Positions 1 through 38,793 of a stretch of DNA of 38,793 bases are shown piece after piece. The notes under the pieces were generated by a model. It did no database searches and was not told where the DNA came from. It saw nothing but the letters and a program-made list of their open reading frames with translations. The stretch is from the IMG/VR virus record IMGVR_UViG_3300005527_000119, positions 1 through 38,793 of that record; one strand, 5' to 3'. The stretch is from a virus. The translations under genes were made by a program, and so were the position numbers. Position 1 is the stretch's first letter. Every line of letters starts with the position of its first letter.

Positions 1-932
1 ATTGTATTTCCATTAGATATGGTTAAATTTTTATTTAAATCATTAAAAGAAAGTGTTTGAGAGTCGGTTTCTGAAGTTAAAAATGTAGAACTTGCGTTTT
101 TAAATGTAGTATATACATCACTCCAATAAGCTGAATTTGTATTTACTGTCGTATAAACAGATTTTGTTGTTGCTGAAATACTTTCAATTTCGCTTTGAAG
201 GTCATTACCATTCTGGTATATTCTACCTGTTGCGCTTAAATCTCCAAAAACATTTATTAAACCGGTTGGTGTTGTTATTACATCATTTGGAAAACTAATA
301 GTTCCATCTGAATTTAGTATTAAAGTTTGATCTCCAGAAATTAATCTATCTGTTGTACAATCGCAATCACCAGAACCTCTACTTCCGCTTCCTCCCCCGC
401 CGATATCACCGCCGCCCCATGTTCCAGCTTCTACGTTTAATCTTGTTATTTGAGTTTGAAGCTGTTGAATTTGATTTGAAAGCTCTTCGTTTTCTTTAAT
501 AAGTTTTTTAGATGAACTTTTATCGATTTTTTCTAATTCTTTAATATAAAAATTTTCAATTTCATCTAAATCTTCTACTTTTTCTACTTCTTCTAAATTA
601 TTTTCAGTATTATTATCTAAATTTTCTTCAGAATCTTGTATTAACGAATTATCTACAACTTCTTTTATTGGAGAAATTTGATTTTGTTTTAATTGTTCTT
701 CTAATTCTTGTTTTTTCTTAATTTTTTCTTCTAATTCTTGCTTTTCTTTTTGTTTTTGTTTAAGTTTTTCGTTAAGACTAAGTAAAAATTTTTCTAAAGG
801 TTCTTCTTTTGGTTTTTCATTAACTATATTTTTTACGCCACTGGGTTCTTCTTTAATTAGAGGAACAATTGTGCTTTTTTTTGTTTGTTCTTCTAACATT
901 TTATCGTATATTTTAGAAAAATCTTGAATCAT
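1..932 (-). CDS. Fibre-like virion protein with coiled-coil N-terminus, cut by the window edge
   Basis: The frame is open from an ATG at 932 down to base 1, so at least 310 codons are present and the C-terminus is missing. The N-terminal ~170 residues are Lys/Glu/Gln-rich and look like long coiled coil. A Gly/Ser-rich hinge (about residues 172-190, including a CDC motif) follows, then a beta-rich section with the SATG-xIY-xxG module and a WSDVYTT-type heptad segment that recur in the fibre proteins at 6192-7208 and 15242-16675. This supports a structural fibre or whisker-like role, but I do not recognise a named T4 protein. A TATAAATA box lies 7 nt upstream of the ATG and there is no Shine-Dalgarno sequence. 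It is first in a minus-strand unit running out of the window. Confidence 0.7.
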   Translation of the reverse strand, partial: MIQDFSKIYDKMLEEQTKKSTIVPLIKEEPSGVKNIVNEKPKEEPLEKFLLSLNEKLKQKQKEKQELEEKIKKKQELEEQLKQNQISPIKEVVDNSLIQDSEENLDNNTENNLEEVEKVEDLDEIENFYIKELEKIDKSSSKKLIKENEELSNQIQQLQTQITRLNVEAGTWGGGDIGGGGSGSRGSGDCDCTTDRLISGDQTLILNSDGTISFPNDVITTPTGLINVFGDLSATGRIYQNGNDLQSEIESISATTKSVYTTVNTNSAYWSDVYTTFKNASSTFLTSETDSQTLSFNDLNKNLTISNGNT

Positions 933-939
933 GGCGTAG

Positions 940-947
940 TATTTATA
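940..947 (-). promoter_or_regulatory. T4-late-type promoter box TATAAATA
   Basis: The minus strand reads TATAAATA 7 nt before the ATG at 932. It is an exact match to the T4 late -10 element recognised by gp55, and a gp55 homologue is encoded at 31184-31816. A TAAGTATA string just upstream also occurs before two other genes (8660, 24988). Confidence 0.65.
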
Positions 948-971
948 TACTTACACGAAAATTTAAAATTT

Positions 972-1427
972 TTAATTTAAATGCTTTTCAGTTAAAACTA
1001 AAAAAGTATATCCTTTATTTTTAGCCCAATTCTTTGCCGCTTCCCATTTAGCGCAATTAATAGCATAATTATATCTTTCGTATAAAATAGTTTTTTTCTT
1101 TTTTCTTGGAGATTCTATAGGAGGATAAGTTTGTTTTTCCGGTTTAACCTCTATAATTAATTTTTTAATACTTCCATCTTTCATTTTCATTTCACATGAA
1201 AGATCAGTAAAATACCTATGTGTTTTATTATCAACTGGTGATATATAAGGTATTATTATAGTTTCCGAAGTCCATTTTAAAACATTTGGGTTATTATCCA
1301 TCCATCTCATGGCTTTTAATTCCATAGAGGATCTATATATTATAGGATATGTACCTTTATATTTTAAATTATTTTTTGGTGCAAATTTTCCTTGAACGTA
1401 ATCTTTGTTTTTACCCGAAGGTTTCAT
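972..1427 (-). CDS. 4: Head completion protein gp4 (TnsA-like nuclease fold)
   Basis: This 151-residue protein matches T4 gp4 (also called gp50/65) in length and along its whole sequence. Visible motifs are KYKGTYPIIYRSSMELK (residues 22-38), NPNVLKWTSE (46-55), IPYISP (59-64), HRYFTD (70-75) and IIEVKPEKQT (91-100). The E36, D75 and E93-x-K95 arrangement fits a TnsA/restriction-endonuclease-type active site. In T4, gp4 acts late in head completion, making filled heads competent for tail joining. Its start directly abuts the stop of gene 13, so the two are probably co-translated. The family assignment is by recognition of these motifs. Confidence 0.92.
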   Translation of the reverse strand: MKPSGKNKDYVQGKFAPKNNLKYKGTYPIIYRSSMELKAMRWMDNNPNVLKWTSETIIIPYISPVDNKTHRYFTDLSCEMKMKDGSIKKLIIEVKPEKQTYPPIESPRKKKKTILYERYNYAINCAKWEAAKNWAKNKGYTFLVLTEKHLN

Positions 1428-2330
1428 TTATCCTATAAAAAATCTTACTGGATCGGTATCGACATAGTTAGTCATCAATTCTTTTTCAAGTTCTTCTTTT
1501 TCTTTGATGCCTTGATTCATGAAGTCTTGATAATTTACTGTTTGTCCACCAAATAAATTTGTTCCGCCGTATTTTCCTCTTACGTTACCAACAGAAATCT
1601 TTGTTAATGCAGTAACATATCTAAAAACCCATAATTGAGATACTAAATCTTTAATTGGTTTTTGAACTTTACATCCAACTAAACCATAATATGAACTAGA
1701 ATAATTTGGTTCTGGTAATATTTTTAAAATTTGAGTGTCTGGATAAAATCTAAAATATGGTTTTAATGCTAATAATTTTTCTCTAGTATCTAACCATTCT
1801 TTTAAAGCATTCCATGTTATTAAATCATATCCAACGTTTCCTAATAAATGTCCAAAATATGCTTGTTGAGCTATAGTGTGTTCTATTGTGAATAATGTAT
1901 TAACACCACTTGTATTTCCTTGTTCTAAAGAAAACACATCTACAACCTTTCTATAATCATCCATATCAAAATCATATCCGGAATTTGTTATTCCAGAACT
2001 TAAAGATGCTGTTTCTGTTGTATCCGGATTAGCAGATAAATCAGGTGTTATACTAAAAAGTTTGTCTATTCTTAATCCAATTCCTCTTTGATAAAGATCA
2101 GATCTAAAAATTAAATATTCTTCAGTTACTCCAGAAAATTTAGTGAACCATTCTATAGCAATATCTATAAATTCATACATCTGTTCACTACTAACTTCTA
2201 TATCAACCAATGGTTCGCCTAATGTTCTTCTTACTCTTTGAGCTAAATGGTCATAGCTTTTAATTTTAGAATTAAAAGTAGTACTTCCATGGAAAGGGTT
2301 TGGTAATACGGGTTGAGTTTGATAAGGCAT
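1428..2330 (-). CDS. 13: Neck protein gp13
   Basis: 300 residues, close to the ~309 of T4 gp13. The N-terminal pattern SYDHLAQRVRRTLGEPLVDIEV followed by a Q-rich helix, a VRGKYGGTNLFGG motif and the C-terminal FFIG ending are typical of the T4-like gp13 neck family, especially marine members. In T4, gp13 with gp14 closes the packaged head and forms the platform to which the tail binds. The gene lies immediately upstream of gene 4, a head-completion pairing that makes sense. The ATG at 2330 follows a TGTAAATA box at 2339-2346. Confidence 0.85.
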   Translation of the reverse strand: MPYQTQPVLPNPFHGSTTFNSKIKSYDHLAQRVRRTLGEPLVDIEVSSEQMYEFIDIAIEWFTKFSGVTEEYLIFRSDLYQRGIGLRIDKLFSITPDLSANPDTTETASLSSGITNSGYDFDMDDYRKVVDVFSLEQGNTSGVNTLFTIEHTIAQQAYFGHLLGNVGYDLITWNALKEWLDTREKLLALKPYFRFYPDTQILKILPEPNYSSSYYGLVGCKVQKPIKDLVSQLWVFRYVTALTKISVGNVRGKYGGTNLFGGQTVNYQDFMNQGIKEKEELEKELMTNYVDTDPVRFFIG

Positions 2331-2338
2331 ATATTATA

Positions 2339-2346
2339 TATTTACA
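2339..2346 (-). promoter_or_regulatory. Late-promoter-like box TGTAAATA upstream of gene 13
   Basis: The minus strand carries TGTAAATA 8 nt before the ATG at 2330, one mismatch from TATAAATA, in the 30-bp gap that separates gene 13 from the fibre island. Confidence 0.4.
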
Positions 2347-2360
2347 AAAAAATAACTATG

Positions 2361-2693
2361 CTATGGGATAAATAAGTTAAGTTTATTAATTTCCAATTCG
2401 CATTCTTCTTTAGTTCCTAAAAATTCATTACCTTCAAATGTATCACTATCTATTTTAGGACCAAAAAATACAACTTCTGTATCATTATATATGAGACTAT
2501 ATATAAGAGGTATTCCAAGTCTCAACATTTCTTCTTCACACTCTTGACTAGTTCCTACAAATAAGGTATCAGTTGTTGATATTGTAGATTTGCCGTAAAA
2601 AATTCTATTATTGTCTTTGTAGACAAAGCACAATTGGTCTTCTTGTATATCTCCACTAAAACTCCATCCGTCTTCATTTGGCTGAATAATCAT
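2361..2693 (-). CDS. Small protein with an internal duplication, downstream of the giant fibre gene
   Basis: 110 residues made of two ~45-residue copies. Each has a FVYKDNNRIFYG / IYNDTEVVFFG strand pair and ends in a helix with the pattern G-T-(S/K)-(Q/E)-E-C-E-x-E-(M/I) (around residues 48-57 and 93-102). I do not recognise the family. It begins 1 nt after the fibre gene ends and may be translated with it, so an assembly chaperone or fibre accessory is possible by position only. GATAAATT precedes the ATG inside the 3' end of the fibre gene. Confidence 0.7.
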   Translation of the reverse strand: MIIQPNEDGWSFSGDIQEDQLCFVYKDNNRIFYGKSTISTTDTLFVGTSQECEEEMLRLGIPLIYSLIYNDTEVVFFGPKIDSDTFEGNEFLGTKEECELEINKLNLFIP

Positions 2694-2694
2694 A

Positions 2695-5600
2695 TTAAGA
2701 ATTTATCGTTAAAGTTGAGGTTGCAGAATCATAAGAAGCGGTTCCGCTATAATTTACCAAAGTAACAGAATTATATGTTTGTTGAGTAGATCCAGAAAAC
2801 AGTTTATATGTATTACCAACTGATGGTGGTGTTCCCGAAACAAACGTTACGCTTAATGTTGTAGGAGTAAAATTTGCTTGACTGAAACTTGCATCAGAAC
2901 CAGTTCCACTTATCTTTTTAAGAACTCTTAATGTGCCAGCAGATACATTAGTAGTTCCAGTATATGTGTTAATTGCATTAAAGCCAAATAACCCCGATCC
3001 TAATTTTGTAAATCCTCCGCCTCCTCCACCATCTGAAAATATACTTGATGTTGTGATTGTTCCAGTAACATCTATGATTGCTCCACCAGATCTTACAACA
3101 GCACTAAGAGTAGGGAAAGTGGAAGTAGCTCTAATATTCAGCGTACCGCCATTGAAATAAAATGTATGTCTGTTATTTGGTCTACTGTTGGTGTTGACGT
3201 CATTAACAGACAATGTACCGCTAACTAAATTTGTAATTGTGTTAGCGCCACTCAATTGTCCAAAACCTAAATTAAATTGATCTATAATTGCTGACCCCCC
3301 AGAAATGTTTATCGTGCTGGTCATATTAGTATTTGGTGAAGAACTACCTCCACCATGATATATTGATCCTCCGAATATGGTACCGTTATATATGTTTACA
3401 ACAGAATTACCACAAGACCATAAGGCACCTTTAGTATTAAGAGAACCTCCAAACATATTGAGTATTCCTACAGGATTGGTATTATTTCCACCCATCATCA
3501 TACCACCAGATAATTCCACTGTAGCACCACTTACTATATTTAAAGTTCCAATTGCATTAGGAGCTTCCGCAATAGCAAAGGTTCTAGTACCAGCAGGACT
3601 AGAAGTTTGAGTTAATGAACCACTTATAGTTATGACTCCAGTTGTTACCGATGCAGCATTACTAATTTGTATTATAGCAGGAGTTCTATGTGTTCCCGCG
3701 TATGTTAATGTACCAACATTGCTTACTGTAGTTCCATTATTGGACATGTATGTGTTATTTGAGCCTGTTAATATGAGTGTACCTGTTCCTATTTTTAATA
3801 GACCTCCCGTATTTGATGAAGAAAGAGATTCAAATACTACAGTTTGTCCGTTTGTATCTAATCTGATGGCGTTTGTGTTATTTTTAATTTTAGAAGACAA
3901 ATCAGTTGTAATTCCTGATGCAAATTGAAGAGTTCCCCCACCAAATCTAATATCTCCCACTGGTAAATATAACATTCTTAGATTTCCAGAATTGATTGTT
4001 GTATTTCCACTATATGTATTATTTCCAGATAAAATTAAATTTCCAGTACCAGTCATTGTGATACCGTATCCATTACCATTATCTCCAATTGGACCAGCAA
4101 AATTAATATAATTACCAGCTACAGTTGTACCAGTATTAACCGTAAGTGTGCGAGTGCTTCCAAATAGAGTTGTTGGTCCGTTAAACGTTAAAGATTTTTC
4201 TGAAGCAACGTTTGGGAAAGTCGTATTCGCCGAAATATCAACAGTGTTACTTAAAATAGCATCTCTAGTACTAGTTGATCTTATAGAACCCCCATTTAAA
4301 CTCAAATTTCCAACCCCAAAACAATTATCAAGAATAGGTACTATCAAACCACTATCTAATCTTGTTCCTCCGCTATATGTATTATTTGCACTTAACCCTA
4401 GTGCGGCGGTGTTGTTAGTTTTAACTAGTGTTCCTTCTCCGCTAATAATTCCATTGATTATAACATCGCTACTAGCAGTATCAAAAATTCCTATACCTTG
4501 CTCCGGTATAATGAACGATTTATCCGTAGTAATCGATCCGCCAGTATATGTTAATGTTGCTGATTTTCCAGTACTACCAAGCGCAATCGGTAATGCGTTA
4601 TTCCCAAATGGTCCATTAGTAGAATTATTATTAATATTTGATACGCTTATCGTACCTTCATTTACTAACACTTGACCAGCAAATGTATTTTGATTATTTC
4701 CGAGAGAAAGCGTACCAGTGCCATTTTTTACAATTCCACCGATACCCCCATCACTACTTAATCTTGATGTTGTTAATGTTATAGTGCGACCAGATGGAAC
4801 ATTAAAAATCGCTCCACCAGATTTAATTATATACTTTATGTTAGAGTAATTATAAGAGTAATTGTTATTATTTTGAATTGTAAATGTTCCGCCATTAAAA
4901 TTAAATGTATTATCCGTTAAAGCCGCTTGTCCAAAATTTGAAAATGTAGCAGTTCCTCCATTTAAATTAAAAACGCATCTTCCAGCACCTTGCCATGTCA
5001 AAGTATTTGTTAAATTAAATGATCCCGAATTTAAATTAATAATACTGGTTGGGTTTTGTGCTACAACACCACCACCAATAAAAAAAAGTCCTGCTGAATA
5101 AGCACCACCATTAATGTTGAAAATACTAGACAGACCAGCCATCCACGATTGTCCATTACCACCACCACTATTCCACGTTGCACCGCTAAGTAAATTAACA
5201 GTAGCCGATCCACCATTATTTTCTCCAAACATGCAACCAGAAGTAGTTAAAGAAGCTCCTCCGCTTAAAGTTAAATTGAAAGTAGTACCAGCTGGAAGAG
5301 ATATTTGAAAATCTCTTGGACCTCCAGTTGTTCTATTTTGAATGAAAGAAGAATTCCCAGCCAAAGTCATTCCGCCAGTGTCCATTCTTATTGAACCCGC
5401 AACTCGAATAGTTGCTCCTGATAAAGTTATTGTATTTGTACCTTGTTTATAAATACAATTTCCAGAATTTGCAGTACTCGTAAGTGTACCAGAAAAAGTT
5501 GAATTGTTATTGGAATTTAAAGTAATATTATTGTTTTGACAATTTAATGTCCCTCTTCCTGAAATAGTAGCTAAAGTATCCGAACCACCAAGTACAAGAG

Positions 5601-6195
5601 TTGCACCCGAATCAATAAAAACAGGAGAACTATCTGGTATTCTATTTGCTCCGAAAGTTGAAAGCGTCCCAAAAACAACCGAAGTCGTTCCTGTATACGT
5701 TCCAGCAGTTGGTATAATTAAGGTATTCTGTCCTAACTTGGTAACTCCCAAGGCTCCTTGAGATGTATTGCCGATAGTTGGTGTATAAGTTCTATTTCCA
5801 GAAGTTGTGTCAAAGCCAATATTTGAGTTAGCTCTAAAATTAGTAGTATTTCGAAGCGTAAGTACTTCAGCATCCGTTACTGCATTGTAGACGGCTAATG
5901 TTGCATTCGGGGCAACTGCAAATCTTCCATTTGTATTAAATCCCGGCAATGCATTAGTATTAATTATTGACAATACTCCAGCACTAATTGTAGTGTTTCC
6001 TGTGTACGTATTAGTAGCTGAAAGAGTCAAAACTCCGGGGCCGTTTTTAAGTGTACCTATACCATTACCCGAAATTATTTTAGAAAGAATTGTATCTGAA
6101 TAAGTGGTGAAATGATATATACTAGAATTAAAACTAGCTATAGTTCTAACTTGATTAGAACCAGCGTATGCTGAACTGGAATCTGATAAAATCAT
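2695..6195 (-). CDS. Giant fibre/adhesin with autotransporter-passenger (PATR) beta-strand repeats
   Basis: 1166 residues of Thr/Asn/Gly/Ser-rich parallel beta-helix sequence. At least six copies of the passenger-associated transport repeat are visible, following G-x-L-x-L-x-x-x-N-T-Y-(T/S)-G-x-T-x-(I/V)-x-x-G-x-L (for example NTYTGNTTISAGVLSI and NNTYSGNTTINSGNLRML). These repeats are typical of bacterial type V autotransporter passengers. There is no signal peptide and no C-terminal beta-barrel; the protein simply ends in a beta-rich domain. With phage structural genes on both sides, it is best read as a virion receptor-binding appendage rather than a bacterial secreted protein. The start at 6195 overlaps the preceding fibre stop by an ATGA, implying coupled translation. 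The N-terminus (MILSDSSSAYAG) lacks the adapter module of the neighbouring fibres. Confidence 0.85.
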   Translation of the reverse strand: MILSDSSSAYAGSNQVRTIASFNSSIYHFTTYSDTILSKIISGNGIGTLKNGPGVLTLSATNTYTGNTTISAGVLSIINTNALPGFNTNGRFAVAPNATLAVYNAVTDAEVLTLRNTTNFRANSNIGFDTTSGNRTYTPTIGNTSQGALGVTKLGQNTLIIPTAGTYTGTTSVVFGTLSTFGANRIPDSSPVFIDSGATLVLGGSDTLATISGRGTLNCQNNNITLNSNNNSTFSGTLTSTANSGNCIYKQGTNTITLSGATIRVAGSIRMDTGGMTLAGNSSFIQNRTTGGPRDFQISLPAGTTFNLTLSGGASLTTSGCMFGENNGGSATVNLLSGATWNSGGGNGQSWMAGLSSIFNINGGAYSAGLFFIGGGVVAQNPTSIINLNSGSFNLTNTLTWQGAGRCVFNLNGGTATFSNFGQAALTDNTFNFNGGTFTIQNNNNYSYNYSNIKYIIKSGGAIFNVPSGRTITLTTSRLSSDGGIGGIVKNGTGTLSLGNNQNTFAGQVLVNEGTISVSNINNNSTNGPFGNNALPIALGSTGKSATLTYTGGSITTDKSFIIPEQGIGIFDTASSDVIINGIISGEGTLVKTNNTAALGLSANNTYSGGTRLDSGLIVPILDNCFGVGNLSLNGGSIRSTSTRDAILSNTVDISANTTFPNVASEKSLTFNGPTTLFGSTRTLTVNTGTTVAGNYINFAGPIGDNGNGYGITMTGTGNLILSGNNTYSGNTTINSGNLRMLYLPVGDIRFGGGTLQFASGITTDLSSKIKNNTNAIRLDTNGQTVVFESLSSSNTGGLLKIGTGTLILTGSNNTYMSNNGTTVSNVGTLTYAGTHRTPAIIQISNAASVTTGVITISGSLTQTSSPAGTRTFAIAEAPNAIGTLNIVSGATVELSGGMMMGGNNTNPVGILNMFGGSLNTKGALWSCGNSVVNIYNGTIFGGSIYHGGGSSSPNTNMTSTINISGGSAIIDQFNLGFGQLSGANTITNLVSGTLSVNDVNTNSRPNNRHTFYFNGGTLNIRATSTFPTLSAVVRSGGAIIDVTGTITTSSIFSDGGGGGGFTKLGSGLFGFNAINTYTGTTNVSAGTLRVLKKISGTGSDASFSQANFTPTTLSVTFVSGTPPSVGNTYKLFSGSTQQTYNSVTLVNYSGTASYDSATSTLTINS

Positions 6196-7208
6196 CCTAC
6201 AATAATATAGAGTGTATCAGAAGAAGGTATTATGGAATTATAACCAGATTGTGTTATTTGTATCATTTTTGTTAATGCACTTGCTCCTGTTATTCCGGTT
6301 GGATTTGAACTGACATATGCTGAACTTGCTTGAAATGTTGTTTGCCAGCTTGAAGATAATGAAGATGTTGTTGTATATGCGTTTTCCCAAAACGCGGAAT
6401 TGGATCTTACTAAAGTTGTTGCGACCGAATCTCCAGCGACAATTCCAGTTAAATTACTGCCATCTCCATAAAATGAACCTGTAGCAGAAATATCACCTAA
6501 AATTGTTCCGGTTAAAGTTCCTCCACTTAAAGGTAAATAATCTGCTGTGGTGGAAGCCCATGATGCACTCAAACTACTAACGGTTATGTATGTTGATTGC
6601 CAATTAGATGATAATGACCTTACTTCTGTGTCTGGTCCTACAACTCCAGATGCTATAATTCCCGTTAATTGACTTCCATCACCATAAAAAAATCCTTGTG
6701 CGCTTATGTTATTAACATAAGTAAACCCCGAAAGATGAGAAGTCAAATTAGAACCTATAATAAAAGATTCTGAATGATTTAATTGATTGTTTTTACCACC
6801 TAATATAGCACCATAATCACCAATACTCGATATTTTGTTATTTAACCCAGATCCTATTATTGAAAAATCTCCTGCTACATCATTATCTTCTCCGTTTACT
6901 ACTGTAGAACCTCCTCCCGAAACATCATTATTATAACCACCTAGAACTCCAGCAAATATTTGATTTACTGTATTATTTCCATATTTAAAATTAACAGAAC
7001 TATAATAATGATTTAATGTATATGGATAATCATCAGAATTTAAAAACGTTTTAATCGATGATATTGAATTTATTTCTGTTTTTGTAAACAATTTTCCATC
7101 TGCTGTATTAATCCCAAGTTCTCCAAATTCCAAATCACTAAGAACTGGAACAACACCAGATATATTAGATCTTTTTATTAAAATTAAATTCTCGGGTTCT
7201 GACGGCAT
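6192..7208 (-). CDS. Modular tail fibre with YadA-head-like repeats
   Basis: 338 residues. The N-terminal ~45 residues (LILIKRSNISGVVP, then GELGINTADGKLF) form the adapter common to phage fibres and tropism-determinant proteins. Residues ~88-165 carry GGxNN-type repeats (VLGGYNNDVSGG, IGSGLNNKIS, ILGGKNNQLNHS) that resemble the left-handed parallel beta-roll of trimeric YadA/Hep_Hag heads. After this come two SATGSFYGDGSNLTGI-type modules, a PLSGGTLTG fibre motif and W-x-x-x-Y-x-T-x-SSLSxSW heptad segments. It is a paralogue of 15242-16675 through the first ~180 residues. The product is probably a trimeric host-binding fibre, and it is coupled to the downstream PATR fibre. Confidence 0.85.
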   Translation of the reverse strand: MPSEPENLILIKRSNISGVVPVLSDLEFGELGINTADGKLFTKTEINSISSIKTFLNSDDYPYTLNHYYSSVNFKYGNNTVNQIFAGVLGGYNNDVSGGGSTVVNGEDNDVAGDFSIIGSGLNNKISSIGDYGAILGGKNNQLNHSESFIIGSNLTSHLSGFTYVNNISAQGFFYGDGSQLTGIIASGVVGPDTEVRSLSSNWQSTYITVSSLSASWASTTADYLPLSGGTLTGTILGDISATGSFYGDGSNLTGIVAGDSVATTLVRSNSAFWENAYTTTSSLSSSWQTTFQASSAYVSSNPTGITGASALTKMIQITQSGYNSIIPSSDTLYIIVG

Positions 7209-7209
7209 A

Positions 7210-7350
7210 TTATTTTTTAAGACGTTTAATCATAGGTAATGATTCGTTACTTTTAACATCAATATGATCTTTACTCTTATTAAATTTATTAAAAAACTTA
7301 TTTTTTTCTACCGCTTGTACTAGGAAATTTTTTATTGTTTTAAAATTCAT
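7210..7350 (-). CDS. Small basic protein (46 residues), unknown
   Basis: An ATG at 7350 opens 46 codons (starting MNFKTIKNFLVQ, ending MIKRLKK) with a stop at 7210-7212, just before the fibre start at 7208. The protein is strongly basic and has no recognised domain. Its reality is supported by a perfect TATAAATA box 5 nt upstream, immediately after a strong terminator, so it would be the first gene of a new minus-strand transcription unit. It may instead be a short leader cistron for the fibres. Confidence 0.5.
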   Translation of the reverse strand: MNFKTIKNFLVQAVEKNKFFNKFNKSKDHIDVKSNESLPMIKRLKK

Positions 7351-7355
7351 AATAC

Positions 7356-7363
7356 TATTTATA
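7356..7363 (-). promoter_or_regulatory. T4-late-type promoter TATAAATA next to a terminator
   Basis: The minus strand reads TATAAATAGTATTATG, with the box 5 nt from the ATG at 7350 and directly following the U-tract of the terminator at 7363-7402. This terminator-promoter junction separates the 412-residue protein unit from the fibre unit. Confidence 0.7.
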
Positions 7364-7402
7364 AAAAAAAACCCGAATTAGATTTAACTAATTCGGGTTT
7401 TT
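7363..7402 (-). terminator. Strong intrinsic terminator
   Basis: AACCCGAATTAG (to 7381) pairs with CTAATTCGGGTT (from 7388), extended by A/T pairs to about 15 bp around the 6-nt loop ATTTAA. Read on the minus strand, the stem is followed by eight or more T. It sits just after the stop of the gene at 7422-8660. It could also work weakly on the plus strand. Confidence 0.9.
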
Positions 7403-7421
7403 CGTGGTTTTTGTTTAATTT

Positions 7422-8660
7422 TTAGAAGCTACCACCATCAATAATGAAGTTAATTAATTCTGATACTCCAGCGGTTCCAGTAATTCTACCAGAACCATTT
7501 GTTGTAATTTTACCAGCATCGATAGATGTTGTTCCGGTTACTACTAAGTTGTTATTAATTGTAGTTAAACCGTCTACTGTTAAAGTACCATCAATATCAG
7601 CATTTCCACTAGCGGAAAGTGTTGATGCGAATGTTGCAGCTCCTGTTACGTTTAATGTGCTTCCTAATGTTGTTGCACCAGTAGTATTAAGCGTGTTATT
7701 AACTGTAACTGCTCCGTTAAGAGTTGATGTACCATTAACTGTCAATGCTCCAGCAGAAGAAACTGTAGATGCAAATGTCGCTGCATTAGCAACTGCTAAT
7801 GTTGAATTTAATGTGCTTGCTCCAGTAACATTCAATGTGCTTGCAAGAGTTGTAGCTCCAGCGATATCAAGTGTACTTGCTCCGTTAATTGCGCCAGAAG
7901 CTGAAAGGGAACCAGCAACTGTTAATTTAGCATTAGGAGTGGCTGTACCGACACCAACATTACCACCATCTTTAATGATTAAAGCTGTAGAAGCATCATC
8001 ATAAAAAGTAGCAATATCATTTGATCCAGTTTGAGTTACTACTAAAGCTGGTCCACTACCAGCATTAGTTACAGCAAATGCACTAGTAAGGGTTGTAGTG
8101 GTTTCGAGTGTTGTAGTTGCACCTAAAACACTAAGATCACCAGTAACGGTTAAGTTACCACCAACAGAAGCATTTCCAGTAGCATTAACAGTGTTGACCG
8201 TTAAACCACCAGTAAGATTAACTGCTCTATCATCTGTAAGTTTAATAAAAGTGTTATATACTTCAGTTGATAAAGATGTTACTGCTGTACCACCATTAGA
8301 TGCTAAGTTAGAAATAGCATTATCTACATAATTTCTAGTAGTTGCGTCGGTTGTCGCAGAAGGTTCCGCAAGATTTGTAATCTTGTTATTACCAGCATCA
8401 ATAAGGGAATTGCTTGAAAATGTTGTTGAAGAAAGAGTTGTACTACCAGTAAATGTTTTATTTCCGGATGCTGTTTGTGCTGTATTTCTTGTTAAATAAG
8501 CACCGGAACCACCAATTTCTAGCGTCCCCGCTTCTGATCCGTAGTAAAGTGTATTATTTTTTTCGCTGAACGCAAGTTCACCACCGGTCAGACTCGGAAC
8601 CGAGTTGAGTGGGCTTGAAGCTAAACGACGTTTGATTAGTATGGTATTTATTGTTGACAT
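7422..8660 (-). CDS. Repeat-rich fibre/virion surface protein
   Basis: 412 residues from the ATG at 8660; a TTG two codons upstream is possible but less likely. The N-terminus has the fibre adapter (TILIKRRLASSPLNSVPSL, then GGELAFSEKNNTLYYG). An NKITNLAEPSATTDATTRNYVD segment matches the conserved hinge common in tail fibres. Residues ~150-385 are Ala/Thr/Ser/Val-rich tandem strands of the type TLNVTGATTL and FASTLSASG, pointing to a regular beta-helix or beta-prism shaft. Its GC content and codon use are richer than the neighbours', and it is closed by the strongest terminator in the window, which suggests a highly expressed monocistronic late gene. Its exact place in the virion is unknown. 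Confidence 0.8.
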   Translation of the reverse strand: MSTINTILIKRRLASSPLNSVPSLTGGELAFSEKNNTLYYGSEAGTLEIGGSGAYLTRNTAQTASGNKTFTGSTTLSSTTFSSNSLIDAGNNKITNLAEPSATTDATTRNYVDNAISNLASNGGTAVTSLSTEVYNTFIKLTDDRAVNLTGGLTVNTVNATGNASVGGNLTVTGDLSVLGATTTLETTTTLTSAFAVTNAGSGPALVVTQTGSNDIATFYDDASTALIIKDGGNVGVGTATPNAKLTVAGSLSASGAINGASTLDIAGATTLASTLNVTGASTLNSTLAVANAATFASTVSSAGALTVNGTSTLNGAVTVNNTLNTTGATTLGSTLNVTGAATFASTLSASGNADIDGTLTVDGLTTINNNLVVTGTTSIDAGKITTNGSGRITGTAGVSELINFIIDGGSF

Positions 8661-8696
8661 AGGCAATAATACTTACTCTAAAAAAATCCATTTTTT

Positions 8697-9074
8697 TTAA
8701 AAAAATCCAGCATCAAGTACACCATTTAAAACATATTCAGTATTTTCTTGCCAATTAGCAGTTAATTCGTTTTGCATTGTATTAACTTCATGATATGTTT
8801 CATCCCATTGTGATGTAAGTGTTTGAATAATATTAATTTGTTCTATTTCTTTTACATTTAAATATGTTGTAGAATTTGTTATAACGTTTGTAGAAACAGA
8901 TTCATATTTTTCTAAATTTGAACTTAATTTGCTTATATAGCTATTTAATAATTTTAATGGTTCTGATGTATCATTAATTATTATACTTGTTTTATTTTCC
9001 GGTAAATTGTTTACTATAATTGTAGTATCACGCTCTACGCTGTTGTTTACTATAATTGTAGTATCATTTTCCAT
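8697..9074 (-). CDS. Small probable virion protein with N-terminal DTTIIVNN repeats
   Basis: 125 residues. The first ~36 are three copies of a 12-residue unit (DTTIIVNNSVER, DTTIIVNNLPEN, KTSIIINDTSEP). The rest is helical with W-x-x-x-Y spacing (SQWDETYHEVNTMQNEL, then NWQENTEY) resembling the heptad segments of neighbouring fibres. It ends in VLDAGFF, reminiscent of the IIDGGSF ending of the next gene. No family is recognised; a small fibre or whisker-like component is likely from context. Confidence 0.7.
   Translation of the reverse strand: MENDTTIIVNNSVERDTTIIVNNLPENKTSIIINDTSEPLKLLNSYISKLSSNLEKYESVSTNVITNSTTYLNVKEIEQINIIQTLTSQWDETYHEVNTMQNELTANWQENTEYVLNGVLDAGFF
9007..9066. repeat. 24-bp exact direct repeat, 36-bp period, in coding sequence
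   Basis: The same 24 bases occur at 9007-9030 and 9043-9066 (TTGTTTACTATAATTG then TAGTATCA). They encode two of the three DTTIIVNN copies. Near-perfect DNA identity suggests a recent in-frame duplication. Confidence 0.85.
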
Positions 9075-9090
9075 ACTATTATTATCTAGA

Positions 9091-12000
9091 TTAGACGTTT
9101 TGAGAATGTGGAATTAATCTACTTGCTTTTTTAACGCCATTATTTATTACTTGTTGTGATAATAATACCTGTTGAATTTGACCGAATGTACCTAAGTTAA
9201 GAACATTATATCCGGGAGTACTCTTAAGAGTGAATGTTTGTAGAATTATTCCGCCGACATCTGCTCTTAAATATAAATCTCCAGCAAAAGTAACACCGCT
9301 ATATACATTTCCTAATTTAAATCTATAAATTAAATCTGTTACAATTGGTCCTCGATTTGTATCTGCATCTCTATCTGCTGTTGTTGGATAGAATGTAGTT
9401 TTGTTTATACCGATAAATTCAATTTCACTATCAAGATTATTAGCTCTTATGTGTACATCTTTAGATATTGTATTACCATTTGATTGGATGAAATCTCCAG
9501 CGCAATAAAAATCTATTGTTTCATTTAAAGATGAACACTTAACTATTAATTTATTTGATGGTGATGTTTGGAAATCAAAAATCGAAGTAGCGGTTTTGTC
9601 TAATTCAACGGCAAACCCATTTAGTGAAATGGAACCAATTCCTTTTGTCATAGATATATTTTTATCTATACCAGAACTTGTAGTTCCATAATAAGAATTA
9701 TAATCGTATATTTTTCTTGTTGATTCTAAATCTGTATAAGCAGAGACTACAGTAACATTGGATTCTGTTAATGCTGTATCTACTAATAAAGTTGGTGTTA
9801 TAGTTGTTGTTGATGATACATCTTTATCTATTGAGAATGTAGAACTTTGAGATATATATCCGTAACGAGTAATTCTATAACTCCATGTTCCGGTAACTGC
9901 ATTTCCACCCAATATTATGCTTGTTGTTCCATTACCGTATTGATATCTGGTTCCATTTGGTCTATATACAGCCCAATAGGTGTCACTAGATACATTGATA
10001 TCAATTCTAATAGGAACAACGGTTACGATTTCCGCATCATTTTCATTTACTATAGAGTTTATTCTAGTTATAGAAATAGTTGCATCTCCATCGTTAACGA
10101 CATCATTAATATTAGAATTTGTATAAACTAAACTAATTGGTGTCGTGTTAACATTATATCTTATAACACCACTATTTAAAAGATTAAAATCGTATAAATC
10201 ATATGGTGTTTGTACATATATTCCTCCACCTATAGTTGCATACATTCCAGATAAACTATGAGTTCCGGAGAGATATAGATTACCATTAGTTTCCAACCCT
10301 TTAACTATAGTTCCAGCTGTCATTTTTTGAGAGCTAAGAGTTAATGTTTTGGTTCCGTAATTATATGAAAACTTATTTGTTGCTAAAGGATCAAATACTA
10401 TATTATTTTGAGCAACATCTAAGACGTTTCTATAATTGTATAAATCACTTGATGGTATTCCACTTAAGCCAGCAGAAGTTGTTCTGAAATATGAGAGATA
10501 ATCATATACTTGTTGTAAGTCGTTAAATACTGAATATGTACTTGTTACACTGACATTTGTTTGATTGACAAATGAATCGAAAACATAACTTGGTTCTATA
10601 TTAATAGTAACTCCGTTTAATGGATTTACTGAAAATGTTCCTTCTATAGTTTTGTAATTATATTTTCCTATTTTATAGGACCATATTCCAGTTGATCCGT
10701 TTGGTAATGAAATTGAACCATTTGAATTTTGGTAATATTGTAATGTTCCGTTATTATCAAAAATAGAAATATAACCACCATCTAAATTTGTTATATTTAA
10801 TATGGTTGGATTTACTAATAGTGATACATTTCCACTAGAACTATTAACAGTACTATTATCTAATGTTATAGTAAGTAATCCAGCTCCAGAATTTTGAACA
10901 TTATCTACAACGCAATTTTTGTATGTAATACTCGTTGGAGTATTACTATTATATCTAACATTTGTTATGTTTGTATTTTGTAAATTTTGTGTAGTATTTA
11001 TGAATACGGTTCCATTAACATTTATGTATGTTAAATTAGAAGAACCTGATAGATATATATTTCCTGTCGTTTGTATAGTATCAAATCTATTTCCAGATGA
11101 TAGTGTTGTCGTTTTTAACGTCAATTTTTTTGAAGAGGATAAATATTCAAAATTAGTAGAATAAGTTCCATCCATTACGATGTCATTAGAACCAATATTT
11201 AAATTATTTCCAATTTTATTTGTAATATCTATATAATAAGATGATGTTGGATTAGAATATGTCCAATATGTACCTTCAGAATATAAATAATCTAAATTAT
11301 ATGGGATTGGGTATGCTGAAACTTGATTTTCTGTCAATATTATACTTGTATCAATAGTTTTACTTACATTAGTATCGACATTATATCCATACCATCTAAC
11401 ATCTTTAGTTAATGGTGATATTGTTAAACCATCCAAATATATATAACCAGAAGTTGAACTACTTCTTCCTTTTATTGATATAGATATATCACCAGTAGAA
11501 TTTGGAATAAAATCATATTCAAAAGAATGCCATGTATTAGCAACATTTGGACAAGTAAATGTTTGATCAATACCTAAACCATTAAATGAAATAGTAGGTA
11601 GCACATCTGTACCATATGTGGAATCGAATCTAAGATTTCCTTTTATTTTTAATGCCGTTCCAGCAACTCCTTTTATCGAATCTTGGAAATTGAAAGGTAT
11701 GTTTGCGGATCTTGGTTTAATTCTAATAGAAGTTATTCCGTTTTTTCTTATAGAATTATCAGAATTTGCAGTATATTGAGCATTTATTCTTCTATTTTCA
11801 ATCGATATGTTATTTGGATTGAATACATCCATAATCCAGTTTTCACCAGATGGTTCGTTTCCATCTATCACATAAGACGTATCGGTAAGTCCAGTTGGAA
11901 AAGAGCAGTTATTATAAAGCATTTTACCTGATTGCGCTGCCCACGTCCAAGATAATTTTGAGGTATTTAACGGTAATACAAAATTACAATTTTCGTATAT

Positions 12001-13314
12001 TAAAGAACCATACTCTCTAGCACTATTATAAAAAGCAGCATTTCCTGATTGATTTTTAAAATTACAATTAATAAACTTAATATTGAAAAAATTTGCATAG
12101 GTTAAAAATATAGCTCCATAACTATTTCCTTTATAATTTAAAAAAGAATCTTTTACGGTTGTGTTATATGTACCACCTAAAGAAAATGGAGTAGCCGCAT
12201 TATACACATAACAGCGATTTATAAAAGTAGAAAGTCCACCACTAAATCCAAAGGGAATCGCAGCATTATCCACATCACACCAAAAACACATATCATTAAA
12301 GCTTAATGATCTGTTTGAATTTAAACTACCCATGATCTGGTTTGTATTGGGCGAATAAGAATGATCAAAAGCAATATGTGAAAAGGTGAGATCTCGATAT
12401 GCTCTATAAGCATATGATGCTAAACCAGCAACGTTTCTAAAAGTAACATATGATATTGTTGTTTTTGTTGAAGGCGAAGCAACCCAACAACAAACTCCTC
12501 CACCCCAAGAGGTGTTAGCTGCCGCTGATGCATCAGTGGTCAATATTATATTTGAAGTGAAATTGCTAATTTTTGTATTATAAGCTCTGTTGAAATTTAA
12601 AGGAACCGTTATTGGAACATTTTTACTGCCTGTGACATAACCAGCTGCTATATAAGTAACTAAACATCTTGTAGTGTCTAAAGTATCCGACTCCAATACC
12701 AATTTATCACCAACATTCCAATTTACTGCACTATTTACTGTAATTGTAGTAGATCCGCTTGATGCTGCGGCATCCAAAAACGTATTTCTAGTTTTTTCTA
12801 TACCATACATGGATATATTACCAGCTTGTAAGTCATATGCAGTTTGAGATCTTGGCATTATAATAGCAGAATTTCCTACTACATCTACGTTCCTAGTATT
12901 GCCAGATAAATAAATTATCGATGATCTGAGTAATGGGTCTGTTGGAGTTCCCCAATTAAAAAAACTATTAGTTCCAACATATAATGCTCCTTTTATTGTT
13001 ATAGAAGTATCCACATCTCTACTTGCTTTTAATTCCCCACCACCACTTAAAAAAATAGCCCCTCCATTTAAAAATTGAGTTTGGTCGTTAAGATTGCTTG
13101 CAAGTGGGTTTCCGATTGATCCTCCATTTCCAAACACACCAGATGGTAAATTATACGTAACAACGTGTGGTCCTCTTATTACAATCCTATCATTTCCATT
13201 AGATTGCGGTGGTTGACCAGCATCTCCTGATGGCGTGTTAACAGCATTAGCTGCTGTTAACCAAGTTGTTGCTGAATCCCAATCACCAGTTTGTTTAGAA
13301 ATATACGTTGCCAT
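9091..13314 (-). CDS. Very large G8/beta-helix adhesin with three tandem ~260-residue modules
   Basis: 1407 residues. The N-terminus (GDWDSATTW at residues 10-18, then NDRIVIRGPHVVTYN at ~41-55) resembles a G8-type domain, as found in surface and glycan-active proteins. A right-handed beta-helix-like region reaches to ~residue 500, and a jelly-roll-like segment lies at ~520-640. Repeated modules then begin near residues 660, 917 and 1181 with TE/NQ-N-V-(S/T)-V-x-S-x-Y and YDY-x-SY-(F/Y)-x-TTS motifs; the third copy is shortened. Small Ig-like/carboxypeptidase-regulatory-like domains (~833-915 and ~1097-1180, with GTWSYRITRYGY-type strands) link them. It is most likely a receptor-binding appendage, possibly with glycan-processing ability; no catalytic residues were identified. 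It starts 10 nt after a TATAAATA box. Confidence 0.85.
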   Translation of the reverse strand: MATYISKQTGDWDSATTWLTAANAVNTPSGDAGQPPQSNGNDRIVIRGPHVVTYNLPSGVFGNGGSIGNPLASNLNDQTQFLNGGAIFLSGGGELKASRDVDTSITIKGALYVGTNSFFNWGTPTDPLLRSSIIYLSGNTRNVDVVGNSAIIMPRSQTAYDLQAGNISMYGIEKTRNTFLDAAASSGSTTITVNSAVNWNVGDKLVLESDTLDTTRCLVTYIAAGYVTGSKNVPITVPLNFNRAYNTKISNFTSNIILTTDASAAANTSWGGGVCCWVASPSTKTTISYVTFRNVAGLASYAYRAYRDLTFSHIAFDHSYSPNTNQIMGSLNSNRSLSFNDMCFWCDVDNAAIPFGFSGGLSTFINRCYVYNAATPFSLGGTYNTTVKDSFLNYKGNSYGAIFLTYANFFNIKFINCNFKNQSGNAAFYNSAREYGSLIYENCNFVLPLNTSKLSWTWAAQSGKMLYNNCSFPTGLTDTSYVIDGNEPSGENWIMDVFNPNNISIENRRINAQYTANSDNSIRKNGITSIRIKPRSANIPFNFQDSIKGVAGTALKIKGNLRFDSTYGTDVLPTISFNGLGIDQTFTCPNVANTWHSFEYDFIPNSTGDISISIKGRSSSTSGYIYLDGLTISPLTKDVRWYGYNVDTNVSKTIDTSIILTENQVSAYPIPYNLDYLYSEGTYWTYSNPTSSYYIDITNKIGNNLNIGSNDIVMDGTYSTNFEYLSSSKKLTLKTTTLSSGNRFDTIQTTGNIYLSGSSNLTYINVNGTVFINTTQNLQNTNITNVRYNSNTPTSITYKNCVVDNVQNSGAGLLTITLDNSTVNSSSGNVSLLVNPTILNITNLDGGYISIFDNNGTLQYYQNSNGSISLPNGSTGIWSYKIGKYNYKTIEGTFSVNPLNGVTINIEPSYVFDSFVNQTNVSVTSTYSVFNDLQQVYDYLSYFRTTSAGLSGIPSSDLYNYRNVLDVAQNNIVFDPLATNKFSYNYGTKTLTLSSQKMTAGTIVKGLETNGNLYLSGTHSLSGMYATIGGGIYVQTPYDLYDFNLLNSGVIRYNVNTTPISLVYTNSNINDVVNDGDATISITRINSIVNENDAEIVTVVPIRIDINVSSDTYWAVYRPNGTRYQYGNGTTSIILGGNAVTGTWSYRITRYGYISQSSTFSIDKDVSSTTTITPTLLVDTALTESNVTVVSAYTDLESTRKIYDYNSYYGTTSSGIDKNISMTKGIGSISLNGFAVELDKTATSIFDFQTSPSNKLIVKCSSLNETIDFYCAGDFIQSNGNTISKDVHIRANNLDSEIEFIGINKTTFYPTTADRDADTNRGPIVTDLIYRFKLGNVYSGVTFAGDLYLRADVGGIILQTFTLKSTPGYNVLNLGTFGQIQQVLLSQQVINNGVKKASRLIPHSQNV

Positions 13315-13324
13315 GTTATAGTAT

Positions 13325-13332
13325 TATTTATA
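13325..13332 (-). promoter_or_regulatory. T4-late-type promoter box TATAAATA
   Basis: An exact TATAAATA on the minus strand ends 10 nt upstream of the ATG of the 1407-residue adhesin. It overlaps the stop region of the upstream gene, so the giant gene can be transcribed separately. Confidence 0.65.
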
Positions 13333-13891
13333 TGATAATTTGTTTTTTTGCTACTAAATTTGATAATATTCCACCGGAAAAAATTTCATAGAATGAATCC
13401 TCACTTCCGTCGGTTGCAATATATCTATAATATGTTTTATCTGTTGAAGAAGTAGCATAAACATATGTATATACATCTCCAGAACCTATAGATGAATTTA
13501 AAGTAGGTTCAATTTTAAATCCTCTAACCAAAGTAGTCCAATCTATAAAAGTTCCGTAAAATTTTGAGTTTGAAGATAAGTTTCCGGTCAAGGTTCCTCC
13601 AGATAACGGGAGGTAGTTAGTAGTTAAAAAAGAATTTGTTGCGTCTATAGTATATTCTACTAAATCATTATCTGTTGTTCCGTTTTTATACCAATATTTT
13701 TTTGGAACTCCGTTTATTACTAATCTTACTTCTAAAGATTTAAATCTTACTCCAGATGGAATAGATGAATTTGCTTGTGTTTTTGCTGCCGCTTCGTTTA
13801 TTCCTTCGTATGGACCAGACCAAGCGTCGGTTGGAACAGGATTAAGTGGTTGTATTCCGAAAGGTAATTGAAATCCGTTTGTTAATGCCAT
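13328..13891 (-). CDS. Short fibre-like virion protein
   Basis: 187 residues. The N-terminal segment (LPFGIQPLNPVPTDAWSGPY at about residues 9-28, then INEAAAKTQ) and a domain ending KKYWYKNGT look like a phage appendage connector. They are followed by the YLPLSGGTLTGNL fibre motif (~92-104) and a small beta-rich C-terminal head. The PLSGGTLTG motif is shared with 6192-7208. The start is supported by a GGTAAATA box 5 nt upstream of the ATG. The receptor or partner is unknown. Confidence 0.75.
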   Translation of the reverse strand: MALTNGFQLPFGIQPLNPVPTDAWSGPYEGINEAAAKTQANSSIPSGVRFKSLEVRLVINGVPKKYWYKNGTTDNDLVEYTIDATNSFLTTNYLPLSGGTLTGNLSSNSKFYGTFIDWTTLVRGFKIEPTLNSSIGSGDVYTYVYATSSTDKTYYRYIATDGSEDSFYEIFSGGILSNLVAKKQIII

Positions 13892-13896
13892 AAAAA

Positions 13897-13904
13897 TATT
13901 TACC
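13897..13904 (-). promoter_or_regulatory. Late-promoter-like box GGTAAATA
   Basis: GGTAAATATTTTTATG on the minus strand places the box 5 nt before the ATG at 13891. The same box and spacing occur at 25425-25432. Confidence 0.45.
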
Positions 13905-15237
13905 CTCTAGTTATTTCGTGTCTGTGTCCATTTGGAGTATATGGTGTAGCTATACTACAAGTGTAAACCTTATATGAATATGGGTTTCCGGAATAATCAT
14001 TTACATTAAAAGGATTATTAACGTATGAAGTAGTAAGATTAGCGTCAGAAGCATCCCTATCTCTTACTAAAGTAATAGAAAGAGTATTTGGCATAGCTAC
14101 TGTAAATTTAGTAAAAATGTTTCCAGTTTGTAAATCAAATGGATTTGATCCGTTTGTAAACATTCTTCCGGTTAATCCTCTTACTTGGGATGAATTTACT
14201 GGTGCTACTGAAGAAGAAGCATAGAAAATCATATTATAAAATGAAATTGTCGCTTGGTTTCCGATTGTTCCTTGATATCCATCGAATGCTGATAATCGAT
14301 AGTATACGTTATTGGCTGAAGATGCTCCAGCGGGAATATGATTTGTTAATGAAACCGAAGCGGTTGGACCTGATATAGAAACAGGAGTTCCGATAGTTGT
14401 CCATGATCCAGAATCAACTTTAAATTGAATTATATAACTAACTAAATCAACATAAGGAGAATTTCTGGTTATAGTTGCCGTTATATTTGAATTAACATTA
14501 GACTTCTCTCTAACTGTATTTGTTTCTGGAGACGTTATTGTGTTATATGCTGCTATAGTGGGAGCAGGAACTGTAGGTGATGAATATGCTGCTGGTGTTA
14601 TTGCTAACGCCGCTGACGCCATAGCTCCGATAGTATCTGTTACTATATATCTATAATTAAAACTTTGAGTGTTAAACGGAGTATCTGTTAATATATGATT
14701 ATAAGATCCATTATTTGTGGTGTTAGTACTTAAAACAGCCCAAGAACCGGAATCATTTCTTCTATATTGTAAACTTGCGGAATTTACAGTTGCTCCTAAA
14801 CTTTTTATAACATGCGTAAAATTAATAACATTGTTTATATTAGTTTGATTAAATGCTATCGTTGTTGGAGATGTTAAAGTGATAATAGGTTTAATAGGTT
14901 CTACTATAGACATCTGAATAACTTGACTTGGTGTTTTTCCTATCGATTCAATTATATCACCATTAACATATCTCCCGAATGTTTTTGCTCCTTCTAAAGA
15001 TACTGTTAAATTTTGAGTGAATGTAGTTCCTCCCCCACCAGCTTCTTTCCATTGATCTCTAGCAGAATTTAAAAAATATAAAGTTTCAGTTTGTAAATCG
15101 GAAACGACTTGTCCTGAATATCTTCTTGGGTTTGTTAAATACGCAAGTCTTTCAGCTGTCGTTGAAAATACTATATCTATATCAAGCGGTGCTGCGTATT
15201 GTCTTTTAAATTGTAGTGGGAATAAAAAGTCAGCCAT
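13900..15237 (-). CDS. Fibre/baseplate-associated protein with Ig-like domains
   Basis: 445 residues. The N-terminus (LQFKRQYAAPLDIDIVFST, then RRYSGQVVSDLQTETLYFL) resembles a phage attachment adapter. Two fibronectin/Ig-like beta-sandwich domains follow (~110-215 with SLQYRRNDSGSW, ~225-325 with IIQFKVDSGSW). The last ~110 residues (from SSQVRGLTGRMF) are homologous to the C-terminal domain of 15242-16675: both have an SxQVRxLT start, a middle LVRDR / SLRDV stretch and a YKVY strand near the end. The product is a virion surface protein, exact position unknown. It lies 4 nt downstream of the 477-residue gene, so the two are probably one unit. Confidence 0.8.
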   Translation of the reverse strand: MADFLFPLQFKRQYAAPLDIDIVFSTTAERLAYLTNPRRYSGQVVSDLQTETLYFLNSARDQWKEAGGGGTTFTQNLTVSLEGAKTFGRYVNGDIIESIGKTPSQVIQMSIVEPIKPIITLTSPTTIAFNQTNINNVINFTHVIKSLGATVNSASLQYRRNDSGSWAVLSTNTTNNGSYNHILTDTPFNTQSFNYRYIVTDTIGAMASAALAITPAAYSSPTVPAPTIAAYNTITSPETNTVREKSNVNSNITATITRNSPYVDLVSYIIQFKVDSGSWTTIGTPVSISGPTASVSLTNHIPAGASSANNVYYRLSAFDGYQGTIGNQATISFYNMIFYASSSVAPVNSSQVRGLTGRMFTNGSNPFDLQTGNIFTKFTVAMPNTLSITLVRDRDASDANLTTSYVNNPFNVNDYSGNPYSYKVYTCSIATPYTPNGHRHEITRG

Positions 15238-15241
15238 ATTA

Positions 15242-16675
15242 TTAAATAATTACAGTATAAATAGAAGATTGTGTAAATGGTTGTACCGGAGTAAACACAT
15301 AAACTTTATAACCTATAGCTGGATATGAATTTGCTCCTTCTACATTTACTAAAGTTTTAGTAAACGCAGTTTTTATCTCAGTTTTAAAAACTGGTTCTTC
15401 TACGCTAGTTACATCTCTTAAAGAACTTGGATATGCAAAAATTACACTTGTTGATCCTATTGGTATTGGAATATCAAAAACCATACCGTTTGTTGGGTTT
15501 AATATTGTGCTTGTTAAGCTTCTAACTTGTGCTGAATTTTGACCTAATGAATCTACACCATAAAAACATTTTCTTCTGCCTACTATATTAGTAGTTTTTA
15601 TCATGTAATTTGATGGATATTCAACATCATAATTATTTCCTTTATTATCGTATGGTTGTGGACCGCTAAAATGTCCTACACTAGCTTGTAATACATTGCT
15701 TCCATCGTTTATAACAGCACCCGCTGATGTATAATAATTTACTGTTCCAGTATTAACACCCATAATAATATAATCATGAGCAGAACCCGATCTATAATTT
15801 TGAAATGCTATTGGATCCCAAACGTTACTAATATTTTTTCCGTTTATAGAACCTCTATCAAAAGTTGCAGTTAAAGAAACCCCTATAGTTCCAGATTCAA
15901 CATTAGATGGTATATTAGTAGTCAAAGAAACACTTGGATTTATAAAAGTAGGATAAAATATTTTATTTAAAAGTTTTTCCGCAAATTGTTGGAATGTAGT
16001 TCCAGATAAAACTAATTGTCCCGCTGAAATAGCACCAACATTTATATCTGAAGTTATACTAGATGATAATATCGGTGATAATAATCTAGAACTATTACTA
16101 GTTATAAACGTAATAGTTGATGTTAGTGATGGAGACGTTAAAACCGCACTATTAGAAGTGAAGAAATTTATTGTGGACGAAAGAGGAGGAGAATTTAAAT
16201 ATGCGCTATTAGCAGAAACGAAGTTAAAAGCTGATTGCCAATATCCACTTAATGCTTTGAGATCAGATCCATCATATATGTTATATATATTTGATCCATC
16301 ACCCCAAAAAACACCAGATACGTTGTTTACGTATAAAAAATTTGAAGCATGACTTGATAAATTTGTACCTAAAGCAAAAGAATTTCTATGTCTAACTAAA
16401 TTATTTTGACCTCCCAACACACCAGCAACTTCACTTATTACTACGTTATTTCCAAATTGTGTGTTTATTGAACTTAAATTTAAATTTAAAAGATATGGTA
16501 TTTGTTCGTTATTAAAAAACGTTACAATATATTCGTTTGTTCCATTTTTTTTCTTTAAATAAATTTGACCATCCGCTGTATTAACAGCTGGTTCTCCTAA
16601 ATCTATAGAAGTTAATTTAGGAACTATTCCAGAAACATCGTTTCTTTTTAATAAAAGAGTATCATATTCAATCAT
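15242..16675 (-). CDS. Modular tail fibre, paralogue of 6192-7208
   Basis: 477 residues. The N-terminal adapter (TLLLKRNDVSGIVPKL, then NTADGQIYLKK) and the GVLGGQNN / FALGTNLSSHASNFLYVNNVSG stretch align with the fibre at 6192-7208. Residues ~165-210 contain four copies of a short S-x-x-L-x-SP-x-L-(S/T)-S-(T/S)-I unit. The C-terminal ~110 residues (NSAQVRSLTSTIL onward) match the C-terminus of 13900-15237. The protein thus combines the N-terminus of one neighbour with the C-terminus of another. A CTAAATA box lies 13 nt upstream of the ATG. Confidence 0.85.
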   Translation of the reverse strand: MIEYDTLLLKRNDVSGIVPKLTSIDLGEPAVNTADGQIYLKKKNGTNEYIVTFFNNEQIPYLLNLNLSSINTQFGNNVVISEVAGVLGGQNNLVRHRNSFALGTNLSSHASNFLYVNNVSGVFWGDGSNIYNIYDGSDLKALSGYWQSAFNFVSANSAYLNSPPLSSTINFFTSNSAVLTSPSLTSTITFITSNSSRLLSPILSSSITSDINVGAISAGQLVLSGTTFQQFAEKLLNKIFYPTFINPSVSLTTNIPSNVESGTIGVSLTATFDRGSINGKNISNVWDPIAFQNYRSGSAHDYIIMGVNTGTVNYYTSAGAVINDGSNVLQASVGHFSGPQPYDNKGNNYDVEYPSNYMIKTTNIVGRRKCFYGVDSLGQNSAQVRSLTSTILNPTNGMVFDIPIPIGSTSVIFAYPSSLRDVTSVEEPVFKTEIKTAFTKTLVNVEGANSYPAIGYKVYVFTPVQPFTQSSIYTVII

Positions 16676-16688
16676 GTTTATTATATAA

Positions 16689-16695
16689 TATTTAG
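16689..16695 (-). promoter_or_regulatory. Late-promoter-like box CTAAATA
   Basis: The minus strand reads CTAAATA 13 nt before the ATG at 16675, in the 51-bp gap after the portal gene. Confidence 0.35.
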
Positions 16696-16726
16696 TCCTA
16701 AATAAATGTTATTTGACCAATACTGA

Positions 16727-18571
16727 TTATGTTTGCGGTGATTGAGTTTGTGTTTCTGTAGCTCCGGTTGGTTCCGGTGTGGTTTCTGGTGATTGTTCTG
16801 GTGTTTCTGGTGGTGTTTCTTCTGCTCCTCCTGCTGAACCACCGAATTCTGGAACCCCACCGCTTATTGAAGATTCTTCGCTAGACCCTCCTCCTGTAAA
16901 TCCTGAAGCTTCTTGTCCTGCTTGTTCTGCGGCTTTTTGATGTTCTCTCCAATTTGGTCCTAATTGAGCTATTTGATCTAATTCCCATTTTAAAGCAGCA
17001 TCTTTTCTTAACCACTCCATGTTTTCACTTATTTTAGAATCTGTTAAGCCTAAATAATGTCTTTGTGCAAATGTTTTAGCTATAGAATCGCTTTGTGTTA
17101 TATCAGAAAATATTTTATTTTTTAATTCAAATTCTTGATTTTTTCTTATCGTAAACCAGCTTGATGGTGGATTAAACTCTAAAGTAAAATATGATTCATT
17201 TAATTTTAATTCTTTCCAAAGATTTTTTAATTTTAAATGGGTTATAAATGCTTTTTTAAATCCTTCCGCAAATTGTATTTGCAATCTGATTATAAATTTT
17301 GCAAATTTTAATTCTTCTCTTAAAATTTCAGCGCCATCTTTATATCCAGATTCTGGATTTATTCTGGTCAATGGAACTTTTAACGCTTTGTATAATTTGT
17401 TTACAAAGTACATTAAATCTTCTAGTTTTCCTAAATTTGCGCCACCTTGTAATAATTCAACATCAGATCCCGTCTCTCCTGCTCTTTTTGCAAACCAAAA
17501 AGAATCCAACATCGATTGCGGATCATATATGTTTCCTGCTCCTTGGGCTGAACCAGAATCGTATGTTTTCTTCGTCCAATACGATTGCATTAATTGTTTT
17601 AAATATGCTTCAGCTTTAGCTGGAGGCATATTTCCAACATCAATTTTAAATTTTAATCTTTCTGGTGCTCTAACCATTCTATATATAACAATAGCGTCTT
17701 CTAAAAGAGACAATTGTTTATATGCTCTTCTTGCGTTTTCGATGAATGGTGTTCTTATTGTAAAATCTTCATTCCATGAATCGGAATGAATGTATGTTAC
17801 TTGATTTCCTTCAAGTGTTATCAACTGTTGTTGTAAAACATTTGCTGGATTTGGAGTGTTGTTTATATTTTTATTATCTCTATCCTCAAGATTTATCGGT
17901 TTTTGAAAAATAAAATTTTGAATTACTTCATTTTGAACATTATCATAAATTGGATTTATTAATTCTCCCGGAATCAATAAAGATCCTATTACTCCCAAAT
18001 CCTTTTTTTCTTCATGTACTATATTTTCAAAAAATAATTCTCCCTCCGTTAAGAGTTGACGACAATAACCCCATCCTTTTGCGTCTAAATCATATATTTT
18101 AATAAATTTAGCAAATTCTTTTTCTAATTCAGATCTAGTTTCAGAATCTAATTTTCCTATACCTGTAAAAATTATTTTTATAACCTTACCGTTTTCGTCT
18201 TTGGTTAAAAATTCATCACAAATTTCATCTAAACAATCTGAAATTTCAGCATAAGCTGCCATCCTCCTATATTCAGCAAGTCTTCTGGTCTTATCAGAAT
18301 CTATTTTAGCATATATAAATCTATGATATGCTTTATCAGAAGCAAAAGAACCGGCTCCACCATCATCTTGATAAAACGGTCCGGTTATAACAGACTGTTT
18401 CATTATTTTTAGTTGTCTGTTTTTTGAAATTCTTTCGAATAATTCGTATTTTGGATTGTTTACTTCAAGTTCTGTTGATGTTTGAACGTAAGGTAATTTA
18501 TCTAAAATAGAAGATACAAATGATCTTCCGTTATTTAATTGTTTTGTAGGTGTTGGAATTATCGAAGCCAT
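16727..18571 (-). CDS. 20: Portal vertex protein gp20
   Basis: 614 residues (T4 gp20 is 524). The core is clearly gp20: FKIDVGNMPPAKAEAYLKQ (~308-326), YWxxxR-type DSFWFAKRAGETGSDVE and LQGGANLGKLEDLMYF (~371-386), followed by LYKALKVPLTRI. Gp20 forms the dodecameric ring at the packaging vertex through which DNA enters and to which the neck attaches. The extra length comes mainly from the last ~65 residues, a Gly/Ser/Glu/Pro/Thr-rich, probably disordered tail (from about 550 to the end) of the kind also seen in some marine T4-like portals. Upstream of the ATG is AATAAATCGT and no Shine-Dalgarno sequence. Confidence 0.95.
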   Translation of the reverse strand: MASIIPTPTKQLNNGRSFVSSILDKLPYVQTSTELEVNNPKYELFERISKNRQLKIMKQSVITGPFYQDDGGAGSFASDKAYHRFIYAKIDSDKTRRLAEYRRMAAYAEISDCLDEICDEFLTKDENGKVIKIIFTGIGKLDSETRSELEKEFAKFIKIYDLDAKGWGYCRQLLTEGELFFENIVHEEKKDLGVIGSLLIPGELINPIYDNVQNEVIQNFIFQKPINLEDRDNKNINNTPNPANVLQQQLITLEGNQVTYIHSDSWNEDFTIRTPFIENARRAYKQLSLLEDAIVIYRMVRAPERLKFKIDVGNMPPAKAEAYLKQLMQSYWTKKTYDSGSAQGAGNIYDPQSMLDSFWFAKRAGETGSDVELLQGGANLGKLEDLMYFVNKLYKALKVPLTRINPESGYKDGAEILREELKFAKFIIRLQIQFAEGFKKAFITHLKLKNLWKELKLNESYFTLEFNPPSSWFTIRKNQEFELKNKIFSDITQSDSIAKTFAQRHYLGLTDSKISENMEWLRKDAALKWELDQIAQLGPNWREHQKAAEQAGQEASGFTGGGSSEESSISGGVPEFGGSAGGAEETPPETPEQSPETTPEPTGATETQTQSPQT

Positions 18572-18643
18572 ACGATTTATTAATAATTAGTTTTTTTTAT
18601 TGATTATAAACTATTAATTGTTTAAAATCAATTTTTTTATATG

Positions 18644-19129
18644 TTAAACTTGTTTTATCTGAATTCCTAATGAACATGGTTTTTGAAAATTTTCAACGTT
18701 TTCGCATGGGTTTTGTCTAACTATGGTTGTTTCTTTTGTTAGCAAAGAGTATCCAGCTTCGTTTTCTATTATTACATCAACTCGTCCTATGGTCTTAGGT
18801 ATATTCGGAAAATCAAATGCTAAATAATTTTCAGAATATGAAAATTCGTTTAATTTGATACCGTAGAATGGTATATTTTTTGCTGATAAAGTTTTTATTC
18901 CAGAAAAATTATTATAATATGTATGAATATTATTAAAGATTAAATTATTATCACAGCTTAAATAAACATTTGATATATTTAAAAAATTTCCTTTGACTAT
19001 AAATTGTAAATTTTGAATTGATGATAAAGCTGTATTTAAAATATATAATGAAGATCTGTTTATATCATAAATTTTAGGTTTTGCTCTATATGTTATGGTA
19101 TCTTTTCTACAAATCATATTATTCTCCAC
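18644..19129 (-). CDS. Putative virion protein, possible IPT/TIG-like fold
   Basis: 161 residues, beta-rich. The pattern SSLYILNTALSSIQNLQFIV, then VYLSCDNN and later GRVDVIIENEAGYSLLT is what an IPT/TIG immunoglobulin-like domain often looks like, but the match is loose. It overlaps the gp15 gene by 11 bp and lies between genes 15 and 20, so it is likely a late structural gene. A GGAG sequence lies shortly before the start inside gene 15, one of few Shine-Dalgarno-like sites here. Function unknown. Confidence 0.6.
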   Translation of the reverse strand: MENNMICRKDTITYRAKPKIYDINRSSLYILNTALSSIQNLQFIVKGNFLNISNVYLSCDNNLIFNNIHTYYNNFSGIKTLSAKNIPFYGIKLNEFSYSENYLAFDFPNIPKTIGRVDVIIENEAGYSLLTKETTIVRQNPCENVENFQKPCSLGIQIKQV

Positions 19130-19907
19130 ATGTTGATGAGTTTTCAGACTCGGTTTTAATTAATTCATCTAAATCTTCAAATATATTTGAAAAATCATCT
19201 TGATCTAAACAAGAGACATCGTTAAAATCAGCATTTATAGTGTAAATTTTTTTGTAGTAATCATCCATTTTTTTGAAAATCCATCCTTTTATTGTAAAAC
19301 TAGTGTCTGCTACAATTCTATATGATTGATTTGATTGTATCTCAACTGGATATTGTAAATTTAAGTTACCATTCCAAAGTATTTCTGTTCTTATTTCATA
19401 AGGAATCTTAGATTCTGTTAAAGAAGGTAATTTCCACGAAATTACTATATATGGATCACAATATGGAACAAAATTACTTATTATTTGATCCATATCATTT
19501 TGATATTTTGTTAAAATCGACATATTAACAACTATATTAACAGGAACTGGTTGTGGTATTTTTTTAAATAACTGTTCGCTGTTAGCTTTGGGATTGTAAA
19601 GAACATTAAACCCTTCGTTTTTATTAAAAACTCTCTGTTGATCTCTAGAAAGCGATCCTATACTTACTGATATTACTGGAACCGTTAATCCTCCGGGCGC
19701 TGGATTTTTTAATGCGCTAAAAACTCTTTGTTTCGGAGCATAAACGTATAAAACTTTATGTCCGCTTGTTGGTTGAACTTGTGTTTTATTTAATTGAGAC
19801 GTTAGAGTTGGAGAATATGTATATCTTTTAATTATAACATCATTAAAAGCAGATACAAACTGTTCCATTAAAGTTTGTATTTCCCAATTAAATGTATATG
19901 ATTTCAT
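19119..19907 (-). CDS. 15: Tail sheath stabiliser and completion protein gp15
   Basis: 262 residues (T4 gp15: 272). The diagnostic block is PVPVNIVVNMSILTKYQNDM (about residues 117-136) followed by DQIISNFVPYCDPY, matching the T4 pattern of SIFTRYEDDMFQIVEQILPYFQP, and later IPYEIR and SFTIKGWIFKK. Gp15 caps the top of the contractile tail and joins it to the neck. It lies near portal gene 20 rather than next to 13-14, so the T4 order is rearranged. A GATAAATA box is 7 nt before the ATG. Confidence 0.85.
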   Translation of the reverse strand: MKSYTFNWEIQTLMEQFVSAFNDVIIKRYTYSPTLTSQLNKTQVQPTSGHKVLYVYAPKQRVFSALKNPAPGGLTVPVISVSIGSLSRDQQRVFNKNEGFNVLYNPKANSEQLFKKIPQPVPVNIVVNMSILTKYQNDMDQIISNFVPYCDPYIVISWKLPSLTESKIPYEIRTEILWNGNLNLQYPVEIQSNQSYRIVADTSFTIKGWIFKKMDDYYKKIYTINADFNDVSCLDQDDFSNIFEDLDELIKTESENSSTCGE

Positions 19908-19914
19908 TAAGAAC

Positions 19915-19922
19915 TATTTATC
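19915..19922 (-). promoter_or_regulatory. Late-promoter-like box GATAAATA upstream of gene 15
   Basis: Minus-strand GATAAATA ends 7 nt before the gene 15 ATG, within the 38-bp intergenic gap. Confidence 0.5.
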
Positions 19923-19945
19923 ATTTCTTAATGATAATTAATTTA

Positions 19946-20191
19946 TTAAGATGTTACTGTTTTTACTATAGAAAAATCTATATTTTTTCTAACACATGAA
20001 CAAACTTGATATGCAAAATTAGTTATGTCTCTACCGTTGTGACCTTTACCATAACATTTTTTACAACTAATAGATGGTTTTTTAACTAATGGTAATTGTC
20101 CAATATTTAATAATGGAATATCTTTTTCCGGAACTTCATAATATGTTCCGGAAAAAACACTATATATATTTTTTATATTGTTATTTTGCAT
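19946..20191 (-). CDS. Small putative zinc-binding protein
   Basis: 81 residues with C43-x2-C46 (SCKKCYGKGHNGRD) and C64-x-C66 (VCSC). The first half resembles a DnaJ/rubredoxin-type CxxCxGxG zinc knuckle. It overlaps the preceding gene by 11 bp. It is probably a structural or regulatory accessory; the function is not recognised. Confidence 0.6.
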   Translation of the reverse strand: MQNNNIKNIYSVFSGTYYEVPEKDIPLLNIGQLPLVKKPSISCKKCYGKGHNGRDITNFAYQVCSCVRKNIDFSIVKTVTS

Positions 20192-20534
20192 TTATAGTAA
20201 GAATTGTATCCCAAAATTTATTTCCAGATGATTTTTTGGGATAGAAAAGTAAATTGGTTTCTATTTCTGGTGAAAATTTAGATAATGATTTTAATCTATA
20301 ATCAAAATATATTAAATTATCATCATAATGTGGTTCTATATCGTAAGGAATAGGGATTTCTATTTTTTCTTCTTTGCTTTTTACACTATCTAATATAAAA
20401 GTTAAATAGAAATTTTTTTGATGAAAAATAAGAAGTTTTCCTTGTTTATAAATTTTATCTTTAAGTTCTAAAGATATATTTTTTTGCAGTAAAAATTTAC
20501 AACATTCTTCTAATGGTGTACCGTTGATAGACAT
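20181..20534 (-). CDS. Hypothetical phage protein
   Basis: 117 residues, no recognised domain. It is predicted mixed alpha/beta, with an acidic/aromatic centre (PYDIEPHYDDNLIYFDYRLK). Its start overlaps the last base of the upstream gene's stop (ATG at 20534) and its end overlaps the zinc-knuckle gene by 11 bp, so it belongs to a translationally coupled string. Confidence 0.6.
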   Translation of the reverse strand: MSINGTPLEECCKFLLQKNISLELKDKIYKQGKLLIFHQKNFYLTFILDSVKSKEEKIEIPIPYDIEPHYDDNLIYFDYRLKSLSKFSPEIETNLLFYPKKSSGNKFWDTILTINAK

Positions 20535-20998
20535 TATGCTTTAACCTTGTAAAATTGACCTTTCTCGTTTCTTGTTTGATAAAAACGTTGACCAGATGGT
20601 TTGTTTCCATATGCAGAACCATTTGAATTTTTCATAAAACTTTCTTTCTGCAAAGTTGTCATATTTTTTACTTTTTTATCAAAAAATTCCCAAAATCTTT
20701 GTTGGTTTGCGGTAGGAACTGCCATTATAACTTCGCAAGAACTAGCCGGTATATTTCTCCAATCTTGCATTAAAATATCAAATACCGTAACCAACCCTTT
20801 ACTTGCTGCGTCATAAGGATGAGGTTGACTTGGTGGTTTAAAATTAAATATTTCTTTTGATAATACAGAATTTAAAAAATCTCTATCTCTAGTGCAAAAC
20901 ATTCTTCTAACTGGAGGGACTACAAACTTTGTTCTTCTGTTGAATTTTAATTCAACTACATGTTTGTCACATAATAATGTTAATCCCACAACAGTCAT
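20534..20998 (-). CDS. Hypothetical phage protein
   Basis: 154 residues. A central segment (VFDILMQDWRNIPASS, then VIMAVPTANQQRFWEFFDKK) looks like a compact helical domain, and the C-terminus is basic and Gly/Asn/Gln-rich. No family is recognised. It starts 3 nt after the GroES-like gene and is probably co-transcribed with it. Confidence 0.6.
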   Translation of the reverse strand: MTVVGLTLLCDKHVVELKFNRRTKFVVPPVRRMFCTRDRDFLNSVLSKEIFNFKPPSQPHPYDAASKGLVTVFDILMQDWRNIPASSCEVIMAVPTANQQRFWEFFDKKVKNMTTLQKESFMKNSNGSAYGNKPSGQRFYQTRNEKGQFYKVKA

Positions 20999-21001
20999 AT
21001 A

Positions 21002-21379
21002 TTACTTTGGTTCGCAGACACCAAAAATTCTAGCTTCATTCAAGAAAACAATATTTTTCATTCCATTCAATACTGCTACTTGCATTCCTTTATCATTTGG
21101 AAACATGATAACATCTCCTTCTTTAACGGTTTTGCAATGAGGTCCAGCTAAAATAACTTTGGCTAGTCTCCATGCAAATGTTGATACGTTGATAGGAACA
21201 TATAGAGATCCTCTTTTAACTTGGGTTCCATCATCGTTAGTATCTATGTACTGACACATTAAAATGTCATCTAAAACTTTAGTTAAGTTCCATTCTTCTA
21301 ACATTATTGAATTTGATGGAATGTTTTCAATTTGAATTCTTCCGCCAATTACATCTTCTTGTTCTGGTCTTGCTATCAT
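21002..21379 (-). CDS. GroES-like co-chaperonin (gp31-type role)
   Basis: 125 residues. The C-terminal 95 follow the GroES beta-barrel: NLTKVLDDILMCQYID (first strands), a polar loop DDGTQVKRGSLYVP that would be the mobile GroEL-binding loop, then AKVILAGPHCKTVKEGDVIMFPND and a terminal NEARIFGVCEP. The AxVxxxGP...VKEGDxVxF core is typical of GroES. An N-terminal ~28-residue extension is additional. In T4 the co-chaperonin gp31 replaces GroES for folding the major capsid protein, and this gene sits among late virion genes, consistent with that role. Sequence identity to gp31 itself is not evident. Confidence 0.75.
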   Translation of the reverse strand: MIARPEQEDVIGGRIQIENIPSNSIMLEEWNLTKVLDDILMCQYIDTNDDGTQVKRGSLYVPINVSTFAWRLAKVILAGPHCKTVKEGDVIMFPNDKGMQVAVLNGMKNIVFLNEARIFGVCEPK

Positions 21380-21385
21380 ATGTTA

Positions 21386-21757
21386 TTAATTATTTTTTTT
21401 GTTTAAAAAATCAAGCATATCTTCATAACTTTCAATTTCTTTTATTGAGAGTTCGTAATTTGATGCAATTTTTTGATAATCTTGATTTTCTTTATCTTTG
21501 TTTTTGTTATTTTTCTTAATATATTTTATGTTTTTTACTGTTTTAGGTAAAAATGTTCTATAAAATTTCAGTAAATTTATATTTTGATTTTTTAAGATCC
21601 ATCTATTTGTTATTGAATTTATAATAAAACATATAGATGGATCGCTCATTGATAACCATCGATTTATAATATAAAAATTTTTTATACTGTGTTTTTCAAC
21701 ATCTATATTTTTTTTCTTTAGTACAAAATCAATTATGTCGAATATGTTGTTATCCAT
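21386..21757 (-). CDS. 62: Clamp loader small subunit gp62 (probable)
   Basis: I take the ATG at 21757 (123 residues); an ATG at 21805 would extend it inside the upstream gene. The motif YIINRWLSMSDP (residues 29-40), then INSITNRW, FYRTFLPKTVKNIKYIKK and a C-terminal DYQKIASNYELSIKEIESY helix match the short clamp-loader A subunit of marine T4-like phages. That protein works with gp44 to load the gp45 sliding clamp, which in T4 also activates late transcription together with gp55. It overlaps the glycosyltransferase gene by 8 bp. T4 gp62 is longer (187), so the assignment is motif-based. Confidence 0.65.
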   Translation of the reverse strand: MDNNIFDIIDFVLKKKNIDVEKHSIKNFYIINRWLSMSDPSICFIINSITNRWILKNQNINLLKFYRTFLPKTVKNIKYIKKNNKNKDKENQDYQKIASNYELSIKEIESYEDMLDFLNKKNN

Positions 21758-22433
21758 TACAATATAATTTTTTAAAAACTTTTGCTGATTTATTCCAATC
21801 ATCACTCAACATACTATCTCCCATTCCGAAATGAGTGACTTTAATTGGATAAACCCCCATTTTAAGTTTATTTCTATTAGCATTCAAGCAAAATGATATA
21901 TCATAATGATGAAAGTTAAAATTTTCATCGAATTTAGTATTGGTTTCTAATAATTTTTTAACATTTACCGCTAAAAATAACCCGTCTAAAATCAAAGCTC
22001 TAGATTCCGTTGGTCCAAATACAGTTGTCCACACTTTTTTATCTTTACTGTGAGATACTTCACCAACAAAGTCCTCTCTACTATTAGACATTAAGTGCCA
22101 AGCTGTCATATCAGCTTTTAAATTACAACTTTTAGATCCAGCTAAACCTACAATATCATAATTTTCAAAAGCTAGTGTTAATTTTTCAAAGAAAAATAAA
22201 TCCTCTATTAAAACATCGTCATGAACGAAAATTAATTTATTATCTATATTTTGCTGGTTTATAAAAGAATTGTAAACTTTAGGTAATCCTTCTTTATTTT
22301 CATAAACAATATGAGAGTTTTTTAAAAAACTTTCTTTCTCTAAAAAAAGAGCTAATTGACTTTTTTCTAAAAAAGTTTCTTTATTATGCGGAGTTGCACA
22401 TACAAATTTGTAATTATTTCTATCAATTGACAT
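21750..22433 (-). CDS. Glycosyltransferase, GT-A fold (GT2-like)
   Basis: 227 residues. An N-terminal FVCATPHN nucleotide-binding strand, VYNSF, the metal-binding IFVHDDVLIED motif (H71-D72-D73), then GLAGS, and an LDGLFLAVN...FHHYDISFCL acceptor-site segment ending in VTHFGMG are characteristic of small GT2-like transferases found in phages and O-antigen clusters. It is the only glycosyltransferase outside the 32862-37373 cassette, in a unit with gp62 and the co-chaperonin. Donor and acceptor are unknown. Confidence 0.8.
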   Translation of the reverse strand: MSIDRNNYKFVCATPHNKETFLEKSQLALFLEKESFLKNSHIVYENKEGLPKVYNSFINQQNIDNKLIFVHDDVLIEDLFFFEKLTLAFENYDIVGLAGSKSCNLKADMTAWHLMSNSREDFVGEVSHSKDKKVWTTVFGPTESRALILDGLFLAVNVKKLLETNTKFDENFNFHHYDISFCLNANRNKLKMGVYPIKVTHFGMGDSMLSDDWNKSAKVFKKLYCNG

Positions 22434-22440
22434 ATATCAA

Positions 22441-22448
22441 GATAAATA
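22441..22448 (+). promoter_or_regulatory. Late-promoter-like box GATAAATA
   Basis: Plus-strand GATAAATA lies 14 nt before the ATG at 22463, in the 29-bp divergent gap between a minus-strand and a plus-strand gene. Confidence 0.45.
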
Positions 22449-22462
22449 TACTATAGATTTGT

Positions 22463-23056
22463 ATGAAAAGCAATACCTTTAAAACAAGAAACATTTTAAA
22501 TAAAAATTTAAAACATAACGATATTAACGAAGAAAGCGAAATTGCTTATGTATCAAGATTTTTAAATTCTCTTCTTAAAGAACAAGATGAATTACCAAAA
22601 TCTGAAGAACCAGCATCAACAGAGGCCGACCCAATTGATAATTCTCAAAAAGATCCTTCTGAATTTACTCCCGAAGTTAATCAACAAGACTTTAAAAACT
22701 CTTTAGAAAAAGGAACCAATCCAAAAGATTTTGAAATTGAAGGAACTTCTCCTCACGCTACCGCTGAAACTATTGCTTCTATAAGAGAATGGTCATCTAA
22801 ACTAGATGATTTTGCTGAATTTTTAAATAATCCCGCTGAAACAACTAGCGAAGGAAAACCATCTTTACATAAAATTCTTTCAGATGGCGATAGAAGCGGA
22901 AGTTTGTTAAGAGGCATAACAAGAAAAGCATCTGATAGTATAACTCGTATAGCTGGTGAAGTAGAAAAATTAAAAGAAATTCTAAACACCTACATCATTA
23001 CAGCACCGAAGAAAATGAGAGATACTGAAGGTCAAGCTGGTTGGACCCAATTTTAA
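22463..23056 (+). CDS. Hypothetical acidic protein, possibly virion/head-associated
   Basis: 197 residues. A basic start is followed by FLNSLLKEQDELPKSEEPAS and a Pro/Glu/Ser/Asp-rich linker (~45-95), then a helical C-terminal half (SIREWSSKLDDFAEFLNN, and ITRIAGEVEKLKEILNTYI). No family is recognised. The layout resembles scaffold or internal-head proteins and also the 128-residue protein at 25033-25419, but this is only a compositional similarity. It is an isolated plus-strand gene and converges with primase, the stops overlapping by 4 bp. Confidence 0.65.
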   Translation: MKSNTFKTRNILNKNLKHNDINEESEIAYVSRFLNSLLKEQDELPKSEEPASTEADPIDNSQKDPSEFTPEVNQQDFKNSLEKGTNPKDFEIEGTSPHATAETIASIREWSSKLDDFAEFLNNPAETTSEGKPSLHKILSDGDRSGSLLRGITRKASDSITRIAGEVEKLKEILNTYIITAPKKMRDTEGQAGWTQF

Positions 23057-24012
23057 TATAAAGAATTTAAAATAAAGCTAGGGTCTATTTTGTTTGTATC
23101 TTCAAACATAGCTTTTTCATTAAAGTCTTTATAGTTTCCATCCGTCCATCTAAATACAAATTCTCCATTATTTAACAATTCTATCGTTTTTTCTCTTGAA
23201 GAATCATCAATAATAGGATTATCCAAAACCCAAATTCTTTTATGCATTGGAAATTCAGATAATTGGATGCTTTGAGATTTTGTTAAATTTAACCCTGCGG
23301 CAGCTACTCCATTTTTAACAAACATTGCATCTATCGGCCCCTCAAATATAAAAATATAAGGAAAATTAATATCTATTTTATCGATGTTAAAAATAGTTTT
23401 TTCATATCCACTCTTACCTAAATATTTTGGTATCGTATCGTCCAATGCTCTAGTCTGGTAAAACGCAATTTTTTTATTTCTATCATAGAATGGTATGCAT
23501 AAACGATTTTTATGTATAAAATCAGATAATGAAATAAAAAGATTATTCGGTTTGTTAACAGCATCGAATAATTTTCTTTCTTTTATATATTTCAAAGCTT
23601 TTAAAACGTAAGCATTAGATTTATAAAAAAGAACTTGAGATGGATCGAATAGATTTATAGAATCAAACGGAAGATCTGGTAATTCTTTTTTACTAGTATT
23701 AGATAATGCAGATAATCTTTTATCTATGTTTATAAAATTATCATTACATAAAATTTCAGAATCAATTTCTTCTTTAGTCAATCCGGAAACTTGAACTATC
23801 CAATTAAAAGCAGACCATGTTTTAGAACAATTAAAACAATGAAAAGTATTAGACTCTGGATAAAAGAAAAGCCTTTTCTTACGCCCTAAACTTTTACCTT
23901 CTCTGCAAATAGGACATCCGGCATTATACGTATCGTCATGTTTTCTATGTGTAGGTTCAATAGAATATGAAAAAAACTTGTTTAAAACATAACTAGTTGG
24001 TATCTTGGCCAT
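23053..24012 (-). CDS. 61: DNA primase gp61 (DnaG-type)
   Basis: 319 residues (T4 gp61: 342). The N-terminal zinc ribbon has C33-x2-C36 and C59-x2-C62 (CPICREGKS, HCFNCSKTW). The TOPRIM core follows, with FIFEGPIDAMFVKNGVAAAG (E224, D228) and a second acidic site at VLDNPIIDD (D264). It makes RNA primers for lagging-strand synthesis together with the gp41 helicase, which is not in this window. It is first in a minus-strand unit with the P-loop kinase at 24045. Confidence 0.88.
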   Translation of the reverse strand: MAKIPTSYVLNKFFSYSIEPTHRKHDDTYNAGCPICREGKSLGRKKRLFFYPESNTFHCFNCSKTWSAFNWIVQVSGLTKEEIDSEILCNDNFINIDKRLSALSNTSKKELPDLPFDSINLFDPSQVLFYKSNAYVLKALKYIKERKLFDAVNKPNNLFISLSDFIHKNRLCIPFYDRNKKIAFYQTRALDDTIPKYLGKSGYEKTIFNIDKIDINFPYIFIFEGPIDAMFVKNGVAAAGLNLTKSQSIQLSEFPMHKRIWVLDNPIIDDSSREKTIELLNNGEFVFRWTDGNYKDFNEKAMFEDTNKIDPSFILNSLY

Positions 24013-24044
24013 GGCTTAAAAGATAAACGTTATGTATCAAAATA

Positions 24045-24716
24045 TCAAGTATATTTTTTTGGTACGTATAACCCTTGATCGGGAACAGAAATATCAGAAA
24101 TTAAACTTTTATCTTCACCAAACGGTAAACCATCAGCTTGAATATAAAATTCAGTCATTTTTATTCTTTCCTCTGGATTTCCAAAAATTTCTATTAAAGC
24201 TGGGGAGTCATCTTTTGGAAAAACTCTTCCATCTCCTCTATTATAAGAGTCTTGAAAGGCTTTAAAAATAGTATCTATTTCCTCTCTATATACAGGATCG
24301 ATACTTCTTAACCCATCGTCTTTGATTTCAATATTAGAAAATTTAGTTAGTGGGAGAAAAAATAATACATCATACAACTTAAGAGTTTCTCTGACGATTA
24401 TTCTCGTTTGATCGAGAAATTTATCAGATACTTTATCATATAGATGTAACCATGACGAATATGCTAAATTATCTAATACGGATCGGTCTAAAATAACAAA
24501 TTCTTTTTTTGATTCTTCTATAGCTTGATCTACTAAAGCATCAAGAATTATTTTTTGTGATTCTTCCGTTCCGTTTTCGTTACAGGGAAGGTTTTTTTCT
24601 TTTATAATATCCCTATAAGTTTTTTGGGGAGTTTCGTACATGGTCCATTTCTTTAAAAAATCGGAAATGTACGTTGTTTTACCTGTGTTTTGAGAACCTA
24701 CTACAGCTATTTTCAT
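24045..24716 (-). CDS. P-loop ATPase/kinase, NadR/AAA_28-like
   Basis: 223 residues. The Walker A is GSQNTGKTT (residues 7-15) and a kinase-like DRSVLDNLAY block lies at 77-86, after strand FVILD. This arrangement is that of the NadR-kinase/thymidylate-kinase-like AAA_28 family, which is frequent in T4-like and jumbo phages and presumed to phosphorylate a nucleotide, nucleoside or NAD precursor. The substrate cannot be told from sequence. The start overlaps the upstream 91-residue gene by an ATGA. Confidence 0.75.
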   Translation of the reverse strand: MKIAVVGSQNTGKTTYISDFLKKWTMYETPQKTYRDIIKEKNLPCNENGTEESQKIILDALVDQAIEESKKEFVILDRSVLDNLAYSSWLHLYDKVSDKFLDQTRIIVRETLKLYDVLFFLPLTKFSNIEIKDDGLRSIDPVYREEIDTIFKAFQDSYNRGDGRVFPKDDSPALIEIFGNPEERIKMTEFYIQADGLPFGEDKSLISDISVPDQGLYVPKKYT

Positions 24717-24988
24717 AAATCTTCTATGTTTTGCGTTGAAATATCAGGGAATAACTCGATAGCTTCGTCTGTATGCTCGTCTTCATTTATGCAAGTTATA
24801 ACTTCTAAGTTTTCAACCAAAACGTCTGTGTGTTGCGATCTTATTTTCTTTGCAAGTTCAAAGAATGATTTAGAATAATCTAAATCAAAATTTCCAATTA
24901 TATCTACTGATGATGAATATAGTAAAGTTTCTAAAACCATTCTTAATTCATCTTTACTAAGATTTAAAGTATAATTTTTATTAATCAT
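24713..24988 (-). CDS. Hypothetical protein
   Basis: 91 residues, acidic, mainly helical (LSKDELRMVLETLLYSSSVD), no recognised domain. It overlaps the kinase by 4 bp. Upstream, AAGTATAATAATTTTATT precedes the ATG; the TAAGTATA string also occurs before 932 and in a close variant before 8660. Confidence 0.55.
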   Translation of the reverse strand: MINKNYTLNLSKDELRMVLETLLYSSSVDIIGNFDLDYSKSFFELAKKIRSQHTDVLVENLEVITCINEDEHTDEAIELFPDISTQNIEDL

Positions 24989-25032
24989 AATAAAATTATT
25001 ATACTTATTTTTTATTAAAAATCAATTTTTTT

Positions 25033-25419
25033 TTATTCGAAATCGCTATTTGGTACGTTTTTAGGGTTTGTATCTATTGTTTCTACTGGATTAAAAACTC
25101 CGTTTAACGTATCAATTATTTTTTTAATGTTTTCATCTGACTCGTCATCGGAAAGCATTTTTATTCTTTCTACGTCAGTACTGTTTAATTCTTTATTTTG
25201 ACCGTAAAAATTCTTTAATGATTTTAAAACTGATACTATTTGTTGATTTGATGCGACTGGTAATTCAGATTTTTCATCTGATAACGGAGTGGGTTGTTGT
25301 GCGTCAGGTGGCATATCTTGAGCTTGATCAGCACCCGCAACTGGAGCATCCTGAAGACCGTTTTGTTCGTTTATGGTTTTTCTTATTTTTTCACAAATAG
25401 ATATAAATTTGCTATTCAT
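25033..25419 (-). CDS. Hypothetical protein with Pro/Gln/Asp linker
   Basis: I choose the ATG at 25419 (128 residues, MNSKFISICEKIRK). Longer readings from 25638 run antisense through the lipoprotein gene, and a GGTAAATA box lies 5 nt upstream of 25419. An N-terminal helix is followed by a disordered ADQAQDMPPDAQQPTPLSDE linker (~29-48) and a helical C-terminal part (QQIVSVLKSLKNFYGQNKEL). The acidic ending and composition recall scaffolding or internal-head proteins, but no family is recognised. Confidence 0.6.
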   Translation of the reverse strand: MNSKFISICEKIRKTINEQNGLQDAPVAGADQAQDMPPDAQQPTPLSDEKSELPVASNQQIVSVLKSLKNFYGQNKELNSTDVERIKMLSDDESDENIKKIIDTLNGVFNPVETIDTNPKNVPNSDFE

Positions 25420-25424
25420 AAACA

Positions 25425-25432
25425 TATTTACC
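25425..25432 (-). promoter_or_regulatory. Late-promoter-like box GGTAAATA
   Basis: Minus-strand GGTAAATA is 5 nt before the ATG at 25419, the same box and spacing as at 13897-13904. It faces the TATAAATA at 25462-25469 on the other strand, forming a divergent promoter region. Confidence 0.45.
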
Positions 25433-25461
25433 AAAAAAATATTAATTTTAAATGTATAAAT

Positions 25462-25469
25462 TATAAATA
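25462..25469 (+). promoter_or_regulatory. T4-late-type promoter TATAAATA
   Basis: Plus-strand TATAAATATTAATATG places an exact late box 5 nt before the ATG of the lipoprotein at 25475. A lysis-type gene expressed from a late promoter fits the T4 pattern. Confidence 0.65.
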
Positions 25470-25474
25470 TTAAT

Positions 25475-25684
25475 ATGATTAAATATTTTTTAGCCGTTAT
25501 TTGTTTATTTTTAATATCCTGTAAAACAATAAAAAAGAAGGATGAACCAACACCTCCACAAATAAGCACTGGTATATTAAAAGAATCTTTATTAAATACT
25601 AGAACCAATTTATCTAATGCTGGAGATTTAAATAACAAAATATCATATCAACTAGATAAAGCAATGAGTTTAGCAGACAAATAG
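25475..25684 (+). CDS. Small lipoprotein, candidate outer-membrane spanin; apparent frameshift at its 3' end
   Basis: 69 residues as read. A short signal peptide ends in a lipobox (FLISC, Cys16), followed by a Lys-rich then Pro-rich segment (KDEPTPPQ) and a helical tail. This is the architecture of Rz1-like o-spanins, which bridge to an inner-membrane partner and fuse the membranes at lysis. The -1 frame stays open from the stop at 25682-25684 for 25 more codons (ATA at 25681 to CCA at 25755, including ILSKIEEEQSKPNF) and ends in TGA at 25756-25758, overlapping the next ATG. A lost A in the AAA at 25679-25681, or frameshifting, would give a ~94-residue protein. The spanin call is from architecture and neighbours only. 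Confidence 0.6.
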   Translation: MIKYFLAVICLFLISCKTIKKKDEPTPPQISTGILKESLLNTRTNLSNAGDLNNKISYQLDKAMSLADK

Positions 25685-25754
25685 ATTTTATTCTTTCTAA
25701 AATAGAAGAAGAACAATCAAAACCAAATTTTAAAACTGAAATCATAAAAAACCC

Positions 25755-26237
25755 ATGAAAAAAATAATATTACTTTGTTTATTGTTGACTGCTTCTTCTT
25801 TATACAGTCAAACCAATACATTATCAGAAGCTAGGAGATTACTCCAATTACAAAAAAAAGAACTTCTATCCGCAAAAGAAGAAAATAGAAAACTTGCTTC
25901 TGCTTTAAATGATTCTTTTGTTAAAATAACTCAAGGTGAAGTTCATTTAGCGGAAGTGCAAACTGCTGCTGATACTATAAGACAATGGGGAATTGAACAA
26001 CAAAGCGAATCAATGAATAATTTCAATCAAATGATGATTGAAAAAAAGGAAAAAGAAAAAACTATTAAAAAATATCATTTTTCTAAGTTATTAAATTCTA
26101 TAACAGCATCTATTCTAGGTTTAGTTCTAGGTTTAAACTTAATGAGATATGTTCCGCCGATTTATTCTTATTACGCTCCATTTCTTCCATTACTAGGTGC
26201 AATACTTGGGTTTATTTTAATTTGGTTGATATTGTGA
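25755..26237 (+). CDS. Signal-peptide, coiled-coil and two-TM protein, candidate lysis partner
   Basis: 160 residues. The signal peptide is MKKIILLCLLLTASSLYSQ, with a likely cut before Gln19 or Thr20, followed by a long coiled coil (~22-105, Leu/Lys/Glu/Gln heptads). Two hydrophobic spans lie at about 113-133 and 142-160. The coiled coil would lie in the periplasm with the C-terminus in the inner membrane, a plausible spanin counterpart of the lipoprotein just upstream, although classic i-spanins have the anchor at the N-terminus. Its end overlaps the convergent gene at 26217 by 21 bp. Function inferred from position. Confidence 0.6.
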   Translation: MKKIILLCLLLTASSLYSQTNTLSEARRLLQLQKKELLSAKEENRKLASALNDSFVKITQGEVHLAEVQTAADTIRQWGIEQQSESMNNFNQMMIEKKEKEKTIKKYHFSKLLNSITASILGLVLGLNLMRYVPPIYSYYAPFLPLLGAILGFILIWLIL

Positions 26238-26891
26238 TGTTTTAAAACATATAAAGTGTCTATAAAATTTAAATTTTAAAAATAAAAAACATAAATCTAA
26301 AAAAGATATTTTATATTTTAATAAAATCTTAAAAAAATCAAAAACTGATATGTTTTTATCATTTTTATCTGTTATATGAAAATGATAAACATAAACTACA
26401 TATTTTTCGTTATCTTTTTTAGGTAAAAAATAAAAAATATTTTCTTTTTTATTATTAGTATAATATATCCAATAAAATGTGGTTTTTTTATTTGTTATAC
26501 ACCATTTAGTATTTTTACCGTATTTTGCACATGCTTCATAAGTTTTAGGTGTTAAAACTGTTATTAAATCGTTTTCATATATTTTTGTGATTTGTTTAAA
26601 TTTTTTTTGTTGTTCATATTTTTTATCAAGATTATATATAAAATCTTGAAATTCCTTTGAAGTTTTTTTTAACCAAAAAGATATATCGTTTTGTGGACTT
26701 TTTATAATTTTTTTATTTACATAAAACAAAAATTTATTTAATTCGTATTTTGTTTCATTTTCAATATCTATTAGTAATTCAGCATTATTAATATATTTTA
26801 TTTTGGATTGAAGCAACGTTTCGTATAGTTTATTGAACATAAAAGAACCAAATTTGGTTTTAAATGTTTTTTCTTCTAAATTAAACTGCAT
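26217..26891 (-). CDS. Conserved phage protein with TPxTYEAxxKYGxNTKWC motif
   Basis: 224 residues. The central motif (114-131, TPKTYEACAKYGKNTKWC) followed by a Y/F-rich strand pair (FYWIYY, IFYFLPKK) belongs to a domain I know from many marine and T4-like phages without an assigned function. The C-terminal ~45 residues are Phe/Lys/Leu-rich and may be partly non-homologous. It is a single minus-strand gene embedded between the plus-strand lysis-type genes, with its own divergent TATAAATA box. Start at 26891 is supported by that box 12 nt upstream. Confidence 0.7.
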   Translation of the reverse strand: MQFNLEEKTFKTKFGSFMFNKLYETLLQSKIKYINNAELLIDIENETKYELNKFLFYVNKKIIKSPQNDISFWLKKTSKEFQDFIYNLDKKYEQQKKFKQITKIYENDLITVLTPKTYEACAKYGKNTKWCITNKKTTFYWIYYTNNKKENIFYFLPKKDNEKYVVYVYHFHITDKNDKNISVFDFFKILLKYKISFLDLCFLFLKFKFYRHFICFKTSQYQPN

Positions 26892-26897
26892 AAATAA

Positions 26898-26905
26898 TAT
26901 AAATA
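26898..26905 (+). promoter_or_regulatory. T4-late-type promoter TATAAATA (plus half of a divergent pair)
   Basis: Exact TATAAATA, 5 nt before the ATG at 26911. It overlaps the minus-strand box at 26904-26911 within the palindrome ATAAATATTTAT. Confidence 0.7.
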
Positions 26906-26911
26906 TTTATA
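26904..26911 (-). promoter_or_regulatory. T4-late-type promoter TATAAATA (minus half of a divergent pair)
   Basis: Exact TATAAATA on the minus strand, 12 nt before the ATG at 26891, sharing two base pairs with the plus-strand box. The last base lies inside the plus-strand start codon. Confidence 0.6.
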
Positions 26912-27333
26912 TGTTTGGTAAAATTTTACAAAATGTTAAAAATTTAACTTGGTTTTTACACTCTGGAGTTGCTCCAAAAAACGTTCCAGATAGATATAAA
27001 CGAAATTTAGAAGATATAAATCACATGGCATCAAAGAAATTTGCTATGACTATGGTTGCTATATCTATAATTGCGTTTATGTATTTTACTTCGGTTGCTA
27101 TTTTATTTCTTTTTAAAGGAGAGCCTCATGTATCAGCATTAGTTAATATGTACAAAGATATGATTATCTCTGTAGCATCTATAGCGGCTACTTTGGTCGG
27201 TATACAAGGATTGGTTGATTGGAAACACAATTCATCATCAAATGTTGAATTAAGCTCTGAGTATATTAAAGAAGAAATAGTAGAAACATTAACAAATAAC
27301 ACAAAAGAAGATGATTATGAAACCACCATCTGA
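26911..27333 (+). CDS. Holin-like two-TM protein (candidate)
   Basis: 140 residues from the ATG at 26911, chosen because the late box is 5 nt upstream; a longer reading from 26833 would begin inside the divergent gene. Two hydrophobic spans at ~44-68 (FAMTMVAISIIAFMYFTSVA) and ~83-101 separate a basic N-terminus from an acidic C-terminus. It overlaps the endolysin gene by up to 23 bp. Small size, two spans and an adjacent endolysin suggest a holin, but no holin family motif is recognised. Confidence 0.6.
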   Translation: MFGKILQNVKNLTWFLHSGVAPKNVPDRYKRNLEDINHMASKKFAMTMVAISIIAFMYFTSVAILFLFKGEPHVSALVNMYKDMIISVASIAATLVGIQGLVDWKHNSSSNVELSSEYIKEEIVETLTNNTKEDDYETTI

Positions 27334-27928
27334 AAAAGCATTAGAACTACTACTCAAACATGAAGTAGGAGGAGGTAAGAACTACTATGAAAAATATCTA
27401 TCTGGTTTTACATGGCCGGGTGGTGCAAGTGGACCCACTATTGCTATAGGAATTGATTGCGCTTATTACACAAAAAAAGAATTAGAAGATATTTTTCATT
27501 TTTTAGATTCTAAATCAATACAAATAATTCAAAATGCATCAGGAAAAAAAGGAATTTCTGGAAAAGAATATACAAAGATATTAGCAAAATCAAAAATTAA
27601 AGTATCTTGGGAACAAGCATTAGAGATTTTCAATAAGATAACATGGCCTAAGTTTTCTAAAATGGCGGAAACAATATATCCAGATTTAAATACATTATGC
27701 GATGATGCTTATGGGGCTATAGTATCTTTAGTTTTTAATAGAGGAACTAGTTTAAAAGGAGATTCTAGACTGGAAATGAGAAATATAAAAGATTTCATAA
27801 GTAAAAAAGATTATAAATCTATAGCTAATGAAATAAGAAAAATGAAACGTTTATGGTTAGGTAAAAACTTAGACGGATTGATCAGAAGAAGAGAAGACGA
27901 AGCTATTTTAGTTGAAAGTTGTTCATGA
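27311..27928 (+). CDS. Endolysin, GH24/pesticin-type lysozyme-like
   Basis: 205 residues; an ATG at 27317 giving 203 is equally possible. Numbered from 27317, Glu16 in LLLKHEVGGG is the likely catalytic acid. GPTIAIGID (39-47) is the conserved G-x-T-I-G-x-G strand with Asp47, and the C-terminal GLIRRREDEAILVES is the typical GH24 ending. It should cleave the glycan strands of peptidoglycan during lysis. There is no signal peptide, so release would depend on a holin, consistent with the two-TM gene directly upstream. Confidence 0.82.
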   Translation: MIMKPPSEKALELLLKHEVGGGKNYYEKYLSGFTWPGGASGPTIAIGIDCAYYTKKELEDIFHFLDSKSIQIIQNASGKKGISGKEYTKILAKSKIKVSWEQALEIFNKITWPKFSKMAETIYPDLNTLCDDAYGAIVSLVFNRGTSLKGDSRLEMRNIKDFISKKDYKSIANEIRKMKRLWLGKNLDGLIRRREDEAILVESCS

Positions 27929-28110
27929 TACAAAAATTTAGAGATCCAAATATTATTAATTTAGAAGATCAAGTATATTCTAAATTAAAAGAATTATATA
28001 AAGACGATATAGAACCAACTATAATAAAAAATAAAACAAAGTTTGTTTCATTTGAAGATGCTATCAAAGAATTAGCAGAAATAAAAAAAAATTCTATTAA
28101 ATTATTTTAA
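27925..28110 (+). CDS. Small hypothetical protein
   Basis: 61 residues from the ATG at 27925, whose ATGA overlaps the endolysin stop; a TTG two codons earlier is less likely. Charged and helical (QVYSKLKELYKDD, AIKELAEIKKN), no recognised family. Probably translated with the endolysin. Confidence 0.55.
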   Translation: MIQKFRDPNIINLEDQVYSKLKELYKDDIEPTIIKNKTKFVSFEDAIKELAEIKKNSIKLF

Positions 28111-28218
28111 TATATTAAGTGTATTATAGTATATTAATCTATTTAAATATTAAAATTAAGATCAAATACTAAAATTAAAACAACCACATTAATATCTTAT
28201 TGCTGATTAATTCCAAAG

Positions 28219-28256
28219 TCAAGTGTTTTTATTTTATTTTTTTTAATAAAACTTGA
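28219..28256. terminator. Possible weak bidirectional terminator between convergent genes
   Basis: TCAAGT at 28219-28224 and ACTTGA at 28251-28256 can pair, extended by TTTTATT/AATAAAA, around a T-rich loop. GC content is low and the element lies partly within the end of the minus-strand gene. The 118-bp gap 28111-28228 before it is AT-rich and shows no gene. Confidence 0.3.
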
Positions 28257-28711
28257 AGTGCTTCCTCTTCTTCACCGGAAGGGATTAAACAAGGTATATC
28301 GAAGAAACTACCTTTTTTATGTTTAAAATTTAACGCATTATGTTTATTTTCAATAAAATTAGGTAAATTTTTCTTACAAAGTTTTTTAGTTATTTCAATA
28401 AACTTATTAGTATCATCAAAATAAGCAGTCCATTCATAAAAACTAGAATTTATATTAAAAAAACATAAAACATCACAATTTATTTTGTTTGAATGGTTCA
28501 AAACCTTTTGAACATCATTTTTAATTTTGTTTTCTAAGAATGATTTTACCATTTTAGTTTTAAAAATCACTTTCCCATCTTTAAACAAAGACCAATTATA
28601 AAGATAATCTACTGTTTCAGCTCCTAACTGCTGAATATACTCGTATATATCAAAAATTATTATGTTTTCTTTTATATAGAAAGAAAAATAAACTCTATCG
28701 TTCAATTTCAC
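28229..28711 (-). CDS. Hypothetical protein, GTG start
   Basis: 160 residues starting at a GTG (KLNDRVYFSFYIKEN follows); the adjacent ATG is followed immediately by TGA. It is rich in Lys, Asn, Phe and Tyr, with a central strand-helix pattern (CDVLCFFNINSSFYEW) and an acidic/basic tail (SGEEEEALQVLLKK). No recognised domain. Located 23 bp downstream of the GIY-YIG-type gene. Confidence 0.55.
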   Translation of the reverse strand: MKLNDRVYFSFYIKENIIIFDIYEYIQQLGAETVDYLYNWSLFKDGKVIFKTKMVKSFLENKIKNDVQKVLNHSNKINCDVLCFFNINSSFYEWTAYFDDTNKFIEITKKLCKKNLPNFIENKHNALNFKHKKGSFFDIPCLIPSGEEEEALQVLLKKIK

Positions 28712-28734
28712 ATTACGATTATAATACTTTTATA

Positions 28735-29160
28735 TTAAAATTCAATACCTATAAATGTTTTTGGTGGAGAACCAATTCTAACATTTATTATTCCATTATA
28801 ATAGTCTTCTTTAAGAAGAACATTTTTTTCTAATTGCATTTTACATTCAAAATACGCTAACTCCCATTTACAACTACACGTTTTTAAAATGGTAAACGTA
28901 AAATTTTCTTTACCATACTTCTTAATGTCCTCATTTAGATCGTTAGAAGACCCTGTGTATGTTTTCCAGTCCGATTCTTTGAAATCTATCCGACATCTCT
29001 TTTTACCCTTTAACGGCTTTCTTCTTATTTTTGATTTTATTTGTTTTTTACCGATATACTTTTTATTTGTAATGTTATTTTTTATTTCGTATATAAAACC
29101 AAATGTTTCTTCATTAACATGAACGTTTTCACTTAAAACCCAATGTCCAAAATCATTCAT
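28735..29160 (-). CDS. GIY-YIG-type endonuclease (SegE-like), putative
   Basis: 141 residues. GFIYEIKNN (21-29) and NKKYIGKKQ (32-40) are the GIY and YIG strands. A W-x-TYTGSS block, then DIKKYGKENFTFTILKTC with Arg/Lys-rich surroundings, and E-x-x-x-Q later give the usual catalytic order. This compact form resembles the SegE-like family of T4-type phages, often free-standing homing endonucleases. No interrupted gene is seen next to it. ATGA overlap with 29157-29366. Confidence 0.75.
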   Translation of the reverse strand: MNDFGHWVLSENVHVNEETFGFIYEIKNNITNKKYIGKKQIKSKIRRKPLKGKKRCRIDFKESDWKTYTGSSNDLNEDIKKYGKENFTFTILKTCSCKWELAYFECKMQLEKNVLLKEDYYNGIINVRIGSPPKTFIGIEF

Positions 29161-29366
29161 AAAGATCTTCTTTGTAAATTTCTTCTTATTATTTTTATTT
29201 TTTTCTTCTTTTTCTTTTTAGGAGATCCAGATATAGCCATTGCCATTTTTATATTAGGATCTGTTACTACATTACCTGTTGCTTCTCCTCCACTCATGAG
29301 AGCATCACCAACAGAATTCATGTTTTCTAAAATATTATTAACTAAACGTTGAAAATTGTTAAACAT
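29157..29366 (-). CDS. Small basic protein with poly-lysine run
   Basis: 69 residues. An N-terminal helix (FQRLVNNILENMNSVG) leads to a Gly/Ala/Met-rich stretch and a PKKKKKKKIKIIRR tail, probably nucleic-acid binding. No family is recognised. It starts the minus-strand unit leading to the GIY-YIG-type gene, divergent from uvsY across a 23-bp gap containing a TATAAAATAG sequence. Confidence 0.5.
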   Translation of the reverse strand: MFNNFQRLVNNILENMNSVGDALMSGGEATGNVVTDPNIKMAMAISGSPKKKKKKKIKIIRRNLQRRSL

Positions 29367-29389
29367 ATGTTATGCTATTTTATATATTT

Positions 29390-29788
29390 ATGGATGTTAT
29401 ATCAAAATATAACGAAGAATTATTAGAAGATTTAAAACTGGATCAATTGAATATTTTAGATAAACAATTGATGCTTCCTGCTTTAAAGCATAAATGGGTG
29501 TCTCGTTTAATACTAACAAAAAAACAAAAAAACGACTTAGAAAAGAAAAAGAAGTCTCTTAAAGACGAAGTTTTAAAAAAAATAGAAGAAGATGGATTAC
29601 CAAATGGTGTTCCTAAAGTCGCTTTAAAAACAAAAGTAGATAACACAAAAACTATTATAGATATAAATCTAACTATAGAAGAATGTGAGTTAGTAATAGA
29701 GTATTTGGAAAAGGTGGAAAAAATTTTAAGTTCCATGACTTATGATATAACAAATTCTACAAAACTTTTATCAATGGAACTATCATGA
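29390..29788 (+). CDS. uvsY: Recombination mediator UvsY
   Basis: 132 residues from the ATG at 29390; an ATG at 29372 would add MLFYIF. T4 UvsY is 137. It shows the UvsY layout: short acidic N-terminus, LPALKHKWVSRLILTKKQKN (about 29-48) with a following Lys-rich helix, and a C-terminal double helix for oligomerisation (IEECELVIEYLEKVEKIL). UvsY loads the UvsX recombinase on gp32-coated ssDNA. Its position directly before uvsW (4-bp ATGA overlap), as in T4, supports the call. Confidence 0.8.
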   Translation: MDVISKYNEELLEDLKLDQLNILDKQLMLPALKHKWVSRLILTKKQKNDLEKKKKSLKDEVLKKIEEDGLPNGVPKVALKTKVDNTKTIIDINLTIEECELVIEYLEKVEKILSSMTYDITNSTKLLSMELS

Positions 29789-31203
29789 TAACGGTAAAAC
29801 TATCTCAAAATAAAAAACAAGCACAATTATTATCAACAGATAATGATGATTTCTGTTTAATTAGAGAAAATTTTTCAATACCATTCAAATCTTTTTCAAA
29901 AAATAAAAAGTTTTTCCCTCAACGTAAGTATGCTATCACGCCATCTGGAAAATTTGATATAGGTTTAATATCAGAAATTAAAAATTTCATGGAACTTAAT
30001 CAAATTCCATATGAAATAGACGAAGAAACAAAAAAATGTTTTGAAATAGGATTTAAAGATCCAATTATAAAACAATATTCGTTATCCTATAGAGATCATC
30101 AACAGAAATCTATAAAAAACGCATTGGTAAAGGGTAGAGGAGTTGTTGTAATTCCTACTGCCGGTGGAAAAACTCTCATAATGTGCTCAATTATAGAAAG
30201 TTTAAGACAAAATTTAAATGATCTTAACGCAAAATCACTTGTTATAGTACCTTCAATTCAATTAGTAGAGCAAACTGCTAAAGATTTTGAAGATTATGGC
30301 ATGAAAAATATTACTAAATGGTCGGGAAACAACAAACCAGACCCAAACGCAACCACTATAATAGCTGGAATGCAAATATTATTATCAGATAAAACAGATT
30401 TGTCGTTTTTATCTGACGTTAAGATTTTTTTAAACGATGAATGTCATGGAACTAAAAAAGCAAACGAAATAAACAACGTTTTTAACTTTTTAAATACAAA
30501 CTATAGATTTGGATTTACAGGAACGATGCCACCATGTAAATTAGATTGTTGGAATATAATTGGCAAACTGGGACCAATAGTATACGAAGAAAAAACAGAT
30601 GATTTGAAACAAAAAAAATATATTTCAAATTTTAAAGTTTTTATTTTGAAAATAAATCACAACCCAGTTCCTAAATTTCCAATAGATATAAACAATCCTA
30701 CTGATTCTTATAACAAAGAGTTGGAGTTTTTAATACATAACGATAAAAGAAACGAAACGATTTGCAATTTAGCTAATAAATTAAAAAATAATACTATTAT
30801 AATGGTTGATAGAATAGATCATGGTATAAATTTAAGCTCTAAACTAGAGAAAACAACGACCAGACCATTTTATTTTATACGCGGCTCTACTGATATTGAA
30901 GAAAGAGAAAAAATCAGGTCTTTAATGGAAGAAAGAAACGATATAATCGTTATAGCAGTATCAAAAATATTCAGCACCGGTATTAACATACCTAATTTAC
31001 ATAACATAATCTTTGCAACAGCAGGAAAAGCTAAAATAAAGATCATGCAATCCATAGGAAGAGCATTAAGGTTGCATCCAACTAAAACTATGGCGTATAT
31101 TTTTGACATATCAGATAATACTAGATATGGAACAAAACATTTAGAAGAAAGAGAACAACTTTATTTAACAGAAAATTATAATTATGAGAAAAAAGAAATA
31201 TAA
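29785..31203 (+). CDS. uvsW: UvsW, SF2 recombination/branch-migration helicase
   Basis: 472 residues (T4 UvsW: 503). Helicase motifs in order: YRDHQQKSI (102-110), Walker A PTAGGKT (124-130), NDECH (217-221), GFTGTMPP (243-250) and QSIGRALRLHP (422-432). An N-terminal ~90-residue domain corresponds to the T4 substrate-binding part. UvsW remodels R-loops, stalled forks and Holliday junctions and helps switch T4 from origin- to recombination-dependent replication. Overlaps gene 55 by 20 bp. Confidence 0.92.
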   Translation: MITVKLSQNKKQAQLLSTDNDDFCLIRENFSIPFKSFSKNKKFFPQRKYAITPSGKFDIGLISEIKNFMELNQIPYEIDEETKKCFEIGFKDPIIKQYSLSYRDHQQKSIKNALVKGRGVVVIPTAGGKTLIMCSIIESLRQNLNDLNAKSLVIVPSIQLVEQTAKDFEDYGMKNITKWSGNNKPDPNATTIIAGMQILLSDKTDLSFLSDVKIFLNDECHGTKKANEINNVFNFLNTNYRFGFTGTMPPCKLDCWNIIGKLGPIVYEEKTDDLKQKKYISNFKVFILKINHNPVPKFPIDINNPTDSYNKELEFLIHNDKRNETICNLANKLKNNTIIMVDRIDHGINLSSKLEKTTTRPFYFIRGSTDIEEREKIRSLMEERNDIIVIAVSKIFSTGINIPNLHNIIFATAGKAKIKIMQSIGRALRLHPTKTMAYIFDISDNTRYGTKHLEEREQLYLTENYNYEKKEI

Positions 31204-31816
31204 AAAAGAAGAAGACTTCGGATACGAAGATTTAATCGAAGAAACCATACAAGACGAACCATTTAACGATCTTGACGATGAAGAAGACCGCTTTTCATTC
31301 ATTGAGAGAGAAATCGAACCGGAAGTTGTAGATGAAGATGACTTGGAAGAAGAAATTGAAGAAGTAGTAGAAACCGAAGTAGAAAAAAAGCAAAAAAAGA
31401 AGTCTCAAAAACAAAAATTTTATGTAGATCCAAAAGAATTTGACAAAGAGATAATGGACTACTATGGTAGTGGGAATATATCAAATAATTTAGCTGATAT
31501 GATAAGTAAAATTTCTCATAAATTAAGTTATGCTAGTAATTTTATAAATTACAGCTACAGAGAAGAAATGGTTGGTGATGGAATAGTAAGAATGATGAAA
31601 GCTCTTTTAGCAAAAAAGTATGATCGAGAAAAAGCAAGCAATCCATTCTCTTATTTTACAAAAATAGCGTTTAACGCATTTAGAAATAGAATAAAAAAAG
31701 AAAAACATATTCACGAAACCCATGAAAAGTATCAAGAACAATTAAATTTGCTATCTTCTAATTATAATTTGATAACTAAAAATAAAAATACTAAAATAAA
31801 CAAAATAGATAGATGA
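31184..31816 (+). CDS. 55: Late transcription sigma factor gp55
   Basis: 210 residues (T4 gp55: 185). The conserved core is FYVDPKEFDKEIMDYY (79-94) followed by NFINYSYREEMVGDGI (119-134) and SNPFSYFTKIAFNAFRNRIKKEK (152-174), a sigma region 2-like segment. Residues ~8-70 form a very acidic Glu/Asp extension followed by a Lys stretch. The C-terminal tail is basic and polar (ending NKIDR) and I cannot see the hydrophobic clamp-binding end of T4 gp55. It directs host RNA polymerase to TATAAATA-type late promoters, which are found widely in this window. Overlaps gene 47 by an ATGA. Confidence 0.9.
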   Translation: MRKKKYKKEEDFGYEDLIEETIQDEPFNDLDDEEDRFSFIEREIEPEVVDEDDLEEEIEEVVETEVEKKQKKKSQKQKFYVDPKEFDKEIMDYYGSGNISNNLADMISKISHKLSYASNFINYSYREEMVGDGIVRMMKALLAKKYDREKASNPFSYFTKIAFNAFRNRIKKEKHIHETHEKYQEQLNLLSSNYNLITKNKNTKINKIDR

Positions 31817-32865
31817 GTTTTACTCTAAAAAATAAAAAAATTGGAATTTTTTCCGATATTCATATCGGATTAGGCCAAGATAGTTCATTAAATCATAAAA
31901 TTGTTTTAGATTTCGCAAAATGGGCGTCAGAAACCTTTTTAAATAAAGGAATATCAGATATTATAATACCCGGTGATATATTTCATAATAGAAATGAAAT
32001 TTCTGTTGAAACATTATCAATAGCAAAAGAATTTTTTGATTATTTTAATGATTTTAGAATTTTTATATCTACCGGAAATCACGATTGTTTTTTAAAAAAT
32101 AAAAGCGATATAAATTCTATATCAATATTGAATGGATGGCCTAATATTAATATTATAGATAAAAAAACAGAGATTTTAACCTATAAAGATAAAAAAATAT
32201 CACTAGTTCCTTGGGGAGTAGATGCAAATGATATACCTTTATCGGATATAATGTTTGGACATTTTGAAATAACAACTTTTAACATGAATTCATATAAAAT
32301 ATGCGATCATGGGATGAAATCGGAGTCATTATTATCAAAATCTCCACTGATTATATCTGGACACTTTCACACTAAGCAGTCTAGAAACTATAAAAACGGT
32401 AAAATTGTATATGTAGGTAGTCCATATCAACAAAATTTTGGAGATTGTAACGAAGATAGAGGGATTTACGCTCTAGATTTAGAAAATGAAGAGTTTGAAT
32501 TCATAGAAAACTTAATATCTCCAAAATATTATAAAATATCAGCATCAAAATACATTAAAGACGAAAATTACATTAAAGATGTTGATATAGTAAGCAATAA
32601 TAACATCATAAGTTTAGTAATAGATGATAAACTTTCACCAGAAGACATTTTATCCATCAAAGACAAAATAAATAAAACAAATCCACAGTCTATAAGGGTT
32701 GATTATGAAAATAACGATAAAGATTTTGATAAAAACGAAACGGATAATGAATACGACTCTTCAAACATACTAAAATCTATAGAAGATTTCATACAAACTC
32801 TAGATATAGACAATAAAAAAGAAGTTGAAGATTACTTAAAAGAATTATATAATAAATTAACATGA
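31813..32865 (+). CDS. 47: Recombination nuclease subunit gp47 (SbcD/Mre11-like)
   Basis: 350 residues (T4: 339). Calcineurin-like phosphoesterase motifs: SDIHIG (D15, H17), PGDIFHNR (53-60), TGNHD (87-91), FGHFE (149-152) and SGHFH (182-186). With gp46 it forms the Mre11/Rad50-type complex that resects ends for recombination-dependent replication. The C-terminal part is acidic. In T4-like phages gene 46 normally follows; here a glycosyltransferase starts on the ATGA of the stop codon, and 46 is not in the window. Confidence 0.92.
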   Translation: MSFTLKNKKIGIFSDIHIGLGQDSSLNHKIVLDFAKWASETFLNKGISDIIIPGDIFHNRNEISVETLSIAKEFFDYFNDFRIFISTGNHDCFLKNKSDINSISILNGWPNINIIDKKTEILTYKDKKISLVPWGVDANDIPLSDIMFGHFEITTFNMNSYKICDHGMKSESLLSKSPLIISGHFHTKQSRNYKNGKIVYVGSPYQQNFGDCNEDRGIYALDLENEEFEFIENLISPKYYKISASKYIKDENYIKDVDIVSNNNIISLVIDDKLSPEDILSIKDKINKTNPQSIRVDYENNDKDFDKNETDNEYDSSNILKSIEDFIQTLDIDNKKEVEDYLKELYNKLT

Positions 32866-33617
32866 ATAATAATGAAATTGGAATAGGAATATTAGATTTA
32901 TACGATCAAGACAGTCTTGATCGTTGTTTGGAATCTTTAAATGAGTATAAAGATTCAATATTTGTTGCATCTTTGACGAATAATAAGATAAAAACAGAAA
33001 ATTATATAAGATATTCATCGCAAACTCCATTAGCAACACTCAGAAATTATATAATATCTCAATTTAGAATTAAAAATTTGAAATATTATTTTATAATTCA
33101 TTCAAATAACATTATTAAAAATAAAAACTTCGCAAATGACACGATAAAACTCGGAGAAACATTCGGAAGTTGGGTTATTTTTGGAAATGAAAGCAAAAAG
33201 CTCTCATTAGAAGATGAAAGTGGACTAGAATTAAACATTTCTACTAAATTAAACTCTGAATTTTTATTTACGATAAGCGGAATTATTAAAAATAACGGAT
33301 ATTTTGATGAAAGATTCTTTAATGGTAAAGAATTAGACATTATAGACTATTTAATAAACTTAAAAACAAAAAAAGTATATCCACCAAACGGTTATCACCC
33401 AACTATACCTCAAAATTGGTTTGAAAAAACAAATTCACCCATAAATGCTATAGGATATAAAGATCTTCCAGCAGAAGATAAATCTCTACAGCTATCTTAT
33501 GGATATTTTTATCATAAAAACAAATATATACCAAACCAAAACGAGCCACAACCAGCATCTTCGGATGAATTATTAAGTGTTATGGAAGAAATTCAAAAAA
33601 ATTATGCAAAAAAGTAA
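32862..33617 (+). CDS. Glycosyltransferase-like protein with degenerate metal site
   Basis: 251 residues. The N-terminal fold (IGIGILDLYDQDSLDRCLES, LATLRNYIIS) follows the two next genes. Where they have L/I-E-D-D, this protein reads IIHSNN (about 78-83), so the metal-binding acidic motif is missing. A GYFDERFFNGKELDIIDYL segment, comparable to the acceptor-side E/D-rich block of GT2 enzymes, is kept. It may be a non-catalytic partner, or use a different site. It begins on the stop of gene 47 and its end overlaps the next gene by 14 bp. Confidence 0.65.
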   Translation: MNNNEIGIGILDLYDQDSLDRCLESLNEYKDSIFVASLTNNKIKTENYIRYSSQTPLATLRNYIISQFRIKNLKYYFIIHSNNIIKNKNFANDTIKLGETFGSWVIFGNESKKLSLEDESGLELNISTKLNSEFLFTISGIIKNNGYFDERFFNGKELDIIDYLINLKTKKVYPPNGYHPTIPQNWFEKTNSPINAIGYKDLPAEDKSLQLSYGYFYHKNKYIPNQNEPQPASSDELLSVMEEIQKNYAKK

Positions 33618-34395
33618 CGTAGGAGTAGCGATTATAACGTATAATCGACCTGATTTTTTCAAAAAATGTTTTAATTCTATCCCACAAGACAAAATTGATC
33701 ATTTTTTAGTTGTAAATGACGGAGATAAATTACCATTTCATCTCGAAGATACGCAAATAATTCAACACGAAACAAATAAAAACGTAGGAGAAAGTAAAAA
33801 TGACGCAATGCGGTATCTTTTGGACAATAATTGTGATTATATTTTTACTTTAGAAGACGATATTATAATAAAAGATGATAATATTTTTGAAAAATACATT
33901 AATGCATCAAAAGAAACAGGAATTCAGCATTTTAATTTTGGATATTCCCAAAGAGAAAACCTAGATCACAATTTAAAACCAGTTTGGCGTAAAATTATAG
34001 AATATAAGAACTCTAAAATAGTTTTAAACCAAAATATATTAGGTGCGTTTACATTTTATACTAGAAAAGCACTACAAACGGTCGGATTACACCATAAAGA
34101 CTTTAATAAAGGTCATGGAGATCACCTAGAATTGACATATAGAGCATACAAACACGGGTTAACTACGCCTTTCTGGTGGTTTGCTGATATATATGGTAGT
34201 TGGGATATGATTGAAAACCAAAGCGACTTTACTACAGACTCAAAAGTACGAAATCCAGAGACAATTCAAAAATATTTCAATGAAGCTAGACAAATTTTTA
34301 AAAAATTACACGGTTTAGACATATTTGAAGTACCAAATTTAACTGAAACCGAAGTAATAAACTGTTTAAAACAATTAAAAAATGAAATACATTAA
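33604..34395 (+). CDS. GT2-like glycosyltransferase
   Basis: 263 residues from the ATG at 33604 (14-bp overlap with the upstream gene); a start at 33577 is less likely. VGVAIITYNRPDFFKKCF is the GT-A nucleotide-binding start, VVNDGD follows, and FTLEDDIIIKD contains the D-x-D-like E-D-D (84-86). The acceptor side shows KGHGDHLELTYRAYKHG and PFWWFAD. It is clearly paralogous to 34382-35191. The sugar donor and target are unknown. Confidence 0.82.
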   Translation: MQKSNVGVAIITYNRPDFFKKCFNSIPQDKIDHFLVVNDGDKLPFHLEDTQIIQHETNKNVGESKNDAMRYLLDNNCDYIFTLEDDIIIKDDNIFEKYINASKETGIQHFNFGYSQRENLDHNLKPVWRKIIEYKNSKIVLNQNILGAFTFYTRKALQTVGLHHKDFNKGHGDHLELTYRAYKHGLTTPFWWFADIYGSWDMIENQSDFTTDSKVRNPETIQKYFNEARQIFKKLHGLDIFEVPNLTETEVINCLKQLKNEIH

Positions 34396-35191
34396 AAATA
34401 AAATTGGAGTTGGAATAACAACATATAATTCTGAAGAATATTTCAAAACTTTATATAAAAGTATCGACAATACCAAAGTAAACGAATTAGTTGTTGTAAA
34501 TGGGGGAGAAAAATACAATAATAATTATGATTGTGATTGGATTCAACATAATAAAAATTTTTATCCAGCACAATCTAGAAATGATTGCATAACATATCTA
34601 TTAAATAGAGATTGCGAACACATTTTCTTAATTGAAGATGATATGATTATTAAAAATTCAGATATTTTTAAAAAATATATTGAAGCATCAACTATATCCG
34701 GATTAAAATATTTTTCTTTTGTTAGTACAGGTCAAGGTTCAGGTTCAGCTTATAATAGAACACCAAAAACTGTTGTTGAATATAATAATAATATAAATTT
34801 ATCTCTTTATCAAAATATGTGCAATGAATTTACATATCATCATTGTACAGTTTTTAATGAACTTGGTCTTTATGATCCATCTCCAGAGCTTAGAAACGCC
34901 TTTGATATTGATATGGCTTATAGAGAAGCTAAAATAGGAAAATGGACAACTCCATTTTGGTGGTTTCCAGACATATCCAATTCAGATGATTATATAGAAA
35001 ATAATCCAAACGCACAAAGTAGGTTACAATCTGATAGACCGGATGGATCTAGACAACAATTATTGTATAAAACATTTGAATTTTTTAGAAAAAAACATAA
35101 CATAGAAATACAAAATATACCAACAGCAGATAAAAATGAAGTTATTGATAAGTTAAGAAGAATAAAAAATGAAAATAGCAATAGGGATTAA
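34382..35191 (+). CDS. GT2-like glycosyltransferase, tandem paralogue
   Basis: 269 residues. IGVGITTYNSEEYFKTLY, VVVNGG, FLIEDDMIIKNSDIFKKY (E-D-D at 85-87) and TPFWWFPDIS align with the preceding protein, indicating an ancient tandem duplication. An extra RLQSDRPDGSRQQL loop lies before the C-terminal helix. It overlaps its neighbours by 14 and 23 bp, typical of a coupled operon. Specificity unknown. Confidence 0.82.
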   Translation: MKYIKNKIGVGITTYNSEEYFKTLYKSIDNTKVNELVVVNGGEKYNNNYDCDWIQHNKNFYPAQSRNDCITYLLNRDCEHIFLIEDDMIIKNSDIFKKYIEASTISGLKYFSFVSTGQGSGSAYNRTPKTVVEYNNNINLSLYQNMCNEFTYHHCTVFNELGLYDPSPELRNAFDIDMAYREAKIGKWTTPFWWFPDISNSDDYIENNPNAQSRLQSDRPDGSRQQLLYKTFEFFRKKHNIEIQNIPTADKNEVIDKLRRIKNENSNRD

Positions 35192-35954
35192 TATTTTTAA
35201 ATCTTATGATCGACAAACAAGATGTATAGACGTTTTAAAAAAATTAAAACGTCTATATTCAAATATAGAATTGTATAATATATCTTTTGACACTGAAAAG
35301 AATTTAGATAGTGATTTTATTCATCTTCCTTTATTAAAAAAAAGAGCAAAAGATATAATCAACGGATCAATATCTGAAAAACCAATAGCAAAAGAGTTTT
35401 TTGATGTGCTATCTAATCAAGAATGTGATTATTTTTTATTTTTAAATAGTGATATTTTAATTTCCGAAAAACTTTTAAAAGAAATTTTATCAAAAAAATT
35501 TGAAACTATGGTATTTTCTCGACATGATATATACCCACTAACAAGTTTAACAGATAAAATCATTCCTTTTCGGATAGAAATTGCTGGATTTGATTGTTGG
35601 TGTGTAAAAAAAGAATGGTGGGTTAAAAATAATAATATTTTTGAAGATTTTATATACGCAGAACCACTTTGGGATGTTGATTTTTCTTTAAAAATGTTTA
35701 ATTATAGTGATTGTATATTACAAAATAAAGAATTCTTTATAGCTCATGAAAAACATGATTTAAATTGGAATGAAAATTCTTTAGAAGCCAAATATAATTC
35801 TTTATTGTGGGAAAAAACACCATACCACGAAAAGTGGCATGAATTTATATATTCAAATTTAATACATAGAAAACCATATGGTCAGTTTTTGACTCCATTG
35901 GAAAATGAAAATGAGTTACAAAATAAATTTTTAAAAATTTCAAATGAAAATTGA
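35169..35954 (+). CDS. GT-A-like glycosyltransferase (divergent)
   Basis: 261 residues. A basic Rossmann-like start (KIAIGINIFKSYDR) is followed by CDYFLFLNSDILISE (N-S-D at 93-95) as the D-x-D-type metal motif. A FDCWCVKKEWW and AEPLWDVDFSLKMF segment forms the acceptor side, and HEKHDLNW is a late histidine motif. The architecture suggests a galactosyl- or glucosyltransferase-like enzyme, but the family is not named with confidence. Confidence 0.7.
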   Translation: MKIAIGINIFKSYDRQTRCIDVLKKLKRLYSNIELYNISFDTEKNLDSDFIHLPLLKKRAKDIINGSISEKPIAKEFFDVLSNQECDYFLFLNSDILISEKLLKEILSKKFETMVFSRHDIYPLTSLTDKIIPFRIEIAGFDCWCVKKEWWVKNNNIFEDFIYAEPLWDVDFSLKMFNYSDCILQNKEFFIAHEKHDLNWNENSLEAKYNSLLWEKTPYHEKWHEFIYSNLIHRKPYGQFLTPLENENELQNKFLKISNEN

Positions 35955-36684
35955 TTTAAAGCACACTACGATAGTATCTTTAAACACTAGAGATCCGGAA
36001 AACAGTATAAAAGCAATAGAAAGAAGTTCAAAATATATAAATTTTGGAAAATATATTCTTTTATCTGATAGAAAAATTGAACATCCTTTTATAGAAACAA
36101 AAATTATAAAAACATTTAATGATGTAAATGAATATAGTTTTTTTTGCATCAAAAAATTAGTTGATTACATAGAAACAGATTATTGTCTAGTCGTTCAAAC
36201 CGATGGTTATGTCACTAATCCTTTCATGTGGACTGATGAGTTTTTAAAATATGATTATGTCGGATCTCCTTGGGATAAAAGAGTATCTCAATTAGTATTA
36301 CATTTCACTAGAGTTGATATTAATTCTTTAAAATCTATACCAAATATTGTAGGAAATGGGGGTTTTTCTCTTAGAAGTAAAAAGTTTTTACAAGAATCTT
36401 CAAATCTTAATTACGATTATCCTCTTAATGAAGATATGTTTTTATGTGGAGTATCTAGAAGACAATTAGTAGATAAAGGTATTAAATTCGCACCCATGAA
36501 AATAGCAAATAGATTCGGTATTGAGCTTCCACCACATCACGACGAAAAAGTTATAAATTTATGTTCATATTTTGGATTTCACGGAAGAGAGGAATTTAAA
36601 AAACCACTTTTGGATTTATTAGATAATTACGATGATGATATTGAATTTATTAATAATTTAAAAAAATTTAAACTTTTATCTTAA
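35944..36684 (+). CDS. DUF5672-like putative glycosyltransferase
   Basis: 246 residues. VVQTDGYVTNP (84-94) followed by YVGSPWDKR, VGNGGFSLRSKKFL (136-149) and PLNEDMFLCG (160-169), ending with a GFHGREEF motif, is the signature order of the DUF5672 family of O-antigen-cluster transferases. The QTDG would be the donor-site motif and NED the acceptor acid. Overlaps the upstream gene by 11 bp. Confidence 0.8.
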   Translation: MKIDLKHTTIVSLNTRDPENSIKAIERSSKYINFGKYILLSDRKIEHPFIETKIIKTFNDVNEYSFFCIKKLVDYIETDYCLVVQTDGYVTNPFMWTDEFLKYDYVGSPWDKRVSQLVLHFTRVDINSLKSIPNIVGNGGFSLRSKKFLQESSNLNYDYPLNEDMFLCGVSRRQLVDKGIKFAPMKIANRFGIELPPHHDEKVINLCSYFGFHGREEFKKPLLDLLDNYDDDIEFINNLKKFKLLS

Positions 36685-36686
36685 AA

Positions 36687-37373
36687 ATGAACAAAGATTT
36701 TTTAATTTTAACCTCTAACTTTGGTCAAAAAGATTTATTAAAAGATCCTTCCGAAGTATATGATAATTGCGATTATATAGCTTTTACAGACAACCAAACC
36801 GATTTAAAAGTATGGAAACAACAACAAGGGTTTCACTTTTCCAATATAGATAATTATTCAGATCGAAGAGATGCTAAAATCTACAAGATATTAAGTACTA
36901 CCTTTTTCCCAAATTATAAATACATTGTTTGGATGGATGCTAACAAAGAATTAATAGTAAATCCAAAATTAATAATTGATGAATACGGAGATGCGGATAT
37001 ATTAGGTTTCTTCCATCCAGAGAGAAATTGCATTTATCAAGAAATGGAAATAGTTAAACTTCTAAATTTAGATGATAATCAACTGATTAATAACCAAAAA
37101 CAATTTTACATTCAAGATAATTTTCCAAATAATATAGGATTATTAGAAATGTCTTTTTTTATTAGAAAAAATACAGATAAAATAAAACATTTAGAATTTT
37201 GTTGGTGGGAACAAATTTGCAAATTTAGTTCAAGAGATCAATGTAGCTTTATGTATTGTATTTGGAAATTAAGAAATAAAAATGTAATATACTCTTTTAA
37301 AAGATTGAAAGGGTTTGCAAATAATCACGGAGGAGGTAATTTATATTCAAAAGAAATTCCTCATTTAAAATAA
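36687..37373 (+). CDS. DUF616/TOD1-like putative glycosyltransferase
   Basis: 228 residues. CDYIAFTDN (28-36), RRDAKIYKIL (60-69), FFPNYKYIVWMDANKEL (73-89) and FHPERNCIYQE (109-119) are the conserved blocks of the DUF616 (TOD1/MUCI70) group, with WMDAN as the D-x-D-like motif. The group occurs in capsule and O-antigen loci. It lies 2 nt after one neighbour and 1 nt before the other. Confidence 0.78.
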   Translation: MNKDFLILTSNFGQKDLLKDPSEVYDNCDYIAFTDNQTDLKVWKQQQGFHFSNIDNYSDRRDAKIYKILSTTFFPNYKYIVWMDANKELIVNPKLIIDEYGDADILGFFHPERNCIYQEMEIVKLLNLDDNQLINNQKQFYIQDNFPNNIGLLEMSFFIRKNTDKIKHLEFCWWEQICKFSSRDQCSFMYCIWKLRNKNVIYSFKRLKGFANNHGGGNLYSKEIPHLK

Positions 37374-37374
37374 T

Positions 37375-38706
37375 ATGTGTAGTATTTTATTTTCAACCAA
37401 ACATAACAATGAAGATTTAGACGATTTAAATTATTATTTAAAATTTAGAGGTCCGGATTTTACTAATGTTAAAACTATTAATAATAATATTTTTATACAT
37501 AATTTACTTTCTATCACTGGAGAATTTAAATCACAACCATATCAAGATGATGATATTCATTTGATTTATAACGGAGAGATATACAATTATGATGAATTTG
37601 GAAACTATTCTTCTGATGGCGAATGTTTAATTCCTTTATATAAAGAGTATGGTGATAATTTTATTAAAAAATTAGACGGGGAGTTTGCAATATGCTTAGT
37701 TGATTATAAAAAGAATTTGGTGGTTTTGAGTTCAGACATTTTTAAAACAAAACCATTATTTTATTCTTTAGATGATGATGGTTTTGGTTGTTCTTCATAT
37801 AAAACACCGTTAGAAAAATTAAATTATAAAAATATTAAAAAAGCAAAACCAAATACTACATATACTATATGTTTAAAAACGTTTAAAATTTTAAAAGAAC
37901 AAAGTATATATAATTTTGATTTAAAACAACATAAACAATCATATGATGATTGGTGTCTTGCTTTTTCAAACTCTATTATAAAAAGAACTAAAAATACAGA
38001 TAAAAAAATTTTTATAGGTCTTAGTAGTGGTTATGATAGTGGTTTAATATTTTCAGAATTATTAAAAAATAATAATACATTTTATTCTTTTAGTTTATTA
38101 GGGTCTGAAAATGAAGATATTGTGTTGCGAAGATTGGAACTTAAAAATGAAAACTCTACGTGTTATAAATTATATAAAGAAGATTCGATGTATAATTTTT
38201 CGCATATGACTATAAAAAATAGGACTGAACCTTTTTATTATACCATTCATTCTTCTTCTAGTGATTATAATGAATACAATACTTTGCTTATAGATGATGG
38301 AGGGTCTAATAACTTCGCCTCTATATGTAGAGCAGCAAAAAAATATGAATGTAAAATATGTCTATCTGGTTCCGGAGCAGATGAAATAATTTCTGATTAT
38401 GGATTTAATGGTAAAAAATTATACCAACATAGTAATTTCGGTGGAAAATTTCCAGAAGATTTAAGTTCAATATTCCCATGGGCGAGTTTTTATGGTTCTA
38501 CTTTAGAGTCATATTTAGCAAAAGAAGAATATGTTGGAGGAGCTTTTGGTATAGAAATGAGATATCCTTTTTTAGATAAAAATGTGGTTCAAGAGTTTTT
38601 ATGGTTGCATCAAGATTTAAAAAATAAAGAATATAAAGCACCTATAGATTATTATTTTAATAAAAATAATTTTCCGTATGCAAAACTAGAAAAGAGAGGA
38701 TTTTAA
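37375..38706 (+). CDS. Glutamine-dependent asparagine-synthetase-like amidotransferase
   Basis: 443 residues; E. coli AsnB is 554. It has both domains: an N-terminal class II glutamine amidotransferase with nucleophile Cys2, RGPD (25-28), NGEIYN (66-71) and DGEFA (101-105), and a synthetase domain with PP-loop SSGYDSG (217-223, usually SGGxDS) and SGSGADE (331-337). AsnB uses glutamine and ATP to amidate aspartate. Family members in sugar clusters, such as WbpS-type proteins, are thought to amidate uronic acids. Beside six glycosyltransferase-like genes, a sugar-amidation role is plausible, but asparagine supply cannot be excluded. The shorter length and altered PP-loop should be noted. Confidence 0.82.
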   Translation: MCSILFSTKHNNEDLDDLNYYLKFRGPDFTNVKTINNNIFIHNLLSITGEFKSQPYQDDDIHLIYNGEIYNYDEFGNYSSDGECLIPLYKEYGDNFIKKLDGEFAICLVDYKKNLVVLSSDIFKTKPLFYSLDDDGFGCSSYKTPLEKLNYKNIKKAKPNTTYTICLKTFKILKEQSIYNFDLKQHKQSYDDWCLAFSNSIIKRTKNTDKKIFIGLSSGYDSGLIFSELLKNNNTFYSFSLLGSENEDIVLRRLELKNENSTCYKLYKEDSMYNFSHMTIKNRTEPFYYTIHSSSSDYNEYNTLLIDDGGSNNFASICRAAKKYECKICLSGSGADEIISDYGFNGKKLYQHSNFGGKFPEDLSSIFPWASFYGSTLESYLAKEEYVGGAFGIEMRYPFLDKNVVQEFLWLHQDLKNKEYKAPIDYYFNKNNFPYAKLEKRGF

Positions 38707-38793
38707 TGAAAAAAGTTGTATTAGATTGTGGTTCTCATTTAGGCGAATCTGTTAAAAAATTTAGAAATATATTAAATGATATAACATATGAAT
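38706..38793 (+). CDS. N-terminus of a possible FkbM-like methyltransferase, cut by the window edge
   Basis: The ATG shares its A with the TAA of the upstream gene (TAATG). The 29 complete codons read MKKVVLDCGSHLGESVKKFR and then NILNDITYE. VLDCGSHLGES resembles the S-adenosylmethionine-binding motif I (DxGxHxG) of FkbM-type sugar methyltransferases, common in phage and O-antigen clusters. Too short for certainty. Confidence 0.5.
   Translation, partial: MKKVVLDCGSHLGESVKKFRNILNDITYE

Follow-up and report, generated by a model that had tools for sequence, protein, structure and literature searches.

The window, a 38,793-base IMG/VR record, derives from a T4-like myovirus, with matches to phrog_213, 211, 218, 227 and 234. 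Its genes include those for a T4-type portal (phrog_213, 6e-94), a tail sheath stabiliser, neck and head-closure proteins, a late sigma factor, an SbcD-like protein and a helicase. Transcription around the locus runs in the order portal, o477, o445, o187, o1407, o125, o414, o338, PATR protein, o110, neck and head closure. The open reading frame of the PATR protein starts with ATG and is uninterrupted for 1166 aa. Its gene belongs to the virion gene cluster and immediately follows the fibre gene o338, whose stop codon shares bases with the ATG of the PATR gene (ATGA). Downstream of o110 lie the neck protein (phrog_211, 2.8e-20) and then the head-closure protein (phrog_218, 3.7e-49), which agrees with the placement between phage fibre and neck genes given in the sequence-only reading. 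The features of the locus are listed in the table, and the PATR protein is referred to below as the tip, a placement that is discussed later.

Features of the three-gene locus in the window
Feature	Position	Strand	Support or remark
Fibre (shaft) gene o338, 338 aa, with C-terminal dock	6192..7208	-	Homologue in L014
Dock, last ~45 codons of o338, ...TGITGASALTKMIQITQSGYNSIIPSSDTLYIIVG	6195..6329	-	Conserved in fibre alignment
PATR protein, putative fibre tip	2695..6195	-	1166 aa; PF12951 and TIGR02601 matches; AlphaFold2 all-beta model
Phage-specific N-terminal segment of tip (residues 1-46)	6058..6195	-	Alignments of relatives' tips
PATR unit 1 (residues 50-77)	5965..6048	-	42.7 bits
PATR unit	5662..5745	-	16.8 bits, under cut-off
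PATR unit	4642..4734	-	31.3 bits
PATR unit, partial	4348..4401	-	18.7 bits, under cut-off
PATR unit	3976..4059	-	41.8 bits
PATR unit	3706..3801	-	15.9 bits, under cut-off
Last PATR unit	2923..3012	-	33.4 bits
Conserved C-terminal domain of tip (residues 1092-1166), ...NTYKLFSGSTQQTYNSVTLVNYSGTASYDSATSTLTINS	2698..2922	-	Alignment
o110, small partner protein after tip	2361..2693	-	Same-place homologues in relatives

PATR repeats had been proposed from the letters of this protein, and the profile searches confirmed them in two independent libraries. The 1166-aa protein matched PF12951 with an E value of 1.3e-21 (76.8 bits; cut-off 27) and TIGR02601 with an E value of 5e-24 (83.7 bits; cut-off 19.85). 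Seven separate PATR units were resolved, four of them above the curated cut-off, and they are scattered along the protein and form no tight tandem array. The combined content of N, T, S and G was 53% in the PATR protein, compared with 51% in the fibre o414 and 41% in o1407. Because these N/T/S/G-rich neighbours gave no PATR match in the profile search, the match is not an artefact of composition. An internal duplication was considered and rejected, since no self-match was found at E<1e-3 after composition correction. The signal peptide and the beta-barrel, both of which had been described as missing, were indeed absent. Residues 1 to 60 contain no hydrophobic stretch (Kyte-Doolittle mean of at most 0.97 over 12 residues), and the N-terminus is conserved as polar among relatives; no barrel domain was detected, and PATR was the only Pfam family matched at E<0.01. 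By profile, the repeat is the same as that of Ssp from Serratia marcescens and of IcsA. In contrast to these PATR autotransporters, the phage tip has no signal peptide, barrel or exporter, and thus neither the export signal nor the barrel translocator of a classical (type Va) autotransporter. It also belongs to a fibre operon and has phage-specific ends, with a start of about 45 aa and a C-terminal end of about 75 aa.

We also examined structure models of the tip. The AlphaFold2 model of the 1166-aa protein was all-beta and of moderate quality (pLDDT 68.9), and that of a 286-aa relative (L014) was all-beta with a pLDDT of 82.5, its C-terminal domain being modelled at pLDDT 89-96. The fold search ranked autotransporter passengers first. 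The best solved-structure matches of the window protein model were antigen 43, EspC and fusolisin, and the best match of the 286-aa relative was the fusolisin passenger (prob 0.94, E 0.05), with Ssp and IcsA lower; the fold matches were weak for both models, none reaching E<0.001. A family-profile search of solved chains returned only Ssp (8e7f), IcsA and fusolisin. At residue level, the beta-helix of the tip is a prediction; the models are those of monomers, and most fibres are trimers.

The protein encoded immediately upstream, o338, ends in a dock of about 40 residues terminating in NTLYIIVG. Proteins upstream of tips nearly always share an end of this length (GATQLTNMMQITSAGYSAITSPAANTLYIIVG or similar), and the dock was conserved across 41 aligned fibres. 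At the dock position, relatives gave weak matches to PF24243 Phage_tail_C (E 0.026-0.066, under the cut-off), and the dock is likely a divergent member of this family. The fibre bodies that bear the dock were related in 34 of 39 cases, forming one linked cluster, with five outside it, including that of L169. Selection by the dock alone returned 79 loci, in which a PATR-type tip came next in 72 (69 flagged by script and three more by eye), was missing in three and was cut by the contig end in four. Accordingly, 72 of the 75 readable dock loci continue into a PATR tip. Dock fibres without a tip were observed in L289, L290 and L162 (4383-4505), where a small membrane, holin-like gene comes next. 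The o338 homologue of the T4-like contig L014 showed 65% identity. In three other T4-like contigs (L029, L031 and L049), N-terminal homologues of o338 were found without the dock, the PATR tip and o110, and an o1407-type protein was present instead. The joint absence of all three elements from these contigs means that dock, tip and partner are gained and lost as a set.

The third gene, o110, follows the tip gene after a 1-nt gap in the window and with a 4-nt overlap in most relatives. Homologues occupy the corresponding position in L008, L009, L014, L063, L064, L076 and most other cassette loci, and no Pfam or PHROG family was matched. Tips without a downstream o110 occur in L126, L128, L145 and L146; in such cases the partner is either dispensable or encoded elsewhere. 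In L009 (712-1374), the partner is enlarged to 220 aa through a repeated FFGP...NEFLGTKEECE unit, and from its sequence the small partner itself can apparently be a repeat protein. Dock fibre, PATR tip and small partner form a cassette whose genes overlap or nearly touch, the tip starting in the stop codon of the dock fibre and the partner usually in the stop codon of the tip. This order with overlapping codons was seen in dozens of contigs. The arrangement bears on whether the PATR protein could be a nonvirion protein that is secreted or released late in infection, for example coating debris or altering host adhesion. PATR is otherwise known from exported proteins, and some cassettes adjoin lysis-type genes. 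However, the tip has no signal peptide, and its gene shares a start/stop overlap with the fibre gene and is linked to the fibre C-terminus, which makes a secreted role extremely improbable.

For the position beside the neck gene, 44 contigs were compared whose neck protein has 66-88% identity to that of the window. Next to this nearly constant neck, the content of the slot was highly variable. It held a PATR tip in L009, L014 and L015 and o1407-type proteins in L029, L031, L049 and others, and it was absent in L019, L024 and L027, in which the portal directly adjoins the neck. PATR was present in 4 of the 45 records compared, a count that includes L008, a record retrieved with the tip as query. 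The slot of another T4-like contig (L011, 5734-9993) holds a 1419-aa protein with 26 RCC1 repeats of the beta-propeller type, another borrowed-looking repeat scaffold in a fibre position. The fibre region of L014, which also holds a short PATR tip, encodes a protein of 237 aa (5396-6109) that has BspA-like leucine-rich repeats (LTSVTIPNSVTSIG...).

The tip was more widespread than these T4-like relatives. A search with o110 returned two contigs with the same gene trio and without T4-type neck and portal. A search with the N-terminal segment of the tip returned 44 homologues in viral contigs (L126-L169), plus some more distant ones. Together with the dock set (an overlap of about 19 by contig name), about 95 distinct IMG/VR contigs carry the tip. 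A DNA-pattern scan for NTYTG recovered genuine cassettes in L076, L081 and L075/L094; most of its matches were rejected as unrelated proteins with a chance motif. Complete tips ranged from 281 to 1166 aa, that of the window being the longest, and PF12951 was matched by the tips of all 20 relatives tested. The T4 portal was found in none of 47 other cassette-bearing contigs, many of them fragments, in a search run without a positive control. In L129 (6700-8107), a tip stands directly behind an o110-type partner and not behind a dock fibre; a dock-tip-partner set lies just upstream (L293), giving two tips in tandem. A variant in L170-L174 comprises 378-aa PATR proteins beginning MSTYIKAYLGTTPLF, behind fibres ending NTIYFIKQ. 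In L173 and L174, a further stretch lies behind the variant; it has the C-terminus typical of tips and looks like the remnant of a replaced tip. Among 50,697 phage records, no match was found to full-length tips and o110, nor to a PATR consensus, which as a short low-complexity query is a weak test. No paper on phage fibres built of PATR turned up in the literature library that was searched. Among the weak fold matches from a viral library was a protein of an uncultured phage under the name 'Autotransporter beta-domain containing protein'; proteins of this kind had therefore already received annotations, though not with the present context.

To compare the lineages that carry the cassette, 15 records were examined gene by gene. 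At least five lineages were distinguished, with GC contents of 29 to 60% and including both T4-like phages and siphophages. They are the T4-like lineage of the window, G007 (L014) and G001, which also includes G048 and G084 at a greater distance; G047/G065, with a lambda-type terminase, portal and tape measure in G047; G066/G078/G087, to which G052/G080 are weakly related; G074/G075; and G088. At the threshold used, G088 and G007 had exactly one protein in common, the tip, with 79% identity, and the G088 tip is the closest relative of the L014 tip. The genome GC content is 56% in G088 versus 32% in this T4-like relative, and the G088 tip has a GC3 of 0.29 inside its 56% GC phage. Likewise, the G047 tip (L127) has a GC3 of 0.30 in surroundings of 52%. 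Because the tip is the only shared protein of G088 and G007 and the GC3 of the G088 and G047 tips deviates from their genomes, genome comparison establishes transfer of tips between phages, and some of the exchange was probably recent. In the window, a run of glycosyltransferase-type genes lies at 33577-37373 on the plus strand, and the protein at 35944-36684 within it has relatives in the otherwise unrelated cassette phages G074 and G047. In addition, the G074 counterparts show 67% identity to the lysozyme-like protein of the window (27311-27928) and 36% to its neighbour (26833-27333); lysis genes may also have been exchanged between the window lineage and the cassette-bearing G074 lineage.

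We next considered a bacterial origin. The sequence-only reading had suggested the transfer of a bacterial adhesin scaffold into a phage receptor-binding appendage. The scaffold part of this suggestion holds to the extent that a PATR scaffold occupies a fibre position, in the slot expected of a receptor-binding tip, and the phage repeats very probably share ancestry with those of bacteria. A bacterium-to-phage transfer at this locus was not supported: the tip belongs to a phage family with its own ends, dock and third gene, its codon usage is that of its own genome, and the visible transfers run between phages. The GC3 of the PATR gene was 0.181 against 0.11-0.22 in the other genes of the window, and this agreement indicates that the copy is adjusted to its genome. 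A recent capture of an autotransporter passenger from the bacterial host of the window phage would fit the frequency of PATR in such passengers and the nearest plasmid proteins, from Azospirillum, Methylobacterium and Acetobacter, which are named 'autotransporter-associated beta strand repeat' and showed 32-39% identity over parts of the tip. However, this identity is low and partial, the ends of the tip look phage-specific, its GC3 matches the phage and about 95 phage homologues exist, so that a recent capture is very improbable. In 84,980 bacterial and archaeal GTDB genomes, the N-terminal segment of the tip gave 52 candidate stretches and the C-terminal segment 26, none of which was confirmed; each segment was represented by one short degenerate pattern, which a distant bacterial donor could escape.

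Sequenced isolates provided a comparison for the position of the tip. Four sequenced phages have dock-like fibre ends, which were weakly similar by sequence (E 0.03-0.9). The fibre ends of S-CBS2 and Phlei matched PF24243 clearly (E of 1e-9 and 2e-11), whereas the match of Cellulophaga phage phi17:2 was under the cut-off, as it was for the dock of the window family. In all four isolates, the next gene begins immediately after the dock-like fibre; it is annotated as 'tail fiber protein' in S-CBS2, as 'minor tail protein' in Phlei and as hypothetical in the other two. As in the window, S-CBS2 gp32-gp33 (Synechococcus) and Phlei gp04-gp05 (Mycobacterium) combine a fibre with a short C-terminal dock and a tip gene directly next. 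Their tip bodies are of the DUF7483 or glycine-rich type, whereas PATR is found here, and no o110-like third gene was seen in these isolates. A correspondence between the tip N-terminus and the GSxxVxxIYxGSxxVW start of the isolate tips was not significant (hhalign probability 1.9) and was rejected. By analogy with these dock fibres, the PATR protein would be placed at the fibre tip. A further comparison is offered by Alteromonas phages A5 and V22, in which a tail fibre and chaperone module is common to distantly related phages (PMC10579305). Like the cassette, this module is a host-recognition block of distantly related phages with a fibre gene and a cognate chaperone gene; it differs in that its proteins are others and lack PATR, and the chaperone role in the present cassette is a predicted one.

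The mounting site of the cassette was considered in relation to its neighbours. In T4, the whisker gene wac adjoins the neck gene. The cassette of the window likewise lies directly upstream of a neck gene, and that of the siphophage G047 lies between putative head genes and tail genes, as might be expected of a whisker-like head or neck fibre or a decoration adhesin, mounted on the neck or capsid and aiding adhesion rather than making the primary receptor choice. In other lineages, however, the cassettes adjoin lysis-type or minor-tail-type genes, and in isolates the annotation given to related dock fibres is that of a tail protein. Because the neighbours differ among lineages, gene position does not fix the mounting site, and we consider a head or neck fibre rather unlikely.

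We favour the reading, with a probability of about 0.75, that the PATR protein is the mobile, receptor-binding distal tip of a virion fibre, built on a PATR beta-helix scaffold and exchanged as part of a three-gene cassette. According to this model, the phage-specific N-terminal segment of the tip would seat in the dock at the end of o338. The PATR units and the intervening beta segments would form a beta-helical rod that offers its loops to the host surface, and the conserved C-terminal beta domain would cap the rod. The third protein would be the partner cognate to the tip and would most likely act as a chaperone of assembly or as a cap. Phages would change hosts by swapping dock, tip and partner as a block, and also by gain or loss of rod segments, over the range of tip lengths from 281 to 1166 aa. 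A more specific version, in which PATR tips grip the PATR autotransporters of the host by beta-helix pairing, like the self-associating antigen 43, with rod length tuned through gain and loss of repeat segments, appears quite improbable.

PATR, which was named for passenger transport, thus also serves without autotransport. According to PMC9977779, which cites Doyle et al. 2015, a role of PATR in secretion efficiency has been reported; such a role is unlikely in the phage, given that the tip comes with neither an exporter nor a signal. The simplest common denominator of the PATR roles would be beta-helix folding. Because PATR is also used where no autotransport occurs, it appears to be a beta-helix building unit at heart. 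The PATR tip is more widespread and more structured than the sequence-only reading had seen, and the transfer story should be recast around a mobile family of phage tips whose underlying repeat also occurs in bacterial adhesins. It looks like an established exchangeable part for host recognition, not a one-off theft from a bacterium. Exchangeable fibre tips were already known; those based on PATR form an uncharacterised family of them, recognisable by its dock and third gene, that is common in uncultured phages, while none turned up among the sequenced isolates that were searched. With the dock signature, receptor-binding tips could be located in metagenomes and their movement between unrelated phages studied.
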